Made by a program: the position numbers and the translations under genes. From IMG/VR virus record IMGVR_UViG_3300036851_000275, positions 1-49,479 of that record: a stretch of DNA of 49,479 bases, one strand, 5' to 3'. Shown one piece after another: positions 1-49,479 of the stretch; position 1 is the first letter of the stretch, and each line of letters starts with the position of its first letter. The notes below the pieces were generated by a model. It was not told where the DNA came from. It worked only from the letters and a program-made list of their open reading frames with translations, and made no database searches. The stretch is from a virus.

Positions 1-1188
1 TGGCCGGTCGAACCGGACCTGACGCAGATCTTCGAGGACTTCCAGTTCTTCTTCACCGAACCGCAACTGGAGGTCGAACCACCGCCTACGAAGACCTGCG
101 TCGAGATCCCCTGCCCCGATGAGGAGGAGGAGATCAGGCTCAACGCGGTCGGCTACTGCATCGAGGCCGGCATTCTGCAGGCCAAGGGGTGGCCGGAGCT
201 GATCGAATGGTTCCTGCGTTCCATCACGCAGGAGCATTTCCGGGCACTGTCGCGGCGCACCATCCTCGACATGGTCAACGGCTCTGAACCTATCCGCACG
301 ATCAACGCCAACGGCACCGTCAGCGCCACCTCGGCGATCTTGAACAGCATCGCGCTGATGGCATTCAACCTGCGGTCGAACAAGGGTCTGTCGCGGGAGG
401 CAACGATCGAGGTGGTCGCGCCGAACTGGCTGCCGGAGGTCGTCCGCGCTGATCAGGCAATGACTGACGGCCTGGAGGGCAAGAGCCTGACAGATGCGCA
501 GATCACCGGTTGGCTGATGGATCGCAACATCTCGGTGCAGTACGTTGGTGACTGGCAGACCCGCGACACCGGGCAGCCGGGCCACATGGACAGCGTGGCG
601 TGGCCGGGACATGTGGACGTGATGCTGTTCGCGGCGGGTACGTGGTTCCGGTCGATGTCCCCGGTTATCGAGCTGGGCGGCCTGTATCCGAAGGAGCAGT
701 TGCAGGTCAACCGTTTCACTCACGTGTTCCATGAGGACGCTATCGCGGTGGGTAAGCGGTGTAACCGGTCGGTCAACCTGCGGATCCCGACGTGCGCCAA
801 CGGTGGTTTCGGTGGCCCCATCACGGTGACGTGCCCGAGCCCGACTACCGGAATCGATTCTGGTGCTGGTCTGAGTGGCGCCCCGGTCGAGGGTGGTCAG
901 GCGGGTCTGCCGGTGACGAACACTTTGACGGTCACTGGTTCCCCGACGGGTGGCACGTTCAAGCTGACCTACGACGGCGACGAGACAGCGGCTATCGCGT
1001 TCGACGCGACCGCCGCCGCGGTCGAGACGGCTCTGGCGGGTCTGCCGGATTACAACGCGGACGACTTCACCACAGCCGGCGGCGCGCTGCCTGGTACTGC
1101 GGTGACCATCACCCATCCGGGAGGCGCCCTGACGGTCACCAGCCAGGCGTTCACCGGTGGCAGCAGCCCGTCCGCCGAAATCTCGTAA
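1..1188 (+). CDS. Major capsid protein, 5' end missing, with C-terminal decoration-type domain
   Basis: Reading frame 1 is open from the first base, so the N-terminus lies outside the window and 395 residues are visible. The body (motifs IEAGILQAKGWPE, EVVAPNWLPEVVRADQ, FTHVFHEDAIAVGKRCNRSV) reads like the HK97-fold major capsid proteins of mycobacteriophages, which form the icosahedral shell. From about base 916 to the stop there is an extra ~90-residue module beginning TLTVTGSPTGGTFKLTYDG. Related modules occur in the next gene and in the major tail protein, so it is probably an exposed Ig-like or decoration domain. The capsid call comes from remembered family resemblance plus position at the head of the structural genes. 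It is not a second tail subunit, because that gene lies at 5646. Confidence 0.8.
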   Translation, partial: WPVEPDLTQIFEDFQFFFTEPQLEVEPPPTKTCVEIPCPDEEEEIRLNAVGYCIEAGILQAKGWPELIEWFLRSITQEHFRALSRRTILDMVNGSEPIRTINANGTVSATSAILNSIALMAFNLRSNKGLSREATIEVVAPNWLPEVVRADQAMTDGLEGKSLTDAQITGWLMDRNISVQYVGDWQTRDTGQPGHMDSVAWPGHVDVMLFAAGTWFRSMSPVIELGGLYPKEQLQVNRFTHVFHEDAIAVGKRCNRSVNLRIPTCANGGFGGPITVTCPSPTTGIDSGAGLSGAPVEGGQAGLPVTNTLTVTGSPTGGTFKLTYDGDETAAIAFDATAAAVETALAGLPDYNADDFTTAGGALPGTAVTITHPGGALTVTSQAFTGGSSPSAEIS

Positions 1189-1216
1189 AAAAGGGGCGGT
1201 CGGACGCAATAGAGCG

Positions 1217-1263
1217 AGGCGGGGCGGCGTGAGCACACCAAGGCCGCTCACGACGTCCCGCCT
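1217..1263 (+). terminator. Long hairpin between capsid gene and next gene (terminator or attenuator)
   Basis: Bases 1217-1234 pair with 1246-1263 across an 11-base loop. Sixteen of 18 positions are Watson-Crick, one is G-U and one is a G-A mismatch. There is no U tract, only TT. It could reduce read-through from the highly expressed capsid gene or stabilise its mRNA 3' end. Confidence 0.5.
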
Positions 1264-1285
1264 TTCCGCATAGGAGGAGGACACG

Positions 1286-2320
1286 ATGACCACCCCGGCT
1301 CTGCTTCCCGCCGTGGAATTCGACCCCCCGCTGGTCAACCCAGCGCCCAACGGGTTGTTTCCAGTCGTGTCGTGGACCGAGGTGGGGGATGCGCCGTCAC
1401 GGTTCCTCGGCGAGGGGGTGCGGGTCCGCACCATCAATTACGGCGGCGAAGACTCGACCGGTGTGTGGGGTGCGCCGTGGTGCGGCGTCGCCAAAACCGT
1501 CCTGATCACCGGCGCCCCCACCGGCGGCACATTCACGTTGACCTACGACGGTCAGACGACCTCCACGATCGCGTTCAACGCGTCGGCTGCCACCGTTCAA
1601 ACCGCGTTGGAGGCGCTGTCCAACCTCGAGGTCGGCGAAGTCACCGTGACCGGCGACCCGGGCGGCCCCTACACCGTGGCGCTGGCCGTCGACGGCACCC
1701 TCACCGGCAGCGGTGCTGGCTTGACGGGTGGCACCACTCCCGCCGTGGTTGTCGCCGACGAGGTGAAAGAAGGCGACCGGCCCGTCTTTCCTGACCCGTT
1801 CGCCCCAATCACCGCGTGGGCCTATGACCAGTGCGACCTCACCGCGGCGAGCCGTCAGGAGGTGCGTGACAACGCTGCCCAGTGGTTGCGGCTGATGGAG
1901 CAGACCGACGTGGAGCACGCGTTGGCGTTGCGGATGCTGGCCGACGCGGGTGTCCCGGACACGGCGTCCGACATTGTGGGGGCGTTGGGGCATCTTGAGG
2001 GCCTGCTGGCGGTGACTAACACCGTGGGGGTCATCCACGCGTCGGCCACCTGGGCGGTCAGCGCGGCGCAAGCCAGCCTGATCCGCTACACCGGCGGCGG
2101 GCCTCTTACCCCCATGGGACATAGGTGGGTGTTCGGCGGCGGCTACGTCGACGGCCTGGCCGACACGTTGGTGGCGACCAGTCAGGTGTTCGGGTGGCGC
2201 GACGCGCCGCAGATCCGCGAAACCGTGGAAGCCAAATTCAACCAGTTCGTCGCTATCGCGGAGCGCAGTTTCGCCGTCGGGTACGAATCTGTGGTCGGCG
2301 CGGTGGATGTGACGGGGTAG
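1286..2320 (+). CDS. Structural protein downstream of capsid, carrying the same appended domain
   Basis: A 344-residue protein with a strong ribosome site GGAGGAGG (1273-1280) before ATG. Residues ~68-160 hold the module seen at the capsid C-terminus (GAPTGGTFTLTYDGQTT, then GAGLTGGTTPAVVV). The rest (a helix-rich part with QEVRDNAAQWLRLMEQTD, then IHASATWAVSAAQASLIRYTGGG) has the look of a capsid-associated or encapsulin-like protein found beside actinophage capsid genes. The exact role is not recognised. Likely jobs are minor capsid or vertex protein. Its strong SD and position suggest high expression with the capsid. Confidence 0.6.
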   Translation: MTTPALLPAVEFDPPLVNPAPNGLFPVVSWTEVGDAPSRFLGEGVRVRTINYGGEDSTGVWGAPWCGVAKTVLITGAPTGGTFTLTYDGQTTSTIAFNASAATVQTALEALSNLEVGEVTVTGDPGGPYTVALAVDGTLTGSGAGLTGGTTPAVVVADEVKEGDRPVFPDPFAPITAWAYDQCDLTAASRQEVRDNAAQWLRLMEQTDVEHALALRMLADAGVPDTASDIVGALGHLEGLLAVTNTVGVIHASATWAVSAAQASLIRYTGGGPLTPMGHRWVFGGGYVDGLADTLVATSQVFGWRDAPQIRETVEAKFNQFVAIAERSFAVGYESVVGAVDVTG

Positions 2321-2322
2321 CT

Positions 2323-2640
2323 GTGGTCGCGGTCGGCCCGCCGCACGCGGCGCTGCCTTACGGGAATTCGTTGGCTACGTTGGACGCTCGATACCAAGCC
2401 CACGACACCGACCTGGACGCGTGGGCGGGTAAGGCCACCCCGGCGGGGGATCTCGTCGGCACCACCGACACCCAAACCTTGACCGGCAAGACGCTCACCG
2501 CGCCGATCATCAGCTCCGGCGGAGCACCTGCATCATCATCCGCCGCCGGGGCGGCCGGGCAGATCGCCTGGGACGCCAATTTCTTCTACGTGTGTGTTGC
2601 GCCGAACACGTGGGTCAGGGGGGCGATGCTCACGTGGTGA
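2323..2640 (+). CDS. Small structural protein, mosaic of PHAALPY N-terminus and fibre-like C-terminus
   Basis: 105 residues from GTG, two bases after the previous stop. An upstream in-frame ATG at 2125 would lie deep inside the preceding gene and was not used. The N-terminus MVAVGPPHAALPY is nearly the same as the starts of the small genes at 24858 and 27414. The C-terminal half (LTGKTLTAPIIS, then GAAGQIAWDANFFYVCVAPN) is the repeat-and-cap sequence often found at the ends of phage fibre or head-decoration proteins. It is probably a virion surface protein. Which part of the particle it belongs to cannot be told from sequence. Confidence 0.65.
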   Translation: MVAVGPPHAALPYGNSLATLDARYQAHDTDLDAWAGKATPAGDLVGTTDTQTLTGKTLTAPIISSGGAPASSSAAGAAGQIAWDANFFYVCVAPNTWVRGAMLTW

Positions 2641-2702
2641 TCGTGACACCGCGGCAGCAGCATGTGACCTTGCAGCCGTCTGCCGTAACTTCCACGCCAT
2701 AA
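2637..2702 (+). CDS. Possible 21-residue peptide
   Basis: A GTG overlapping the previous stop (GTGA) opens a short frame ending at TAA, product MIVTPRQQHVTLQPSAVTST plus P. The overlap geometry is typical of translational coupling in this genome and the gap to the next gene is otherwise empty. It is too short to judge by composition, so this is a weak call. Confidence 0.3.
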   Translation: MIVTPRQQHVTLQPSAVTSTP

Positions 2703-2725
2703 CCAGGAGAGTTAGGGAGGTCACG

Positions 2726-3412
2726 ATGCCCAAAGGTGTCGAGGTCTACGTCGAGAACGGGTTCGCCGAAATCGACTTCGTCGACCGCAGACTGCGCGGC
2801 CCCGGCCTGCGCGCGCTGCTCGAGGTCACCCCTCCCGAGCTGGTAGAGACGTTGACCCGTTCCGGGCCGCGCCGCCGCTACCGGGTACCGACAGGGAACG
2901 CCGCCGAGGCGGGCCTGTTGGACAGCCCAGTGAAGTCGCTGCCGTCCGGCGATACGGGATCGGCCGACGCGCTGGCCGACGCGTCACCCGCCGGGGCGCG
3001 CCCCACTCCCCAGACCGTCAAAGACCGCGCCTACGGCAGCGGGCAGGGCACATACACAGGTCCACTGCGTCCCGGGTCCAGCGAAGGTTCTCAATCAGTG
3101 ACCTCCACCGAGGACGTGCTGGGCGGCACTTCCGTGCAAACCACGTTGGTACCGGGTAGCGGGACGGGCACCAAATCGGTGGCGCCGTCGCACGCCGAGG
3201 TGATTGAGCGCGTCAAGGCCGCAGCGACGCCGCCGCCCCCGCAGCCCGCCCCGGAACCTGTCGTCGTGCGCGGCCCGTGGCCCGACGGTGAACCATCGAC
3301 CGACTGGAAACGCGCCGAACTCGACGCCTACGCCAACCAGGTCAAACACCTCGACACCACCAGAGCGGCCAGCAAAGCCGACGTGGTCGAGCTGATTAAC
3401 ACTCACGCCTGA
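2726..3412 (+). CDS. Head-region protein with C-terminal HeH/SAP-like helical domain
   Basis: 228 residues. ATG at 2726 is chosen because AGGGAGG lies 5 bases upstream; a longer in-frame extension has no such site. The N-terminus (MPKGVEVYVENGFAEIDFVD) is followed by a low-complexity Pro/Ser/Thr-rich middle. The last ~35 residues (DWKRAELDAYANQ, then AASKADVVELI) match the short helix-extended-loop-helix (HeH/LEM-like) domain common in actinophage head proteins. Function is unproven. Its place between capsid and membrane block suggests a minor head or scaffold-associated role. Confidence 0.6.
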   Translation: MPKGVEVYVENGFAEIDFVDRRLRGPGLRALLEVTPPELVETLTRSGPRRRYRVPTGNAAEAGLLDSPVKSLPSGDTGSADALADASPAGARPTPQTVKDRAYGSGQGTYTGPLRPGSSEGSQSVTSTEDVLGGTSVQTTLVPGSGTGTKSVAPSHAEVIERVKAAATPPPPQPAPEPVVVRGPWPDGEPSTDWKRAELDAYANQVKHLDTTRAASKADVVELINTHA

Positions 3413-3423
3413 AAGGAAAGACC

Positions 3424-3654
3424 ATGCTCACAAAGAAATTCGGGCTTGACGCCCTGGAGCGCTCCGTCAAGACATTCGCCCAGTCGCTCGTTGCGCTGAT
3501 CGGCGCCGGTGCGGTCAACATCGTGCTCCTCGACTGGCCCGACATGCTCGGCGTCAGCGCGACAGCCGCGCTGGTATCGCTGCTGACATCGGTGGTGTCG
3601 CTGCCAGTCGGTAATAACGGCTCGGCGTCGTTGGTGAAGACCGAAGCCCTCTGA
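3424..3654 (+). CDS. Holin, r1t type
   Basis: 76 residues with ALERSVKTFAQSLVALIGAG, a second hydrophobic segment TAALVSLLTSVVSLPVG and the ending NGSASLV. This pattern is diagnostic of the r1t-type holin family (small, two membrane helices), whose members form membrane lesions that let endolysin reach the wall. SD AAAGGAAAG precedes ATG. It is odd that it sits between head and tail genes, some 26 kb from LysA, while a second holin candidate lies next to LysA at 31699. It may time lysis together with that protein or act at another stage. Confidence 0.8.
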   Translation: MLTKKFGLDALERSVKTFAQSLVALIGAGAVNIVLLDWPDMLGVSATAALVSLLTSVVSLPVGNNGSASLVKTEAL

Positions 3655-3655
3655 T

Positions 3656-4033
3656 GTGTCCGCACCCGATCTCGGGGATCCCGCCGACATCTGCCTGATC
3701 GTCGCCACCCGCGCGGGGGTGATCCTCGCCGCACTCGGCGACGCCACAGTGTGCGGGTGGCAGCCCGACAAGCTGGTGGGCGAGTCGATCGCGACCGCGT
3801 TGGTTCCCGAACGGTACAGGGAGGCGCACGTGGAAGGCATGATCACCTACCGCTTCACCGGTAAGGGCCCGGTGCTGGGGCGGTGTCTGCCGATCGAGGC
3901 GCGCGGCCCCGAAGGCGACGAGTATCCGGTGTGGCTGACGGTGTTCGGCTACGAAGAGTTCTCGGGGTTGTTGTTCGGGCTTATGCAGCGACGGGATTCA
4001 ACTGGGTCGGCCGGATGTGGCGCGCTCGCGTAG
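3656..4033 (+). CDS. PAS-domain protein
   Basis: 125 residues from GTG overlapping the holin stop (TGATGTG). Nearly the whole protein is one PAS fold by pattern: ATVCGWQPDKLVGESI, then LVPERYREAHVEG, TGKGPVLGR, EYPVWLTVFGYEEF. PAS domains bind ligands or haem/flavin or mediate dimerisation. No kinase, cyclase or DNA-binding part is attached. The sequence alone does not show the cofactor. Such a sensor-like fold in a late, structural operon is unusual; it could be a stripped-down domain used for protein contacts. Confidence 0.65.
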   Translation: MSAPDLGDPADICLIVATRAGVILAALGDATVCGWQPDKLVGESIATALVPERYREAHVEGMITYRFTGKGPVLGRCLPIEARGPEGDEYPVWLTVFGYEEFSGLLFGLMQRRDSTGSAGCGALA

Positions 4034-4241
4034 GGTCGCCGCGCTCGCTGTCGCGGCGGTGCTGGCGTTGGGATCGGCGCCACCGGTGACAGCTGACCCG
4101 CGGCTGGATCAGCTGTGCCGTAATCCGGCTTTCGCGAACATGCACGAGAACGAGTGTGTGATCAACCCGCCGGGCGGTGGCGGTGGCGGCCGCCGCGGGC
4201 TGCTGCAGCGTATCCGTGACGCGGTCGGCGGCATCTTGTGA
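4017..4241 (+). CDS. Small secreted protein with Gly linker and amphipathic tail
   Basis: 74 residues from GTG inside the end of the PAS gene. It has a clear Sec signal: RSRR, a hydrophobic stretch AALAVAAVLALGS and an A-x-A-like site (PPVTA|DP). The mature ~48 residues contain two cysteines (LCRN, NECV), a PPGGGGGG linker and a cationic C-terminal segment RRGLLQRIRDAVGGIL that would form an amphipathic helix. No family is recognised. The helix could bind membranes, for example as a lysis accessory, but this is inference. Confidence 0.6.
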   Translation: MARSRRVAALAVAAVLALGSAPPVTADPRLDQLCRNPAFANMHENECVINPPGGGGGGRRGLLQRIRDAVGGIL

Positions 4242-4720
4242 ACCGCTGGGTGCGCCGCACATTCACATTGCGTCGCTGGTCCACCCAGCCGTGGCAGATG
4301 TACCCCCTGCTGTTCCTGTTCCAGGTGTCCGCCGCACAGGTCTGGGTTGGTGTGCCACCCAACGCCGCGCAGTCGGTCCTCGACGGTGACGCGCAATTCG
4401 CTTTGGCCGCATGCAACCTGGTCGGCACACTCATCTGCGCCTACGGGCTGCACCTGCGCGACATAGAGATCGCACTATGGATCGAACTGTCCGGCTACGC
4501 CAGCCTGATCGGCTCGCTGGCCATCTTCGTCGTCCTGGTGTTCGCCGTGTTCCCGATGCCCAACACCTCTTATGGTTTGGCGTTCGCCGCGGCGTTCGTC
4601 CTGGCCAGCATGCACCGCGCCGCGCAGATCGCCGGATACAAGTGTGCGAAACGACGGGCCGACCGCGCCAAAAGGGCCGCTCTCCTCGATCAGATCGAAC
4701 GGAGCGAACCTCTTGATTGA
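4238..4720 (+). CDS. Polytopic membrane protein
   Basis: 160 residues from GTG overlapping the preceding stop. Hydrophobic segments near YPLLFLFQVSAAQVWVG, ALAACNLVGTLICAYGL, ASLIGSLAIFVVLVFAVF and YGLAFAAAFVLASM suggest four membrane helices, with a basic cytoplasmic end (KCAKRRADRAKRA). No family is recognised. It belongs to the run of six coupled membrane or secreted genes 3424-5542 and may assemble with the two membrane-anchored coiled coils that follow. Confidence 0.65.
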   Translation: MNRWVRRTFTLRRWSTQPWQMYPLLFLFQVSAAQVWVGVPPNAAQSVLDGDAQFALAACNLVGTLICAYGLHLRDIEIALWIELSGYASLIGSLAIFVVLVFAVFPMPNTSYGLAFAAAFVLASMHRAAQIAGYKCAKRRADRAKRAALLDQIERSEPLD

Positions 4721-5132
4721 CAATCTGCTCATCACGGGTTTGTCGTCGCTGTTCATCGCGGTGTCCTCCAGCAGTGTCCTAGTCACTTTCCTGGGACGGC
4801 GTAACCGGCGTGAGCGCGAAGAGGACATGCGCAAACTGCAGCAGGAGCGCGACAAACTACATGAAGAGAAGGGTTTGATCGCCGCCAACGCCGCCGAGGT
4901 GGCGTTACGCAGTCTGCGCAACGAGTTGAACCAGGCGTACGAGGACGTCGAGAAACGCCGCATCGTCATCAGGGTGCAGGACACCCACATCGAGGAGCTC
5001 AGTAAGACTGTTCGCAACCAGGCTAAACGCATCGTCGCCCTGGAGGATTGGGCCGCCATCGCGTCGCAGCGACTCGAACAGCTGGGGATATCCGATATGC
5101 CGCCCGTCCCGCGCGAAGCCAGGAATATCTGA
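4713..5132 (+). CDS. Membrane-anchored coiled-coil protein
   Basis: 139 residues. TTG at 4713 is chosen because GGAG (4701-4704) is correctly placed and it overlaps the upstream stop; longer in-frame versions run back into that gene. One N-terminal membrane helix (NLLITGLSSLFIAVSSSSV) is followed by a basic stop-transfer patch (GRRNRRERE) and a long charged heptad-type helix to the end. It looks like a cytoplasmic coiled coil tethered to the membrane. Confidence 0.65.
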   Translation: MIDNLLITGLSSLFIAVSSSSVLVTFLGRRNRREREEDMRKLQQERDKLHEEKGLIAANAAEVALRSLRNELNQAYEDVEKRRIVIRVQDTHIEELSKTVRNQAKRIVALEDWAAIASQRLEQLGISDMPPVPREARNI

Positions 5133-5542
5133 TGAATCACGCAATATGGCTGGTGTTGCCGGCGACCGCGATATCTGTCGCGGCGGCACTGACATGGTTC
5201 CGGCGCAGCATACTGGCAAAGACAGCGGGCATGCTGCACGACATCACCCTGCGAACAGAGACCGCTCACACGGAGACGGCTTCCATGCTGCGCACCATCC
5301 ACACCCTGGTCAACTCCAATCTGACTACGGCGCAGCAGGACCAGCTCGATTCGATGCGGGCGATGCTGAGATCGGATCGGGAGATAATCACCATCAAGCA
5401 GGAGCGTGGCCTGCCGATCACGGCCGCCGATTTCGAGAACATCGAGCAGGTGGAGATGCGGATCGCCGAGCTGGCCCGCAACCTGGTTCACAAGAAGGTG
5501 CAGACGGACCTCGCCGACGCGCAAGCCGAACGCGATAGCTGA
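5132..5542 (+). CDS. Second membrane-anchored coiled-coil protein
   Basis: 136 residues from ATG overlapping the previous stop (TGATG), with AGGA upstream. It has one N-terminal membrane helix (AIWLVLPATAISVAAAL) and then about 100 residues of predicted helix (ETASMLRTIHTLVNSNLT, DFENIEQVEMRIAELARN). Same architecture as its neighbour, so the two may form a hetero-oligomer. No known family. Confidence 0.65.
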   Translation: MNHAIWLVLPATAISVAAALTWFRRSILAKTAGMLHDITLRTETAHTETASMLRTIHTLVNSNLTTAQQDQLDSMRAMLRSDREIITIKQERGLPITAADFENIEQVEMRIAELARNLVHKKVQTDLADAQAERDS

Positions 5543-5645
5543 CCTGAAGCGTCCCGGCCGGTGCACCCTGCCCTCCTAGTGTTCGAGTCGGCCTTGGGAA
5601 CCGACCGATCGGCGCACCCCGCGCCCGACCAGGAGAGCAGAAGAC

Positions 5646-6740
5646 ATGTCCGTGTTCCCCGTGGTAAAAGGCACCAGGGCTCGATTTACGAAGACCAACT
5701 CCTGCGGTCTGCCGATCGCGGGCCCGGCGGGATATCTCGTTACTGACGGTTTCGTGTCGGTCGAACTGACCCCGGTCAACCGCGAGGCGCAGGACCTTGA
5801 GCAGCTCAACGCTGAGGGCCGTGTTTGTGTCGCTGACCGCACCCCGCCGGAACGTAAGTGGTACACCGCGGCGATTGAGTTGTGCAACGTCAACACGGGC
5901 CTGATCAGCATGTTGACGAGTTGGCCGCAGGAGCTGGACTTCGATGACAATCCGGTCGGGTTCCGCGACAAGAAACGCGTTGAAGCCGACTTTGGTGTCG
6001 CGATCGAGGTGTGGACTGGCGGTAAGGCTGACGATGACTGCCCTTCCCCGACTGAGGATTCGATCTTCTCTGCGGCGGCGACAGGTAAGAAGTACGGCTA
6101 CCTGTTGACGTGCGCCACTGAGTTCACTTTGGGCAACATTCGGGTCGCTGGGGAGATCTCCACGTTCACGCTGACGGGGTTGACGTACGCGATGCCTCAG
6201 TGGGGTCGCGGACCGTGGAATGTGGCGGCCATCGACGGCTCCGGTACTGCGGGGCGTCTGCTGACTCCGATGGATGATGATTCGCACTTCGCTCTGTTCC
6301 GCACTCCGGTGCCTCCGCCGGACATCACTCCGGGTGCGGAAGCGTGCCCGCTGGCGATCGCGACGATCTTCGTGAACCCGGATTACTACTTCGGTGGTCC
6401 CTCGAGCGCACCGGCCGCGGATGTGGCGCCTGCGCAGGCGGTCTGCAACGCAGAGCAGTACACGGTCACCATCACCGGCACGCCGACTGGCGGCACGTTC
6501 ACCATCACGGTGGATGGGCAGACGACTGCGGGTATCGCGTTCGACGCGACGGCTGCGGCGTTCAAGACCGCGGTGTTGGCGCTGTCGAACATCGATCCGG
6601 GCCAGGCGGATGTCACTGGTGGCCCCGGACCTGGTACGCCGTACACGCTCAGTTTGGATCCGCAGTTCGGCACACCGACCGCGGACGGTGCTGGTCTGAC
6701 GGGCGGCACGTCACCGAACGTGACGATCACGCCGGTCTAA
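5646..6740 (+). CDS. Major tail subunit with C-terminal appended domain
   Basis: 364 residues; AGGAGAG upstream of ATG. The body (FPVVKGTRARFTKTNSCG, WYTAAIELCNVNTGLISML, YLLTCATEFTLGNIRVAGEI) matches actinophage tail-tube proteins, which stack as hexamers around the tape measure. Residues from ~271 form the same ~90-residue module seen in the capsid protein and its neighbour (ITGTPTGGTFTITVDGQTT, GAGLTGGTSPNVTITPV). A strong terminator follows, as is usual after this abundant gene product. The gene lies before, not after, the head-tail connector genes, which is an unusual order. Confidence 0.8.
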   Translation: MSVFPVVKGTRARFTKTNSCGLPIAGPAGYLVTDGFVSVELTPVNREAQDLEQLNAEGRVCVADRTPPERKWYTAAIELCNVNTGLISMLTSWPQELDFDDNPVGFRDKKRVEADFGVAIEVWTGGKADDDCPSPTEDSIFSAAATGKKYGYLLTCATEFTLGNIRVAGEISTFTLTGLTYAMPQWGRGPWNVAAIDGSGTAGRLLTPMDDDSHFALFRTPVPPPDITPGAEACPLAIATIFVNPDYYFGGPSSAPAADVAPAQAVCNAEQYTVTITGTPTGGTFTITVDGQTTAGIAFDATAAAFKTAVLALSNIDPGQADVTGGPGPGTPYTLSLDPQFGTPTADGAGLTGGTSPNVTITPV

Positions 6741-6763
6741 GGGCGCCGGTTCAGGCGAGCGGT

Positions 6764-6799
6764 TCGGCCCCAGCATTTCCACCCGGATGCTGGGGCCGA
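6764..6799 (+). terminator. Intrinsic-type terminator after major tail gene
   Basis: Bases 6764-6776 pair perfectly with 6787-6799 (13 pairs, core GGCCCCAGCAT) around a 10-base loop, followed by TTGCTT. Placed 24 bases after the major tail stop. Confidence 0.75.
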
Positions 6800-6833
6800 T
6801 TGCTTAGCACCGCAACTCGTTACCGTCGTGCTC

Positions 6834-7607
6834 GTGAGTTGCGATTGGCCGATAGCGCGTGACTGTTTGCCTGCGTTGCCCGTGTTGCCAGGTTCGCCGA
6901 CGCCGGAGGAGCAGGCGGCGTATGACGCGGCGCTGGCCGCGCGTAACGCTGCCGAGGATTTGGCGGTGTCGGTGTTGTGGGCGTTGTCTGGGCGGCAGTT
7001 CGGGTTGTGTCCCCACTCGGTGCGGCCTTGCCCGCCGCCGATCTATCCGCCCTGGCGCGAGGTCAGCGCATACTCGCCGGTCACGTCCTACGTGCTCAGC
7101 TGGGAGGGCGACCGGTGGCTCAACTGGCCGTGCGGCTGCCTGGGCGGACGCTGCCAACTCACCGGCCCCCGCGCGGTGCACCTGCCCGGCCCGGTCGCCT
7201 CGATCGAGGAGGTGACGATCGCAGGCGCGGTGCTGAACGCCAGCGAGTACGTGCTGGAAGGCGACGTGCTTTACCGCAAGGGCACGTTGATCTGGCCTGC
7301 CCAGAATCTTGGCCGCCCGCTCGGTGAGGCGGGAACCTGGTCCGTGGAGTATTTGCGCGGCTACCCCCCACCCGCTGGCACCGCCACGTATGTCGGCACG
7401 TTGGCAGCGGAGTTCCTCAAGGCATGTGACGGCGGCAACTGCCGGCTGCCGCGCACCGTGACCACTGCGAGCCGCAATGGCGTCACCTACCGGGTTTATG
7501 ACCCTGCGGTGATCTACGGCGACGGTAAGACCGGTATCCCGGAGATCGATTTGTGGTTGGCGGCGGTCAACCCGCACCACCTGATGGCCGCCCCGCAGGT
7601 GATCTGA
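6834..7607 (+). CDS. Head-to-tail connector (adaptor)
   Basis: 257 residues from GTG 6834 (MSCDWPIARDCLPALP), the family's usual start; GTG 6828 is an alternative two codons upstream. Cys-rich middle (CPHSVRPCPPPIYPPWRE, NWPCGCLGGRCQ) and ending GIPEIDLWLAAVNPHHL match a well-known actinophage adaptor family that docks on the portal and links it to the tail terminator. Neighbouring genes are also connector-type, which supports the call. Confidence 0.75.
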   Translation: MSCDWPIARDCLPALPVLPGSPTPEEQAAYDAALAARNAAEDLAVSVLWALSGRQFGLCPHSVRPCPPPIYPPWREVSAYSPVTSYVLSWEGDRWLNWPCGCLGGRCQLTGPRAVHLPGPVASIEEVTIAGAVLNASEYVLEGDVLYRKGTLIWPAQNLGRPLGEAGTWSVEYLRGYPPPAGTATYVGTLAAEFLKACDGGNCRLPRTVTTASRNGVTYRVYDPAVIYGDGKTGIPEIDLWLAAVNPHHLMAAPQVI

Positions 7608-7608
7608 C

Positions 7609-7788
7609 GTGAGCTACGAATATCTGACATCTGATCTAGCCGCTGCTGCGCAGGACTGCTGTCTCGCCCAGTCTCCCGCGCGACCGCCTTATCGCGCCTA
7701 CCTGTGCATCGAACCGCCTGGACATGACGGCCCGCACCGCGCGGAGGACGACGACAAGGTATTGGCTGTCTGGGATGAGGTGTTGTGA
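7609..7788 (+). CDS. Small head-tail region protein, unknown
   Basis: 59 residues from GTG one base after the adaptor stop, ending in a GTGA overlap with the next gene. Product begins MSYEYLTSDLAAAAQDCC and has an acidic end. Tight coupling on both sides argues it is real. No known function. Confidence 0.55.
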   Translation: MSYEYLTSDLAAAAQDCCLAQSPARPPYRAYLCIEPPGHDGPHRAEDDDKVLAVWDEVL

Positions 7789-8312
7789 CTGAGCCGCTGG
7801 AATGCGTCGACACCGCCAGCGAGGTGATCAACGCGTTCATCGTCGCGATGCGTGAAGCGTTCGACCCCGAAAGTGTCTGCCCGCCTGATGGCGGTGGCTC
7901 CACCGATGTGCGGTTCTTCGCGGGTGACGCCGCGCCGGCGGCCGCGTGGGACGCGCACGCTGACGGGGCGGGCTGCTCGCAGCCGTTCTTGTGGGTGCGG
8001 GTTGTGCAGCGTTACCGGAGCAAAGAGTTCCCGGCCCCCATGGTCGTCACTGACTGCGACCTGCCGCGGGTGATGGAGGTGGAGGTCGGCGTCGCACGGT
8101 GCGCCGTCACCGATGAGCAGCCGACGTGGGAGCAGTACACCGATGAGGCGAACGTCAGTTTGGATGACAGTTGGCGTATCGAGAAGGCGTTGTGCCGGGT
8201 GCGGGGGCTGCTCAACAAGAATGACTACCGGGTCGGCGCAGGCAGCATCACCCCATACGGGCCCGAGGGAGGTTTGATTGCCTGGTCTGGTGTCGCGTTC
8301 GTGCAGTTCTGA
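7785..8312 (+). CDS. Tail terminator or neck-type connector protein
   Basis: 175 residues from GTG. The features FLWVRVVQRYRSKEFP, DLPRVMEVEVGVARCAV and TPYGPEGGLIAWSGVAFVQF are shared with actinophage proteins between the adaptor and the tail genes, usually annotated as tail terminator. These form a ring that ends tail-tube polymerisation. The precise position in the neck is inferred from gene order. Confidence 0.65.
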   Translation: MTEPLECVDTASEVINAFIVAMREAFDPESVCPPDGGGSTDVRFFAGDAAPAAAWDAHADGAGCSQPFLWVRVVQRYRSKEFPAPMVVTDCDLPRVMEVEVGVARCAVTDEQPTWEQYTDEANVSLDDSWRIEKALCRVRGLLNKNDYRVGAGSITPYGPEGGLIAWSGVAFVQF

Positions 8313-8341
8313 CCGCACCACCGTTTGGCATGGTGGGCGGC

Positions 8342-8743
8342 ATGGCGAACGTGATCATCGAAGGCACCGGCAGTTGGGTCGGCTTGGGGCGTGGGCAACG
8401 GCGCACTGTTCCGTTGACGCCGCGGTATCGGAAGCTAGCCGCGCGGGGCTTCGTCACCTTCGTGACCGACCCGACGCCGACCGGCCAAGAGGGCACCACG
8501 GCCGCAGATCCTCTGCCCACCAGTGACCTACCTGCCGCCGAAGGCGAAGTCGAGTACGTCGATGACACCGTGGAGGACACCAGCGACGTGCCCCACGGCC
8601 CGCCGTCTAAGAATGCCAGCCGTAAGGAGTGGGCGGCGTGGTTCGAAGCTGAAGCCATCGGATACCCCGACAACGCCACCCGTGACCTGCTCGTCGCCGC
8701 GTGGGAGCAGGTCGAGCAGCAGCGGGCCCAAGAGCAGCAGTAG
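8342..8743 (+). CDS. Minor head-tail protein with C-terminal HeH-like segment
   Basis: 133 residues from ATG 8342; ATG 8330 would add four residues and neither has a clear SD. The N-terminus is a short beta-rich part (VIIEGTGSWVGLGRGQRR), the middle is acidic and disordered, and the end (SRKEWAAWFEAEAIGYPDN, then TRDLLVAAWEQ) resembles the helix-loop-helix of actinophage connector proteins. Probably a stopper or connector component. Confidence 0.55.
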   Translation: MANVIIEGTGSWVGLGRGQRRTVPLTPRYRKLAARGFVTFVTDPTPTGQEGTTAADPLPTSDLPAAEGEVEYVDDTVEDTSDVPHGPPSKNASRKEWAAWFEAEAIGYPDNATRDLLVAAWEQVEQQRAQEQQ

Positions 8744-9165
8744 TGGCCGACGTTCGTGTCACGTCGATCCGGTTCGACATCAACCGGGTGGGGTTGGAGC
8801 GGCAGGTGCCGCCGATACTGCGCAAGGTGCATTCGTCGCTGACCCGCAAAACCGCCACCCAGGCGAAAGTGGATGTGCCAGTGCGCACAGGGCATCTGGG
8901 CCGGTCGATCCGTGAGGATCCGCAGGTGTTCACCGGCCCGTTCCGCGTGACGGGCGGTGTCACGGCGCACGCGAAGTACGCCGCTGCGGTGCATGAGGGC
9001 AGCCGGCCGCACGTGATCCGGGCACGGCGGGCTAAGGCGCTGCATTTCGTGTGGCATGGCCGTGAGGTGTTTTTCCGGAAGGTCAACCATCCGGGTACGC
9101 GGGCTCGTCCGTTCCTGCGTAACGCCGCTGTCCGTGTCGTGGCCTCGGACCCGCGGATCCACTGA
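8743..9165 (+). CDS. HK97-gp10-like tail completion protein
   Basis: 140 residues from GTG overlapping the preceding stop. KVDVPVRTGHLGRSIRED, then YAAAVHEGSRPHVIRAR and GTRARPFLRNA are the hallmark sequences of the HK97 gp10 family, which completes the tail end that joins the head. Length and position fit the family. Confidence 0.85.
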   Translation: MADVRVTSIRFDINRVGLERQVPPILRKVHSSLTRKTATQAKVDVPVRTGHLGRSIREDPQVFTGPFRVTGGVTAHAKYAAAVHEGSRPHVIRARRAKALHFVWHGREVFFRKVNHPGTRARPFLRNAAVRVVASDPRIH

Positions 9166-9308
9166 AGCGCTGCTGCACCCGCGCTAGTGATGATCGGCGT
9201 GCGATGCCGGGTCCGCGCTGGTGCAGCTTGTCATGGGTCGTCACCAAAGTAGCGCGGGCTCGGCGTCCACCCAAGAGGCTGCACCGCGCGGGTTCATGAT
9301 GCGTGCTT
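9166..9308. other. 143-base gap with an 8-bp inverted repeat
   Basis: GCTGCACC (9172-9179) pairs with GGTGCAGC (9220-9227) across 40 bases, and GCTGCACC recurs near 9280. No convincing gene was found. It may hold a regulatory site ahead of the tail chaperone. Confidence 0.3.
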
Positions 9309-9797
9309 ATGACAGCTGCATCTGTACCAACGCTCCACACTGACATTGAGTCGACCGATCCTGATGAGGTGGTCGACGCTGACATGGTTCCGGTTGAGCC
9401 TGCGCCGCCTGCGAAGCGTTCCAAGGCCAAAGCCAAGGCCGCTGAGCTCGCCAAAGTAGAAGATGAAACACCACCCGAACCCGAGACGGTGGTCCTCGAC
9501 GCCGACTGGGACCATGAGCGCATCGAGTTCCGCGGCGACGACCTCGCGATCCGCAAACCGACGCGGCAAGCGGTCTCGGGGCTGTCGACTGCCCTCACGA
9601 AATACGTGCCGGTCACCGTTCAGAACGACATGGTGGGGCTGTTCATTGCCCGCCATCTCGCAGCGGACAGCTACGGGCATGTCATGTCCCGCATGATGAA
9701 TCCCGACGACACCGAGTACACCGCCGACACTGTCGGGGTGTTGATGCGCGCCATCATCGCCACGATGGATATCCACACCGATGGTAAAGACGAGTAA
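9309..9797 (+). CDS. Tail assembly chaperone
   Basis: 162 residues from ATG 9309; GTG 9303 is an alternative. The acidic/Lys-Ala-rich N-terminus is followed by a compact C-terminal part (DWDHERIEFRGDDLAIRKPT, GLFIARHLAADSY, DTVGVLMRAIIATMD) typical of mycobacteriophage tail assembly chaperones, which coat the tape measure during tail assembly. The usual second, frameshift-joined frame is absent: only 28 bases separate its stop from the tape measure start. Confidence 0.7.
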   Translation: MTAASVPTLHTDIESTDPDEVVDADMVPVEPAPPAKRSKAKAKAAELAKVEDETPPEPETVVLDADWDHERIEFRGDDLAIRKPTRQAVSGLSTALTKYVPVTVQNDMVGLFIARHLAADSYGHVMSRMMNPDDTEYTADTVGVLMRAIIATMDIHTDGKDE

Positions 9798-9816
9798 CCG
9801 CACGTCACTTAGTTAG

Positions 9817-17190
<7,374 letters not shown>

Positions 17191-17208
17191 GAGAGGAGGT
17201 CGGTCACC

Positions 17209-18840
17209 TTGCCGTTCAGGGGCTATTTCGAGTTGAACCGTCTTGAGCTGACCAACACCTCACGCATCATCGCCCATCTGGGAATGGAGCCGCCGACCCA
17301 AGATGTGGGGTTCCTCAGCCCAAGCCACCGCGGCGTGGACGAGGAACCGCCCGGCTCAGGCCTCTACATTCCCGACAGCCCCGAAAACCCACCCAGCAGC
17401 GGCCTGTACGACGTCGACCAGGACCACTGGCAGATACAGGAAATGCCACCCGGATCGGGCCTGTACACGCTCGGCGAATGCACCATGACCGAGGTATCCG
17501 AAGGGCTCTACGAAATCCCCCCCACCTCCACCGAAGTCGACGGGCACCCGCTGCTCTACACCCCACCCGACGGCGCGACTCAATACGGGCCCCTGATCTG
17601 GCTCATCGAGGACGGCTGCTGGGGCTCGCCCCGCACCTGCCCCGGATGCAAGTCCCACGTCGACTACGACGACTCCTGGCCGGGGCTGCGGGAATGGCTT
17701 GACGACCCGGTGTACCGCACCGAGCTGGCGCCGTGGTTCACCACCCGCTCACCAGAGTCAGCCGAGTTCGCCGGGGTGTGGGTCACCAGCGTGCGCGGTT
17801 TGGACGCCACCCCGATAAGCCGGCCCATCATCGAGCTGGTGGGGTCGGGGGCGACGGCGGGACCCAACCGTGACCCGTCACGCACCGTAGCTTTTGAGGC
17901 GCTGCTGGTCGCCTGCTCCAACGCCGGACTCGAATACGGTTTGGACTGGTTCGCGTGCCGACTGCGTGAGGCCGCCGAGGGCACCGATTCGACACTGCGG
18001 TACTTCAATTCCCACCCGTCGCACACCGCAGCGGACACCGCCGGTCTGGTCCGCGAGGTGCACGGTGTGGTGTACAAGACAGCGTTGGAGGTCACCGACC
18101 GGTTCGTCACCGACCGCGGACCCAACCGGCAAGCCAACATCTACAAGGTGACGTGGGAGTTCGCGGTCACCCGACCGTACGCGTACGCGCCGCCGATCAA
18201 CCTGGACCTGGTGTGGGACGAGATGCAAACCCAGTCGATCCAGTGGGTTCACGCTCCGCAGTGCACCACCCCGCAGGTGTGCCAATCGATGCCGGTGCTG
18301 TTCTCGGCCACCTGCAAACCGGAGACGGTCGATGTGGTGTCCTCCCCGCCACCCAGCTGCGGCGGCTGTATGCCGGTGTGCAACCTGGAAACCTACGTCT
18401 ACCACGTGCCCACGCTGGAGTTCCCGCTGCGCTGCCATGAGACGGCGGTGAGCATGACGATCAAGAACACCGGCACCAAATCACTGACCATGCAGGGCTA
18501 TTGGCGGTCGTGTATCGCCGACCCCAAGTGCGAGGAGACGTTGTTCCCGGTGCAGATTGCTGGGTTACCGGCGACCGCGATGCTCTCCCTTGACGCCATC
18601 GACGGCCGCTACTGGGCTATCTACGAGGACTCCGACGATCCGCAGGACCGCAGACAGGCCCGGATCACTCCTGGGCTGCGCGGCCGTAGGCTGAAGCCGG
18701 TCGGGATCGTCGGCACCCCGAACGGGTCGCCGTGGACCCCTCCGGTCATTGACCGGGAAGGTTGCTGGCAGTTCGTTGCGCTAGCGCCACCCGGCTCGGA
18801 CTTCGAGATCAAACTGGCGCTGGCTGACCGTGAGGCCTAA
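17209..18840 (+). CDS. Minor tail protein, distal-tail (Dit)-like, with SGLY repeats
   Basis: 543 residues from TTG; GAGAGGAGGT just upstream fixes the start. Motifs YDDSWPGLREWLDDPVYR, APWFTTRSPESAEFAGVWV and SRTVAFEALLVACSNAG match the first minor tail gene after the tape measure in mycobacteriophages (distal-tail type hub). Residues ~45-100 carry three close copies of PP-x-SGLY (EEPPGSGLYIPD, NPPSSGLYDVD, MPPGSGLYTLGE) plus a degenerate one (SEGLYEIPP). These look like an insertion relative to the family. Two Cys-rich patches (CPGCKSHVDYDD, PPSCGGCMPVC) are present. Confidence 0.75.
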   Translation: MPFRGYFELNRLELTNTSRIIAHLGMEPPTQDVGFLSPSHRGVDEEPPGSGLYIPDSPENPPSSGLYDVDQDHWQIQEMPPGSGLYTLGECTMTEVSEGLYEIPPTSTEVDGHPLLYTPPDGATQYGPLIWLIEDGCWGSPRTCPGCKSHVDYDDSWPGLREWLDDPVYRTELAPWFTTRSPESAEFAGVWVTSVRGLDATPISRPIIELVGSGATAGPNRDPSRTVAFEALLVACSNAGLEYGLDWFACRLREAAEGTDSTLRYFNSHPSHTAADTAGLVREVHGVVYKTALEVTDRFVTDRGPNRQANIYKVTWEFAVTRPYAYAPPINLDLVWDEMQTQSIQWVHAPQCTTPQVCQSMPVLFSATCKPETVDVVSSPPPSCGGCMPVCNLETYVYHVPTLEFPLRCHETAVSMTIKNTGTKSLTMQGYWRSCIADPKCEETLFPVQIAGLPATAMLSLDAIDGRYWAIYEDSDDPQDRRQARITPGLRGRRLKPVGIVGTPNGSPWTPPVIDREGCWQFVALAPPGSDFEIKLALADREA

Positions 18841-18843
18841 CCA

Positions 18844-19914
18844 GTGACCCAACCTGCGCCGCCGCCGCGCCTAGACGAACCCCAAGCCGTCTCTGTGCAC
18901 ACCCACGACGGGATTCAGCTTTATGCGTTTCGTCCCGAGGATTTGATCTCGCTGACGTGGAGTCGGGATTTGCGTGATACCTCCCGTTGTGAACTGGTCG
19001 CGCCGCCACCCTGGGCGGATTTCGACCCGACCATCGACATCGTGCCGTGGCTGCACTGGGTCTCCGTCTGGAATGCCCGCGGCACTGATCTGCTGTGGAC
19101 GGGACCGATCCAGAAAGCGGTCGGTAACCGCAAAGCCCTGTCCATTTCGGCACGTGATGTGTCTGCTTACGCATCGCGTACCCGCACCCCTTTGACGAAG
19201 GCGTGGGATTCGGCCGACGCGAGCGTCATCGCCGGGGTGATGTGGGACATGATGATCGAGCTGCACGGCCTGAACGTCAACCCCATCCGACGCATCGACC
19301 CCGACGGCGACGCATTCGACTACAAGGTGAAAGCCGATGAGGCGATGCTCGAGGGCACCATCAAGGAACTCGAGGGTCTAGGGCTGCGGTGGACGGTGGT
19401 CGCCGGAACCCCGATTTTGGGGCCGGCTCCGAAGGAGCCGCTCGCGTCGCTGGGTGAGGCCGATTTCCTGGACGACGGGATCAGCCTCACCGTCGACGGG
19501 TCGGGCACGTTCAACGATGTGCTGCTGCGCGGTGGTGACGCTTTGTCGCGGGCGCATGTGCAGTTGGCTGGGCTGAATCTGCAAACCATCGTGAACGTCG
19601 ACAGCATGTTCGGGGTCAGCAATGTCGACCGGGCAACGTATCAGTACGCCCGCCATACCAGCAAGATCCGCTATTCGCTCGCGGTGCCGTCCGGGGCGAC
19701 GTTGCATCCTGAGGCGCCGGTTTCGCTGGACGAGCTCATTCCCAGTTCTCGGTTCGTGATCAGCGCGTTCGACCTGCGTTTCCTGATGGAGCTGGAGTCC
19801 GTCGATGTGTCGCGTTCCAGCGGGAATGCATCGGTACAGGTGACAATGGATTCCGTCACGGATGAGCTACCGGAGCTGTTGAAGCTTCGCAACACGTCCG
19901 GGTCACCCAGTTGA
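18844..19914 (+). CDS. Minor tail protein, tail-hub/Tal-like
   Basis: 356 residues from GTG. VHTHDGIQLYAFRPEDLISL, then WLHWVSVWNARGTDLLWTGP and LSISARDVSAYASR match the second actinophage minor tail gene (baseplate hub family). Bases 19840-19858 near its end are repeated exactly at 19915-19933, immediately after its stop and at the edge of an insertion-element remnant. The C-terminus may therefore have been reshaped by that event. Confidence 0.75.
   Translation: MTQPAPPPRLDEPQAVSVHTHDGIQLYAFRPEDLISLTWSRDLRDTSRCELVAPPPWADFDPTIDIVPWLHWVSVWNARGTDLLWTGPIQKAVGNRKALSISARDVSAYASRTRTPLTKAWDSADASVIAGVMWDMMIELHGLNVNPIRRIDPDGDAFDYKVKADEAMLEGTIKELEGLGLRWTVVAGTPILGPAPKEPLASLGEADFLDDGISLTVDGSGTFNDVLLRGGDALSRAHVQLAGLNLQTIVNVDSMFGVSNVDRATYQYARHTSKIRYSLAVPSGATLHPEAPVSLDELIPSSRFVISAFDLRFLMELESVDVSRSSGNASVQVTMDSVTDELPELLKLRNTSGSPS
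19840..19858. repeat. 19-base direct repeat, copy 1 (inside tail gene)
   Basis: Sequence GTGACAATGGATTCCGTCA. The second copy is 75 bases downstream, in the same reading phase. Flanking bases differ on both sides. Confidence 0.95.
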
Positions 19915-19933
19915 GTGACAATGGATTCCGTCA
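19915..19933. repeat. 19-base direct repeat, copy 2 (abuts element right end)
   Basis: Exact copy of 19840-19858. It ends precisely at the TTCA (minus strand, 19937-19934) that closes the element's right end, so on the minus strand it occupies the place of a TnpB guide. Confidence 0.95.
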
Positions 19934-20070
19934 TGAACCCCACGGATAAATCCAGGGGCTTGCGGGTCGCAAGTCCTACCCGGCGGGCAGGGTCACGCCG
20001 CGTGCGGCTGCATGACTGCAGCCCTGCTCGCGATGTTGCGGGCAGCGAAAGTATCTGCGGGACCAGCGAG
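19915..20070 (-). ncRNA. Candidate orphan omega RNA (reRNA) of a TnpB remnant
   Basis: In IS200/IS605 elements the 3' end of tnpB and the right end encode the guide RNA scaffold, and the flank supplies the guide. Here, on the minus strand after the tnpB stop, two hairpins remain: CTTGCG/CGCAAG (19973-19959, loop of 3) and CCCC...GGGG (19958-19938, with inner GGA/TCC). They are followed by TTCA and then 19 bases that recur in the adjacent gene. Expression is not shown and the 5' limit is arbitrary. Confidence 0.4.
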
Positions 20071-20159
20071 CCCACACGAAATGCAGCGGAAGTCGGCCCG
20101 GGCGGGACGGTTTCGTTTGTCGATATGTTGAAGTCGGGGAAATCTCGGAGAGTTCCCCG
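19934..20159 (-). mobile_element. Decayed IS200/IS605-type element (MITE-like)
   Basis: About 226 bases between two tail genes. The right end (minus-strand 3' side) has the characteristic AAGCCCC...GGGG hairpin, and the tnpB 3' end lies inside. At the other side a 7-bp hairpin, CGGGGAA/TTCCCCG (20135-20141 with 20053+100 = 20153-20159), may be the left-end palindrome. Transposase and most of tnpB are missing. Exact left boundary uncertain. Confidence 0.6.
19993..20128 (-). pseudogene. tnpB: tnpB 3'-terminal fragment
   Basis: The minus-strand frame reads HIDKRNRPARADFRCISCGL, then AGPADTFAARNIASRAAV and a stop at 19993. This is the C-terminal part of a TnpB (RuvC nuclease) zinc ribbon (FRCxxCG) with the final catalytic Asp of the AD-x-x-AA-x-NI motif. 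The first zinc-ribbon CxxC and everything upstream are gone: similarity stops at about 20128, where a different sequence begins. The longer frame back to 20454 is antisense to the next gene and not coding. Confidence 0.75.
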
Positions 20160-20423
20160 GTGAGCGGGCAGACGACGGGCCGTAAACCCGACACCGACGC
20201 GCAGTGGGCGCGTGACGTTGAGCAGCGGCTACGAACCTTGGAGAGCGGACCGGGAGCGATGCGGGTCGGGTCCTGGGTGATCGCCGACCGCGACGGCGAA
20301 CTGATCGCCACCACCACCGACGGCCGCAGGGTCCAGCTGACCAACCTGAACCCCGACCCAGAGAACGTAGCAACCCCGTTGGCCTCACCAACCCCGCCGA
20401 CCGTGCCGCAGCCGGGTAGGTAG
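20160..20423 (+). CDS. Small minor-tail-region protein
   Basis: 87 residues from GTG directly after the element's hairpin. It has a helical N-terminus (DAQWARDVEQRLRTLES), then VGSWVIADRDGELIATTTDG and a Pro-rich tail. Small proteins of this type follow the hub gene in many mycobacteriophages and are probably virion-associated. The insertion element may have replaced its original upstream region, including the SD. Confidence 0.55.
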   Translation: MSGQTTGRKPDTDAQWARDVEQRLRTLESGPGAMRVGSWVIADRDGELIATTTDGRRVQLTNLNPDPENVATPLASPTPPTVPQPGR

Positions 20424-20437
20424 TTAGGCTGCCACCT

Positions 20438-21073
20438 ATGACTGTGCCCATCATCTACCCGCGAGTATGTATCGACGAGAACCTGCTCGCCACCACCGCG
20501 GGGAAACTTCAGCTGCGGGCGCAGTCGGTTCCCCAGTGCGTAGTCGACCAGGTAGCCACCTCGACAGGTGACGGGTCACTGGTGATGACCCCCAACCTGC
20601 CGGGCAAGCTGCTCATCAACATGCAAAAGCAATGGACGAATAACACCACCCTGGACCAGATGGTGCTGATACGGATCACCCGCGGCCCCCGAACCATCAT
20701 CACCTCCAACCCAAACGCAATCCAGTTTCGTGACCGCTGGACATGGGCTATCGACGGACCCCCCGCGGAACCGGTCACCAGCGATATTCTCAACGGGCAG
20801 GTGGGGTGCGCCGTCGACCTGGGCACCAACAGTGTTGCCGAACCCAACCCCGGCCAGATGTGGATGTGGACCGATGTGCACAGCGCCGACGAGTGGGTCG
20901 GCCCGGTACCGGCGCGTTCATACCTGAAGGTCTGGTACAGGTGTTATGTGTGGACTCCACCACCGTGGAGCGATAACGCGAACAAAAACGCACCCCAGCA
21001 TTCAGCGTCAGCGAAGTACGCCCGCATGCAATTGTGGCGTTTCCCTCAGCAGGGCAATCTGGTGGCCGGATGA
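20438..21073 (+). CDS. Minor tail protein, first of three related genes
   Basis: 211 residues from ATG. Central motif VLIRITRGPRTIITSNPNAI then RDRWTWAIDG recurs in the next gene (VAVMVHRGPRSIVAQSPTTV, HDAWSWAIG). Both also share an end of the form VKVWYRxxVxTPxxW. These are tail-surface proteins of unknown detail in mycobacteriophages. ATGA overlap with the next gene. Confidence 0.6.
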   Translation: MTVPIIYPRVCIDENLLATTAGKLQLRAQSVPQCVVDQVATSTGDGSLVMTPNLPGKLLINMQKQWTNNTTLDQMVLIRITRGPRTIITSNPNAIQFRDRWTWAIDGPPAEPVTSDILNGQVGCAVDLGTNSVAEPNPGQMWMWTDVHSADEWVGPVPARSYLKVWYRCYVWTPPPWSDNANKNAPQHSASAKYARMQLWRFPQQGNLVAG

Positions 21074-21660
21074 GCATCAAGATCTGTACCAGCGAATACC
21101 TGATTTCCGACACGGGTGGGTTGGGTGTGCGGCGGGCCTGGTTTCCCCGCGTGGTTGGTGAGGCGTTTCTGGAATCCACGAGGGACGGGGAGATCACACA
21201 GTCCCCGGACCCTGTGACGATGATCGAAGGCGATGTGGCTTGGTTCAACAACTCCGACGGCGCCCAGAATGTGGCCGTAATGGTGCACCGCGGGCCGCGT
21301 TCGATCGTGGCGCAAAGCCCGACCACGGTTGTGATTCACGATGCGTGGTCGTGGGCTATTGGGAAGAACCCGACGGCGGACTTCCCGTCAGCGTTTGCGG
21401 ACACGTTCGGCGGGAAGTTTCAGATTGACCGGCCATCAGCTGCTGCGGCGGACCTACTGTATGGGCGGGTGTTCATCGACACCGATGATTCCCAGGTGAT
21501 GGTCAATGTCGGGAAGGTGCCGGCGATGCAGTCGTTCCATTTCCGCTACCGGGCCGCAGTACAAACACCGGGGGTGTGGATCAGGCCGTCGGAGTTTGAG
21601 GACCGTTTCGAGGCTCAAGCTCGGTGGACCCGTCTTGTCGCGCTGGGGTGGCCCGCATGA
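21070..21660 (+). CDS. Minor tail protein, second related gene
   Basis: 196 residues from ATG 21070 (overlaps the previous stop); an upstream in-frame ATG falls inside the preceding gene. Shares the HRGPRSIVAQSP / WSWAIG core with its upstream neighbour, indicating tandem duplication. Probably a baseplate or tail-tip component. Confidence 0.6.
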   Translation: MSIKICTSEYLISDTGGLGVRRAWFPRVVGEAFLESTRDGEITQSPDPVTMIEGDVAWFNNSDGAQNVAVMVHRGPRSIVAQSPTTVVIHDAWSWAIGKNPTADFPSAFADTFGGKFQIDRPSAAAADLLYGRVFIDTDDSQVMVNVGKVPAMQSFHFRYRAAVQTPGVWIRPSEFEDRFEAQARWTRLVALGWPA

Positions 21661-22268
21661 CTTCCTGCTTCGATACCGGCCACTTCAAGGCCAGTACCAG
21701 CGGGTATATCGCGCCGCAGACGTGGATGCAGTATCGGCAGGTCGCGACCGGCACCACCGCGAGCAAGGTGGGGACGTTCCCGGTGGCTAGCGGCGGGAAC
21801 AAGGATAAGGTGTTGCAAACCCTCATCACGTTTTGGGTGAACAGTTCCCCGATCCCGCAGTGGGTGTATGGGCTGGTGACGCGCGGCGGTTGCAAGGTCA
21901 CGCTGACGGCCAGGTCGCGGGGCTTTCTGAAGCTCAGTCATGCGGGAGCGGTCGGTTCGAGCGCCGGATCCCTGGTGGAGGTGTCCCGTGTCGGTGTCGG
22001 TGGCAGCGCCGGCAAGGCGGGTTTGTTCGCGGCCGACTCCTATGCCATCGCCGAGCTGAGGCAGAATGCGATCACGATGCCGTTGAAGCCTCAGACGGCC
22101 GGGTTTGTCAAACTCAACGCTGGTCAAACGTTTACGGCGCAGATTGAGTTGCGGTTCGTCTCCGAGTTGTGGCAGTCGGCGGCGATCGACGGTGGCCAGT
22201 CGCAAACAGAGTCGAGCTACGTGACCGGTGAAACCAGGATCGACCTGTTCGCGATCCCCGCGCTCTGA
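21657..22268 (+). CDS. Minor tail protein, third related gene
   Basis: 203 residues from ATG 21657 with ATGA overlap. The segment IPQWVYGLVTRGGCKVTLTA then SRGFLKLSHA aligns in general layout with the two preceding genes (short beta strands around an aromatic-Arg-Gly motif). More diverged. Likely part of the same tail-tip layer. Confidence 0.55.
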   Translation: MTSCFDTGHFKASTSGYIAPQTWMQYRQVATGTTASKVGTFPVASGGNKDKVLQTLITFWVNSSPIPQWVYGLVTRGGCKVTLTARSRGFLKLSHAGAVGSSAGSLVEVSRVGVGGSAGKAGLFAADSYAIAELRQNAITMPLKPQTAGFVKLNAGQTFTAQIELRFVSELWQSAAIDGGQSQTESSYVTGETRIDLFAIPAL

Positions 22269-22302
22269 TTGCGCCTACACCCTCGGTGGTTATCGTCCGC
22301 TC

Positions 22303-22707
22303 GTGGCCTACGTTGTTGCCTACAACCCTTCTGCGCCGGTAGGGGAGCGTCTGGCTCCTGAGGTCCGCACTGAGATCGCGTTGCTGGCTCCGGTGACGAT
22401 TCCTAACGGGTCGGTGACCAACCCGAGGATCGCCGATGAGGCGGTCGAAGAGCGTAATGTTCGCGATGACACAATTCGGGAGTCACACGTCCGCGACGCG
22501 GCGGTCTCCACTCGCACCATCGCGCCGGATGCGGTGACCAGGGACAGGATCGCCCCGGCGTCGGTGGATCACACACGCGTGGACGCGGGTGTGCCCACGG
22601 TGACGGACGTAGACGATCAGCCCATCGCGCTGAAATTCATCCCGTTGACGGCGGCGCAATACGCGGGCATAACCCCCGACCCCAACACCGCCTATCTGAT
22701 CTACTGA
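22303..22707 (+). CDS. Tail fibre-type protein with six decapeptide repeats
   Basis: 134 residues from GTG 22303. The middle consists of six 10-residue units: NGSVTNPRIA, DEAVEERNVR, DDTIRESHVR, DAAVSTRTIA, PDAVTRDRIA, PASVDHTRVD. A small hydrophobic residue recurs at units' positions 4 and 9, the pattern of trimeric beta-helical fibre shafts. The end (FIPLTAAQYAGITPDPNTAY) resembles actinophage tail proteins. Confidence 0.65.
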   Translation: MAYVVAYNPSAPVGERLAPEVRTEIALLAPVTIPNGSVTNPRIADEAVEERNVRDDTIRESHVRDAAVSTRTIAPDAVTRDRIAPASVDHTRVDAGVPTVTDVDDQPIALKFIPLTAAQYAGITPDPNTAYLIY

Positions 22708-22708
22708 C

Positions 22709-24001
22709 ATGTCGCTGCAGCTGGGATCGACCCCGATCACAGGGGTGAAGCTCGGGACAACCCACATCACCTCGATCTACATCGGCGCGACCCTGGTGTG
22801 GTCGTCCACCGGGATCCGCGACGACGCCGACCGCCAAGACGCTATCGGGCTTGGCTCGAACTGGACCGACCTCGGCCCCGCGCTCACCCCGAACTTGGCG
22901 TCGGTTTACAGCCGGTATTTCCGCATGAACATGGAAGACGCCGGCACTACGCAGTCCACCCAAACCGACAGGCAGGTGTACAACGCGGCGGTGTCGCCGG
23001 CTGACGACGGCTATCTCGAGACGGTGCCGCTGACTGAGGGTGATTCGGGCCTGCAAACCATTGTGTGGCGGCGGGCCAACGTGACCTTGACCAACGGTGT
23101 CGGCATCCATTTGCGTAGCGGTGAGGCGAGCATCGTGTCGAGGATCTCCAACACTGAGGTTGTGCGTACGCCGACTGGGCGGGGTTTTCAGCCTGGCGAC
23201 ATCATCAGGTTGACGCAGGAGGGCAATGTCCACTCGCTGAGAGTGGCTGGTGGGGATCCGGTGGTATGGAACGACTCGGGAGGGTTGGCTGCAGTGGGGG
23301 CGTCGTTTCGGTCTATGGGGTTGACCATGCAGGGCAGCCGGATTCTGCAACACGGCAGAGGAGAAGGCGGCACGCAAACCGATGAGTATGTCCGTCAATA
23401 CAGTCCCGCCTTGGAATTCGTCGAGATGGGTTCGGATACCCCTATGGCGGGCTACGTCGACGCGTTCGACCGAGCCGATTCCACCACCACCCTGGGCTCG
23501 GATTGGACCCCCCGGCGCAACACCCTGGGGATCAACTCGAACGCCGCCTACGGTGTCGATGACGCCACCAACTACGGCACATACAACACTCCGATGGGCG
23601 CCGAGGATGTCCAGGTGAACATCACCCTCGGCACCATCGAGGGCACCGGGGCTGATGTGTACATCTGGTTGGGTGCTAATACCACTGGGGAAGGGGTACT
23701 TTGCCGATTCCTAAATAATGATCGCGGGAATATCTACTCTAAGACTGGCTGGTCAATAGACGGCACCAGCCGGGCCACCGCATCGAGCAACCAGACGCTG
23801 GCGACCGGTGACGTGTTCAGTTTGAGGCGGATCGGCAACGTCTACACCGCGTTGAAGAACGGCACACCGATCGCGGGGCAAACCTGGACCGACTATGGCA
23901 ACGTCGTGCCACGGAACTCCTCCCACCGGCTGGCGGGCCTAGGCGTTTGGGGTGGAACCAACTACCGGCGGATCAACACCTGGCAGGCGTTCAACCTCTA
24001 A
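22709..24001 (+). CDS. Large minor tail protein with two jellyroll-like halves
   Basis: 430 residues from ATG, two bases after the previous stop. The N-terminus (LQLGSTPITGVKLGTTHITS) is typical of mycobacteriophage tail proteins. Two related halves start near GLGSNWTDLG and TLGSDWTPRRN, each followed by beta-rich sequence suggestive of lectin-like (concanavalin-type) folds. These could bind host surface glycans. Bases ~23695-23760 are noticeably AT-richer than their surroundings, hinting at a recently acquired loop. Confidence 0.6.
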   Translation: MSLQLGSTPITGVKLGTTHITSIYIGATLVWSSTGIRDDADRQDAIGLGSNWTDLGPALTPNLASVYSRYFRMNMEDAGTTQSTQTDRQVYNAAVSPADDGYLETVPLTEGDSGLQTIVWRRANVTLTNGVGIHLRSGEASIVSRISNTEVVRTPTGRGFQPGDIIRLTQEGNVHSLRVAGGDPVVWNDSGGLAAVGASFRSMGLTMQGSRILQHGRGEGGTQTDEYVRQYSPALEFVEMGSDTPMAGYVDAFDRADSTTTLGSDWTPRRNTLGINSNAAYGVDDATNYGTYNTPMGAEDVQVNITLGTIEGTGADVYIWLGANTTGEGVLCRFLNNDRGNIYSKTGWSIDGTSRATASSNQTLATGDVFSLRRIGNVYTALKNGTPIAGQTWTDYGNVVPRNSSHRLAGLGVWGGTNYRRINTWQAFNL

Positions 24002-24019
24002 ACCAAGCAGGACACCACA

Positions 24020-24676
24020 ATGTTCGATCCGCCGCCCGGCTTCGACGACATGCTCTCCGACGCCGAAGACGCCCCCGAACCTAGTGGCCGGTTCTACCCG
24101 CTGCAGGTAAAAGGCGTTGGGACTGTTCAAGCCCGCAAACCGGGGCCGGCCGCGATCCCCGCGCTGGCGATGAGTGCACGCCGCAACCTCCCCCTCGACG
24201 TCGCCCTCGCCTACCTTGGTCTGTTCGTGCAAACCCACACCCCATCAGGCTGGTTTGAGGACTTGCTGGCCACAATGATCGACGGCGACGTACCGCATGA
24301 CGCTGTTCAACGTTGCGCAAAGGCGATCGCCACTGCAGGCACCGCGCGCCCCTACAACGCCGTCCTCAACCTGTCGGTGACAGCGGCGCACCATTGGCGC
24401 ATGTTCCGCGCCCGCTACCACAGCCAGGGCATCCACGACCCGATGAGCATCGGCTCCATGCACGCCATCTTGGATGATGTTGAGACGGTGGCGGTGGAGT
24501 CCGCCGCGGCGGGCGCGAAAACCGCCATGGCCGCTAAGGCGCAGGTCAGCCAGTTCTACGACTCGCTGTACTCATCGTTGGCCACCGAGGATGGTGAGCG
24601 GCAAGCGGCGCCGCCGGGGTTCAGCGAGGAAGAACAGAGCGCGGCGTTCGACGCTTTCGTCAAAGCGGTGAAGTAG
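24020..24676 (+). CDS. Tail assembly chaperone-like protein, displaced
   Basis: 218 residues from ATG. GTVQARKPGPAAIPALAMSA, AYLGLFVQTHTPSGWFEDLL, PHDAVQRCAKAIATAGTARP resemble the other actinophage tail-chaperone family, normally placed just before the tape measure. Here it follows the fibre genes, 7 kb after the tape measure, while a different chaperone occupies the usual place. It may be a second chaperone or may have been recruited for fibre assembly. Resemblance is from memory, so moderate confidence. Confidence 0.5.
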   Translation: MFDPPPGFDDMLSDAEDAPEPSGRFYPLQVKGVGTVQARKPGPAAIPALAMSARRNLPLDVALAYLGLFVQTHTPSGWFEDLLATMIDGDVPHDAVQRCAKAIATAGTARPYNAVLNLSVTAAHHWRMFRARYHSQGIHDPMSIGSMHAILDDVETVAVESAAAGAKTAMAAKAQVSQFYDSLYSSLATEDGERQAAPPGFSEEEQSAAFDAFVKAVK

Positions 24677-24857
24677 GTAGGTCGCGGGCCGGTGATGAGC
24701 AAATGACACCGCTTGCCTCACTGCTGGGAGCTCGTCCCCAACGGCTTAGCCTACGTCGCCGCGCCGACGCGTACCCGTAACCGTACGCAGCGGGAGTGTT
24801 CGGGTCGTGGTCGGAGTCCGACGTGGCGTTGCACCGCTGCTAGGTAGTTTTCGGCCC
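24677..24857. other. 181-base gap, no clear gene
   Basis: Contains a 6-bp inverted repeat GCGTAC/GTACGC (24769-24774 with 24783-24788). No convincing coding frame or promoter. Confidence 0.3.
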
Positions 24858-25055
24858 GTGGTGCACATCGGGTCTCCGCATGTCGCTGTGCCTGTCGGCG
24901 GGTGGGGAGGCAGTGCTGAGGCGATCGCCACATTGCGCGACGGCGCACCCGCAGATCTGGACACCTTCGTTGAAGTAGCGGCGCGGTTAGGGCCCCTGGT
25001 GCAAGACCCTGCCGATTCCGGCCTGTATATACCCGACACCAGTCAAACGGAGTGA
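24858..25055 (+). CDS. Small tail-region protein with PH N-terminus and SGLY tail
   Basis: 65 residues from GTG 24858, chosen because it lines up the N-terminus MVHIGSPHVAVPV with the genes at 2323 and 27414. The C-terminus DPADSGLYIPDTSQTE is nearly that of the 27414 product. Ends four bases before the spike gene, so probably co-translated with it. Function unknown; perhaps a spike attachment peptide. Confidence 0.65.
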   Translation: MVHIGSPHVAVPVGGWGGSAEAIATLRDGAPADLDTFVEVAARLGPLVQDPADSGLYIPDTSQTE

Positions 25056-25059
25056 TTTT

Positions 25060-27189
25060 GTGGCGAAACGACTGATCTCCATCGACACCGCGCTGGCCGC
25101 CGGGTCGCAGCTACCCGCTGCAGTGGCCACCGAAATCGCCGCCCGCATCGTGGACGAACTGGACCTCACCGCCGCGGGTAGGGCTTTGTTGGATGATGCG
25201 GATGCTGCCGCGCAGCGATCCACGCTCAGCGCGGTCGGCAAGGGTGAATTGCTGATCAACGTCAAGGACTATGGAGCGATCGGTGACGGCACCACAGACG
25301 ACCTGGCGGCGATTCAGGCAGCTGTCGATGCGGCCTCCGCGCTCGCGACGAGCACCGGACAGCGTGTGAAGGTGCTAATCCCGCCCGGCGTCTACCGCTG
25401 CAACAATGCTCTGCTCGCAAAGTCTAATACCGTCGTCGAGAACCAAGGCCATCTGAGGTTCCACGGAGGCAACAATGTCGGGCATTTCGTGGCAATCATA
25501 GCCCAGCACAATATCGAATTGTACGGCGGTGTTTGGGATTCCAATGCGCAGACCAACGACAACACTATTGGTATAAGTTTTTTCACCAACCCACAGCATA
25601 CAGAGTTCGGCTCAAGGTGTGAAAACATTTTCATTCACGACATGGTGATCAAAAACTCTAAGCATGGCGGCTCGCATATCACCGACATCAACGATCCGGA
25701 TGACGTCGGCCGTGGTGGTGGTAAGGGCATCACCGTCCAGTTCGGTTGCAAGAACGTCCTTGTTTCGGATGTTGTGATCGAAAACTGTGATCTAGGGCTG
25801 TCGGTAGAGGGTAAAGAAACCAATGGGGGCTACTGCGAAGATGTCGTAATACAGAACGTCATCATTAGAAACTGCAAGTACATGGGTTTGTTCCTGTCGT
25901 CGGCCATCGCCACCCCATCGTTGTATGGGACGACAACGTCGCTGTCCCTGAGCAACATTGAGATTGTCGACTGTGGCGTCGGTCAAACCACGGAGGGGTC
26001 GCCACAAGACATTGCGACGTTGTTCGGGGCGATCACCTGTCAGGGCATGCTCGGCGTTCAGGCGACGAATATTCGTGTGCGATCGACCACCGGGAAGTTG
26101 ACCGCTTTCCGGGGCGCGATGCGACACACAGACTGGGACATACAGGTCTTCGTTGCGGGTGAGATGATTGACTTCGTCAACACCGCACCCTACGGGGGCT
26201 ATATCCCCGCCCTCACTGCATCGCGGTACAACACCGTCAAAGCCCAGTTGAACTTGATGGGCGCATTCAGTGGGCATTTCGTGAATTCGGATGCCACATA
26301 TGGCGCGCTGTGGTCCGAGTACGATATTCGCGCCATCTACTATGTCGGCTCAACCCCAACGACAATTCCAACAGCGCAATATTCGACTGGGCTGCCCACA
26401 GACTCCACCGGCTCCTATCTTTCGGTCCTCGACTACCACACAGGCATCCGCTCGAGTGTGGCGAGCGCGGCCACTCCTAGCACTCTTGCGCTGCGGGACA
26501 GCAACGCGAATCTGACTGCCGACAACTACATCTCCACCACAACCTCCACCGTAACCGCTGCGGGCACAACGACGCTGACTATCGCCAGCTCGCAGGTGCA
26601 GGTATTCACCGGCTCCACCACTCAAACAGTGTTACTACCGACAACGGGGGTAGTGGCCGGGCAGACGTACACGATAATCAACCAGTCGAGCGGCGCCGTC
26701 ACCGTCCAATCGTCAGGCGCCAATGGCATCAATACGATTACCGCCGGCCTAATCGGGATCTTCATAGCGAAAATTAACGCCCCCACTGCTGCGGCTGACT
26801 GGCAGCTCATAGGGTGGCGGATATCATCCGCGGCCGCCGGCAACTCTGGGGCACTTCGGGACGCCAACGGCCACCTATTTGCCGTTAACTTCATTCCGTC
26901 GGCAACATCGACTGTAACGGCTGCGGGCACAACGACGCTGACTATCGCCAGCTCGCAGACGCAGGTATTCACCGGCACCACCACTCAAACCGTTCTGCTG
27001 CCGACTACTTCGGTGGTAGCTGGTCAGATGTACACCATCGTCAACAATTCGAGCGGCACCGTCACCGTCCAATCGTCAGGCGCGAACACAGTGCAGACCG
27101 TGCTAGCCAACACGCTGCAACTTTTCATAGCCCAGGTCAGCACACCCACCACGGCGGCGCACTGGCGGGCCATCGGGCCAGCCGTCTAA
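25060..27189 (+). CDS. Tail spike, pectate-lyase-type beta-helix
   Basis: 709 residues from GTG. VKDYGAIGDGTTDDLAAIQA with VLIPPGVYRCNN is the classic start of right-handed beta-helix phage spikes (pectate lyase superfamily), followed by rungs to ~residue 410. These proteins usually bind or cut host polysaccharide; no active-site residues could be assigned. Two tandem C-terminal modules (from ~490 and ~611) share TSTVTAAGTTTLTIASSQ and TQTVLLPTT, nearly identical at DNA level. Codon use is more AT-rich than neighbours, suggesting transfer. Confidence 0.8.
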   Translation: MAKRLISIDTALAAGSQLPAAVATEIAARIVDELDLTAAGRALLDDADAAAQRSTLSAVGKGELLINVKDYGAIGDGTTDDLAAIQAAVDAASALATSTGQRVKVLIPPGVYRCNNALLAKSNTVVENQGHLRFHGGNNVGHFVAIIAQHNIELYGGVWDSNAQTNDNTIGISFFTNPQHTEFGSRCENIFIHDMVIKNSKHGGSHITDINDPDDVGRGGGKGITVQFGCKNVLVSDVVIENCDLGLSVEGKETNGGYCEDVVIQNVIIRNCKYMGLFLSSAIATPSLYGTTTSLSLSNIEIVDCGVGQTTEGSPQDIATLFGAITCQGMLGVQATNIRVRSTTGKLTAFRGAMRHTDWDIQVFVAGEMIDFVNTAPYGGYIPALTASRYNTVKAQLNLMGAFSGHFVNSDATYGALWSEYDIRAIYYVGSTPTTIPTAQYSTGLPTDSTGSYLSVLDYHTGIRSSVASAATPSTLALRDSNANLTADNYISTTTSTVTAAGTTTLTIASSQVQVFTGSTTQTVLLPTTGVVAGQTYTIINQSSGAVTVQSSGANGINTITAGLIGIFIAKINAPTAAADWQLIGWRISSAAAGNSGALRDANGHLFAVNFIPSATSTVTAAGTTTLTIASSQTQVFTGTTTQTVLLPTTSVVAGQMYTIVNNSSGTVTVQSSGANTVQTVLANTLQLFIAQVSTPTTAAHWRAIGPAV
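26557..26595 (+). repeat. 39-base direct repeat in spike gene, copy 1
   Basis: Identical to 26920-26958, 363 bases (121 codons) apart. Marks a recent duplication of the C-terminal module. Confidence 0.9.
26920..26958 (+). repeat. 39-base direct repeat in spike gene, copy 2
   Basis: Exact copy of 26557-26595. Confidence 0.9.
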
Positions 27190-27370
27190 CAACCGCTAGG
27201 TCAAGTCCCGCGTGCGGGCAAACCTCAGCCGAGTACCTTGCCATTGCACAGCAGCCCCACACCACTGCGACCATCGCCCACATTCGGATACCTTCCAGCG
27301 CACCGTCCAGCTGGAAGAACAGCAGCACCACCGGAAGCGATAGTCCCCAGCCCGGTGCGGGCCCCCGCAT
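27137..27370 (-). CDS. Possible small membrane protein on the opposite strand
   Basis: A 77-residue minus-strand frame from ATG at 27370: MRGPAPGWGLSLPVVLLFFQ, then MWAMVAVVWGCCAMA, i.e. two hydrophobic stretches. The layout resembles small actinophage membrane proteins. Its end overlaps the spike gene by 53 bases and there is no good SD. It fills the 27190-27413 gap, which otherwise holds nothing obvious. Confidence 0.3.
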   Translation of the reverse strand: MRGPAPGWGLSLPVVLLFFQLDGALEGIRMWAMVAVVWGCCAMARYSAEVCPHAGLDLAVVRRLARWPASAPPWWVC

Positions 27371-27413
27371 AGCCGGGATCGAATTTTCACCGCCGCTCCG
27401 TAATCTTCGCCGT

Positions 27414-27554
27414 ATGGTCGCCATCGGACGCCCACACGCTGCGCTGCCATACACCGTAGGCAGCCAGGCTCTAAGCGGTCTCATGCGTGAGGATCCGCCC
27501 AGCTCGGGACTGTATGTGCCCAATGTCACCGAAACCACTGAGGACGATTCCTAA
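27414..27554 (+). CDS. 46-residue protein with PH N-terminus and SGLY tail
   Basis: ATG to TAA, product MVAIGRPHAALPYTVGSQAL then DPPSSGLYVPNVTETTE. The start matches the 2323 and 24858 proteins and the end matches the 24858 protein and the SGLY repeats of the distal-tail protein. Agreement at both ends with separate genes argues strongly that it is real despite its size. Confidence 0.65.
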   Translation: MVAIGRPHAALPYTVGSQALSGLMREDPPSSGLYVPNVTETTEDDS

Positions 27555-27688
27555 ACGCTGGCTGCCCCTGGGGGTGTCAGCTTGGACCTCGGGGGAGGAG
27601 CCACCGCCCCCGACCAGCAGCGCGGGTTCTTCTTCCCCGACTTCTAGCCCCGTTTGCGCTGCACCGACGCTCCATACAGTCAGCACCC
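27555..27688. other. 134-base gap
   Basis: Between the SGLY peptide and the peptidase. Overlapping frames in both directions are Pro/Ser/Arg-rich shadows. No clear promoter or hairpin seen. Confidence 0.25.
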
Positions 27689-28345
27689 GTGGTGACACTG
27701 GGCCGCCGGGTTGAACACGACCCACGTTCAAAGCAATACCCAGCACGCCGCACCGCCGCGCCCAGGTCAGTGCTATGGACACACCGCGCGCCCATCCTCG
27801 ACCAGTTCTACACCTCGAGCTGCACAGGCTTCGCTCTCGCGAACTGCCTGAACACCACCCGTTTCGTGCAGTCACGGCCCGCGCGGCGCTACCTCCGCCA
27901 CGACAACGCGATCCGGCTCTACAGCCTCGCCACCCAACTCGACCAGTTCCCCGGCACCTACGAACCCGACGACACCGGCTCCAGCGGCCTAGCAGTCGCC
28001 AAAGCGGGTAAACAACTCGGATACCTCAGCGGCTACCAACACGCGTTCGGATTCGACCACTTCCTCGCCTCGATCGCACTGCAGCCCGTCATCGTCGGCA
28101 CCCCCTGGTACGACGGCATGTTCACCCCCGACGATGCGGGGGGATACCTGCGGCCCACCGGGCAGATGGTCGGCGGGCACCAGTACTTGATTCTCGGCGC
28201 CAACCTACGCAGCCGCTACGTCACCATCCTCAACAGCTGGGGGCCGGGCTGGGGCGTGAACGGTCGCGCACGGATCGGGTTCGCAGACTTCGCGGCCCTG
28301 CTCGCCGACCAGGGCGATGTCACCGTACCGATAGGCAAGCAATGA
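27689..28345 (+). CDS. Papain-like (C1) cysteine peptidase
   Basis: 218 residues from GTG. ILDQFYTSSCTGFALANCLN holds the Gln and nucleophile Cys, GGHQYLILGANLRSR the His, and ILNSWGPGWGVNGRARI the Asn-Ser-Trp motif: the full C1 catalytic layout. Related proteins lie near lysis genes in many actinophages; their substrate is unknown. No signal peptide is seen, so it acts in the cytoplasm, is released on lysis, or is packaged. Overlaps the next gene by ATGA. Confidence 0.75.
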   Translation: MVTLGRRVEHDPRSKQYPARRTAAPRSVLWTHRAPILDQFYTSSCTGFALANCLNTTRFVQSRPARRYLRHDNAIRLYSLATQLDQFPGTYEPDDTGSSGLAVAKAGKQLGYLSGYQHAFGFDHFLASIALQPVIVGTPWYDGMFTPDDAGGYLRPTGQMVGGHQYLILGANLRSRYVTILNSWGPGWGVNGRARIGFADFAALLADQGDVTVPIGKQ

Positions 28346-28545
28346 GCAAAGACGGAACCCAATGGACGCCTGACGAGATTATCGCTGAGGCAAAACGTTT
28401 GATGACCAGTGGCGGCAATCCGCGCAACGCACGTTCTGATCTACAGACTGCCCTGGGAATGATCCAGGGCTTGGCGTGGCTGGTCAAGCCGCAATACGAA
28501 CGCGACCGCGAAACCAACCCGCCGCCGAAACAGTACGGGGAGTGA
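28342..28545 (+). CDS. Small helical protein, unknown
   Basis: 67 residues, ATGA-coupled to the peptidase. WTPDEIIAEAKRLMTSGG, then LGMIQGLAWLVKPQYERD. Possible regulator or partner of the peptidase by position only. Confidence 0.5.
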   Translation: MSKDGTQWTPDEIIAEAKRLMTSGGNPRNARSDLQTALGMIQGLAWLVKPQYERDRETNPPPKQYGE

Positions 28546-28548
28546 TTC

Positions 28549-29310
28549 TCACGTGAGGATGCCTGCTCGATCACCCTTGGCGATATTGCACCGCAGATGC
28601 GCTGTCACCAGGTTTGACCGTTCATGTGTGCCTCCCTTCGCTAGAGGGACGACGTGATCAAGACTTGCGAAGATCGGGTGGGGATACGTCACAGACCTAC
28701 TGACAGGTATGTCGGGATACAGGCATCCCGGGATCTGGCACCGCCACTCGTCCCGCTCGAAGATCTCCAGGGGCGGAACGTCTTCTATAAAGGCATCGAG
28801 CTCACGGGCTCGTCGGCGATGGCTTGCAAGACTGCTGATTGTCGCAGCTTTTTCAGGATTGGTTTGTCGCCATTGGCGATTATGTTCGGGATTGGCATCA
28901 CGCCAACGACGCTGCTTCTTGGAAATCTTCTCGGGATTCGTCTCCGCGTATCGGCGTACTCGTTCAATCACCTTCTCGCGGTTGGCTTCGTAATATTCTT
29001 GATTCCTTTGAAGCACGTTCTCGCGGTTTGCTTCATAGCGCTGGCGACTGCGCTGAGAAATTTCCTCACAGTTGGCTTCGTAGTATCGGCGTGCACGATC
29101 GGCATGGGCAGCTTTGCAGTCTTCGCAGCGGCAGCCGCGGTTGCTATAGCCATCTACCGTGCCGTGCCGGATTGGCGAATCCCGCTTTCTATCAGGCCCG
29201 CCACCACGGGGATCTCCATGCACTTTCCACCGGCGATAGTGCGCAGAGCACCACCCTCGCGCGAATCGGTTCTTGCCACAACCAGGAATGGAGCACATAA
29301 CATGGGACAC
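28549..29310 (-). CDS. HNH endonuclease, free-standing homing type
   Basis: 253 residues on the minus strand, against all surrounding late genes. An N-terminal zinc motif (CSIPGCGKNRFARGWCSAHY) precedes about five copies of a YYEANREKV-type helix repeat (residues ~75-145). An HNH nuclease end follows (LDHVVPLAKGGTHERSNLV, then LRCNIAKGDR). Such genes cut cognate intron- or gene-less DNA and spread by repair. It starts 83 bases before the next late gene and ends three bases from the previous one, so it looks like a clean insertion. Composition is less GC-rich than neighbours. Confidence 0.85.
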   Translation of the reverse strand: MSHVMCSIPGCGKNRFARGWCSAHYRRWKVHGDPRGGGPDRKRDSPIRHGTVDGYSNRGCRCEDCKAAHADRARRYYEANCEEISQRSRQRYEANRENVLQRNQEYYEANREKVIERVRRYAETNPEKISKKQRRWRDANPEHNRQWRQTNPEKAATISSLASHRRRARELDAFIEDVPPLEIFERDEWRCQIPGCLYPDIPVSRSVTYPHPIFASLDHVVPLAKGGTHERSNLVTAHLRCNIAKGDRAGILT

Positions 29311-29393
29311 GTCGAACCTTTCATGCAGGTTGGGCCAAGCCCGGGGCCGTTCGCAGCGGCTGCCGGGACCTCAATTTTAGCAGGTGAAGCCGC

Positions 29394-29702
29394 GTGAATG
29401 GCTTCATCGCCAGCATCCTGGTCAAGGTGCTCAGTGACCCGAAGGTCCAGCAGTACATCAAAGACCTACTAGGGCAACTGATCACCGAGCGCATCCTTCC
29501 GCTGGTGCCGGTGGCGGTCGGCGCAGCAGTGAAGGCCGCTGTCGATGAGCTGGTCGAACGTATCCCCGGTATTGAGGGCGTGGTTGATGTTGTGCAGGCC
29601 ACGGACGCGGCGCGGCACACTCTGAATTCTCTTATCCCCGATATCGATTTCGGGATACCAGCGCTCGATGAGCTGCTCGACTTCTGGAGACCTCAGAGCT
29701 GA
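29394..29702 (+). CDS. Hypothetical helical protein before LysA
   Basis: 102 residues from GTG. Amphipathic and hydrophobic helices (FIASILVKVLSDPKVQQYI, ILPLVPVAVGAAVKAAVDEL) and an end GIPALDELLDFWRPQS. Stop overlaps the LysA start. May be membrane-active or virion-associated; no family assigned. Confidence 0.55.
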   Translation: MNGFIASILVKVLSDPKVQQYIKDLLGQLITERILPLVPVAVGAAVKAAVDELVERIPGIEGVVDVVQATDAARHTLNSLIPDIDFGIPALDELLDFWRPQS

Positions 29703-31702
29703 TGGCTGATCGCACCGTCTATGGACTGACTCACTCCGAGAACGGATGGAGGATGGTCGATACCGGCTCCTGCGTGTGGGTCAAAGTCCCCGGCACCAAC
29801 GTGACCCTGCAGATCCGCGAAGGCCAGCCCGCCGCGATCATGGGCGCGTTCGCCGCCGACTTCAACGCCCACGTTGAACCATTGCGCGACTCAGACTCCG
29901 CATGCTGGACCGCCACTAACTCGGTAGCCAGCTCCAACCATCTCAGCGGTACTGCGATGGACCTGAACTGGAATGGGCCAGACGGCAAGACATTCCGGCT
30001 CCAGATCTCCGAGGAGAGGGCCTATCCGCCACCCAAAAACAAGGCCGTTCGCGACCTGCTCGACTTCTACGAAGGCATGATCTTCTGTGGCGGGTTCTGG
30101 TCTATCCGTGACTGGATGCACTTCCAGATGGGAGGCAACACTTACGGCTCCCAGAATGTCGAAAAGGTCAACGACTTCATTCGCCGCAAGATCCGCGCTG
30201 ACGGGTTCTCTACCTATAAGCGCACTGCGGCACCTCCACCACCACCACCACCGACGACGAGTTACGGGCTGCCGCGCGGCTCACGCATCACCTACGGCTC
30301 ACCAGGGTTCCCCGACTGGGTGTATCAGCTCGGGGCCGCGTTTGGGCTGAAGGCGAGCACCTACCCTGGCCATCAGGAATCCAACCGCGCTGAGGCGGGG
30401 TTCGCGCCGAACCCGCAGGGTTTGAACCGCGGCATCGACTGGGCCGGCCCCGTCGATAGTATGCAACGCTTCGCCGACTACCTGATGTCGGTCAAAGGCT
30501 CTCTAGAGCAGGTTATCTGGCAGAACCCGAACACGGGACAACGGGCCGGGGTGGCGGGCGGCAAGGATGTCACCGCAACCGGCTACTACGCCTCCGATTA
30601 CGGCGGGCACCGCGACCACGTTCACACCCGCCAAAGCGCCCCGATCCCACTGCCTGGTGGCGCCCCGCCACCATCCCCGCCGCCGCCTATGTCGAAACAA
30701 GATCAATACGCGCTGGCGGTTATGGCCGAGGGCCGCCGGCGCGGTATCACCGCCCGCGGTATCCAGATCGCTTTCGCGACAGTGTTCGTTGAGTCGAACT
30801 GGAAGATGTATGCGAACTCGAAAGTCCCTGAGTCGCTGAAACTTCCGCATGACGCGGTCGGCTCCGACCATGACAGTGTGGGCCTGTTCCAGCAGCGCAC
30901 CCCCATGTGGGGGCCACCATCGGTGCTGATGGACCCAGCGAAGAGTGCGGGCCTGTTCTACGACCGCCTGGTCAAGATGAACTACAACGACACGGCCCGC
31001 TCTCCAGGATCGTTCGCCGCCGACATCCAGCGACCCGCCGCCCAGTACCGGGGCCGCTACGACGAACGGTTCGGTGATGCCGTCGCCCTCTACAACCGAC
31101 TAGCGGGAACAACCCCCCCAACACCAGGAGATGACATGGCGCTAGTACCTCAAGAGCAGTGGGACCGCGTGTATCGCGAGTTGACCCAATTGCATCCCAG
31201 CCGCAGCCCGCTACGGCATTTGGACGATACGTACCGTGACACCGTAGCGGGGTTCGGCCTCAATGCCGACGGCCATGGCCATTTCGAGCGAGTGAAAGAG
31301 ATGGCAGCGCTGGGGCATCCGCACTCACTGGATCTGCTGCGCGAGGTGGCGTCGGCAACGGAGAACCCGCAGAAGTATCCCGATCGTCAGGATGACGCAC
31401 GGTTGGCGCAGGCGATCCTGGCCGAGATCTACGCGAAGCCGGCGCCTGCAAGGGAGATGGTTGGCCCGGAAGCGGTCGCCATGGCTCCGCAGGTGGTGTA
31501 CGTGGATCGGCCCGTCGCCGCACCAGAACCCGCTAGGGCCGAATTGGCGATTGCCGACGAAGCCACCACAGGCCAGGTCATCGGACGGGCATACGACGCG
31601 CTCGAAGCGCTGCGCCTCGCCGATGCTCTCCCCATCGAAAGCAGGGCGCCCTTAGCGGCGCTGATATCTGTGTTGTCTACGAAGAACGGAGCCCAATTGT
31701 GA
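29702..31702 (+). CDS. lysA: Endolysin LysA, multidomain
   Basis: 666 residues. Domain 1 (~50-150) is an M15-type peptidase (SSNHLSGTAMDLN, DWMHFQMGG). A Pro-rich linker leads to domain 2 (~188-318), a conserved mycobacteriophage lysin segment ending in RDHVHTRQSAPIPLP. Domain 3 (~333-475) is lysozyme/transglycosylase-like (FVESNWKMY with likely catalytic Glu, then DSVGLFQQRTPMWG). The C-terminal ~188 residues (NADGHGHFERVKEMAALGHP) are typical of LysA ends. Cleaves peptidoglycan during lysis together with LysB. ATG 31136, inside the frame, has AGGAG five bases upstream and could give a separate C-terminal product. Confidence 0.9.
   Translation: MADRTVYGLTHSENGWRMVDTGSCVWVKVPGTNVTLQIREGQPAAIMGAFAADFNAHVEPLRDSDSACWTATNSVASSNHLSGTAMDLNWNGPDGKTFRLQISEERAYPPPKNKAVRDLLDFYEGMIFCGGFWSIRDWMHFQMGGNTYGSQNVEKVNDFIRRKIRADGFSTYKRTAAPPPPPPPTTSYGLPRGSRITYGSPGFPDWVYQLGAAFGLKASTYPGHQESNRAEAGFAPNPQGLNRGIDWAGPVDSMQRFADYLMSVKGSLEQVIWQNPNTGQRAGVAGGKDVTATGYYASDYGGHRDHVHTRQSAPIPLPGGAPPPSPPPPMSKQDQYALAVMAEGRRRGITARGIQIAFATVFVESNWKMYANSKVPESLKLPHDAVGSDHDSVGLFQQRTPMWGPPSVLMDPAKSAGLFYDRLVKMNYNDTARSPGSFAADIQRPAAQYRGRYDERFGDAVALYNRLAGTTPPTPGDDMALVPQEQWDRVYRELTQLHPSRSPLRHLDDTYRDTVAGFGLNADGHGHFERVKEMAALGHPHSLDLLREVASATENPQKYPDRQDDARLAQAILAEIYAKPAPAREMVGPEAVAMAPQVVYVDRPVAAPEPARAELAIADEATTGQVIGRAYDALEALRLADALPIESRAPLAALISVLSTKNGAQL
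31136..31702 (+). promoter_or_regulatory. Internal in-frame start within LysA
   Basis: AGGAG at 31126-31130, then ATG 31136, at the exact border between the catalytic part and the C-terminal domain. Predicted product 188 residues. Could act as a separate wall-binding or oligomerisation subunit. Confidence 0.45.
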
Positions 31703-31974
31703 ATTTCATCAAGATCTACGCAAAGACTGTTGCCGCGTTCATTGTCGGTGTCATCGGGAATGCGGTCGTCAATCTGATCAACGGCGCGACGCCGTGGCCG
31801 CAAACCGGCGCGCAGTGGGTGCAATTCGCGGTCACCAGCTTCGGTTCGGCTATCGCCGTCTGGGCGTTCCCGAACAAGATCACGCAGAAGCAACTCGACA
31901 ACGACCCGAACGTCGTCGGCGGCACGGTGGTCACAAATCCGCCAAGCGGCGAATTCCAGAACCCATGGGCCTAA
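31699..31974 (+). CDS. Holin of the lysis cassette
   Basis: 91 residues from GTG overlapping the LysA stop. Two hydrophobic segments (TVAAFIVGVIGNAVVNLI, WVQFAVTSFGSAIAVWAF) and a hydrophilic tail, the layout of mycobacteriophage holins found directly after LysA. Probably makes membrane pores that trigger lysis. Confidence 0.7.
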   Translation: MNFIKIYAKTVAAFIVGVIGNAVVNLINGATPWPQTGAQWVQFAVTSFGSAIAVWAFPNKITQKQLDNDPNVVGGTVVTNPPSGEFQNPWA

Positions 31975-31977
31975 GCC

Positions 31978-32070
31978 GTGAAGGACGACGACTCAGGCGT
32001 AGTGGTAACGCTGTGCATATTGGCAGGTATGGCAGTGCTCTTACTTCTGCTGTTAGTGATGTGCGCTTGA
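31978..32070 (+). CDS. 30-residue single-helix membrane peptide
   Basis: GTG to TGA, product begins MKDDDSGVVVTLCILAGMAV and continues with a Leu-rich stretch ending MCA. One membrane helix with an acidic N-terminal tail, between holin and LysB. Could be an antiholin or lysis accessory; small size leaves doubt, though a hydrophobic run of this length is unlikely by chance. Confidence 0.55.
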   Translation: MKDDDSGVVVTLCILAGMAVLLLLLLVMCA

Positions 32071-32086
32071 TGATTGGAGGCTTATC

Positions 32087-33040
32087 GTGTTCATCGGTGG
32101 CGCATGGGTAGGGCTCGGCCTTGGAGACATCTCGCCCGAGATCCGCAAGATCAAAACGTTCATGCGGAAGAAATTCCGTTCGTACGCAGGGCATCTCGCC
32201 GACACCGACGTATACGACCAACAAATGGTCGAAGCCGTCATGGAGATGCAGCGCCGCTACGGCCTGCCACCAACCGGCATCATCGGCGCCAGCCTCAAAG
32301 AGAAGATGGGCTACTGGAAGCCGCCGCCACCGCCGGACAACAGGCCCGTTCTGTTCACAGTGTGCGGGACCGGTGTGCCGTGGTGGGTCGGGCCTGATGC
32401 CGACGTTGCGCGGGCCGTTGAGCACAAATGGCGTTGGCAGCCCGTCGGATATCCAGCTACGCCATTCCCGATGAACGGCTCGGTGAAGCTGGGCCGCGGC
32501 GAGCTGAAACACCTGATCAACATCAACCTGGGTCCGTTCGCGCTGTGCGGGTTCTCTCAGGGCGCCATCGTCTGCGGCCAGGTGTACAAGCATGATCTGC
32601 TCGACCCGGCCGGCGACCTGCACGATCGGCTACCCGATCTGAAGAGGGCACTGATGTTCGGCAACCCCATGCGGCAGAAAGGTGTTGTCGCCGAGTGGAT
32701 TGGGAACAAGCCGACGGGCCGCGGAATCTCCAACGACCGGATCGAGAACACCCCGGCGTGGTGGAAGGAAGCCACGAACAAGGGCGACATCTACGGCGAC
32801 ACACCCGATGACGACACCGGAGAGTTCCAGGAGGCCATCTTCCATATCGTGATGAACAACTGGTTCTCTGGTGGTAACTCGATCTTCGCGCAGGTATTCG
32901 AGATCACCAGCCGCCCGCTGCCCGAAGTGATCTCGGCAGTAAAGGCCATCGTCAACGGCATCATGTTCATCGGCAAGGGAACGGGCCCGCATATAAATCA
33001 CGAGCTCGGGCCGGCGATAGAACACATGCGGGCCGCATAA
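32087..33040 (+). CDS. lysB: LysB, mycolyl-arabinogalactan esterase
   Basis: 317 residues from GTG with GGAGG (32076-32080). The N-terminal ~80 residues (VEAVMEMQRRYGLPPTGIIG) are a peptidoglycan-binding-like fold. The catalytic part is an alpha/beta hydrolase with ALCGFSQGAIVCG (nucleophile Ser near residue 157) and a late His (GPHINHELGP). LysB cuts mycolic acids from arabinogalactan and frees the outer membrane at lysis. Diagnostic of a mycobacterial host. Confidence 0.9.
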   Translation: MFIGGAWVGLGLGDISPEIRKIKTFMRKKFRSYAGHLADTDVYDQQMVEAVMEMQRRYGLPPTGIIGASLKEKMGYWKPPPPPDNRPVLFTVCGTGVPWWVGPDADVARAVEHKWRWQPVGYPATPFPMNGSVKLGRGELKHLININLGPFALCGFSQGAIVCGQVYKHDLLDPAGDLHDRLPDLKRALMFGNPMRQKGVVAEWIGNKPTGRGISNDRIENTPAWWKEATNKGDIYGDTPDDDTGEFQEAIFHIVMNNWFSGGNSIFAQVFEITSRPLPEVISAVKAIVNGIMFIGKGTGPHINHELGPAIEHMRAA

Positions 33041-33042
33041 CT

Positions 33043-33411
33043 ATGACAGACCACACGCCCTGGGAGCTCGCAGCGTTCATTCTCGCTGTCGCGCTCATCC
33101 AAACGCTTTGGCTGCGAAAGCAGTTGAAGGACAACCAAGTAAAAACACACAGAAAGTTGGATCATCTCATGGCACTAGTGCAGATCGACCAGACCGTCCT
33201 GGACGCTTTCGGCACCACACTCGACGAGATCGCCGACGCGGTGCAAGTCATCGTGGACGACGACACCAACCCTTTGGGCGACGCTGATGTCACCGGTATC
33301 ACCGAACCGATTGCGCGGCTACAGGAGATTCTGACCAAGCCGGAAGAGCCCGTTGAGCCGCCCGTCGAACCACCGGTCGAACCACCGGTCGAGCCGCCCG
33401 TCGAGGGATAG
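33043..33411 (+). CDS. Membrane-anchored protein with PPVE repeats
   Basis: 122 residues from ATG. One N-terminal membrane helix (WELAAFILAVALIQTLWL), a helical middle, and an end of five PVEP/PPVE units. The repeats are near-identical 12-base units at 33355-33408. Lies in the lysis region; possible rod-like spacer. No family. Confidence 0.6.
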   Translation: MTDHTPWELAAFILAVALIQTLWLRKQLKDNQVKTHRKLDHLMALVQIDQTVLDAFGTTLDEIADAVQVIVDDDTNPLGDADVTGITEPIARLQEILTKPEEPVEPPVEPPVEPPVEPPVEG

Positions 33412-33428
33412 CCCGACAATGCCACTAG

Positions 33429-33833
33429 GTGTCTGCGGTGTCTCACCCTGACCCCAGCCTGGTTACTCAGCGGGAGCTGCAGGAGTTGAAGACACATCTG
33501 CAGGAACTCCGCCAAGCCGACCAACGAGCGTTGGACATCAAAGAGGCTGAGGCGGCCAAAGCGTTGCAGTTGGCGCGGGAGCATCAAATCTATCGCGACG
33601 AGCAGGCCAACAATCTGCGGGAGCAGATCAACCGGGAACGCGGCTCGTATGCGACCCGCTCAGACCTGGAGGCGGTGGTCACTCAGATCACGACTGAACT
33701 GGAGCCGGTGAAGGCGTACATGCAGGCTCAGCAGGGCCGCGCAGCCGGTATCACTACGCAAACCGCCCTATTCCTGACTTTGGGTGGATTGGCTATCGCG
33801 ATGCTGACCCTGGTCCTGGCTTTCGCGAGATAA
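33429..33833 (+). CDS. Coiled-coil protein with C-terminal membrane helix
   Basis: 134 residues from GTG. Long charged helix (TQRELQELKTHLQELRQADQ) and one tail-anchored membrane helix (TALFLTLGGLAIAMLTLVLA). Similar tail-anchored coiled coils sit beside LysB in other mycobacteriophages. Could bridge or regulate the holin; unproven. Confidence 0.6.
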   Translation: MSAVSHPDPSLVTQRELQELKTHLQELRQADQRALDIKEAEAAKALQLAREHQIYRDEQANNLREQINRERGSYATRSDLEAVVTQITTELEPVKAYMQAQQGRAAGITTQTALFLTLGGLAIAMLTLVLAFAR

Positions 33834-33904
33834 AGACGCGCTGCCCTGATTCAAGATCGTAAGCGGCCGGAAACGGGTACCCCGCATGAGTGGAGGTGAT
33901 CATC

Positions 33905-34093
33905 ATGGCGAAGGCACGTCTGGGATCGGGTCGGAGGTTCAAGCAGGTTGCGCGTTCAGCGGCGAAGTCAGGGGCACGTAACCCCAACGCGGTGGCGGCT
34001 GTTGCTGGGCGGAAAAAGTGGGGAGCTCGCAGGATGACGCGCCTTGCTGCGGCTGGGCGGCGCCGCAAGGCGCGTGCACGGAAGGGCCGCTGA
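33905..34093 (+). CDS. Small, very basic protein
   Basis: 62 residues. ATG 33905 is set by GGAGGTGAT (33892-33900), a near-perfect SD; an upstream in-frame GTG is inside that site. Rich in Lys/Arg/Ala (KARLGSGRRFKQVARSAAK), likely binds nucleic acid. ATGA-type overlap with the next basic gene. Confidence 0.65.
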   Translation: MAKARLGSGRRFKQVARSAAKSGARNPNAVAAVAGRKKWGARRMTRLAAAGRRRKARARKGR

Positions 34094-34431
34094 TGGCGCG
34101 CCGCAGCCGCCCACGGGCCAGCTCCAGTCGCGGCAGCCGCGCGGGTCTGCGGGCGGGTAGACCGCGGGCCCGCGTCGTGGGGCGCCGCTCCGGTGGTGTG
34201 CACCGTGTGGGCCGTACCGCGTCCGTGCGGATGGGCGGCGGGATGGTGGCAAGCAGCATCGGCCAGTTCGCCGGCCACCCAAGCCTGAAACACGAACGCA
34301 TGTACCGCGCGCTGCGCCGCAAGGGCTACAGCAAAGAGAAGTCAGCGCGGATCAGCATCGCTGAAGCGAACGGCACCCTCAACCGCGGCGGCTGGCGACG
34401 CAACCGCAAAGGACTACGTCGACCCGCATAA
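34093..34431 (+). CDS. Arg-rich protein with helical C-terminal motif
   Basis: 112 residues from ATG overlapping the previous stop. The first ~50 residues are Arg/Ser/Gly-rich (MARRSRPRASSSRGSRAGLR), protamine-like. The end (HPSLKHERMYRALRRKGYSK, then SARISIAEAN) is a helical motif seen in several phage and bacterial small proteins. It may coat or condense DNA. Last rightward gene before the lysogeny block. Confidence 0.6.
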   Translation: MARRSRPRASSSRGSRAGLRAGRPRARVVGRRSGGVHRVGRTASVRMGGGMVASSIGQFAGHPSLKHERMYRALRRKGYSKEKSARISIAEANGTLNRGGWRRNRKGLRRPA

Positions 34432-34728
34432 TCACGGGTAGATGTGGTATTGCGGTTGCCCGAGCGGGAACGGCGGGAACGCGTTCGGATCAACTGGGTA
34501 GCAGCGACCCACCGACGGCACGATCCCCGTCACCTGACCCCACTGGCCATAGGTGGCCTGCGGAGCCGACGCGAAGCAGCGGTCCCATGTGCCGTCCGGG
34601 CGGATCGGCCCGTCGCAATACTGGGCGAACAGCTGCGTCTCACACCCCGCGCTAGCTGGGCCGGCGAACCCGACAACTGAGACGGCGAGCAACCCCACCC
34701 CGACGGCGACGATCAGCGCCCTACCCAT
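34432..34728 (-). CDS. Secreted mycobacterial-type protein
   Basis: 98 residues from ATG 34728. Sec signal MGRALIVAVGVGLLAVSVVG ending PASA, mature part with four cysteines and CDGPIRPDGTWDRC, a motif common in small secreted mycobacterial proteins. It is last in the minus-strand unit led by the repressor, so it could be expressed in lysogens and alter the cell surface. Its 3' end touches the convergent gene's stop. Confidence 0.65.
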   Translation of the reverse strand: MGRALIVAVGVGLLAVSVVGFAGPASAGCETQLFAQYCDGPIRPDGTWDRCFASAPQATYGQWGQVTGIVPSVGRCYPVDPNAFPPFPLGQPQYHIYP

Positions 34729-34921
34729 TTGGCCACCACCAAGCCGGCCAGATCGTGGCATAGACGGTTAGCACGACAGTCAGGGTGTAGGCGACGATCG
34801 CGAACACAACCCAGCCGCGTCCAGTACCGATCTGCTCCTTGGCGTCTGGTGCCCCCATGCGGGCATAGTAGCTGGCACAACCGTCAGCTGGCGGCGTTAT
34901 GGTTGGGCGCAGCAGCATCAT
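34721..34921 (-). CDS. Small membrane protein
   Basis: 66 residues, overlapping the secreted gene by eight bases. One membrane helix near the C-terminus (GWVVFAIVAYTLTVVLTVYA). Second-last in the lysogeny unit. Superinfection-exclusion proteins are often of this kind, but there is no direct evidence. Confidence 0.55.
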   Translation of the reverse strand: MMLLRPTITPPADGCASYYARMGAPDAKEQIGTGRGWVVFAIVAYTLTVVLTVYATIWPAWWWPNG

Positions 34922-35103
34922 GTTTCACCTGTCTGATCCTCGCGTAGCCACGCCGGATCCGGTCGCTGCCGCGCCAGTTGGCGCATCGCGTCAATGAACC
35001 CTCGGTTGTAGGCGTGCTGTAACTCCAGTTCCCGCACGCGATCTCGCGTCTCCACGTCACGCCACCCCTCGGAACGGGTCGAGCCGGTTGACCTAGTCGG
35101 CAT
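34918..35103 (-). CDS. Small helical protein downstream of integrase
   Basis: 61 residues from ATG 35103, which overlaps the integrase end. A charged helix (DRVRELELQHAYNRGFIDAM). Chosen over a longer frame that runs antiparallel to nothing useful and would sit inside integrase. Unknown function. Confidence 0.5.
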   Translation of the reverse strand: MPTRSTGSTRSEGWRDVETRDRVRELELQHAYNRGFIDAMRQLARQRPDPAWLREDQTGET

Positions 35104-36019
35104 AGTAAGCGCCGCCTCGACCAGCAGCGGGTGCAGCCGCCTCCGACACCAACCGGACATCCCGCTTCGACACGGCCGTGTAGATCTGCGTCGTCCGCAC
35201 CGAGGCGTGCCCCAACGCCTCCTGCACCGCACGCAGATCATGGGTCCCGGCGTACCCCCTGGTCGCGTAGCGGTGGCGCAGGCTGTGCGCCGACCAGCCC
35301 TCGGGCATCAGCCGTGACAGGACCTCGCCGACGCGCTGCGGGCTCAGGTGCCCGTTGGTGAGCCCGGGAAACAGGTATCCGAACTGGTGTTGCCTGCGGA
35401 TTTCGGCGGCCAGCCGGTCGGTGATTGGGACCACGCGTTGTTTGCTGCCCTTCCCCCTGACGAATAGCGACCAACCGTCGTGATCTTCTACGAGATCGTC
35501 AATATGCAGTTGGGCGATTTCGCCGCGGCGCAATCCTGCGCCTGCGGCCAATTGCGCCATCAACCGCTCTCGCGGTTTCGCTGCCGTCAATAATTCGTCC
35601 CATATTCGGTCCGGCGCCGGCCGCGGATGCGGCATCGGCGACTTCACCTTCGGCAGGCACAGCGCCGGATTGTGGTCGACAATCTCTTCGGCCATCGCCC
35701 ACTCGAAGAACGAAATCATCGACGTCTTCAGTGATCTGCGATGCTCGGCCGACCAGGTCTGCTTGTCGGCGATGCGCACCAGGTGTGTCTTGGTGAGCAT
35801 CTGCGGATGCTCGACCTGACTTCGGCGCGCGATCGATCGGACGTGATCGCGGCGAAGTTGAATAGTTGCCTCTGATAGTCCCCCAAGTCGAAGCCATGCT
35901 AGCCAGCCCCCGACTGCTGCCTCCCATGCGATCGACAGGGTGTAACCCTGTGTTCTCACAGTATTGGTTTGTACCAGTCGCAAGGACCGCGTATGAGACA
36001 TTTGCTGAATCCCGGTCAC
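35093..36019 (-). CDS. int: Tyrosine integrase
   Basis: 308 residues from GTG 36019, or 302 from ATG 36001. The N-terminal SAM-like part (EAAVGGWLAWLRLGGLSEAT) binds arm sites; the catalytic part has AAGAGLRRGEIAQL (Arg), HSLRHRYATR (His-x-x-Arg), LGHASV and TTQIYTAVS (Tyr nucleophile). It joins attP to a host attB, commonly a tRNA gene. It lies 32 bases after the repressor in the same direction, so both are likely on one transcript. Confidence 0.9.
   Translation of the reverse strand: MTGIQQMSHTRSLRLVQTNTVRTQGYTLSIAWEAAVGGWLAWLRLGGLSEATIQLRRDHVRSIARRSQVEHPQMLTKTHLVRIADKQTWSAEHRRSLKTSMISFFEWAMAEEIVDHNPALCLPKVKSPMPHPRPAPDRIWDELLTAAKPRERLMAQLAAGAGLRRGEIAQLHIDDLVEDHDGWSLFVRGKGSKQRVVPITDRLAAEIRRQHQFGYLFPGLTNGHLSPQRVGEVLSRLMPEGWSAHSLRHRYATRGYAGTHDLRAVQEALGHASVRTTQIYTAVSKRDVRLVSEAAAPAAGRGGAYYAD
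35935..35951. repeat. Palindrome in the 5' part of int
   Basis: ACAGGGT-GTA-ACCCTGT, a perfect 7-bp stem. Could be an integrase-binding site or chance. Confidence 0.3.
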
Positions 36020-36051
36020 GAAAAATATTGCGAGGCCTCACATTTCGACGG

Positions 36052-36600
36052 CTAGGCCGCTATTTGCGCAGCACAATCGGTTGAGTAGGTCCAACCAACC
36101 GGTTTGGATGGACGGTGGGCACGCTTTTTGATGGGTTTGCTGTCGGTGCGCTCGTCGGCTAACGCTTCCGCATACCAGCTCCACCGCTCCTCGGCGTTGA
36201 CCAGTTCCGGTTGCCTGTCCTCTGCTACGTCGGCAACTGGGCGAAGCTGGCGTACCCGCTCCGCTGGATGAGGCGGCCTAAAAGATTGGCCTGGTGGTGG
36301 GGGCTGTGGAGACGGCGCAGGGTGCTGTCCGGTCAGTAGATAGGCGGCAGTGATGGGTGTGTGTGCCTCGATCAGTTCCAGCTCGGCCAGGCTGATCGGG
36401 GTCTCGCCGTTGACACGGCGGCTGGCCGCCATTTTCGACAGGCCAAGTACCTTGCCGAGGTCTTCCAGGGTCATGCGGTGCTCAGCGAGCTGACCACGTA
36501 ACCGACGGGCAACAGCGGCCGGCAAGGGTTCGTCGGGGTAGTCGCCGTGTATCAGGCTTTCCGTACTCATGGCGTGATCATGGCACGTTGAGCGATACAT
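36052..36600 (-). CDS. Immunity repressor with ssrA-like C-terminus
   Basis: 182 residues from ATG 36600 (no SD, possibly leaderless; ATG 36570 is an alternative). The HTH LEDLGKVLGLSKMAASRRV, with NGETPISLAEL after it, would bind operators and block lytic genes. The last residues, DCAAQIAA, resemble the mycobacterial ssrA degradation tag (ends ALAA). Repressor followed by integrase, with a degradable tail, is the known arrangement of integration-dependent immunity (as in phage BPs). There, recombination at attP inside the gene removes the tag and stabilises the protein. attP itself was not found here. Confidence 0.8.
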   Translation of the reverse strand: MYRSTCHDHAMSTESLIHGDYPDEPLPAAVARRLRGQLAEHRMTLEDLGKVLGLSKMAASRRVNGETPISLAELELIEAHTPITAAYLLTGQHPAPSPQPPPPGQSFRPPHPAERVRQLRPVADVAEDRQPELVNAEERWSWYAEALADERTDSKPIKKRAHRPSKPVGWTYSTDCAAQIAA

Positions 36601-36609
36601 TCGCAACGT
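36585..36609. promoter_or_regulatory. Inverted repeat over the repressor start, possible operator
   Basis: ACGTTG-N13-CAACGT spans the repressor ATG. Autoregulation is plausible. Confidence 0.35.
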
Positions 36610-36665
36610 ATGCGTGCAATCGTAACTACATATTCATCCCGACACGCCCGCCGGTAACGGAAAGC

Positions 36666-36703
36666 GTGACAAAGGAACGCGCAGCGGTGTAACGTCACGG
36701 TCT
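36666..36703 (+). promoter_or_regulatory. Putative early promoter for the Cro-like gene
   Basis: GTGACA (36666) and TAACGT (36690) are 18 bases apart, a plausible -35/-10 pair, and the ATG at 36704 lies at the expected start of transcription. The mRNA would be leaderless. CGTGAC and GTCACG (36665, 36694) flank it as an inverted repeat. Confidence 0.4.
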
Positions 36704-36925
36704 ATGGCGGATAAAGACGAAATCGCAGCCAACGTCCGCGCCGAACTGGCTCGCGGAAATCACCAGCACCAGGCAATAGGGAAGCTCCTTGCCCTCTCCC
36801 GAATGGCTGTTCATCGACGCCTCACAGGCCAGACGCCGTTTCGTGTGGACGAGCTGACCAAGGTTGCCGCCTACCTGGGCGTATCGGTCGCGGAGCTGAT
36901 CGGCGAAGAGAAGGCCAGCGCATGA
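36704..36925 (+). CDS. Cro-like HTH regulator
   Basis: 73 residues from ATG, divergent from the repressor. The HTH LLALSRMAVHRRLTGQTPFR is strikingly like the repressor's LGLSKMAASRRVNGETPIS, so the two probably read overlapping operators in the 97-base region between them. First gene of the early operon. Confidence 0.75.
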   Translation: MADKDEIAANVRAELARGNHQHQAIGKLLALSRMAVHRRLTGQTPFRVDELTKVAAYLGVSVAELIGEEKASA

Positions 36926-37053
36926 GCATCGGGCTCCCCGCCAGCGATATCATGCGCGCCCTGTGTGACGTGTTGGCGGTGCTGCGGGCCGTCGTGTCCG
37001 GGCGCGACCCGCGCAGCGAACTGCTAGAGCGGTACCAGGAGCGTTCGTTATGA
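36922..37053 (+). CDS. 43-residue early protein
   Basis: ATGA overlaps at both ends. Product begins MSIGLPASDIMRALCDVLAV. Helical; position after Cro could suit a small regulator. Unknown. Confidence 0.5.
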   Translation: MSIGLPASDIMRALCDVLAVLRAVVSGRDPRSELLERYQERSL

Positions 37054-37679
37054 CCGCCGCAGCGCCCGGTTTCCGCGCTGTGGATGCGCTCACCGGCCAG
37101 TTGGCCGCCCGGCCGTCCAAGTTCTTCGCCGCGCTTACTGAAGCGGACACGTTCTGCGGTGAGCGTGACCTCAACAAGCTGGCGTTCGCCGCCGCGGTCG
37201 GTGAGTACTCCTGCCTGTGCGGTTCCGCGTTCGAGTTCGATGTGGACTCCACGCTGGAGGAATACGCGGCGCTGAACCGGTGGCTGGGATTGCACTGCAG
37301 CGATGACCACAATGCCGCGATCGCCGACGATCAGATCGCCGAGCTGGCCGCCGCCAAGGAATCCATCCGCCGGCTCGACCGCGACAATTCCAAACTCCGT
37401 GAACAGGCCGCCGCACTCGTAAGTATCAGCGAAGAGAACGCCCGCCTGAAGGCTGAGCGTTCCGAGTTGTACCGGCAGCTCGAGCAGACGCTCGAATTAC
37501 ACACGCGCGTCGATGAGCTCACCGCCGAGGACGACGCGAAGGCTGAGTTGATCGGCCAACTCACCGCGGAGAAGGCGGTGTTGCAGGCGCAGTTTGATGA
37601 GGCGATTGGGCAGCGGAACGAGGCGCTGGATCGGCTGAAAGCGTTGATGGCGCAGCGTGATTGGGAGCAGACGCCATGA
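37050..37679 (+). CDS. Coiled-coil early protein with Cys/His motif
   Basis: 209 residues, ATGA-coupled. The N-terminal part includes GEYSCLCGSAFEFDVDS and GLHCSDDH, a possible zinc site. From ~90 to the end it is a long heptad-type coiled coil (SIRRLDRDNSKLREQAAALV). No family. Confidence 0.6.
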   Translation: MTAAAPGFRAVDALTGQLAARPSKFFAALTEADTFCGERDLNKLAFAAAVGEYSCLCGSAFEFDVDSTLEEYAALNRWLGLHCSDDHNAAIADDQIAELAAAKESIRRLDRDNSKLREQAAALVSISEENARLKAERSELYRQLEQTLELHTRVDELTAEDDAKAELIGQLTAEKAVLQAQFDEAIGQRNEALDRLKALMAQRDWEQTP

Positions 37680-37858
37680 TCACCGCCCTCCTGGCCTACC
37701 TTCTCGGCGCTCTTGTCGGCCTCGCCATCGTGCTCCTGCTGGCTGAGCGCTTCGCCGTCAAGAGCCGTGAGACCGCCGCGCTGATCACCGATTTCAACGC
37801 TGAGCATCCGCGGCGGCATCTACGCGTGGTGCGTGACGGCGATGGGCAGGCGTCATGA
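37676..37858 (+). CDS. Small membrane protein
   Basis: 60 residues from ATG 37676. One membrane helix (ALLAYLLGALVGLAIVLLLA) and a basic tail. Coupled to both neighbours by ATGA. Confidence 0.55.
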   Translation: MITALLAYLLGALVGLAIVLLLAERFAVKSRETAALITDFNAEHPRRHLRVVRDGDGQAS

Positions 37859-38067
37859 GTGCCGTATGCCATTGCCCGTGCATCAACTGCTCCACCGGCA
37901 ACCACTACATGTGCCACGACTGTCCGGCGCCAAATGCTGAGCAAATGGTCTATGTCGGCGACGGCATCTCAGTCTGCTTGCAGCCGGGCGCGTCATTGAC
38001 TGATGACGAAAAGGCTGCTCTCCGTGAGTACTTCCAGCGACTACGGAACCAGGGGCGGGCGTCATGA
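37855..38067 (+). CDS. Cys-rich small protein
   Basis: 70 residues. CHCPCINCSTGNHYMCHDCP suggests a zinc-binding knuckle. Unknown target. Confidence 0.55.
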   Translation: MSAVCHCPCINCSTGNHYMCHDCPAPNAEQMVYVGDGISVCLQPGASLTDDEKAALREYFQRLRNQGRAS

Positions 38068-38279
38068 GCGGATTGCCGATCGAGATCCTGGCCGGACATC
38101 CACATGCGGGAGAGCGTGGCGTCATGGTCGGAGATGCTGGCGCTAAGCGATTAGGGCTCAAGCGGTTCGCCGATGGCACTGGTCGGCTCGTCGCGCTAGA
38201 GAATTGCCCGCACGGCAATGACGCCTGCTATGTGTTTCCTGGTGACTTCCGCACGGTGTGTGAGCGGAGGCCCCGATGA
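38064..38279 (+). CDS. Hypothetical early protein
   Basis: 71 residues, ATGA-coupled. GAGERGVMVG is not present; the actual motif is HAGERGVMVGDAGAKRLGL. Beta-rich, possibly SH3-like. Function unknown. Confidence 0.5.
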   Translation: MSGLPIEILAGHPHAGERGVMVGDAGAKRLGLKRFADGTGRLVALENCPHGNDACYVFPGDFRTVCERRPR

Positions 38280-38947
38280 GAACCTGGTCGATCGAAGAGT
38301 GTTTCGTGCGCGGCTATTCCCTCGCCGCTGTTGCCGCGCAACACATATTGGACGCGCTATGGCCACCCTTCGATGAGCCTGCGGCTGAGGAGTTCCTGCG
38401 GCGCGACGGTGCGGAACAGGCGGCCGAGCGGGAAGCCGATGATCTCGAAACGTGCTATTTCTGCGGCGATCCGACAGGCAGCATCATAGACACGGACTGC
38501 GGCGCAGAATACGTCTGCGATAAGTGCAGCATCCCAACCGAGCCCGGCCTGACCGACGATGAGCTCGTCGCTGTCCGCGGCTTGATCCAAGAGCGGTATG
38601 AGACTCCTGCCACCGACCACCTGGCAGGGGACAGCGCCGGGGCGGTGAGCGACGTCCCCCGATCGCCCGCCCCGGCGCACCCCAACTGGATCAACTGGGC
38701 GGTGCCGGCCATCTGCGAGGCCTTGACGGCACACACGCCAGAGCTCACGGAATCCGATGCCATCAGATGCGCCGATGAACTGACAGGCACCGTCTGCGGC
38801 AACTTCGACGACTGGCAGGAGTGGCGCGAACACGTCGGCCCGCGTATCGCGGTTGCGCTTGAAAACGGCACCGCCGCAACACCTTTACATCAGATGCGTG
38901 CCGCAGAACAACGCATCGACTCACGCCTCAACAAGTTTCAGAAGTAA
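38276..38947 (+). CDS. Early protein with zinc ribbon
   Basis: 223 residues. ETCYFCGDPTG and EYVCDKCSIP form a CxxC/CxxC zinc ribbon at ~60-85. The C-terminal part is helical (WAVPAICEALTAHTPELTES). No family recognised. Confidence 0.55.
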   Translation: MRTWSIEECFVRGYSLAAVAAQHILDALWPPFDEPAAEEFLRRDGAEQAAEREADDLETCYFCGDPTGSIIDTDCGAEYVCDKCSIPTEPGLTDDELVAVRGLIQERYETPATDHLAGDSAGAVSDVPRSPAPAHPNWINWAVPAICEALTAHTPELTESDAIRCADELTGTVCGNFDDWQEWREHVGPRIAVALENGTAATPLHQMRAAEQRIDSRLNKFQK

Positions 38948-39004
38948 GCGACCCCACCCGTGTCAGCGGATGAGGTCGCACCCACCAGGAAAGGAAGGTT
39001 CCCA

Positions 39005-39142
39005 ATGGGCAAATTGATGATACCGATCTGGAGACCGGAAGACGCTCACGAGGTATATGAACGGGCAGCGACCTATCACACCAGCGCAGCCGCGCTGGTG
39101 CCGGTCGAGCTCGGCAGCCACGAGGTCGTGCGGCGTGGCTAG
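39005..39142 (+). CDS. 45-residue early protein
   Basis: ATG 39005 is set by GGAAAGGAAGG just upstream; a longer frame from 38960 lacks one. Product begins MGKLMIPIWRPEDAHEVYER. It follows a break in the overlap chain (38948-39004, with a GCGACC/GGTCGC hairpin), so a new translation unit starts here. Confidence 0.5.
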   Translation: MGKLMIPIWRPEDAHEVYERAATYHTSAAALVPVELGSHEVVRRG

Positions 39143-39620
39143 TCTCATCGAGCACCTGATCCGCCATGCGCGCCGCTGGGCCGACCTGCCACTCACGTCG
39201 GTGCCGAGCGCTGCCGTGACCGACGACGACACCGCCGAGTGGTCGCGCGACTCCTACTCGCGCGATCTAGACGGCGAGAAGATCGATCCCGCTGATGAGC
39301 AGCCCATCGTTGTCGGCATGCGCCCGCGTACACTGCGCCGACGCCTAGCACTTGCATTCTTCGGCGCGATTCTGGCGGGCTGTGTGCTCGGCACCGGCAT
39401 CGCCCGTGCCGATGTCAATGTGTGCGCCGCCCTCGACGAGTCGCCCACGATCCGCACCGTCGAGCAACTCGTCACCGCGTATGTCATCGACGGGTGGTCG
39501 ACGCATGAGTCAGGGACGATCATTGCCCGCACCGTGCTGGGGATCTGCCCTGAGCACGTCGTGGTGCTGGAGTGTTTCGTGGCCTCCTACAGCAATGGCT
39601 GGCCGGTGGTGGCCAGATGA
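39135..39620 (+). CDS. DUF732-type membrane or secreted protein
   Basis: 161 residues from GTG 39135. A cytoplasmic ~60 residues, one hydrophobic segment (LALAFFGAILAGCVLGTG, ending IARA), then VCAALDESPTIRTVEQLV and ICPEHVVVLECFV. The latter region has the layout and cysteines of DUF732, a family of small mycobacterial exported proteins of unknown function. Rare in an early operon; may alter the host envelope. Confidence 0.6.
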   Translation: MASLIEHLIRHARRWADLPLTSVPSAAVTDDDTAEWSRDSYSRDLDGEKIDPADEQPIVVGMRPRTLRRRLALAFFGAILAGCVLGTGIARADVNVCAALDESPTIRTVEQLVTAYVIDGWSTHESGTIIARTVLGICPEHVVVLECFVASYSNGWPVVAR

Positions 39621-39901
39621 GCAACACCGCCGAGACTCCCAACCGGCTGCACATGAACCACGGTAGCGACTTCAAAGCTTCCTTCGGTGCGGTCTGCGGC
39701 GCGTTCGCCAAACCTCACGTACCGGGCAATGGTCATAACCAAGAGATGGTGAGAGTGCTGTTCGCTTACGGGCTTTCGCTCGAGCTGACTCGCGCAACGG
39801 CTATTGAGTTGGCGCGCCGGCTGCCTGAGGCGGTGGCAGCGCTGCCGATCGAACCCGGCGCGGATTGTGGTGGAGCTGTGTGGACAGGAGAGGGCGTGTA
39901 A
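39617..39901 (+). CDS. Hypothetical early protein
   Basis: 94 residues, ATGA-coupled. Helical C-terminal half (GLSLELTRATAIELARRLPE). Unknown. Confidence 0.5.
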   Translation: MSNTAETPNRLHMNHGSDFKASFGAVCGAFAKPHVPGNGHNQEMVRVLFAYGLSLELTRATAIELARRLPEAVAALPIEPGADCGGAVWTGEGV

Positions 39902-40212
39902 TGGCCACCTACATCTCCGGTCCAATGACGGGGCTGCCGCAGTTCAACTACCCGGCATTTGTTTACGCCGCAACAGTTTTGCGGGCGCAAGGAGTCGACG
40001 CAAGGTCACCACACGAGATTGCCGACGGTTGCGACGAAAGCTGCGAGCACCCCTGGGAATGGTATATGCGCCGTGCCCTGCGGATGCTCCTCGAATGCGA
40101 CGAGATCGTGTTGCTGTCCGGATGGAAGGAGTCGCTACGCGCATGTTTTGAGCGCACTGTCGCCGAGTTGTTTGGCATGCCCGTTCGTGAATGGGAGGGC
40201 TCGGCTTCATGA
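39901..40212 (+). CDS. DUF4406 (nucleoside deoxyribosyltransferase-like) protein
   Basis: 103 residues, starting MATYISGPMTGLPQFNYPAF, with ALRMLLECDEIVLLSGWKES. This is the DUF4406 pattern common in phages, related to nucleoside 2-deoxyribosyltransferases. It may modify nucleotides or sense nucleotide derivatives during infection. The reaction is not established. Confidence 0.75.
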   Translation: MATYISGPMTGLPQFNYPAFVYAATVLRAQGVDARSPHEIADGCDESCEHPWEWYMRRALRMLLECDEIVLLSGWKESLRACFERTVAELFGMPVREWEGSAS

Positions 40213-40370
40213 CTGCCCAGAGTGATCTGGCCCGCCGCATGCGCGAAGCAGCAGACACGCTCCGTGAGGCCAACAAGGCGTACGACTTCCAACCTGGCTA
40301 CGGCGTGTGGAATCCGTTGCAACTCCGCAGAGAAGCCGATGTTCTTGAGAAGCCGGAGGTGTCGGAATAG
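40209..40370 (+). CDS. 53-residue early protein
   Basis: ATGA-coupled on both sides. RRMREAADTLREANKAYDF and NPLQLRREADVLEK are helices common in small phage proteins. Unknown. Confidence 0.5.
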   Translation: MTAQSDLARRMREAADTLREANKAYDFQPGYGVWNPLQLRREADVLEKPEVSE

Positions 40371-40780
40371 TGCCTGCTATCAAAGGGCGGGCACAGCGCC
40401 CACACTCCACTCCGCGATCGCGTGGCGATGACAGGTGGCAGATGCACGCTGCGTGCGTAGACGCTAACCCCAGCATTTTTTTCGATCCTGACCGCTACAC
40501 CGACGCGCTTGCTGTGTGCGCGCAGTGCCCTGTCAAGGATCCGTGCCGCGAACTCGGTCAGGAACAGCCTGCTGGCGGTGTGTGGGGTGGGCTGGTGCAC
40601 CAGGGTGCCCGGCGGGGTGAACGTTTTCCGATACAGAAGGTTTCGCCGCCGCACGGCACTGATGCCCGTTATTCGCAGCATCGGCGTGAGGGTGAGGAGC
40701 CTTGTACTGCTTGCGTTGCTGCGCATTCGGCGAAGTGGTCACCGGGCGGACGGTCTAAGACGAGGCGGTGGGGCGTATGA
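40370..40780 (+). CDS. WhiB-family regulator
   Basis: 136 residues from GTG. Four cysteines (29, 50, 53, 59; AVCAQCPVKDPCRE) bind an Fe-S cluster, and GGVWGGL is the family's turn. WhiB proteins contact the host sigma factor. Phage copies (for example in TM4) can block the host WhiB2 programme. A C-terminal extension with CTACVAAHSAKW is a possible extra metal site. Confidence 0.85.
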   Translation: MPAIKGRAQRPHSTPRSRGDDRWQMHAACVDANPSIFFDPDRYTDALAVCAQCPVKDPCRELGQEQPAGGVWGGLVHQGARRGERFPIQKVSPPHGTDARYSQHRREGEEPCTACVAAHSAKWSPGGRSKTRRWGV

Positions 40781-41001
40781 ACCTTGACACCATTCGCGCG
40801 TTGCTCGGCGTCCTAGGCGGTTTGGCGGCTGGCACCGCGATCGTCGCGCTGCTCTACCTGGGCCCCACGGTATTCGGGGTCGCACTCGCCGTCAGCATGG
40901 CGTGCGTGCTCGGTATTGATCTTGTCAGGGCTTTGCAGGCTGAGCGGGCGCGTAAATGGGAGTACCGCGAAGAAGTGTGGGCGCGGAGGCTAGGCCGATG
41001 A
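40777..41001 (+). CDS. Small membrane protein
   Basis: 74 residues. Two hydrophobic stretches (LLGVLGGLAAGTAIVALLYL, TVFGVALAVSMACVLGI), charged C-terminus. Coupled to WhiB by ATGA. Confidence 0.55.
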   Translation: MNLDTIRALLGVLGGLAAGTAIVALLYLGPTVFGVALAVSMACVLGIDLVRALQAERARKWEYREEVWARRLGR

Positions 41002-41132
41002 GTCACGAACACGAGCGCATCGAATGGCGGCGAGCGGTCGACTCGATGACCGAAATGGACCGTGTCGCAACGCAGATAGATGTGCGTGCCGCGATGGGTC
41101 TATGCGGCGATCGGGAGGACGCCAATGAGTGA
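40998..41132 (+). CDS. 44-residue early protein
   Basis: ATG 40998 to TGA 41132, product begins MSHEHERIEWRRAVDSMTEM. Contains the next gene's SD (GGGAGG) in its end. Unknown. Confidence 0.5.
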   Translation: MSHEHERIEWRRAVDSMTEMDRVATQIDVRAAMGLCGDREDANE

Positions 41133-41340
41133 CATCGGCTCCAGGGTGTCCCAGTCCCTCGCGACCATGAACTACGAGGAACGCCGAGCGTATTCAAAGG
41201 GCCTTTCCAACGCTTACGGGGATGTGTTCAAGACCTTCGCTGAGGCTTTCACCAGCAGCCAAGCCGACCTGCACACGGTCTTCACGAAGATCAAAGCGGA
41301 CTGGGATGACGTACGTAATAAGCAGGAGGGGGTTCTGTGA
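41125..41340 (+). CDS. Hypothetical protein before exonuclease
   Basis: 71 residues with GGGAGG upstream. Helical (EERRAYSKGLSNAYGDVFKT). Coupled to the exonuclease gene; might be a partner of it. Confidence 0.5.
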   Translation: MSDIGSRVSQSLATMNYEERRAYSKGLSNAYGDVFKTFAEAFTSSQADLHTVFTKIKADWDDVRNKQEGVL

Positions 41341-42011
41341 CACTGACCATCCACCCCGACCTCATCCAAGGTAGCGATGAGTGGCTCGAGCAGCGCCGGG
41401 GGATCGTCACCGCGTCCGTTGTTGGGAGGCTCATCACGCCGAAAACCATTCGGTCAGCGGATAATCCGGAATCGCGCAGCCTAATTACGCTACTCGCGGC
41501 CGAACGTATCACCGGATGGACGGAACCTAGCTACGTGAGTGATGACATGCTGCGTGGCCTTGATGACGAGCCGCGTGCGCGCGATAAGTACGCCAAACAC
41601 TACGCCCCGGTCGCAGAAGCCGGCCTCATGGTCGAGGACCGCTGGGGTTTTCGGATCGGTTACAGCCCAGACGGTTTAGTTGGCGACAACGGGCTGATCG
41701 AGGTCAAATCACGGCGACCCAAGATCCAGTTGGCGACCATACTCGCCGACGAGGTTCCCATAGAAACCGTCGCCCAGCTCCAATGCGCACTGCTGGTGTC
41801 CGGGCGCGAATGGATCGATTATGTGTCGTACTGCGGCGGCATGCCTATGTGGGTTAAACGTGTTTACCCACAACAGAACTGGGCTGAAGCGATCGTTGAG
41901 GCCGTCACCGTGTTCGAGGAGAACGTGGCCGAAATGATCCGCACTTACCAGGCATTGACCGCCGGTCTACATCCAACTGAGCGAACGGTTGAGCAGGAGA
42001 TGATCGTGTGA
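41337..42011 (+). CDS. YqaJ/lambda-exonuclease-type recombination nuclease
   Basis: 224 residues from GTG. SDEWLEQRRGIVTASVVGR, then FRIGYSPDGLVGDNGLIEVK carries the D...E-x-K catalytic core of YqaJ nucleases, which resect double-stranded ends 5'-to-3' to give single strands for annealing. Coupled to the gene at 42008, its likely partner. Confidence 0.85.
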   Translation: MTLTIHPDLIQGSDEWLEQRRGIVTASVVGRLITPKTIRSADNPESRSLITLLAAERITGWTEPSYVSDDMLRGLDDEPRARDKYAKHYAPVAEAGLMVEDRWGFRIGYSPDGLVGDNGLIEVKSRRPKIQLATILADEVPIETVAQLQCALLVSGREWIDYVSYCGGMPMWVKRVYPQQNWAEAIVEAVTVFEENVAEMIRTYQALTAGLHPTERTVEQEMIV

Positions 42012-42745
42012 ATGCCCCAATAGATATAACCGAAACTCTTGCCCCGAAGTCTGACCAGCTCAACGCCGACGATCTCATGGCCGGGCCGCGTACCGTCACC
42101 ATCACTGCGGTCAGTCGGGGAGACGCCGATCAGCCAGTGAACGTCACTACCGCCGAGTTCGGAGACGGCCGACCGTTCAAGCCATGCAAGTCCATGCGTC
42201 GGGTTATGGTCGCGGCTTGGGGGCCTGACGCATCCATTTATGTTGGTCGACGCATGACCCTCTACCGGGACGAGAAGGTGCGATTCGGCGGCCAGGATGT
42301 CGGCGGTATCCGCATCAGTCACCTGTCCCACATCGACAAACGTCTCTCGATAGCACTCACCGTAACCCGCGGTAAACGTGCACCATTCGTGGTCGTACCG
42401 CTACCAGATAAGCCCGCACACGTCGCCTCGGATACAGGAAATATGTCCACGGAGACGCGGAAGAAGTGGGAGAAGGCGATGTTCGCCGCACTCAATGACG
42501 GTGACTGCGCTGATCGTAACGACCAGCTCATCGTCATCACCGCACTAGCGGGCCGCAGTTTCACCGAGATTCCAGAGCACCGCGACGGCATCACTGACGA
42601 CGAACTCCGTGCAGTTGTGGGGACATTGGCTGATTGGAAGAAGGCGGGGAGGCTGGGCCCGGCTATCACCGATGTCATCACTTCGTACGTCGAGTTCGAG
42701 GCGGCGTCGGTCGATACCAACACCGACGAGGACGGTGACCCGTGA
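42008..42745 (+). CDS. Recombination partner, probable ssDNA-binding protein
   Basis: 245 residues from GTG. PRTVTITAVSRGDADQPVNV, RPFKPCKSMRRVMVAAWGPD, GQDVGGIRISHLSHID are shared with proteins beside YqaJ nucleases in many phages. No RecT, Erf or Sak signature is seen. An OB-fold ssDNA-binding or annealing role is inferred from context. Confidence 0.5.
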   Translation: MNAPIDITETLAPKSDQLNADDLMAGPRTVTITAVSRGDADQPVNVTTAEFGDGRPFKPCKSMRRVMVAAWGPDASIYVGRRMTLYRDEKVRFGGQDVGGIRISHLSHIDKRLSIALTVTRGKRAPFVVVPLPDKPAHVASDTGNMSTETRKKWEKAMFAALNDGDCADRNDQLIVITALAGRSFTEIPEHRDGITDDELRAVVGTLADWKKAGRLGPAITDVITSYVEFEAASVDTNTDEDGDP

Positions 42746-42963
42746 GGACGCCCGCTGAGCATTACCAGGAAGCCGACCGCCTCTTGTCCGAAATCGCTGG
42801 TGAGGACATGACTTTGCCGTTCGTTCGACACAAACTGCTACGCGCTGACGTGCACGCGAAGCTCGCCCAGTGCTCGGAATGGCCCGTCGACGCTGAGTTT
42901 TACGAAGGCTACGCGCCGTATCCCGAGGTCGCTACCCGCCAACCGACAGGAGATCGACTGTGA
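42742..42963 (+). CDS. Hypothetical early protein
   Basis: 73 residues from GTG. HYQEADRLLSEIAGEDM, then LRADVHAKLAQCSE. Helical; unknown. Confidence 0.5.
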   Translation: MRTPAEHYQEADRLLSEIAGEDMTLPFVRHKLLRADVHAKLAQCSEWPVDAEFYEGYAPYPEVATRQPTGDRL

Positions 42964-43706
42964 CCATTACCGTTTCGACAGCGAAGCTGATCGACACGTT
43001 GACTGACGCGTTGCAGACAGCGGACAACGCGGTCGGCGGCGTGCACCTGGCGACACATCGTGCGCCGTGGCGCGACGAACCCGGCAACGTCGACCTGCTG
43101 GCGTTCACCTCCACGGACCGATACACCGTTGGGCACACGTGGATTCCGGTCGATGGGCAGCTGGTGGCGTCGGTATGGCCGGTCGAGAACGCTGCCACCG
43201 TGTTGACGATCTGCAAGAGCCTGCTGTCGAGGCGCGGTAAGGAACACACGGTCGACATCGATTTAACGCACGCTGAGCCGCTCCCAGACGCCGAGGACGA
43301 TGAGAACCCCGGCTGGGTGGTGACGCTGTCGGAGACTCCAGCGTTGTTCGCCTCGGACACGGAGTTTCAGTTCCACGCTCACCCGGAGGACAAGTTCCCG
43401 ATCCGTAGCATGCGGCGTGTTTTGCGGTTCGCGGAGTACCCGTTCAGTGAGGATGAGGAGCCGCTGGAGGAGACGGCGCTGACGTTGTGGAGCCCGGGGA
43501 TTCTCGCTCCGTTGGTGGCGGTGGCGAAGCGCCGCAAGATGAGCATGCAGTTCTTCCGGTCGTCGTTCCGCCGCCTGCAGGTGGTGCAGATCGGGGACAC
43601 GTGGCTGGGTGCGGCGATTCCAGGGACGCCGCTGCCGGGTGAGCATGGCGAGCAGCCGTCGATAGAACCGATCTTCGCCGAGTTCGACCTGGTCGGTGCG
43701 GAATGA
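42960..43706 (+). CDS. DnaN-like sliding clamp
   Basis: 248 residues from GTG. LLAFTSTDRYTVGHTWIPVD resembles the clamp's T/S-DR-Y motif, and the end MQFFRSSFRRLQVVQIGDTW the clamp's last strands. Shorter than the three-domain bacterial clamp (~370), so two domains or diverged. It would tether polymerase or nucleases; it stands between exonuclease and RusA. Confidence 0.5.
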   Translation: MTITVSTAKLIDTLTDALQTADNAVGGVHLATHRAPWRDEPGNVDLLAFTSTDRYTVGHTWIPVDGQLVASVWPVENAATVLTICKSLLSRRGKEHTVDIDLTHAEPLPDAEDDENPGWVVTLSETPALFASDTEFQFHAHPEDKFPIRSMRRVLRFAEYPFSEDEEPLEETALTLWSPGILAPLVAVAKRRKMSMQFFRSSFRRLQVVQIGDTWLGAAIPGTPLPGEHGEQPSIEPIFAEFDLVGAE

Positions 43707-44188
43707 CTCAGCCGGGGATCTTCGACGCGCCGGTTGAGGCGGAGTCCGCGCTGCTGGACGCCGGATTCACGTCGCTGCAGTTCTTCGTGCCAGGCGATCC
43801 CGCTCCCCAAGGGTCCAAGCGCGCGTTCCGTAATCAGCACACCGGCCGCATTCAGCTCACGGAGTCGAGTAAGAAGGTGGGGCCGTGGCGCGAACGCATC
43901 GCGATCGCGGCGCACAACGCCATGTGTAGCGGGGCGGTGTTCGACGGTGCCGTGTCCGTGTGCCTGAATTTTGTTCTCCCACGGCCGAAGTCGGCACCGA
44001 AGCGGAGCACTCCTCCGGCGGTGAAACGGCCAGATTTGGACAAGCTGATCAGATCGTGCCTTGACGCCATCACTGGTGTGGTGATTTCCGATGACTCGCG
44101 GGTGATCAGTCTCAGCGCCTACAAGCGGATCGCTGAGATCGGTGAGACGGCTGGAGTGGAGGTTCGAGTGGAAGGTGAAGGAGCATGA
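43703..44188 (+). CDS. RusA-type Holliday junction resolvase
   Basis: 161 residues. DPAPQGSKRAFRNQ, VLPRPKSAPKRS and KRPDLDKLIRSCLDAITGVV with ISDDSRV give the RusA acidic catalytic residues. Resolves branched DNA before packaging. The DUF1508-like gene is coupled downstream. Confidence 0.85.
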   Translation: MTQPGIFDAPVEAESALLDAGFTSLQFFVPGDPAPQGSKRAFRNQHTGRIQLTESSKKVGPWRERIAIAAHNAMCSGAVFDGAVSVCLNFVLPRPKSAPKRSTPPAVKRPDLDKLIRSCLDAITGVVISDDSRVISLSAYKRIAEIGETAGVEVRVEGEGA

Positions 44189-44409
44189 TTCGCGCAATTA
44201 TCAAACCGTCTCGCAGCATGTTCGGCGGACGCAGGCAATGGAAGTTCGAGATCCGCGCCACCAACGGCGAACGCATCGACCCACGCGAAACCTACGCCAA
44301 CCGTGAGGACTTGATCGAAACACTGGAGACACTGTTCGGCGGTCAAATAGTCGAGCTCGTAATCATGGACCGCCACGGCAACGTCGAGGATCGGCGGCAG
44401 CTGCGGTGA
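44185..44409 (+). CDS. DUF1508-like small protein
   Basis: 74 residues. WKFEIRATNGERIDPRETYA, EDLIETLETLFG follows the DUF1508 (YegP-like) pattern loosely. Function unknown. Confidence 0.45.
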   Translation: MIRAIIKPSRSMFGGRRQWKFEIRATNGERIDPRETYANREDLIETLETLFGGQIVELVIMDRHGNVEDRRQLR

Positions 44410-44540
44410 AGGTCACGCTGACGCTCACACCTAGTGAGGCTGAGGCGACGCTGGCCTGTGCGGGTGGGGTGCCGACTGTGGTGCGGCAGAAGCTTGTAGC
44501 GGCGATTGTGGCGGCGATGCCGAAGCGGAGGAAGCGATGA
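44406..44540 (+). CDS. 44-residue early protein
   Basis: GTG to TGA, product begins MKVTLTLTPSEAEATLACAG and ends in basic residues. Overlaps on both sides. Confidence 0.5.
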   Translation: MKVTLTLTPSEAEATLACAGGVPTVVRQKLVAAIVAAMPKRRKR

Positions 44541-44620
44541 GCACCGCCGTCGACGTGTACGTGAGAGTGTTGCGCGTTGATGCCGCTAATGCGCACGCCG
44601 GCGAGGTTGACCAGTGCTGA
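44537..44620 (+). CDS. Possible 27-residue peptide
   Basis: ATGA start, ends inside the methyltransferase start. MSTAVDVYVRVLRVDAANAH. Fits the overlap chain, too short to be sure. Confidence 0.35.
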   Translation: MSTAVDVYVRVLRVDAANAHAGEVDQC

Positions 44621-46134
44621 CACTCACGGACCTGTTCTGCGGTGCTGGCGGCAGTTCCACTGGCGCGATCGCCGTGCCGGGCGTCGATGTTCGGATGGCA
44701 TCTAACCATTGGGATCTGGCGATCGAGACTCACAACACAAACCATCCGACCACAGATCACCTGTGCGCCAACCTGTCCCAGGTCGATCCGCGCTATTTCC
44801 CCAGAACCGACATCCTTTGGGCCAGCCCGGAATGCACCAACCACAGTGTCGCCAAGGGACGCCGCCGCGTCGACGCGCAACCGGACTTGTTCGGCGAGAC
44901 ACTTCCTGGTGCCGCGGCAGAGCGATCCCGTGCCACTATTTGGGATGTTCCGCGGTTCGCGGAGGTCCACCGCTATGAAGCGGTGATCGTTGAGAACGTT
45001 GTCGACGCGTGGCATTGGGAGCCGTTCCGGGCGTGGCTGATGGCGATGGACAGTCTTGGCTACGAGCACCATGTGGTGTTCCTCAACTCCATGCATGCCC
45101 AAGCCTTCGGCGTTGGTGCGCCGCAGTCCCGCGACCGAATCTACATTGTGTTCTGGCGCAGCGGAAACACTGCACCCGAATTGGTCCGGGTCACCCGCCC
45201 AAACGCTGTCTGCCCGGCATGCGGGCCAGTCCGGGCCATGCAGGTGTGGAAGCGTCCGGACCGCGCACCGTGGGGCCGGTACCGCGCCCAGTACGTCCAT
45301 CGGTGCCCGAGCATGAAGTGCCACAATCAGATCCTCGAACCGGCGTACCGGCCAGCGGCCGACATCATCGACTGGGCACTGCTGGGACAGCGGATCGGTG
45401 ACCGCGACAAGCCGCTCGCCGCCAAGACGCTGGCCCGCATTGAAGCCGGGATTGAGAAGTACTGGGGACCGTTTCTGACCGAACACGTCCACGAGTACCG
45501 AACTCGTGGCATTGACAAGGCGCTGAGCACAGTAACCGCTGGTGGCCATCACTTCGGACTCGCTGTGCCAGTCGAGGGCCGCAACGGCAAAGCCGCCGCA
45601 CCCGTTGGCGGGCCGCTCCGCACGCAGACCGCCCGTAATGAGACAGGTCTGGCGTTCATTGCGGAACTGCGCGGCGGCGGATCGAAACACCGACCGATTA
45701 CCCGACCAGTGGCCACCGTCACGGCGGACGGTAATCACCACGGTCTGGTGACGTCGTATTACGGCAACGGGTCCACAAAGCCGACCGGCGAGGCGCTATC
45801 GACCGTCACCTCGGTGGAGCGTCACGCGCTGCTGATGCGGAACAACAGCAGCAAGGGTGACGGCTCCGAAATGACAACCCCCGTCACCGAAGTCATCCGC
45901 ACCGTCACCACTGCTGGTCACCAATCCCTGCTGTCTGGTCCGACACTGAATCTTGACGACGTCCTGTTTCGGATGCTTGAGCCGCATGAGATCGCGGCGG
46001 CGATGGATTTCCCAGCGGATTACGTGATCCTCGGCAACAAGCGGGAGAAGGTCCGCCAGGCCGGTAACGCTGTGACCCCGCCAGCTGCAAGGGATCTCGT
46101 CGGGGTTGTCGCTGAATCACTGGGGGTGGCATGA
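44614..46134 (+). CDS. C5-cytosine DNA methyltransferase
   Basis: 506 residues from GTG. Motif I LTDLFCGAGGSSTGA, motif IV ASPECTNHS (catalytic Cys; Glu instead of the usual Pro before it), motif VI VIVENVVDAW, motif VIII QSRDRIYIVFW, motif X KVRQAGNAVTPPAARD. A CPACG...CPSMKC zinc-ribbon insertion sits near residues 195-230. From ~303 five spaced copies of L-S-T-V-T-x-x-x-H-H-x-L occupy the target-recognition region. No partner restriction enzyme is nearby, so it probably protects phage DNA or alters host marks. Confidence 0.9.
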   Translation: MLTLTDLFCGAGGSSTGAIAVPGVDVRMASNHWDLAIETHNTNHPTTDHLCANLSQVDPRYFPRTDILWASPECTNHSVAKGRRRVDAQPDLFGETLPGAAAERSRATIWDVPRFAEVHRYEAVIVENVVDAWHWEPFRAWLMAMDSLGYEHHVVFLNSMHAQAFGVGAPQSRDRIYIVFWRSGNTAPELVRVTRPNAVCPACGPVRAMQVWKRPDRAPWGRYRAQYVHRCPSMKCHNQILEPAYRPAADIIDWALLGQRIGDRDKPLAAKTLARIEAGIEKYWGPFLTEHVHEYRTRGIDKALSTVTAGGHHFGLAVPVEGRNGKAAAPVGGPLRTQTARNETGLAFIAELRGGGSKHRPITRPVATVTADGNHHGLVTSYYGNGSTKPTGEALSTVTSVERHALLMRNNSSKGDGSEMTTPVTEVIRTVTTAGHQSLLSGPTLNLDDVLFRMLEPHEIAAAMDFPADYVILGNKREKVRQAGNAVTPPAARDLVGVVAESLGVA

Positions 46135-46373
46135 GCACCCGTGCTCTCACCAGTCCTCCGACGGTTCTGCGCCGGCTGCTGGAGGCCGATCGTGTCTCTG
46201 CCCGTAGTGCGCTCCCGCCTGATCCTGATGCGTGGTTGGTGTTTCTCTGCCGGCGGTGCGATAGGCCGTTTCGTTTACAGGGGATAGCGCGGTGTTGCGT
46301 CGCGTGTGTGAGCGCTGCGGCTCGGGCGGGGGTAGTGGGGAGTGAATGGATCGGGGAGGTTAGCGGATCATGA
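46131..46373 (+). CDS. Small zinc-ribbon protein
   Basis: 80 residues, ATGA-coupled. FLCRRCDRPFRLQGIARCCV has two CxxC-type pairs. Unknown. Confidence 0.5.
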   Translation: MSTRALTSPPTVLRRLLEADRVSARSALPPDPDAWLVFLCRRCDRPFRLQGIARCCVACVSAAARAGVVGSEWIGEVSGS

Positions 46374-46582
46374 GTGACTGCTACATCGTTTTGGACGGTG
46401 CTCGTGTGGTGGGTGTCAGCGCGAGATTGCAAGGCGCAGAACTAATCCGTGTCGATGCGGCGAAGCGGCTCGCTCGGGGTGAGTGGGCGCAGAACGGGCG
46501 CGACCCTGACCGGTGGCGTGAGTGTGAGCAGCGGATGTATGAGCGTCTGCGGATCGAAAACCACGAACTGCAGGACATGTAA
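46370..46582 (+). CDS. Hypothetical early protein
   Basis: 70 residues. YIVLDGARVVGVSARLQGAE, then helical RECEQRMYERLRIENHE. Unknown. Confidence 0.45.
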   Translation: MSDCYIVLDGARVVGVSARLQGAELIRVDAAKRLARGEWAQNGRDPDRWRECEQRMYERLRIENHELQDM

Positions 46583-46725
46583 TGAGCGCGCGTCGTTTCT
46601 GCCCGTCTGATCCGCCGTTCGGCTGGTACTGCATCGCAGACCACCCCGCTAAAGACTGGCGGCACTGCGGGTTCCGACCGTGTTGGTGGAACCTGCACGC
46701 CTGGTTCGGAAGACCACAGATATGA
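46582..46725 (+). CDS. 47-residue Cys/Trp-rich protein
   Basis: ATG overlaps the previous TAA. CPSDPPFGWYCIADHPAKDW then CGFRPCWWN is a pattern seen repeatedly in small mycobacteriophage early proteins. Unknown. Confidence 0.5.
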   Translation: MSARRFCPSDPPFGWYCIADHPAKDWRHCGFRPCWWNLHAWFGRPQI

Positions 46726-46735
46726 GGTGGCGGTG

Positions 46736-46972
46736 ATGGCTGATTTCGATGCGCGCCCGACGTTCCGGGTCAAGGACACCGGGCAGCTGCTGGTGTGCAA
46801 ATGCGACTGCAGTGCGTGCGCGGCCGCGACCAACGCGGCCGGTCACTGCAGCGACTGCTCGATCGGCCGCGGCCTAGCACGGATCCGCCGCAAGAACACC
46901 CGAGAGGCTGCCGCGCTGTCCGCGCAGATGCAGGAGCAGCTCAACGCTGGCGGGCAGGTGAGCGCAACATGA
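46736..46972 (+). CDS. Cys-rich small protein
   Basis: 78 residues from ATG 46736 with GAGGTGG upstream. CKCDCSACAAATNAAGHCSD suggests metal binding. Unknown. Confidence 0.5.
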   Translation: MADFDARPTFRVKDTGQLLVCKCDCSACAAATNAAGHCSDCSIGRGLARIRRKNTREAAALSAQMQEQLNAGGQVSAT

Positions 46973-47184
46973 TCCTCGTCTACGTGACCCTCTATCTGCT
47001 CGGCCGAGAAGGTGAGACCCGCCAGGCATACATGCCGCAGGTGCCACACGTCGGCGACACGATGCACTTCGGTGACCGCGCCTGGCGCGTCGACCACGTT
47101 CGCTGGACTCTCGGCGACACCAACCACGACGGTGCCCACGAATGCGGCTGCGGCCACCGCTGGACGGAGCCCGACGATGGCTGA
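46969..47184 (+). CDS. Hypothetical early protein
   Basis: 71 residues. LVYVTLYLLGREGETRQAYM, a short beta-strand part, then HECGCGHRW at the end. Unknown. Confidence 0.45.
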   Translation: MILVYVTLYLLGREGETRQAYMPQVPHVGDTMHFGDRAWRVDHVRWTLGDTNHDGAHECGCGHRWTEPDDG

Positions 47185-47407
47185 GCGTCCGACGTCGTGC
47201 CAAGGATCCCAAGCGTTCCCCACCAACTACGACGGCGAAACCACCCGATGCGACGAATGCGGACGCACTTTACGTCTCCACATCAACGGTCGCCTACCCC
47301 GCCACAACCCCGCCCGCCCGGCGGCACCGAAGCTGCTGCCACGCGGCGAAGCGGTAATCGACGGCCGCCGCGCAGGCGGACCTCAAAACCCCGGGCCCGC
47401 ACAATGA
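47177..47407 (+). CDS. Small protein with zinc-finger motif
   Basis: 76 residues from ATG 47177. TTRCDECGRTLRLHINGRLP then RH looks like a CxxC-H/H finger. Unknown. Confidence 0.45.
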   Translation: MAERPTSCQGSQAFPTNYDGETTRCDECGRTLRLHINGRLPRHNPARPAAPKLLPRGEAVIDGRRAGGPQNPGPAQ

Positions 47408-47631
47408 GAGCCTTCACCGAGCTGCTTGAGCGGCACGTCCCCTACGCCAGCCACCACCTACGCCACGTCGTCTGCCTCACATGCCTCAACCCGGCCGAAG
47501 GCAACACCTGCGGCGAATACGCCACCGCCGCCGACTGGGCCACACACATCGAAGCCGAGCTACGCGCCGCCGGACTGAAAATCACCCGCCGCAAACCCGC
47601 GCCCGAACCGGAACAAGGAGCACTCATCTGA
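47404..47631 (+). CDS. Hypothetical early protein
   Basis: 75 residues. HVVCLTCLNPAEGNTCGEYA, then a helix (WATHIEAELRAAGLKIT). Unknown. Confidence 0.45.
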   Translation: MRAFTELLERHVPYASHHLRHVVCLTCLNPAEGNTCGEYATAADWATHIEAELRAAGLKITRRKPAPEPEQGALI

Positions 47632-48191
47632 TGACCGACGCAATCGACATCTGCTTCATTGACATAGAGACGCTCGGCCTGCACCCAGACGCGCCCATAT
47701 GGGAGTTCGCCGCGATCCGCCGATTCCACGCAGATCCGGTCGACGACGGCAAAGAGGACCGCACCCAGTTCTTCATCCGACACGAACCGGGCCCCTTCTA
47801 CGACGACCTCCCCGAGGAATTCCAGAAGGACTACCAGAACCGCTACACCCGGTCGGACGCGCTCACCGAGTCCAGCGCCGCCATCATGATCCACATCGTT
47901 ACCCGCGGCGCCAAGATCGTCGGTTGCAATCCCGGCTTCGACCTCGAACGCCTCACCAAACTGCTGGTGCGTAACCGCATCACCCCCGAATGGCACTACC
48001 ACCCCCTCGACATCACCAGCATCGCCCTCGGGTACTACGCCGCCGTCGACGAGAAACCCCCTACCCCGCCGTGGCGTTCCGAACAGATGGCCGAAGCGGT
48101 CGGCGTCGAAACCGCCGACTACAAGCGTCACACCGCCATGGGCGACGTGGTGTGGGTCCGCGCCCAATGGGACGCGGTGATGCACCCATGA
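47631..48191 (+). CDS. DEDDh 3'-5' exonuclease
   Basis: 186 residues. ICFIDIETLGLHPDAPIWEF (Exo I), GCNPGFDLERL (Exo II) and KRHTAMGDVVW (Exo III, His-x4-Asp) give the DEDDh set. Related to DnaQ-like proofreading or RNase T-type enzymes. It probably trims DNA ends in replication or recombination. Confidence 0.8.
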   Translation: MTDAIDICFIDIETLGLHPDAPIWEFAAIRRFHADPVDDGKEDRTQFFIRHEPGPFYDDLPEEFQKDYQNRYTRSDALTESSAAIMIHIVTRGAKIVGCNPGFDLERLTKLLVRNRITPEWHYHPLDITSIALGYYAAVDEKPPTPPWRSEQMAEAVGVETADYKRHTAMGDVVWVRAQWDAVMHP

Positions 48192-48607
48192 GCCTGTACT
48201 GCCCGATGGGATGCGGCGACACCGTCCACACCGACTACGACCAGGACATCTCCTGCCGAGCACCGAACTGCCCAGACCCCGACGCCATCGAGAAGCTACT
48301 CAGCGATCCCGAAACCGAGCACACCGTCCACCTCACCGAGGACTCGTTCATTGTCAAGCACCCCTTGCGTGAACGCCTGGCCGAAGACCTCTTCACATGC
48401 GGCCTTCACGCCGGTGTGCGCGCCGACCTCGACAACGGCAACGCCCCCACCGAGCCCGGCACCTACCGAGTCATCTATGTAGGCCATGACCTGGTGTCCT
48501 CCAGCCTCCACGCCCTGATGTGCGCGTGGGAGCCGCTGCACCCCACAGGAGTACACAACAGCAGCCAGGAAAGTTCAGAACCAAACAGGAGCCGATGCGA
48601 TGAGTGA
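48188..48607 (+). CDS. Hypothetical early protein (DUF6085-like)
   Basis: 139 residues. CPMGCGDTVHTDYDQDISCR has a Cys cluster; GTYRVIYVGHDLVSSSLHA a beta part. It resembles small actinophage proteins placed before replication genes. Unknown. Confidence 0.45.
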   Translation: MSLYCPMGCGDTVHTDYDQDISCRAPNCPDPDAIEKLLSDPETEHTVHLTEDSFIVKHPLRERLAEDLFTCGLHAGVRADLDNGNAPTEPGTYRVIYVGHDLVSSSLHALMCAWEPLHPTGVHNSSQESSEPNRSRCDE

Positions 48608-48799
48608 GCGCCGCTGGGCCACCGAAGCCGAAGCGGCAGAACATGCCCGCGTCAGCGGCAACACCCTGCGCCGCTGGCGCGCCCAAGGCCGCATCACCGG
48701 CTACAAGGTGGGCCGCGCGTGTCGTTACGACCTCAACGAGATCGACCACATGCTGACCGCCACCGCCCAGCATCACATCGCCGAGGAGGCGATCAGCTG

Positions 48800-48800
<1 letters not shown>
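48600..48800 (+). CDS. Excisionase/MerR-type HTH protein
   Basis: 66 residues. TEAEAAEHARVSGNTLRRWR and GYKVGRACRYDLNEIDHM are a winged-HTH of the excisionase/MerR type. Could be an Xis-like directionality factor or a replication accessory. Its stop overlaps the next gene. Confidence 0.65.

Positions 48801-49479
<679 letters not shown>

What the first reader, a model, noticed from the sequence alone, without database searches (positions are those of the whole stretch)
19840..20159. Orphan TnpB right end whose guide matches a second site in the same phage
Seen: a tnpB 3' fragment, two right-end hairpins, TTCA, and then a 19-base sequence that is an exact copy of bases 19840-19858 in the adjacent tail gene. 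The identity begins exactly at the TTCA boundary and is the length of a TnpB guide. Known: in IS200/IS605 elements this region encodes the omega RNA and the flank is the guide. Inference: a guide-RNA gene without its nuclease persists in a phage and could, with a TnpB supplied by host or rival phage, address the tail-gene locus. Alternatives: a duplication at the insertion junction, or simple decay.
Basis: partly seen in the sequence, partly recalled or inferred. Interest (0 to 1): 0.85.

Follow-up and report, generated by a model that had tools for sequence, protein, structure and literature searches.

The report
Nuclease-less TnpB transposon remnant in phage
A phage carries the 230-base shrunken remains of a TnpB transposon that kept an apparently intact guide-RNA scaffold but lost its nuclease; its "guide" matches a nearby tail gene only because 15 bases were copied locally, and that tail-gene site lacks the motif the nuclease needs, so this is an ordinary, if tidy, relic.

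Summary
The raw observation holds: a tnpB 3' end, right-end hairpins, and an exact 19-base repeat (19840-19858 = 19915-19933). The boundary was misplaced. Those four bases form a covarying pseudoknot. A covariance model built without the window finds the scaffold at 20024-19930 (E = 6e-18), scoring like intact elements, so the guide matches the tail gene over 15 bases, not 19. It is probably not an orphan right end: the other edge is TCAC (antisense of the next gene's GTGA start), the target motif of this TnpB group, so this looks like an internally deleted element inserted at a tail/next-gene junction. Phage relatives lack it. The tail copy lies in a conserved coding motif and is the original; the second copy is a short templated duplication. 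At the tail site the motif position reads TGAC, the element's own end, not TCAC, so RNA-guided cutting there is not expected. No nuclease, transposase or promoter was found in the record. Verdict: a recently decayed, non-autonomous IS605-type (TnpB-only) element with an intact scaffold. Function in trans is not excluded, but nothing supports it.

The parts
19930..20159 (-). Internally deleted TnpB-only (IS605/IS1341-type) element, 230 nt, inserted after TCAC
   Evidence: right end fixed by alignment and covariance model; left edge by TCAC at the conserved next-gene start; weak left-end similarity to L011/L012, about 1-2% of TCAC sites as good
20160..20163 (-). Insertion/TAM motif TCAC (antisense of the GTGA start of the next gene)
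   Evidence: TCAC precedes the left end in 10 of 12 relatives, background 12.5%; same as AmaTnpB TAM (PMC10278001)
20143..20159 (-). Residual left-end sequence (putative); the left-end hairpin is lost
   Evidence: 9 of 14 bases match L012 left end after TCAC; only suggestive
19993..20127 (-). tnpB 3' end, C-terminal zinc-ribbon remnant (HIDKRNRPARADFRCISCGLAGPAD...), first CxxC lost
   Evidence: 79% DNA identity to L012 over 20127-19926
19930..20024 (-). omegaRNA scaffold core, 95 nt, helices intact
   Evidence: covariance model R1, 76.8 bits, E 5.9e-18, full length; intact close relatives score 69-78 bits
20011..20016 (-). Pseudoknot strand 1, GTCATG in the loop of the 5' hairpin
   Evidence: covariation in 12 relatives, permutation 0 of 20000
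19930..19935 (-). Pseudoknot strand 2, CATGAC, the right end of the element
19915..19929 (-). Flank in the guide position that matches the tail gene: GGAATCCATTGTCAC (second copy, derived)
   Evidence: lies outside the tail gene, between its stop and the element
19840..19854 (-). Matching 15 bases inside the tail gene (original copy, codes VTMDS on +)
   Evidence: conserved coding motif in phage relatives
19855..19858 (-). Motif position beside the tail-gene match: TGAC, not TCAC
   Evidence: the differing base is the wobble base of a Val codon (GTC; GTG would give TCAC)
18844..19914 (+). Minor tail protein gene, intact
20160..20423 (+). Next small structural gene, start codon preserved by the insertion

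Best explanation
A TnpB-only IS605-type element inserted on the minus strand after TCAC, which here is the antisense of the GTGA start of the gene behind the tail gene. Its left-end hairpin and most of tnpB were then deleted, leaving a 230-nt non-autonomous relic whose omegaRNA scaffold is still complete. The guide position is filled by 15 bases that are a short templated duplication of the tail gene (GTGA or GTCA microhomology at the joints), made before or after the insertion. Shown: the scaffold, its end point, its pseudoknot, the loss of the nuclease, the conserved gene junction without the insert in relatives. Inferred: that TCAC here is the insertion site rather than a deletion joint, the order of events, and that the RNA is now inert (no nuclease, no recognisable promoter, no TAM at the second site).
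For: Right end and scaffold. Family insertion rule TCAC|element|no target duplication, with uninterrupted reading frames across the rejoined flanks in L161 and L165 and a restored stop/start overlap in L012. Relatives have tail and next gene overlapping or abutting with no second copy. Tail copy is the conserved one. No TnpB catalytic domain or Y1 transposase in the record. No sigma-70-like promoter or terminator at 19800-20450. A second nuclease-less relic with an intact scaffold exists in another viral contig (L190), so such decay recurs.
Against: The scaffold scores as high as intact elements (76.8 against up to 77.6 bits), which could also mean selection rather than recent loss. The left end is only weakly recognisable, so the far edge might be a deletion joint. 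No near relative of this phage was found, so the empty site was not seen directly. Among 10 intact relatives none has a second guide copy in its locus, so the duplication is unusual.
Confidence: 0.75

Rival explanations
1. Guide-RNA gene kept by selection: the phage expresses the omegaRNA and a TnpB from the host or another phage uses it, acting on the tail locus of this phage or of rivals.
For: Scaffold fully intact although tnpB is gone. TnpB-family proteins about 45-53% identical to L012 TnpB occur in 10 of 399 sampled genomes of one actinobacterial order. A guide RNA supplied in trans by a locus with a broken protein gene has been suggested for TldR loci (PMC13418256).
Against: TAM position at the tail site is TGAC, not TCAC; no promoter-like site; no conservation in phage relatives; no host known; the matched 15 bases are explained by local duplication.
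Confidence: 0.05
2. Transposition with flank carry-over: the element once sat in the tail gene of a donor phage at TCAC|GGAATCC..., and moved with 15 bases of right flank that end in TCAC, landing after the TCAC of the gene joint.
For: The 15 bases end in TCAC and the unit sits exactly after TCAC, so both joints carry the motif. A GTG codon at the tail site would give the TAM; several relatives have GTG there.
Against: Right-end cleavage lies at a fixed distance from the terminal hairpin in all relatives; the tail gene here has TGAC; a GTGA-microhomology duplication explains the same joints without it.
Confidence: 0.08
3. 5'-truncated element fragment captured by illegitimate recombination at microhomology, with no transposition at this site.
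For: Left-end similarity is weak; GTGA occurs at both edges; L190 shows a truncated relic without a clear left end.
Against: TCAC lies exactly at the conserved start-codon edge, and some left-end similarity remains.
Confidence: 0.12
4. Chance or assembly artefact.
For: Single metagenomic record, no near relative.
Against: 19-base exact repeat expected 0.01 times even at up to 3 mismatches; covariance E 6e-18; both flanking genes intact.
Confidence: 0.02

Closest known systems
TnpB-only IS200/IS605 (IS1341-type) elements with omegaRNA/reRNA (L012, L011 in viral contigs; ISDra2 as the studied model)
   Same: tnpB 3' end, terminal hairpins, scaffold end followed by flank as guide, pseudoknot between scaffold end and an upstream loop as in ISDra2 (PMC10097598)
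   Different: Most of tnpB and the left-end hairpin are missing; 230 nt instead of about 1.2 kb
AmaTnpB (Alicyclobacillus macrosporangiidus), TAM TCAC
   Same: Same four-base motif before the element/target (PMC10278001)
   Different: Not shown here to be the same clade; AmaTnpB is an active nuclease
Non-autonomous IS200/IS605 derivatives (MITE/PATE-like; from general knowledge)
   Same: Short element without transposase gene
   Different: Left-end hairpin absent, so mobilisation in trans is doubtful
TldR, phage-encoded RNA-guided repressors derived from TnpB (PMC13418256)
   Same: Guide RNA of TnpB origin in a phage, guide matching a structural gene
   Different: No TldR/TnpB protein here, the match is in the phage's own gene, no suitable TAM, no association conserved in relatives

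Membership tests
TnpB/omegaRNA element (IS605/IS1341-type) | omegaRNA scaffold with family structure at the right end | tested here: met
TnpB/omegaRNA element (IS605/IS1341-type) | Insertion 3' of the family motif without target duplication | tested here: inconclusive
   TCAC at the edge fits; empty site of a close relative not available
TnpB/omegaRNA element (IS605/IS1341-type) | Left-end subterminal hairpin | tested here: not met
   only 13-17 nt of possible left end; therefore filed as a remnant of such an element, not as a complete one
TnpB/omegaRNA element (IS605/IS1341-type) | RNA-guided nuclease with RuvC domain | tested here: not met
   no PF01385 in the record; only the C-terminal 45-55 codons remain
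TnpB/omegaRNA element (IS605/IS1341-type) | Y1 transposase TnpA (in cis; absent also from TnpB-only subgroup) | tested here: not met
   no PF01797 in the record
Functional guide to a second site | TAM next to the matching sequence | tested here: not met
   TGAC instead of TCAC at 19858-19855
Functional guide to a second site | Expressed RNA | not testable with these tools
   no promoter-like site; no RNA data
TldR-type domesticated RNA-guided regulator | TnpB-derived RNA-binding protein with dead nuclease | tested here: not met

The most novel reading that the evidence does not exclude
The phage keeps a nuclease-free omegaRNA gene that works with a TnpB supplied in trans. The tail gene, once a TCAC-flanked target of this guide, escaped by a synonymous Val codon change (GTG to GTC) that turned the TAM into the element's own 'self' end motif, while rival phages with GTG would remain targets.
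Probability: 0.04. Interest if true: 0.8.

Novelty: new member of a known kind. Interest (0 to 1): 0.3.

Why it matters
It shows how easily a 'guide that matches a second site' arises from decay plus a short local duplication, and why the exact scaffold end and the TAM must be settled before proposing RNA-guided action. The covarying pseudoknot and the model made here give a direct way to find nuclease-less omegaRNA remnants in viral contigs; at least one other exists (L190). If such RNAs prove to be expressed, their use by TnpBs supplied in trans becomes testable.

Tried and rejected
Rfam search of the window: no match at gathering thresholds. blastn of the element against phages and plasmids: none / one weak hit. 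Search for the parental element in 399 genomes of one actinobacterial order and 395 of the class: no close copy; best was the already known Streptosporangium element. Exact 19-mer in all viral contigs: none. Idea that the 245-bp insert (230 + 15) is a DNA copy of a whole omegaRNA with its guide (ISDra2 omegaRNA expressed at 247 nt with a 16-nt guide, PMC10097598): dropped once the far edge was seen to be TCAC at the gene start, which an ordinary insertion explains. Idea that the duplication starts at a TnpB cut site 15 nt from the TAM: possible but not separable from GTGA microhomology. TAM-flanked full match to the guide elsewhere in the window: none (the best TCAC-flanked site, 38745-38759, has 2 mismatches over the 15-base pattern).

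Full report
What is there. The window is a 49,479-base viral record of a tailed actinobacteriophage; its tail gene 18844-19914 and the following genes match Mycobacterium and Gordonia phages at about 50-60% amino-acid identity, but no near relative was found. Between the tail gene stop (19912-19914) and the next small gene (GTG at 20160) lie 245 extra bases.

The repeat. GTGACAATGGATTCCGTCA occurs at 19840-19858 and 19915-19933, exactly, where about 0.01 matches are expected even with three mismatches. The first copy codes VTMDSV in a C-terminal motif that relatives share (VTMDS/VSMDSV...LPEL); in relatives the tail gene and the next gene overlap by GTGA/ATGA or nearly abut, mostly without a spacer and never with a second copy (one relative, L007, has an unrelated spacer). 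So the tail copy is the original and the second copy is derived.

The remnant. On the minus strand 20127-19993 is the 3' end of a tnpB gene, 79% identical in DNA to a full TnpB element in another viral contig (L012). Aligning right ends of relatives shows that the conserved end is not TTCA but a sequence closing in TGAC, four bases further on. The last six bases of this end pair with the loop of a GGGC..GCCC hairpin about 90 nt upstream, and this pairing covaries: the sum of longest complementary runs over 20 elements is 119 against a permuted mean of 82.7, reached by 0 of 20,000 permutations (related sequences make this number optimistic). On a 12-sequence alignment the three helices are 96.9% paired against 76% in shuffles, with 10 pairs changed on both sides. 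ISDra2 TnpB omegaRNA has the same kind of pseudoknot (PMC10097598). A covariance model of the 12 relatives, built without the window, finds exactly one match in the window: 20024-19930 minus, full length, 76.8 bits, E 5.9e-18; intact close relatives score 71-78 bits. Hence the scaffold is undamaged and ends at 19930, and the guide position starts at 19929: GGAATCCATTGTCAC, 15 bases shared with the tail gene, then TCAAC..., which is not shared.

The insertion site. In relatives the left end follows TCAC (10 of 12 tested, background 12.5%; also L044). When the flanks are rejoined after TCAC and after the final TGAC, reading frames run uninterrupted across the joint in L161 and L165, and the stop/start overlap of two phage genes is restored in L012. 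So the rule is TCAC|element|flank with no duplication. TCAC is also the measured TAM of AmaTnpB (PMC10278001). In the window, the edge of the foreign DNA at 20159/20160 is exactly TCAC on the minus strand, being the antisense of the GTGA start of the next gene, which is conserved in relatives. The 14 bases after it resemble the L011/L012 left end better than nearly all of 495 TCAC sites of the window (6 do as well), which is suggestive only; the left-end hairpin itself is gone. I therefore read the object as an internally deleted element of 230 nt, with a truncated fragment joined by microhomology as a rival.

Can the guide act on the tail gene? The sequence beside the tail-gene match is TGAC, where TCAC is needed. 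TGAC is the element's own end motif; in SisTnpB7 a target flanked by that element's end motif was not cleaved (PMC11043419). The one differing base is the wobble base of a Val codon (GTC; GTG in several relatives), so the extra four identical bases of the 19-base repeat need little more than one coincidence at a degenerate position. The record has no TnpB catalytic domain and no Y1 transposase, no promoter-like site at the locus, and phage relatives have no scaffold there. An intact close TnpB was not found in host genomes: the best in 399 genomes of one actinobacterial order are 45-53% identical to L012 TnpB; the host itself is unknown.

Origin of the 15 bases. They carry GTGA/TCAC at both joints. 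A short templated insertion primed by GTGA (before element insertion) or by the GTCA of the right end (after it) explains them; carry-over of flank from a donor insertion in a tail gene is possible but needs an unusual right-end cleavage. The data do not separate these. The guides of ten intact relatives have no second copy in their loci, so the doubling is peculiar to this case, not a family feature.

Verdict. A recently decayed, nuclease-less TnpB-only element with an intact omegaRNA scaffold: a remnant of a known kind, with a tidy but explicable coincidence. Shown: repeat, scaffold, end point, missing nuclease, original versus derived copy. Inferred: insertion after TCAC at this site, order of events, lack of function.

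Noticed in passing
L012 about 2007-2011 and 3220-3235; L156 and L157 junctions; window 20160-20163: Several elements of this TnpB group sit on the antisense of GTGA at gene stop/start joints, leaving the downstream start codon intact; in L012 the right end read antisense (GTCATGA) gives the upstream gene one Ser and a new stop. The motif TCAC may favour near-neutral insertion at phage gene overlaps.
   Followed up: partly
L190 3994-4270 (minus): A second viral contig (IMGVR_UViG_3300049617_000064) carries only the last 64 or so conserved codons of this tnpB with a full omegaRNA scaffold (69.4 bits): another nuclease-less remnant.
   Followed up: partly
L007 6105-6213: At the same tail/next-gene joint another phage has an unrelated spacer of about 110 bases.
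   Followed up: no
L189 12859-12952 and 10442-10524: Two different omegaRNA scaffolds of this family about 2.4 kb apart in one short viral contig, the second with a tnpB running off the contig end.
   Followed up: no
window 28549-29310 (minus): An ORF with repeated YEANREN-like motifs and an HNH-like C-terminus lies antisense to its neighbours in the lysis region; possibly a homing endonuclease or another mobile gene.
   Followed up: no
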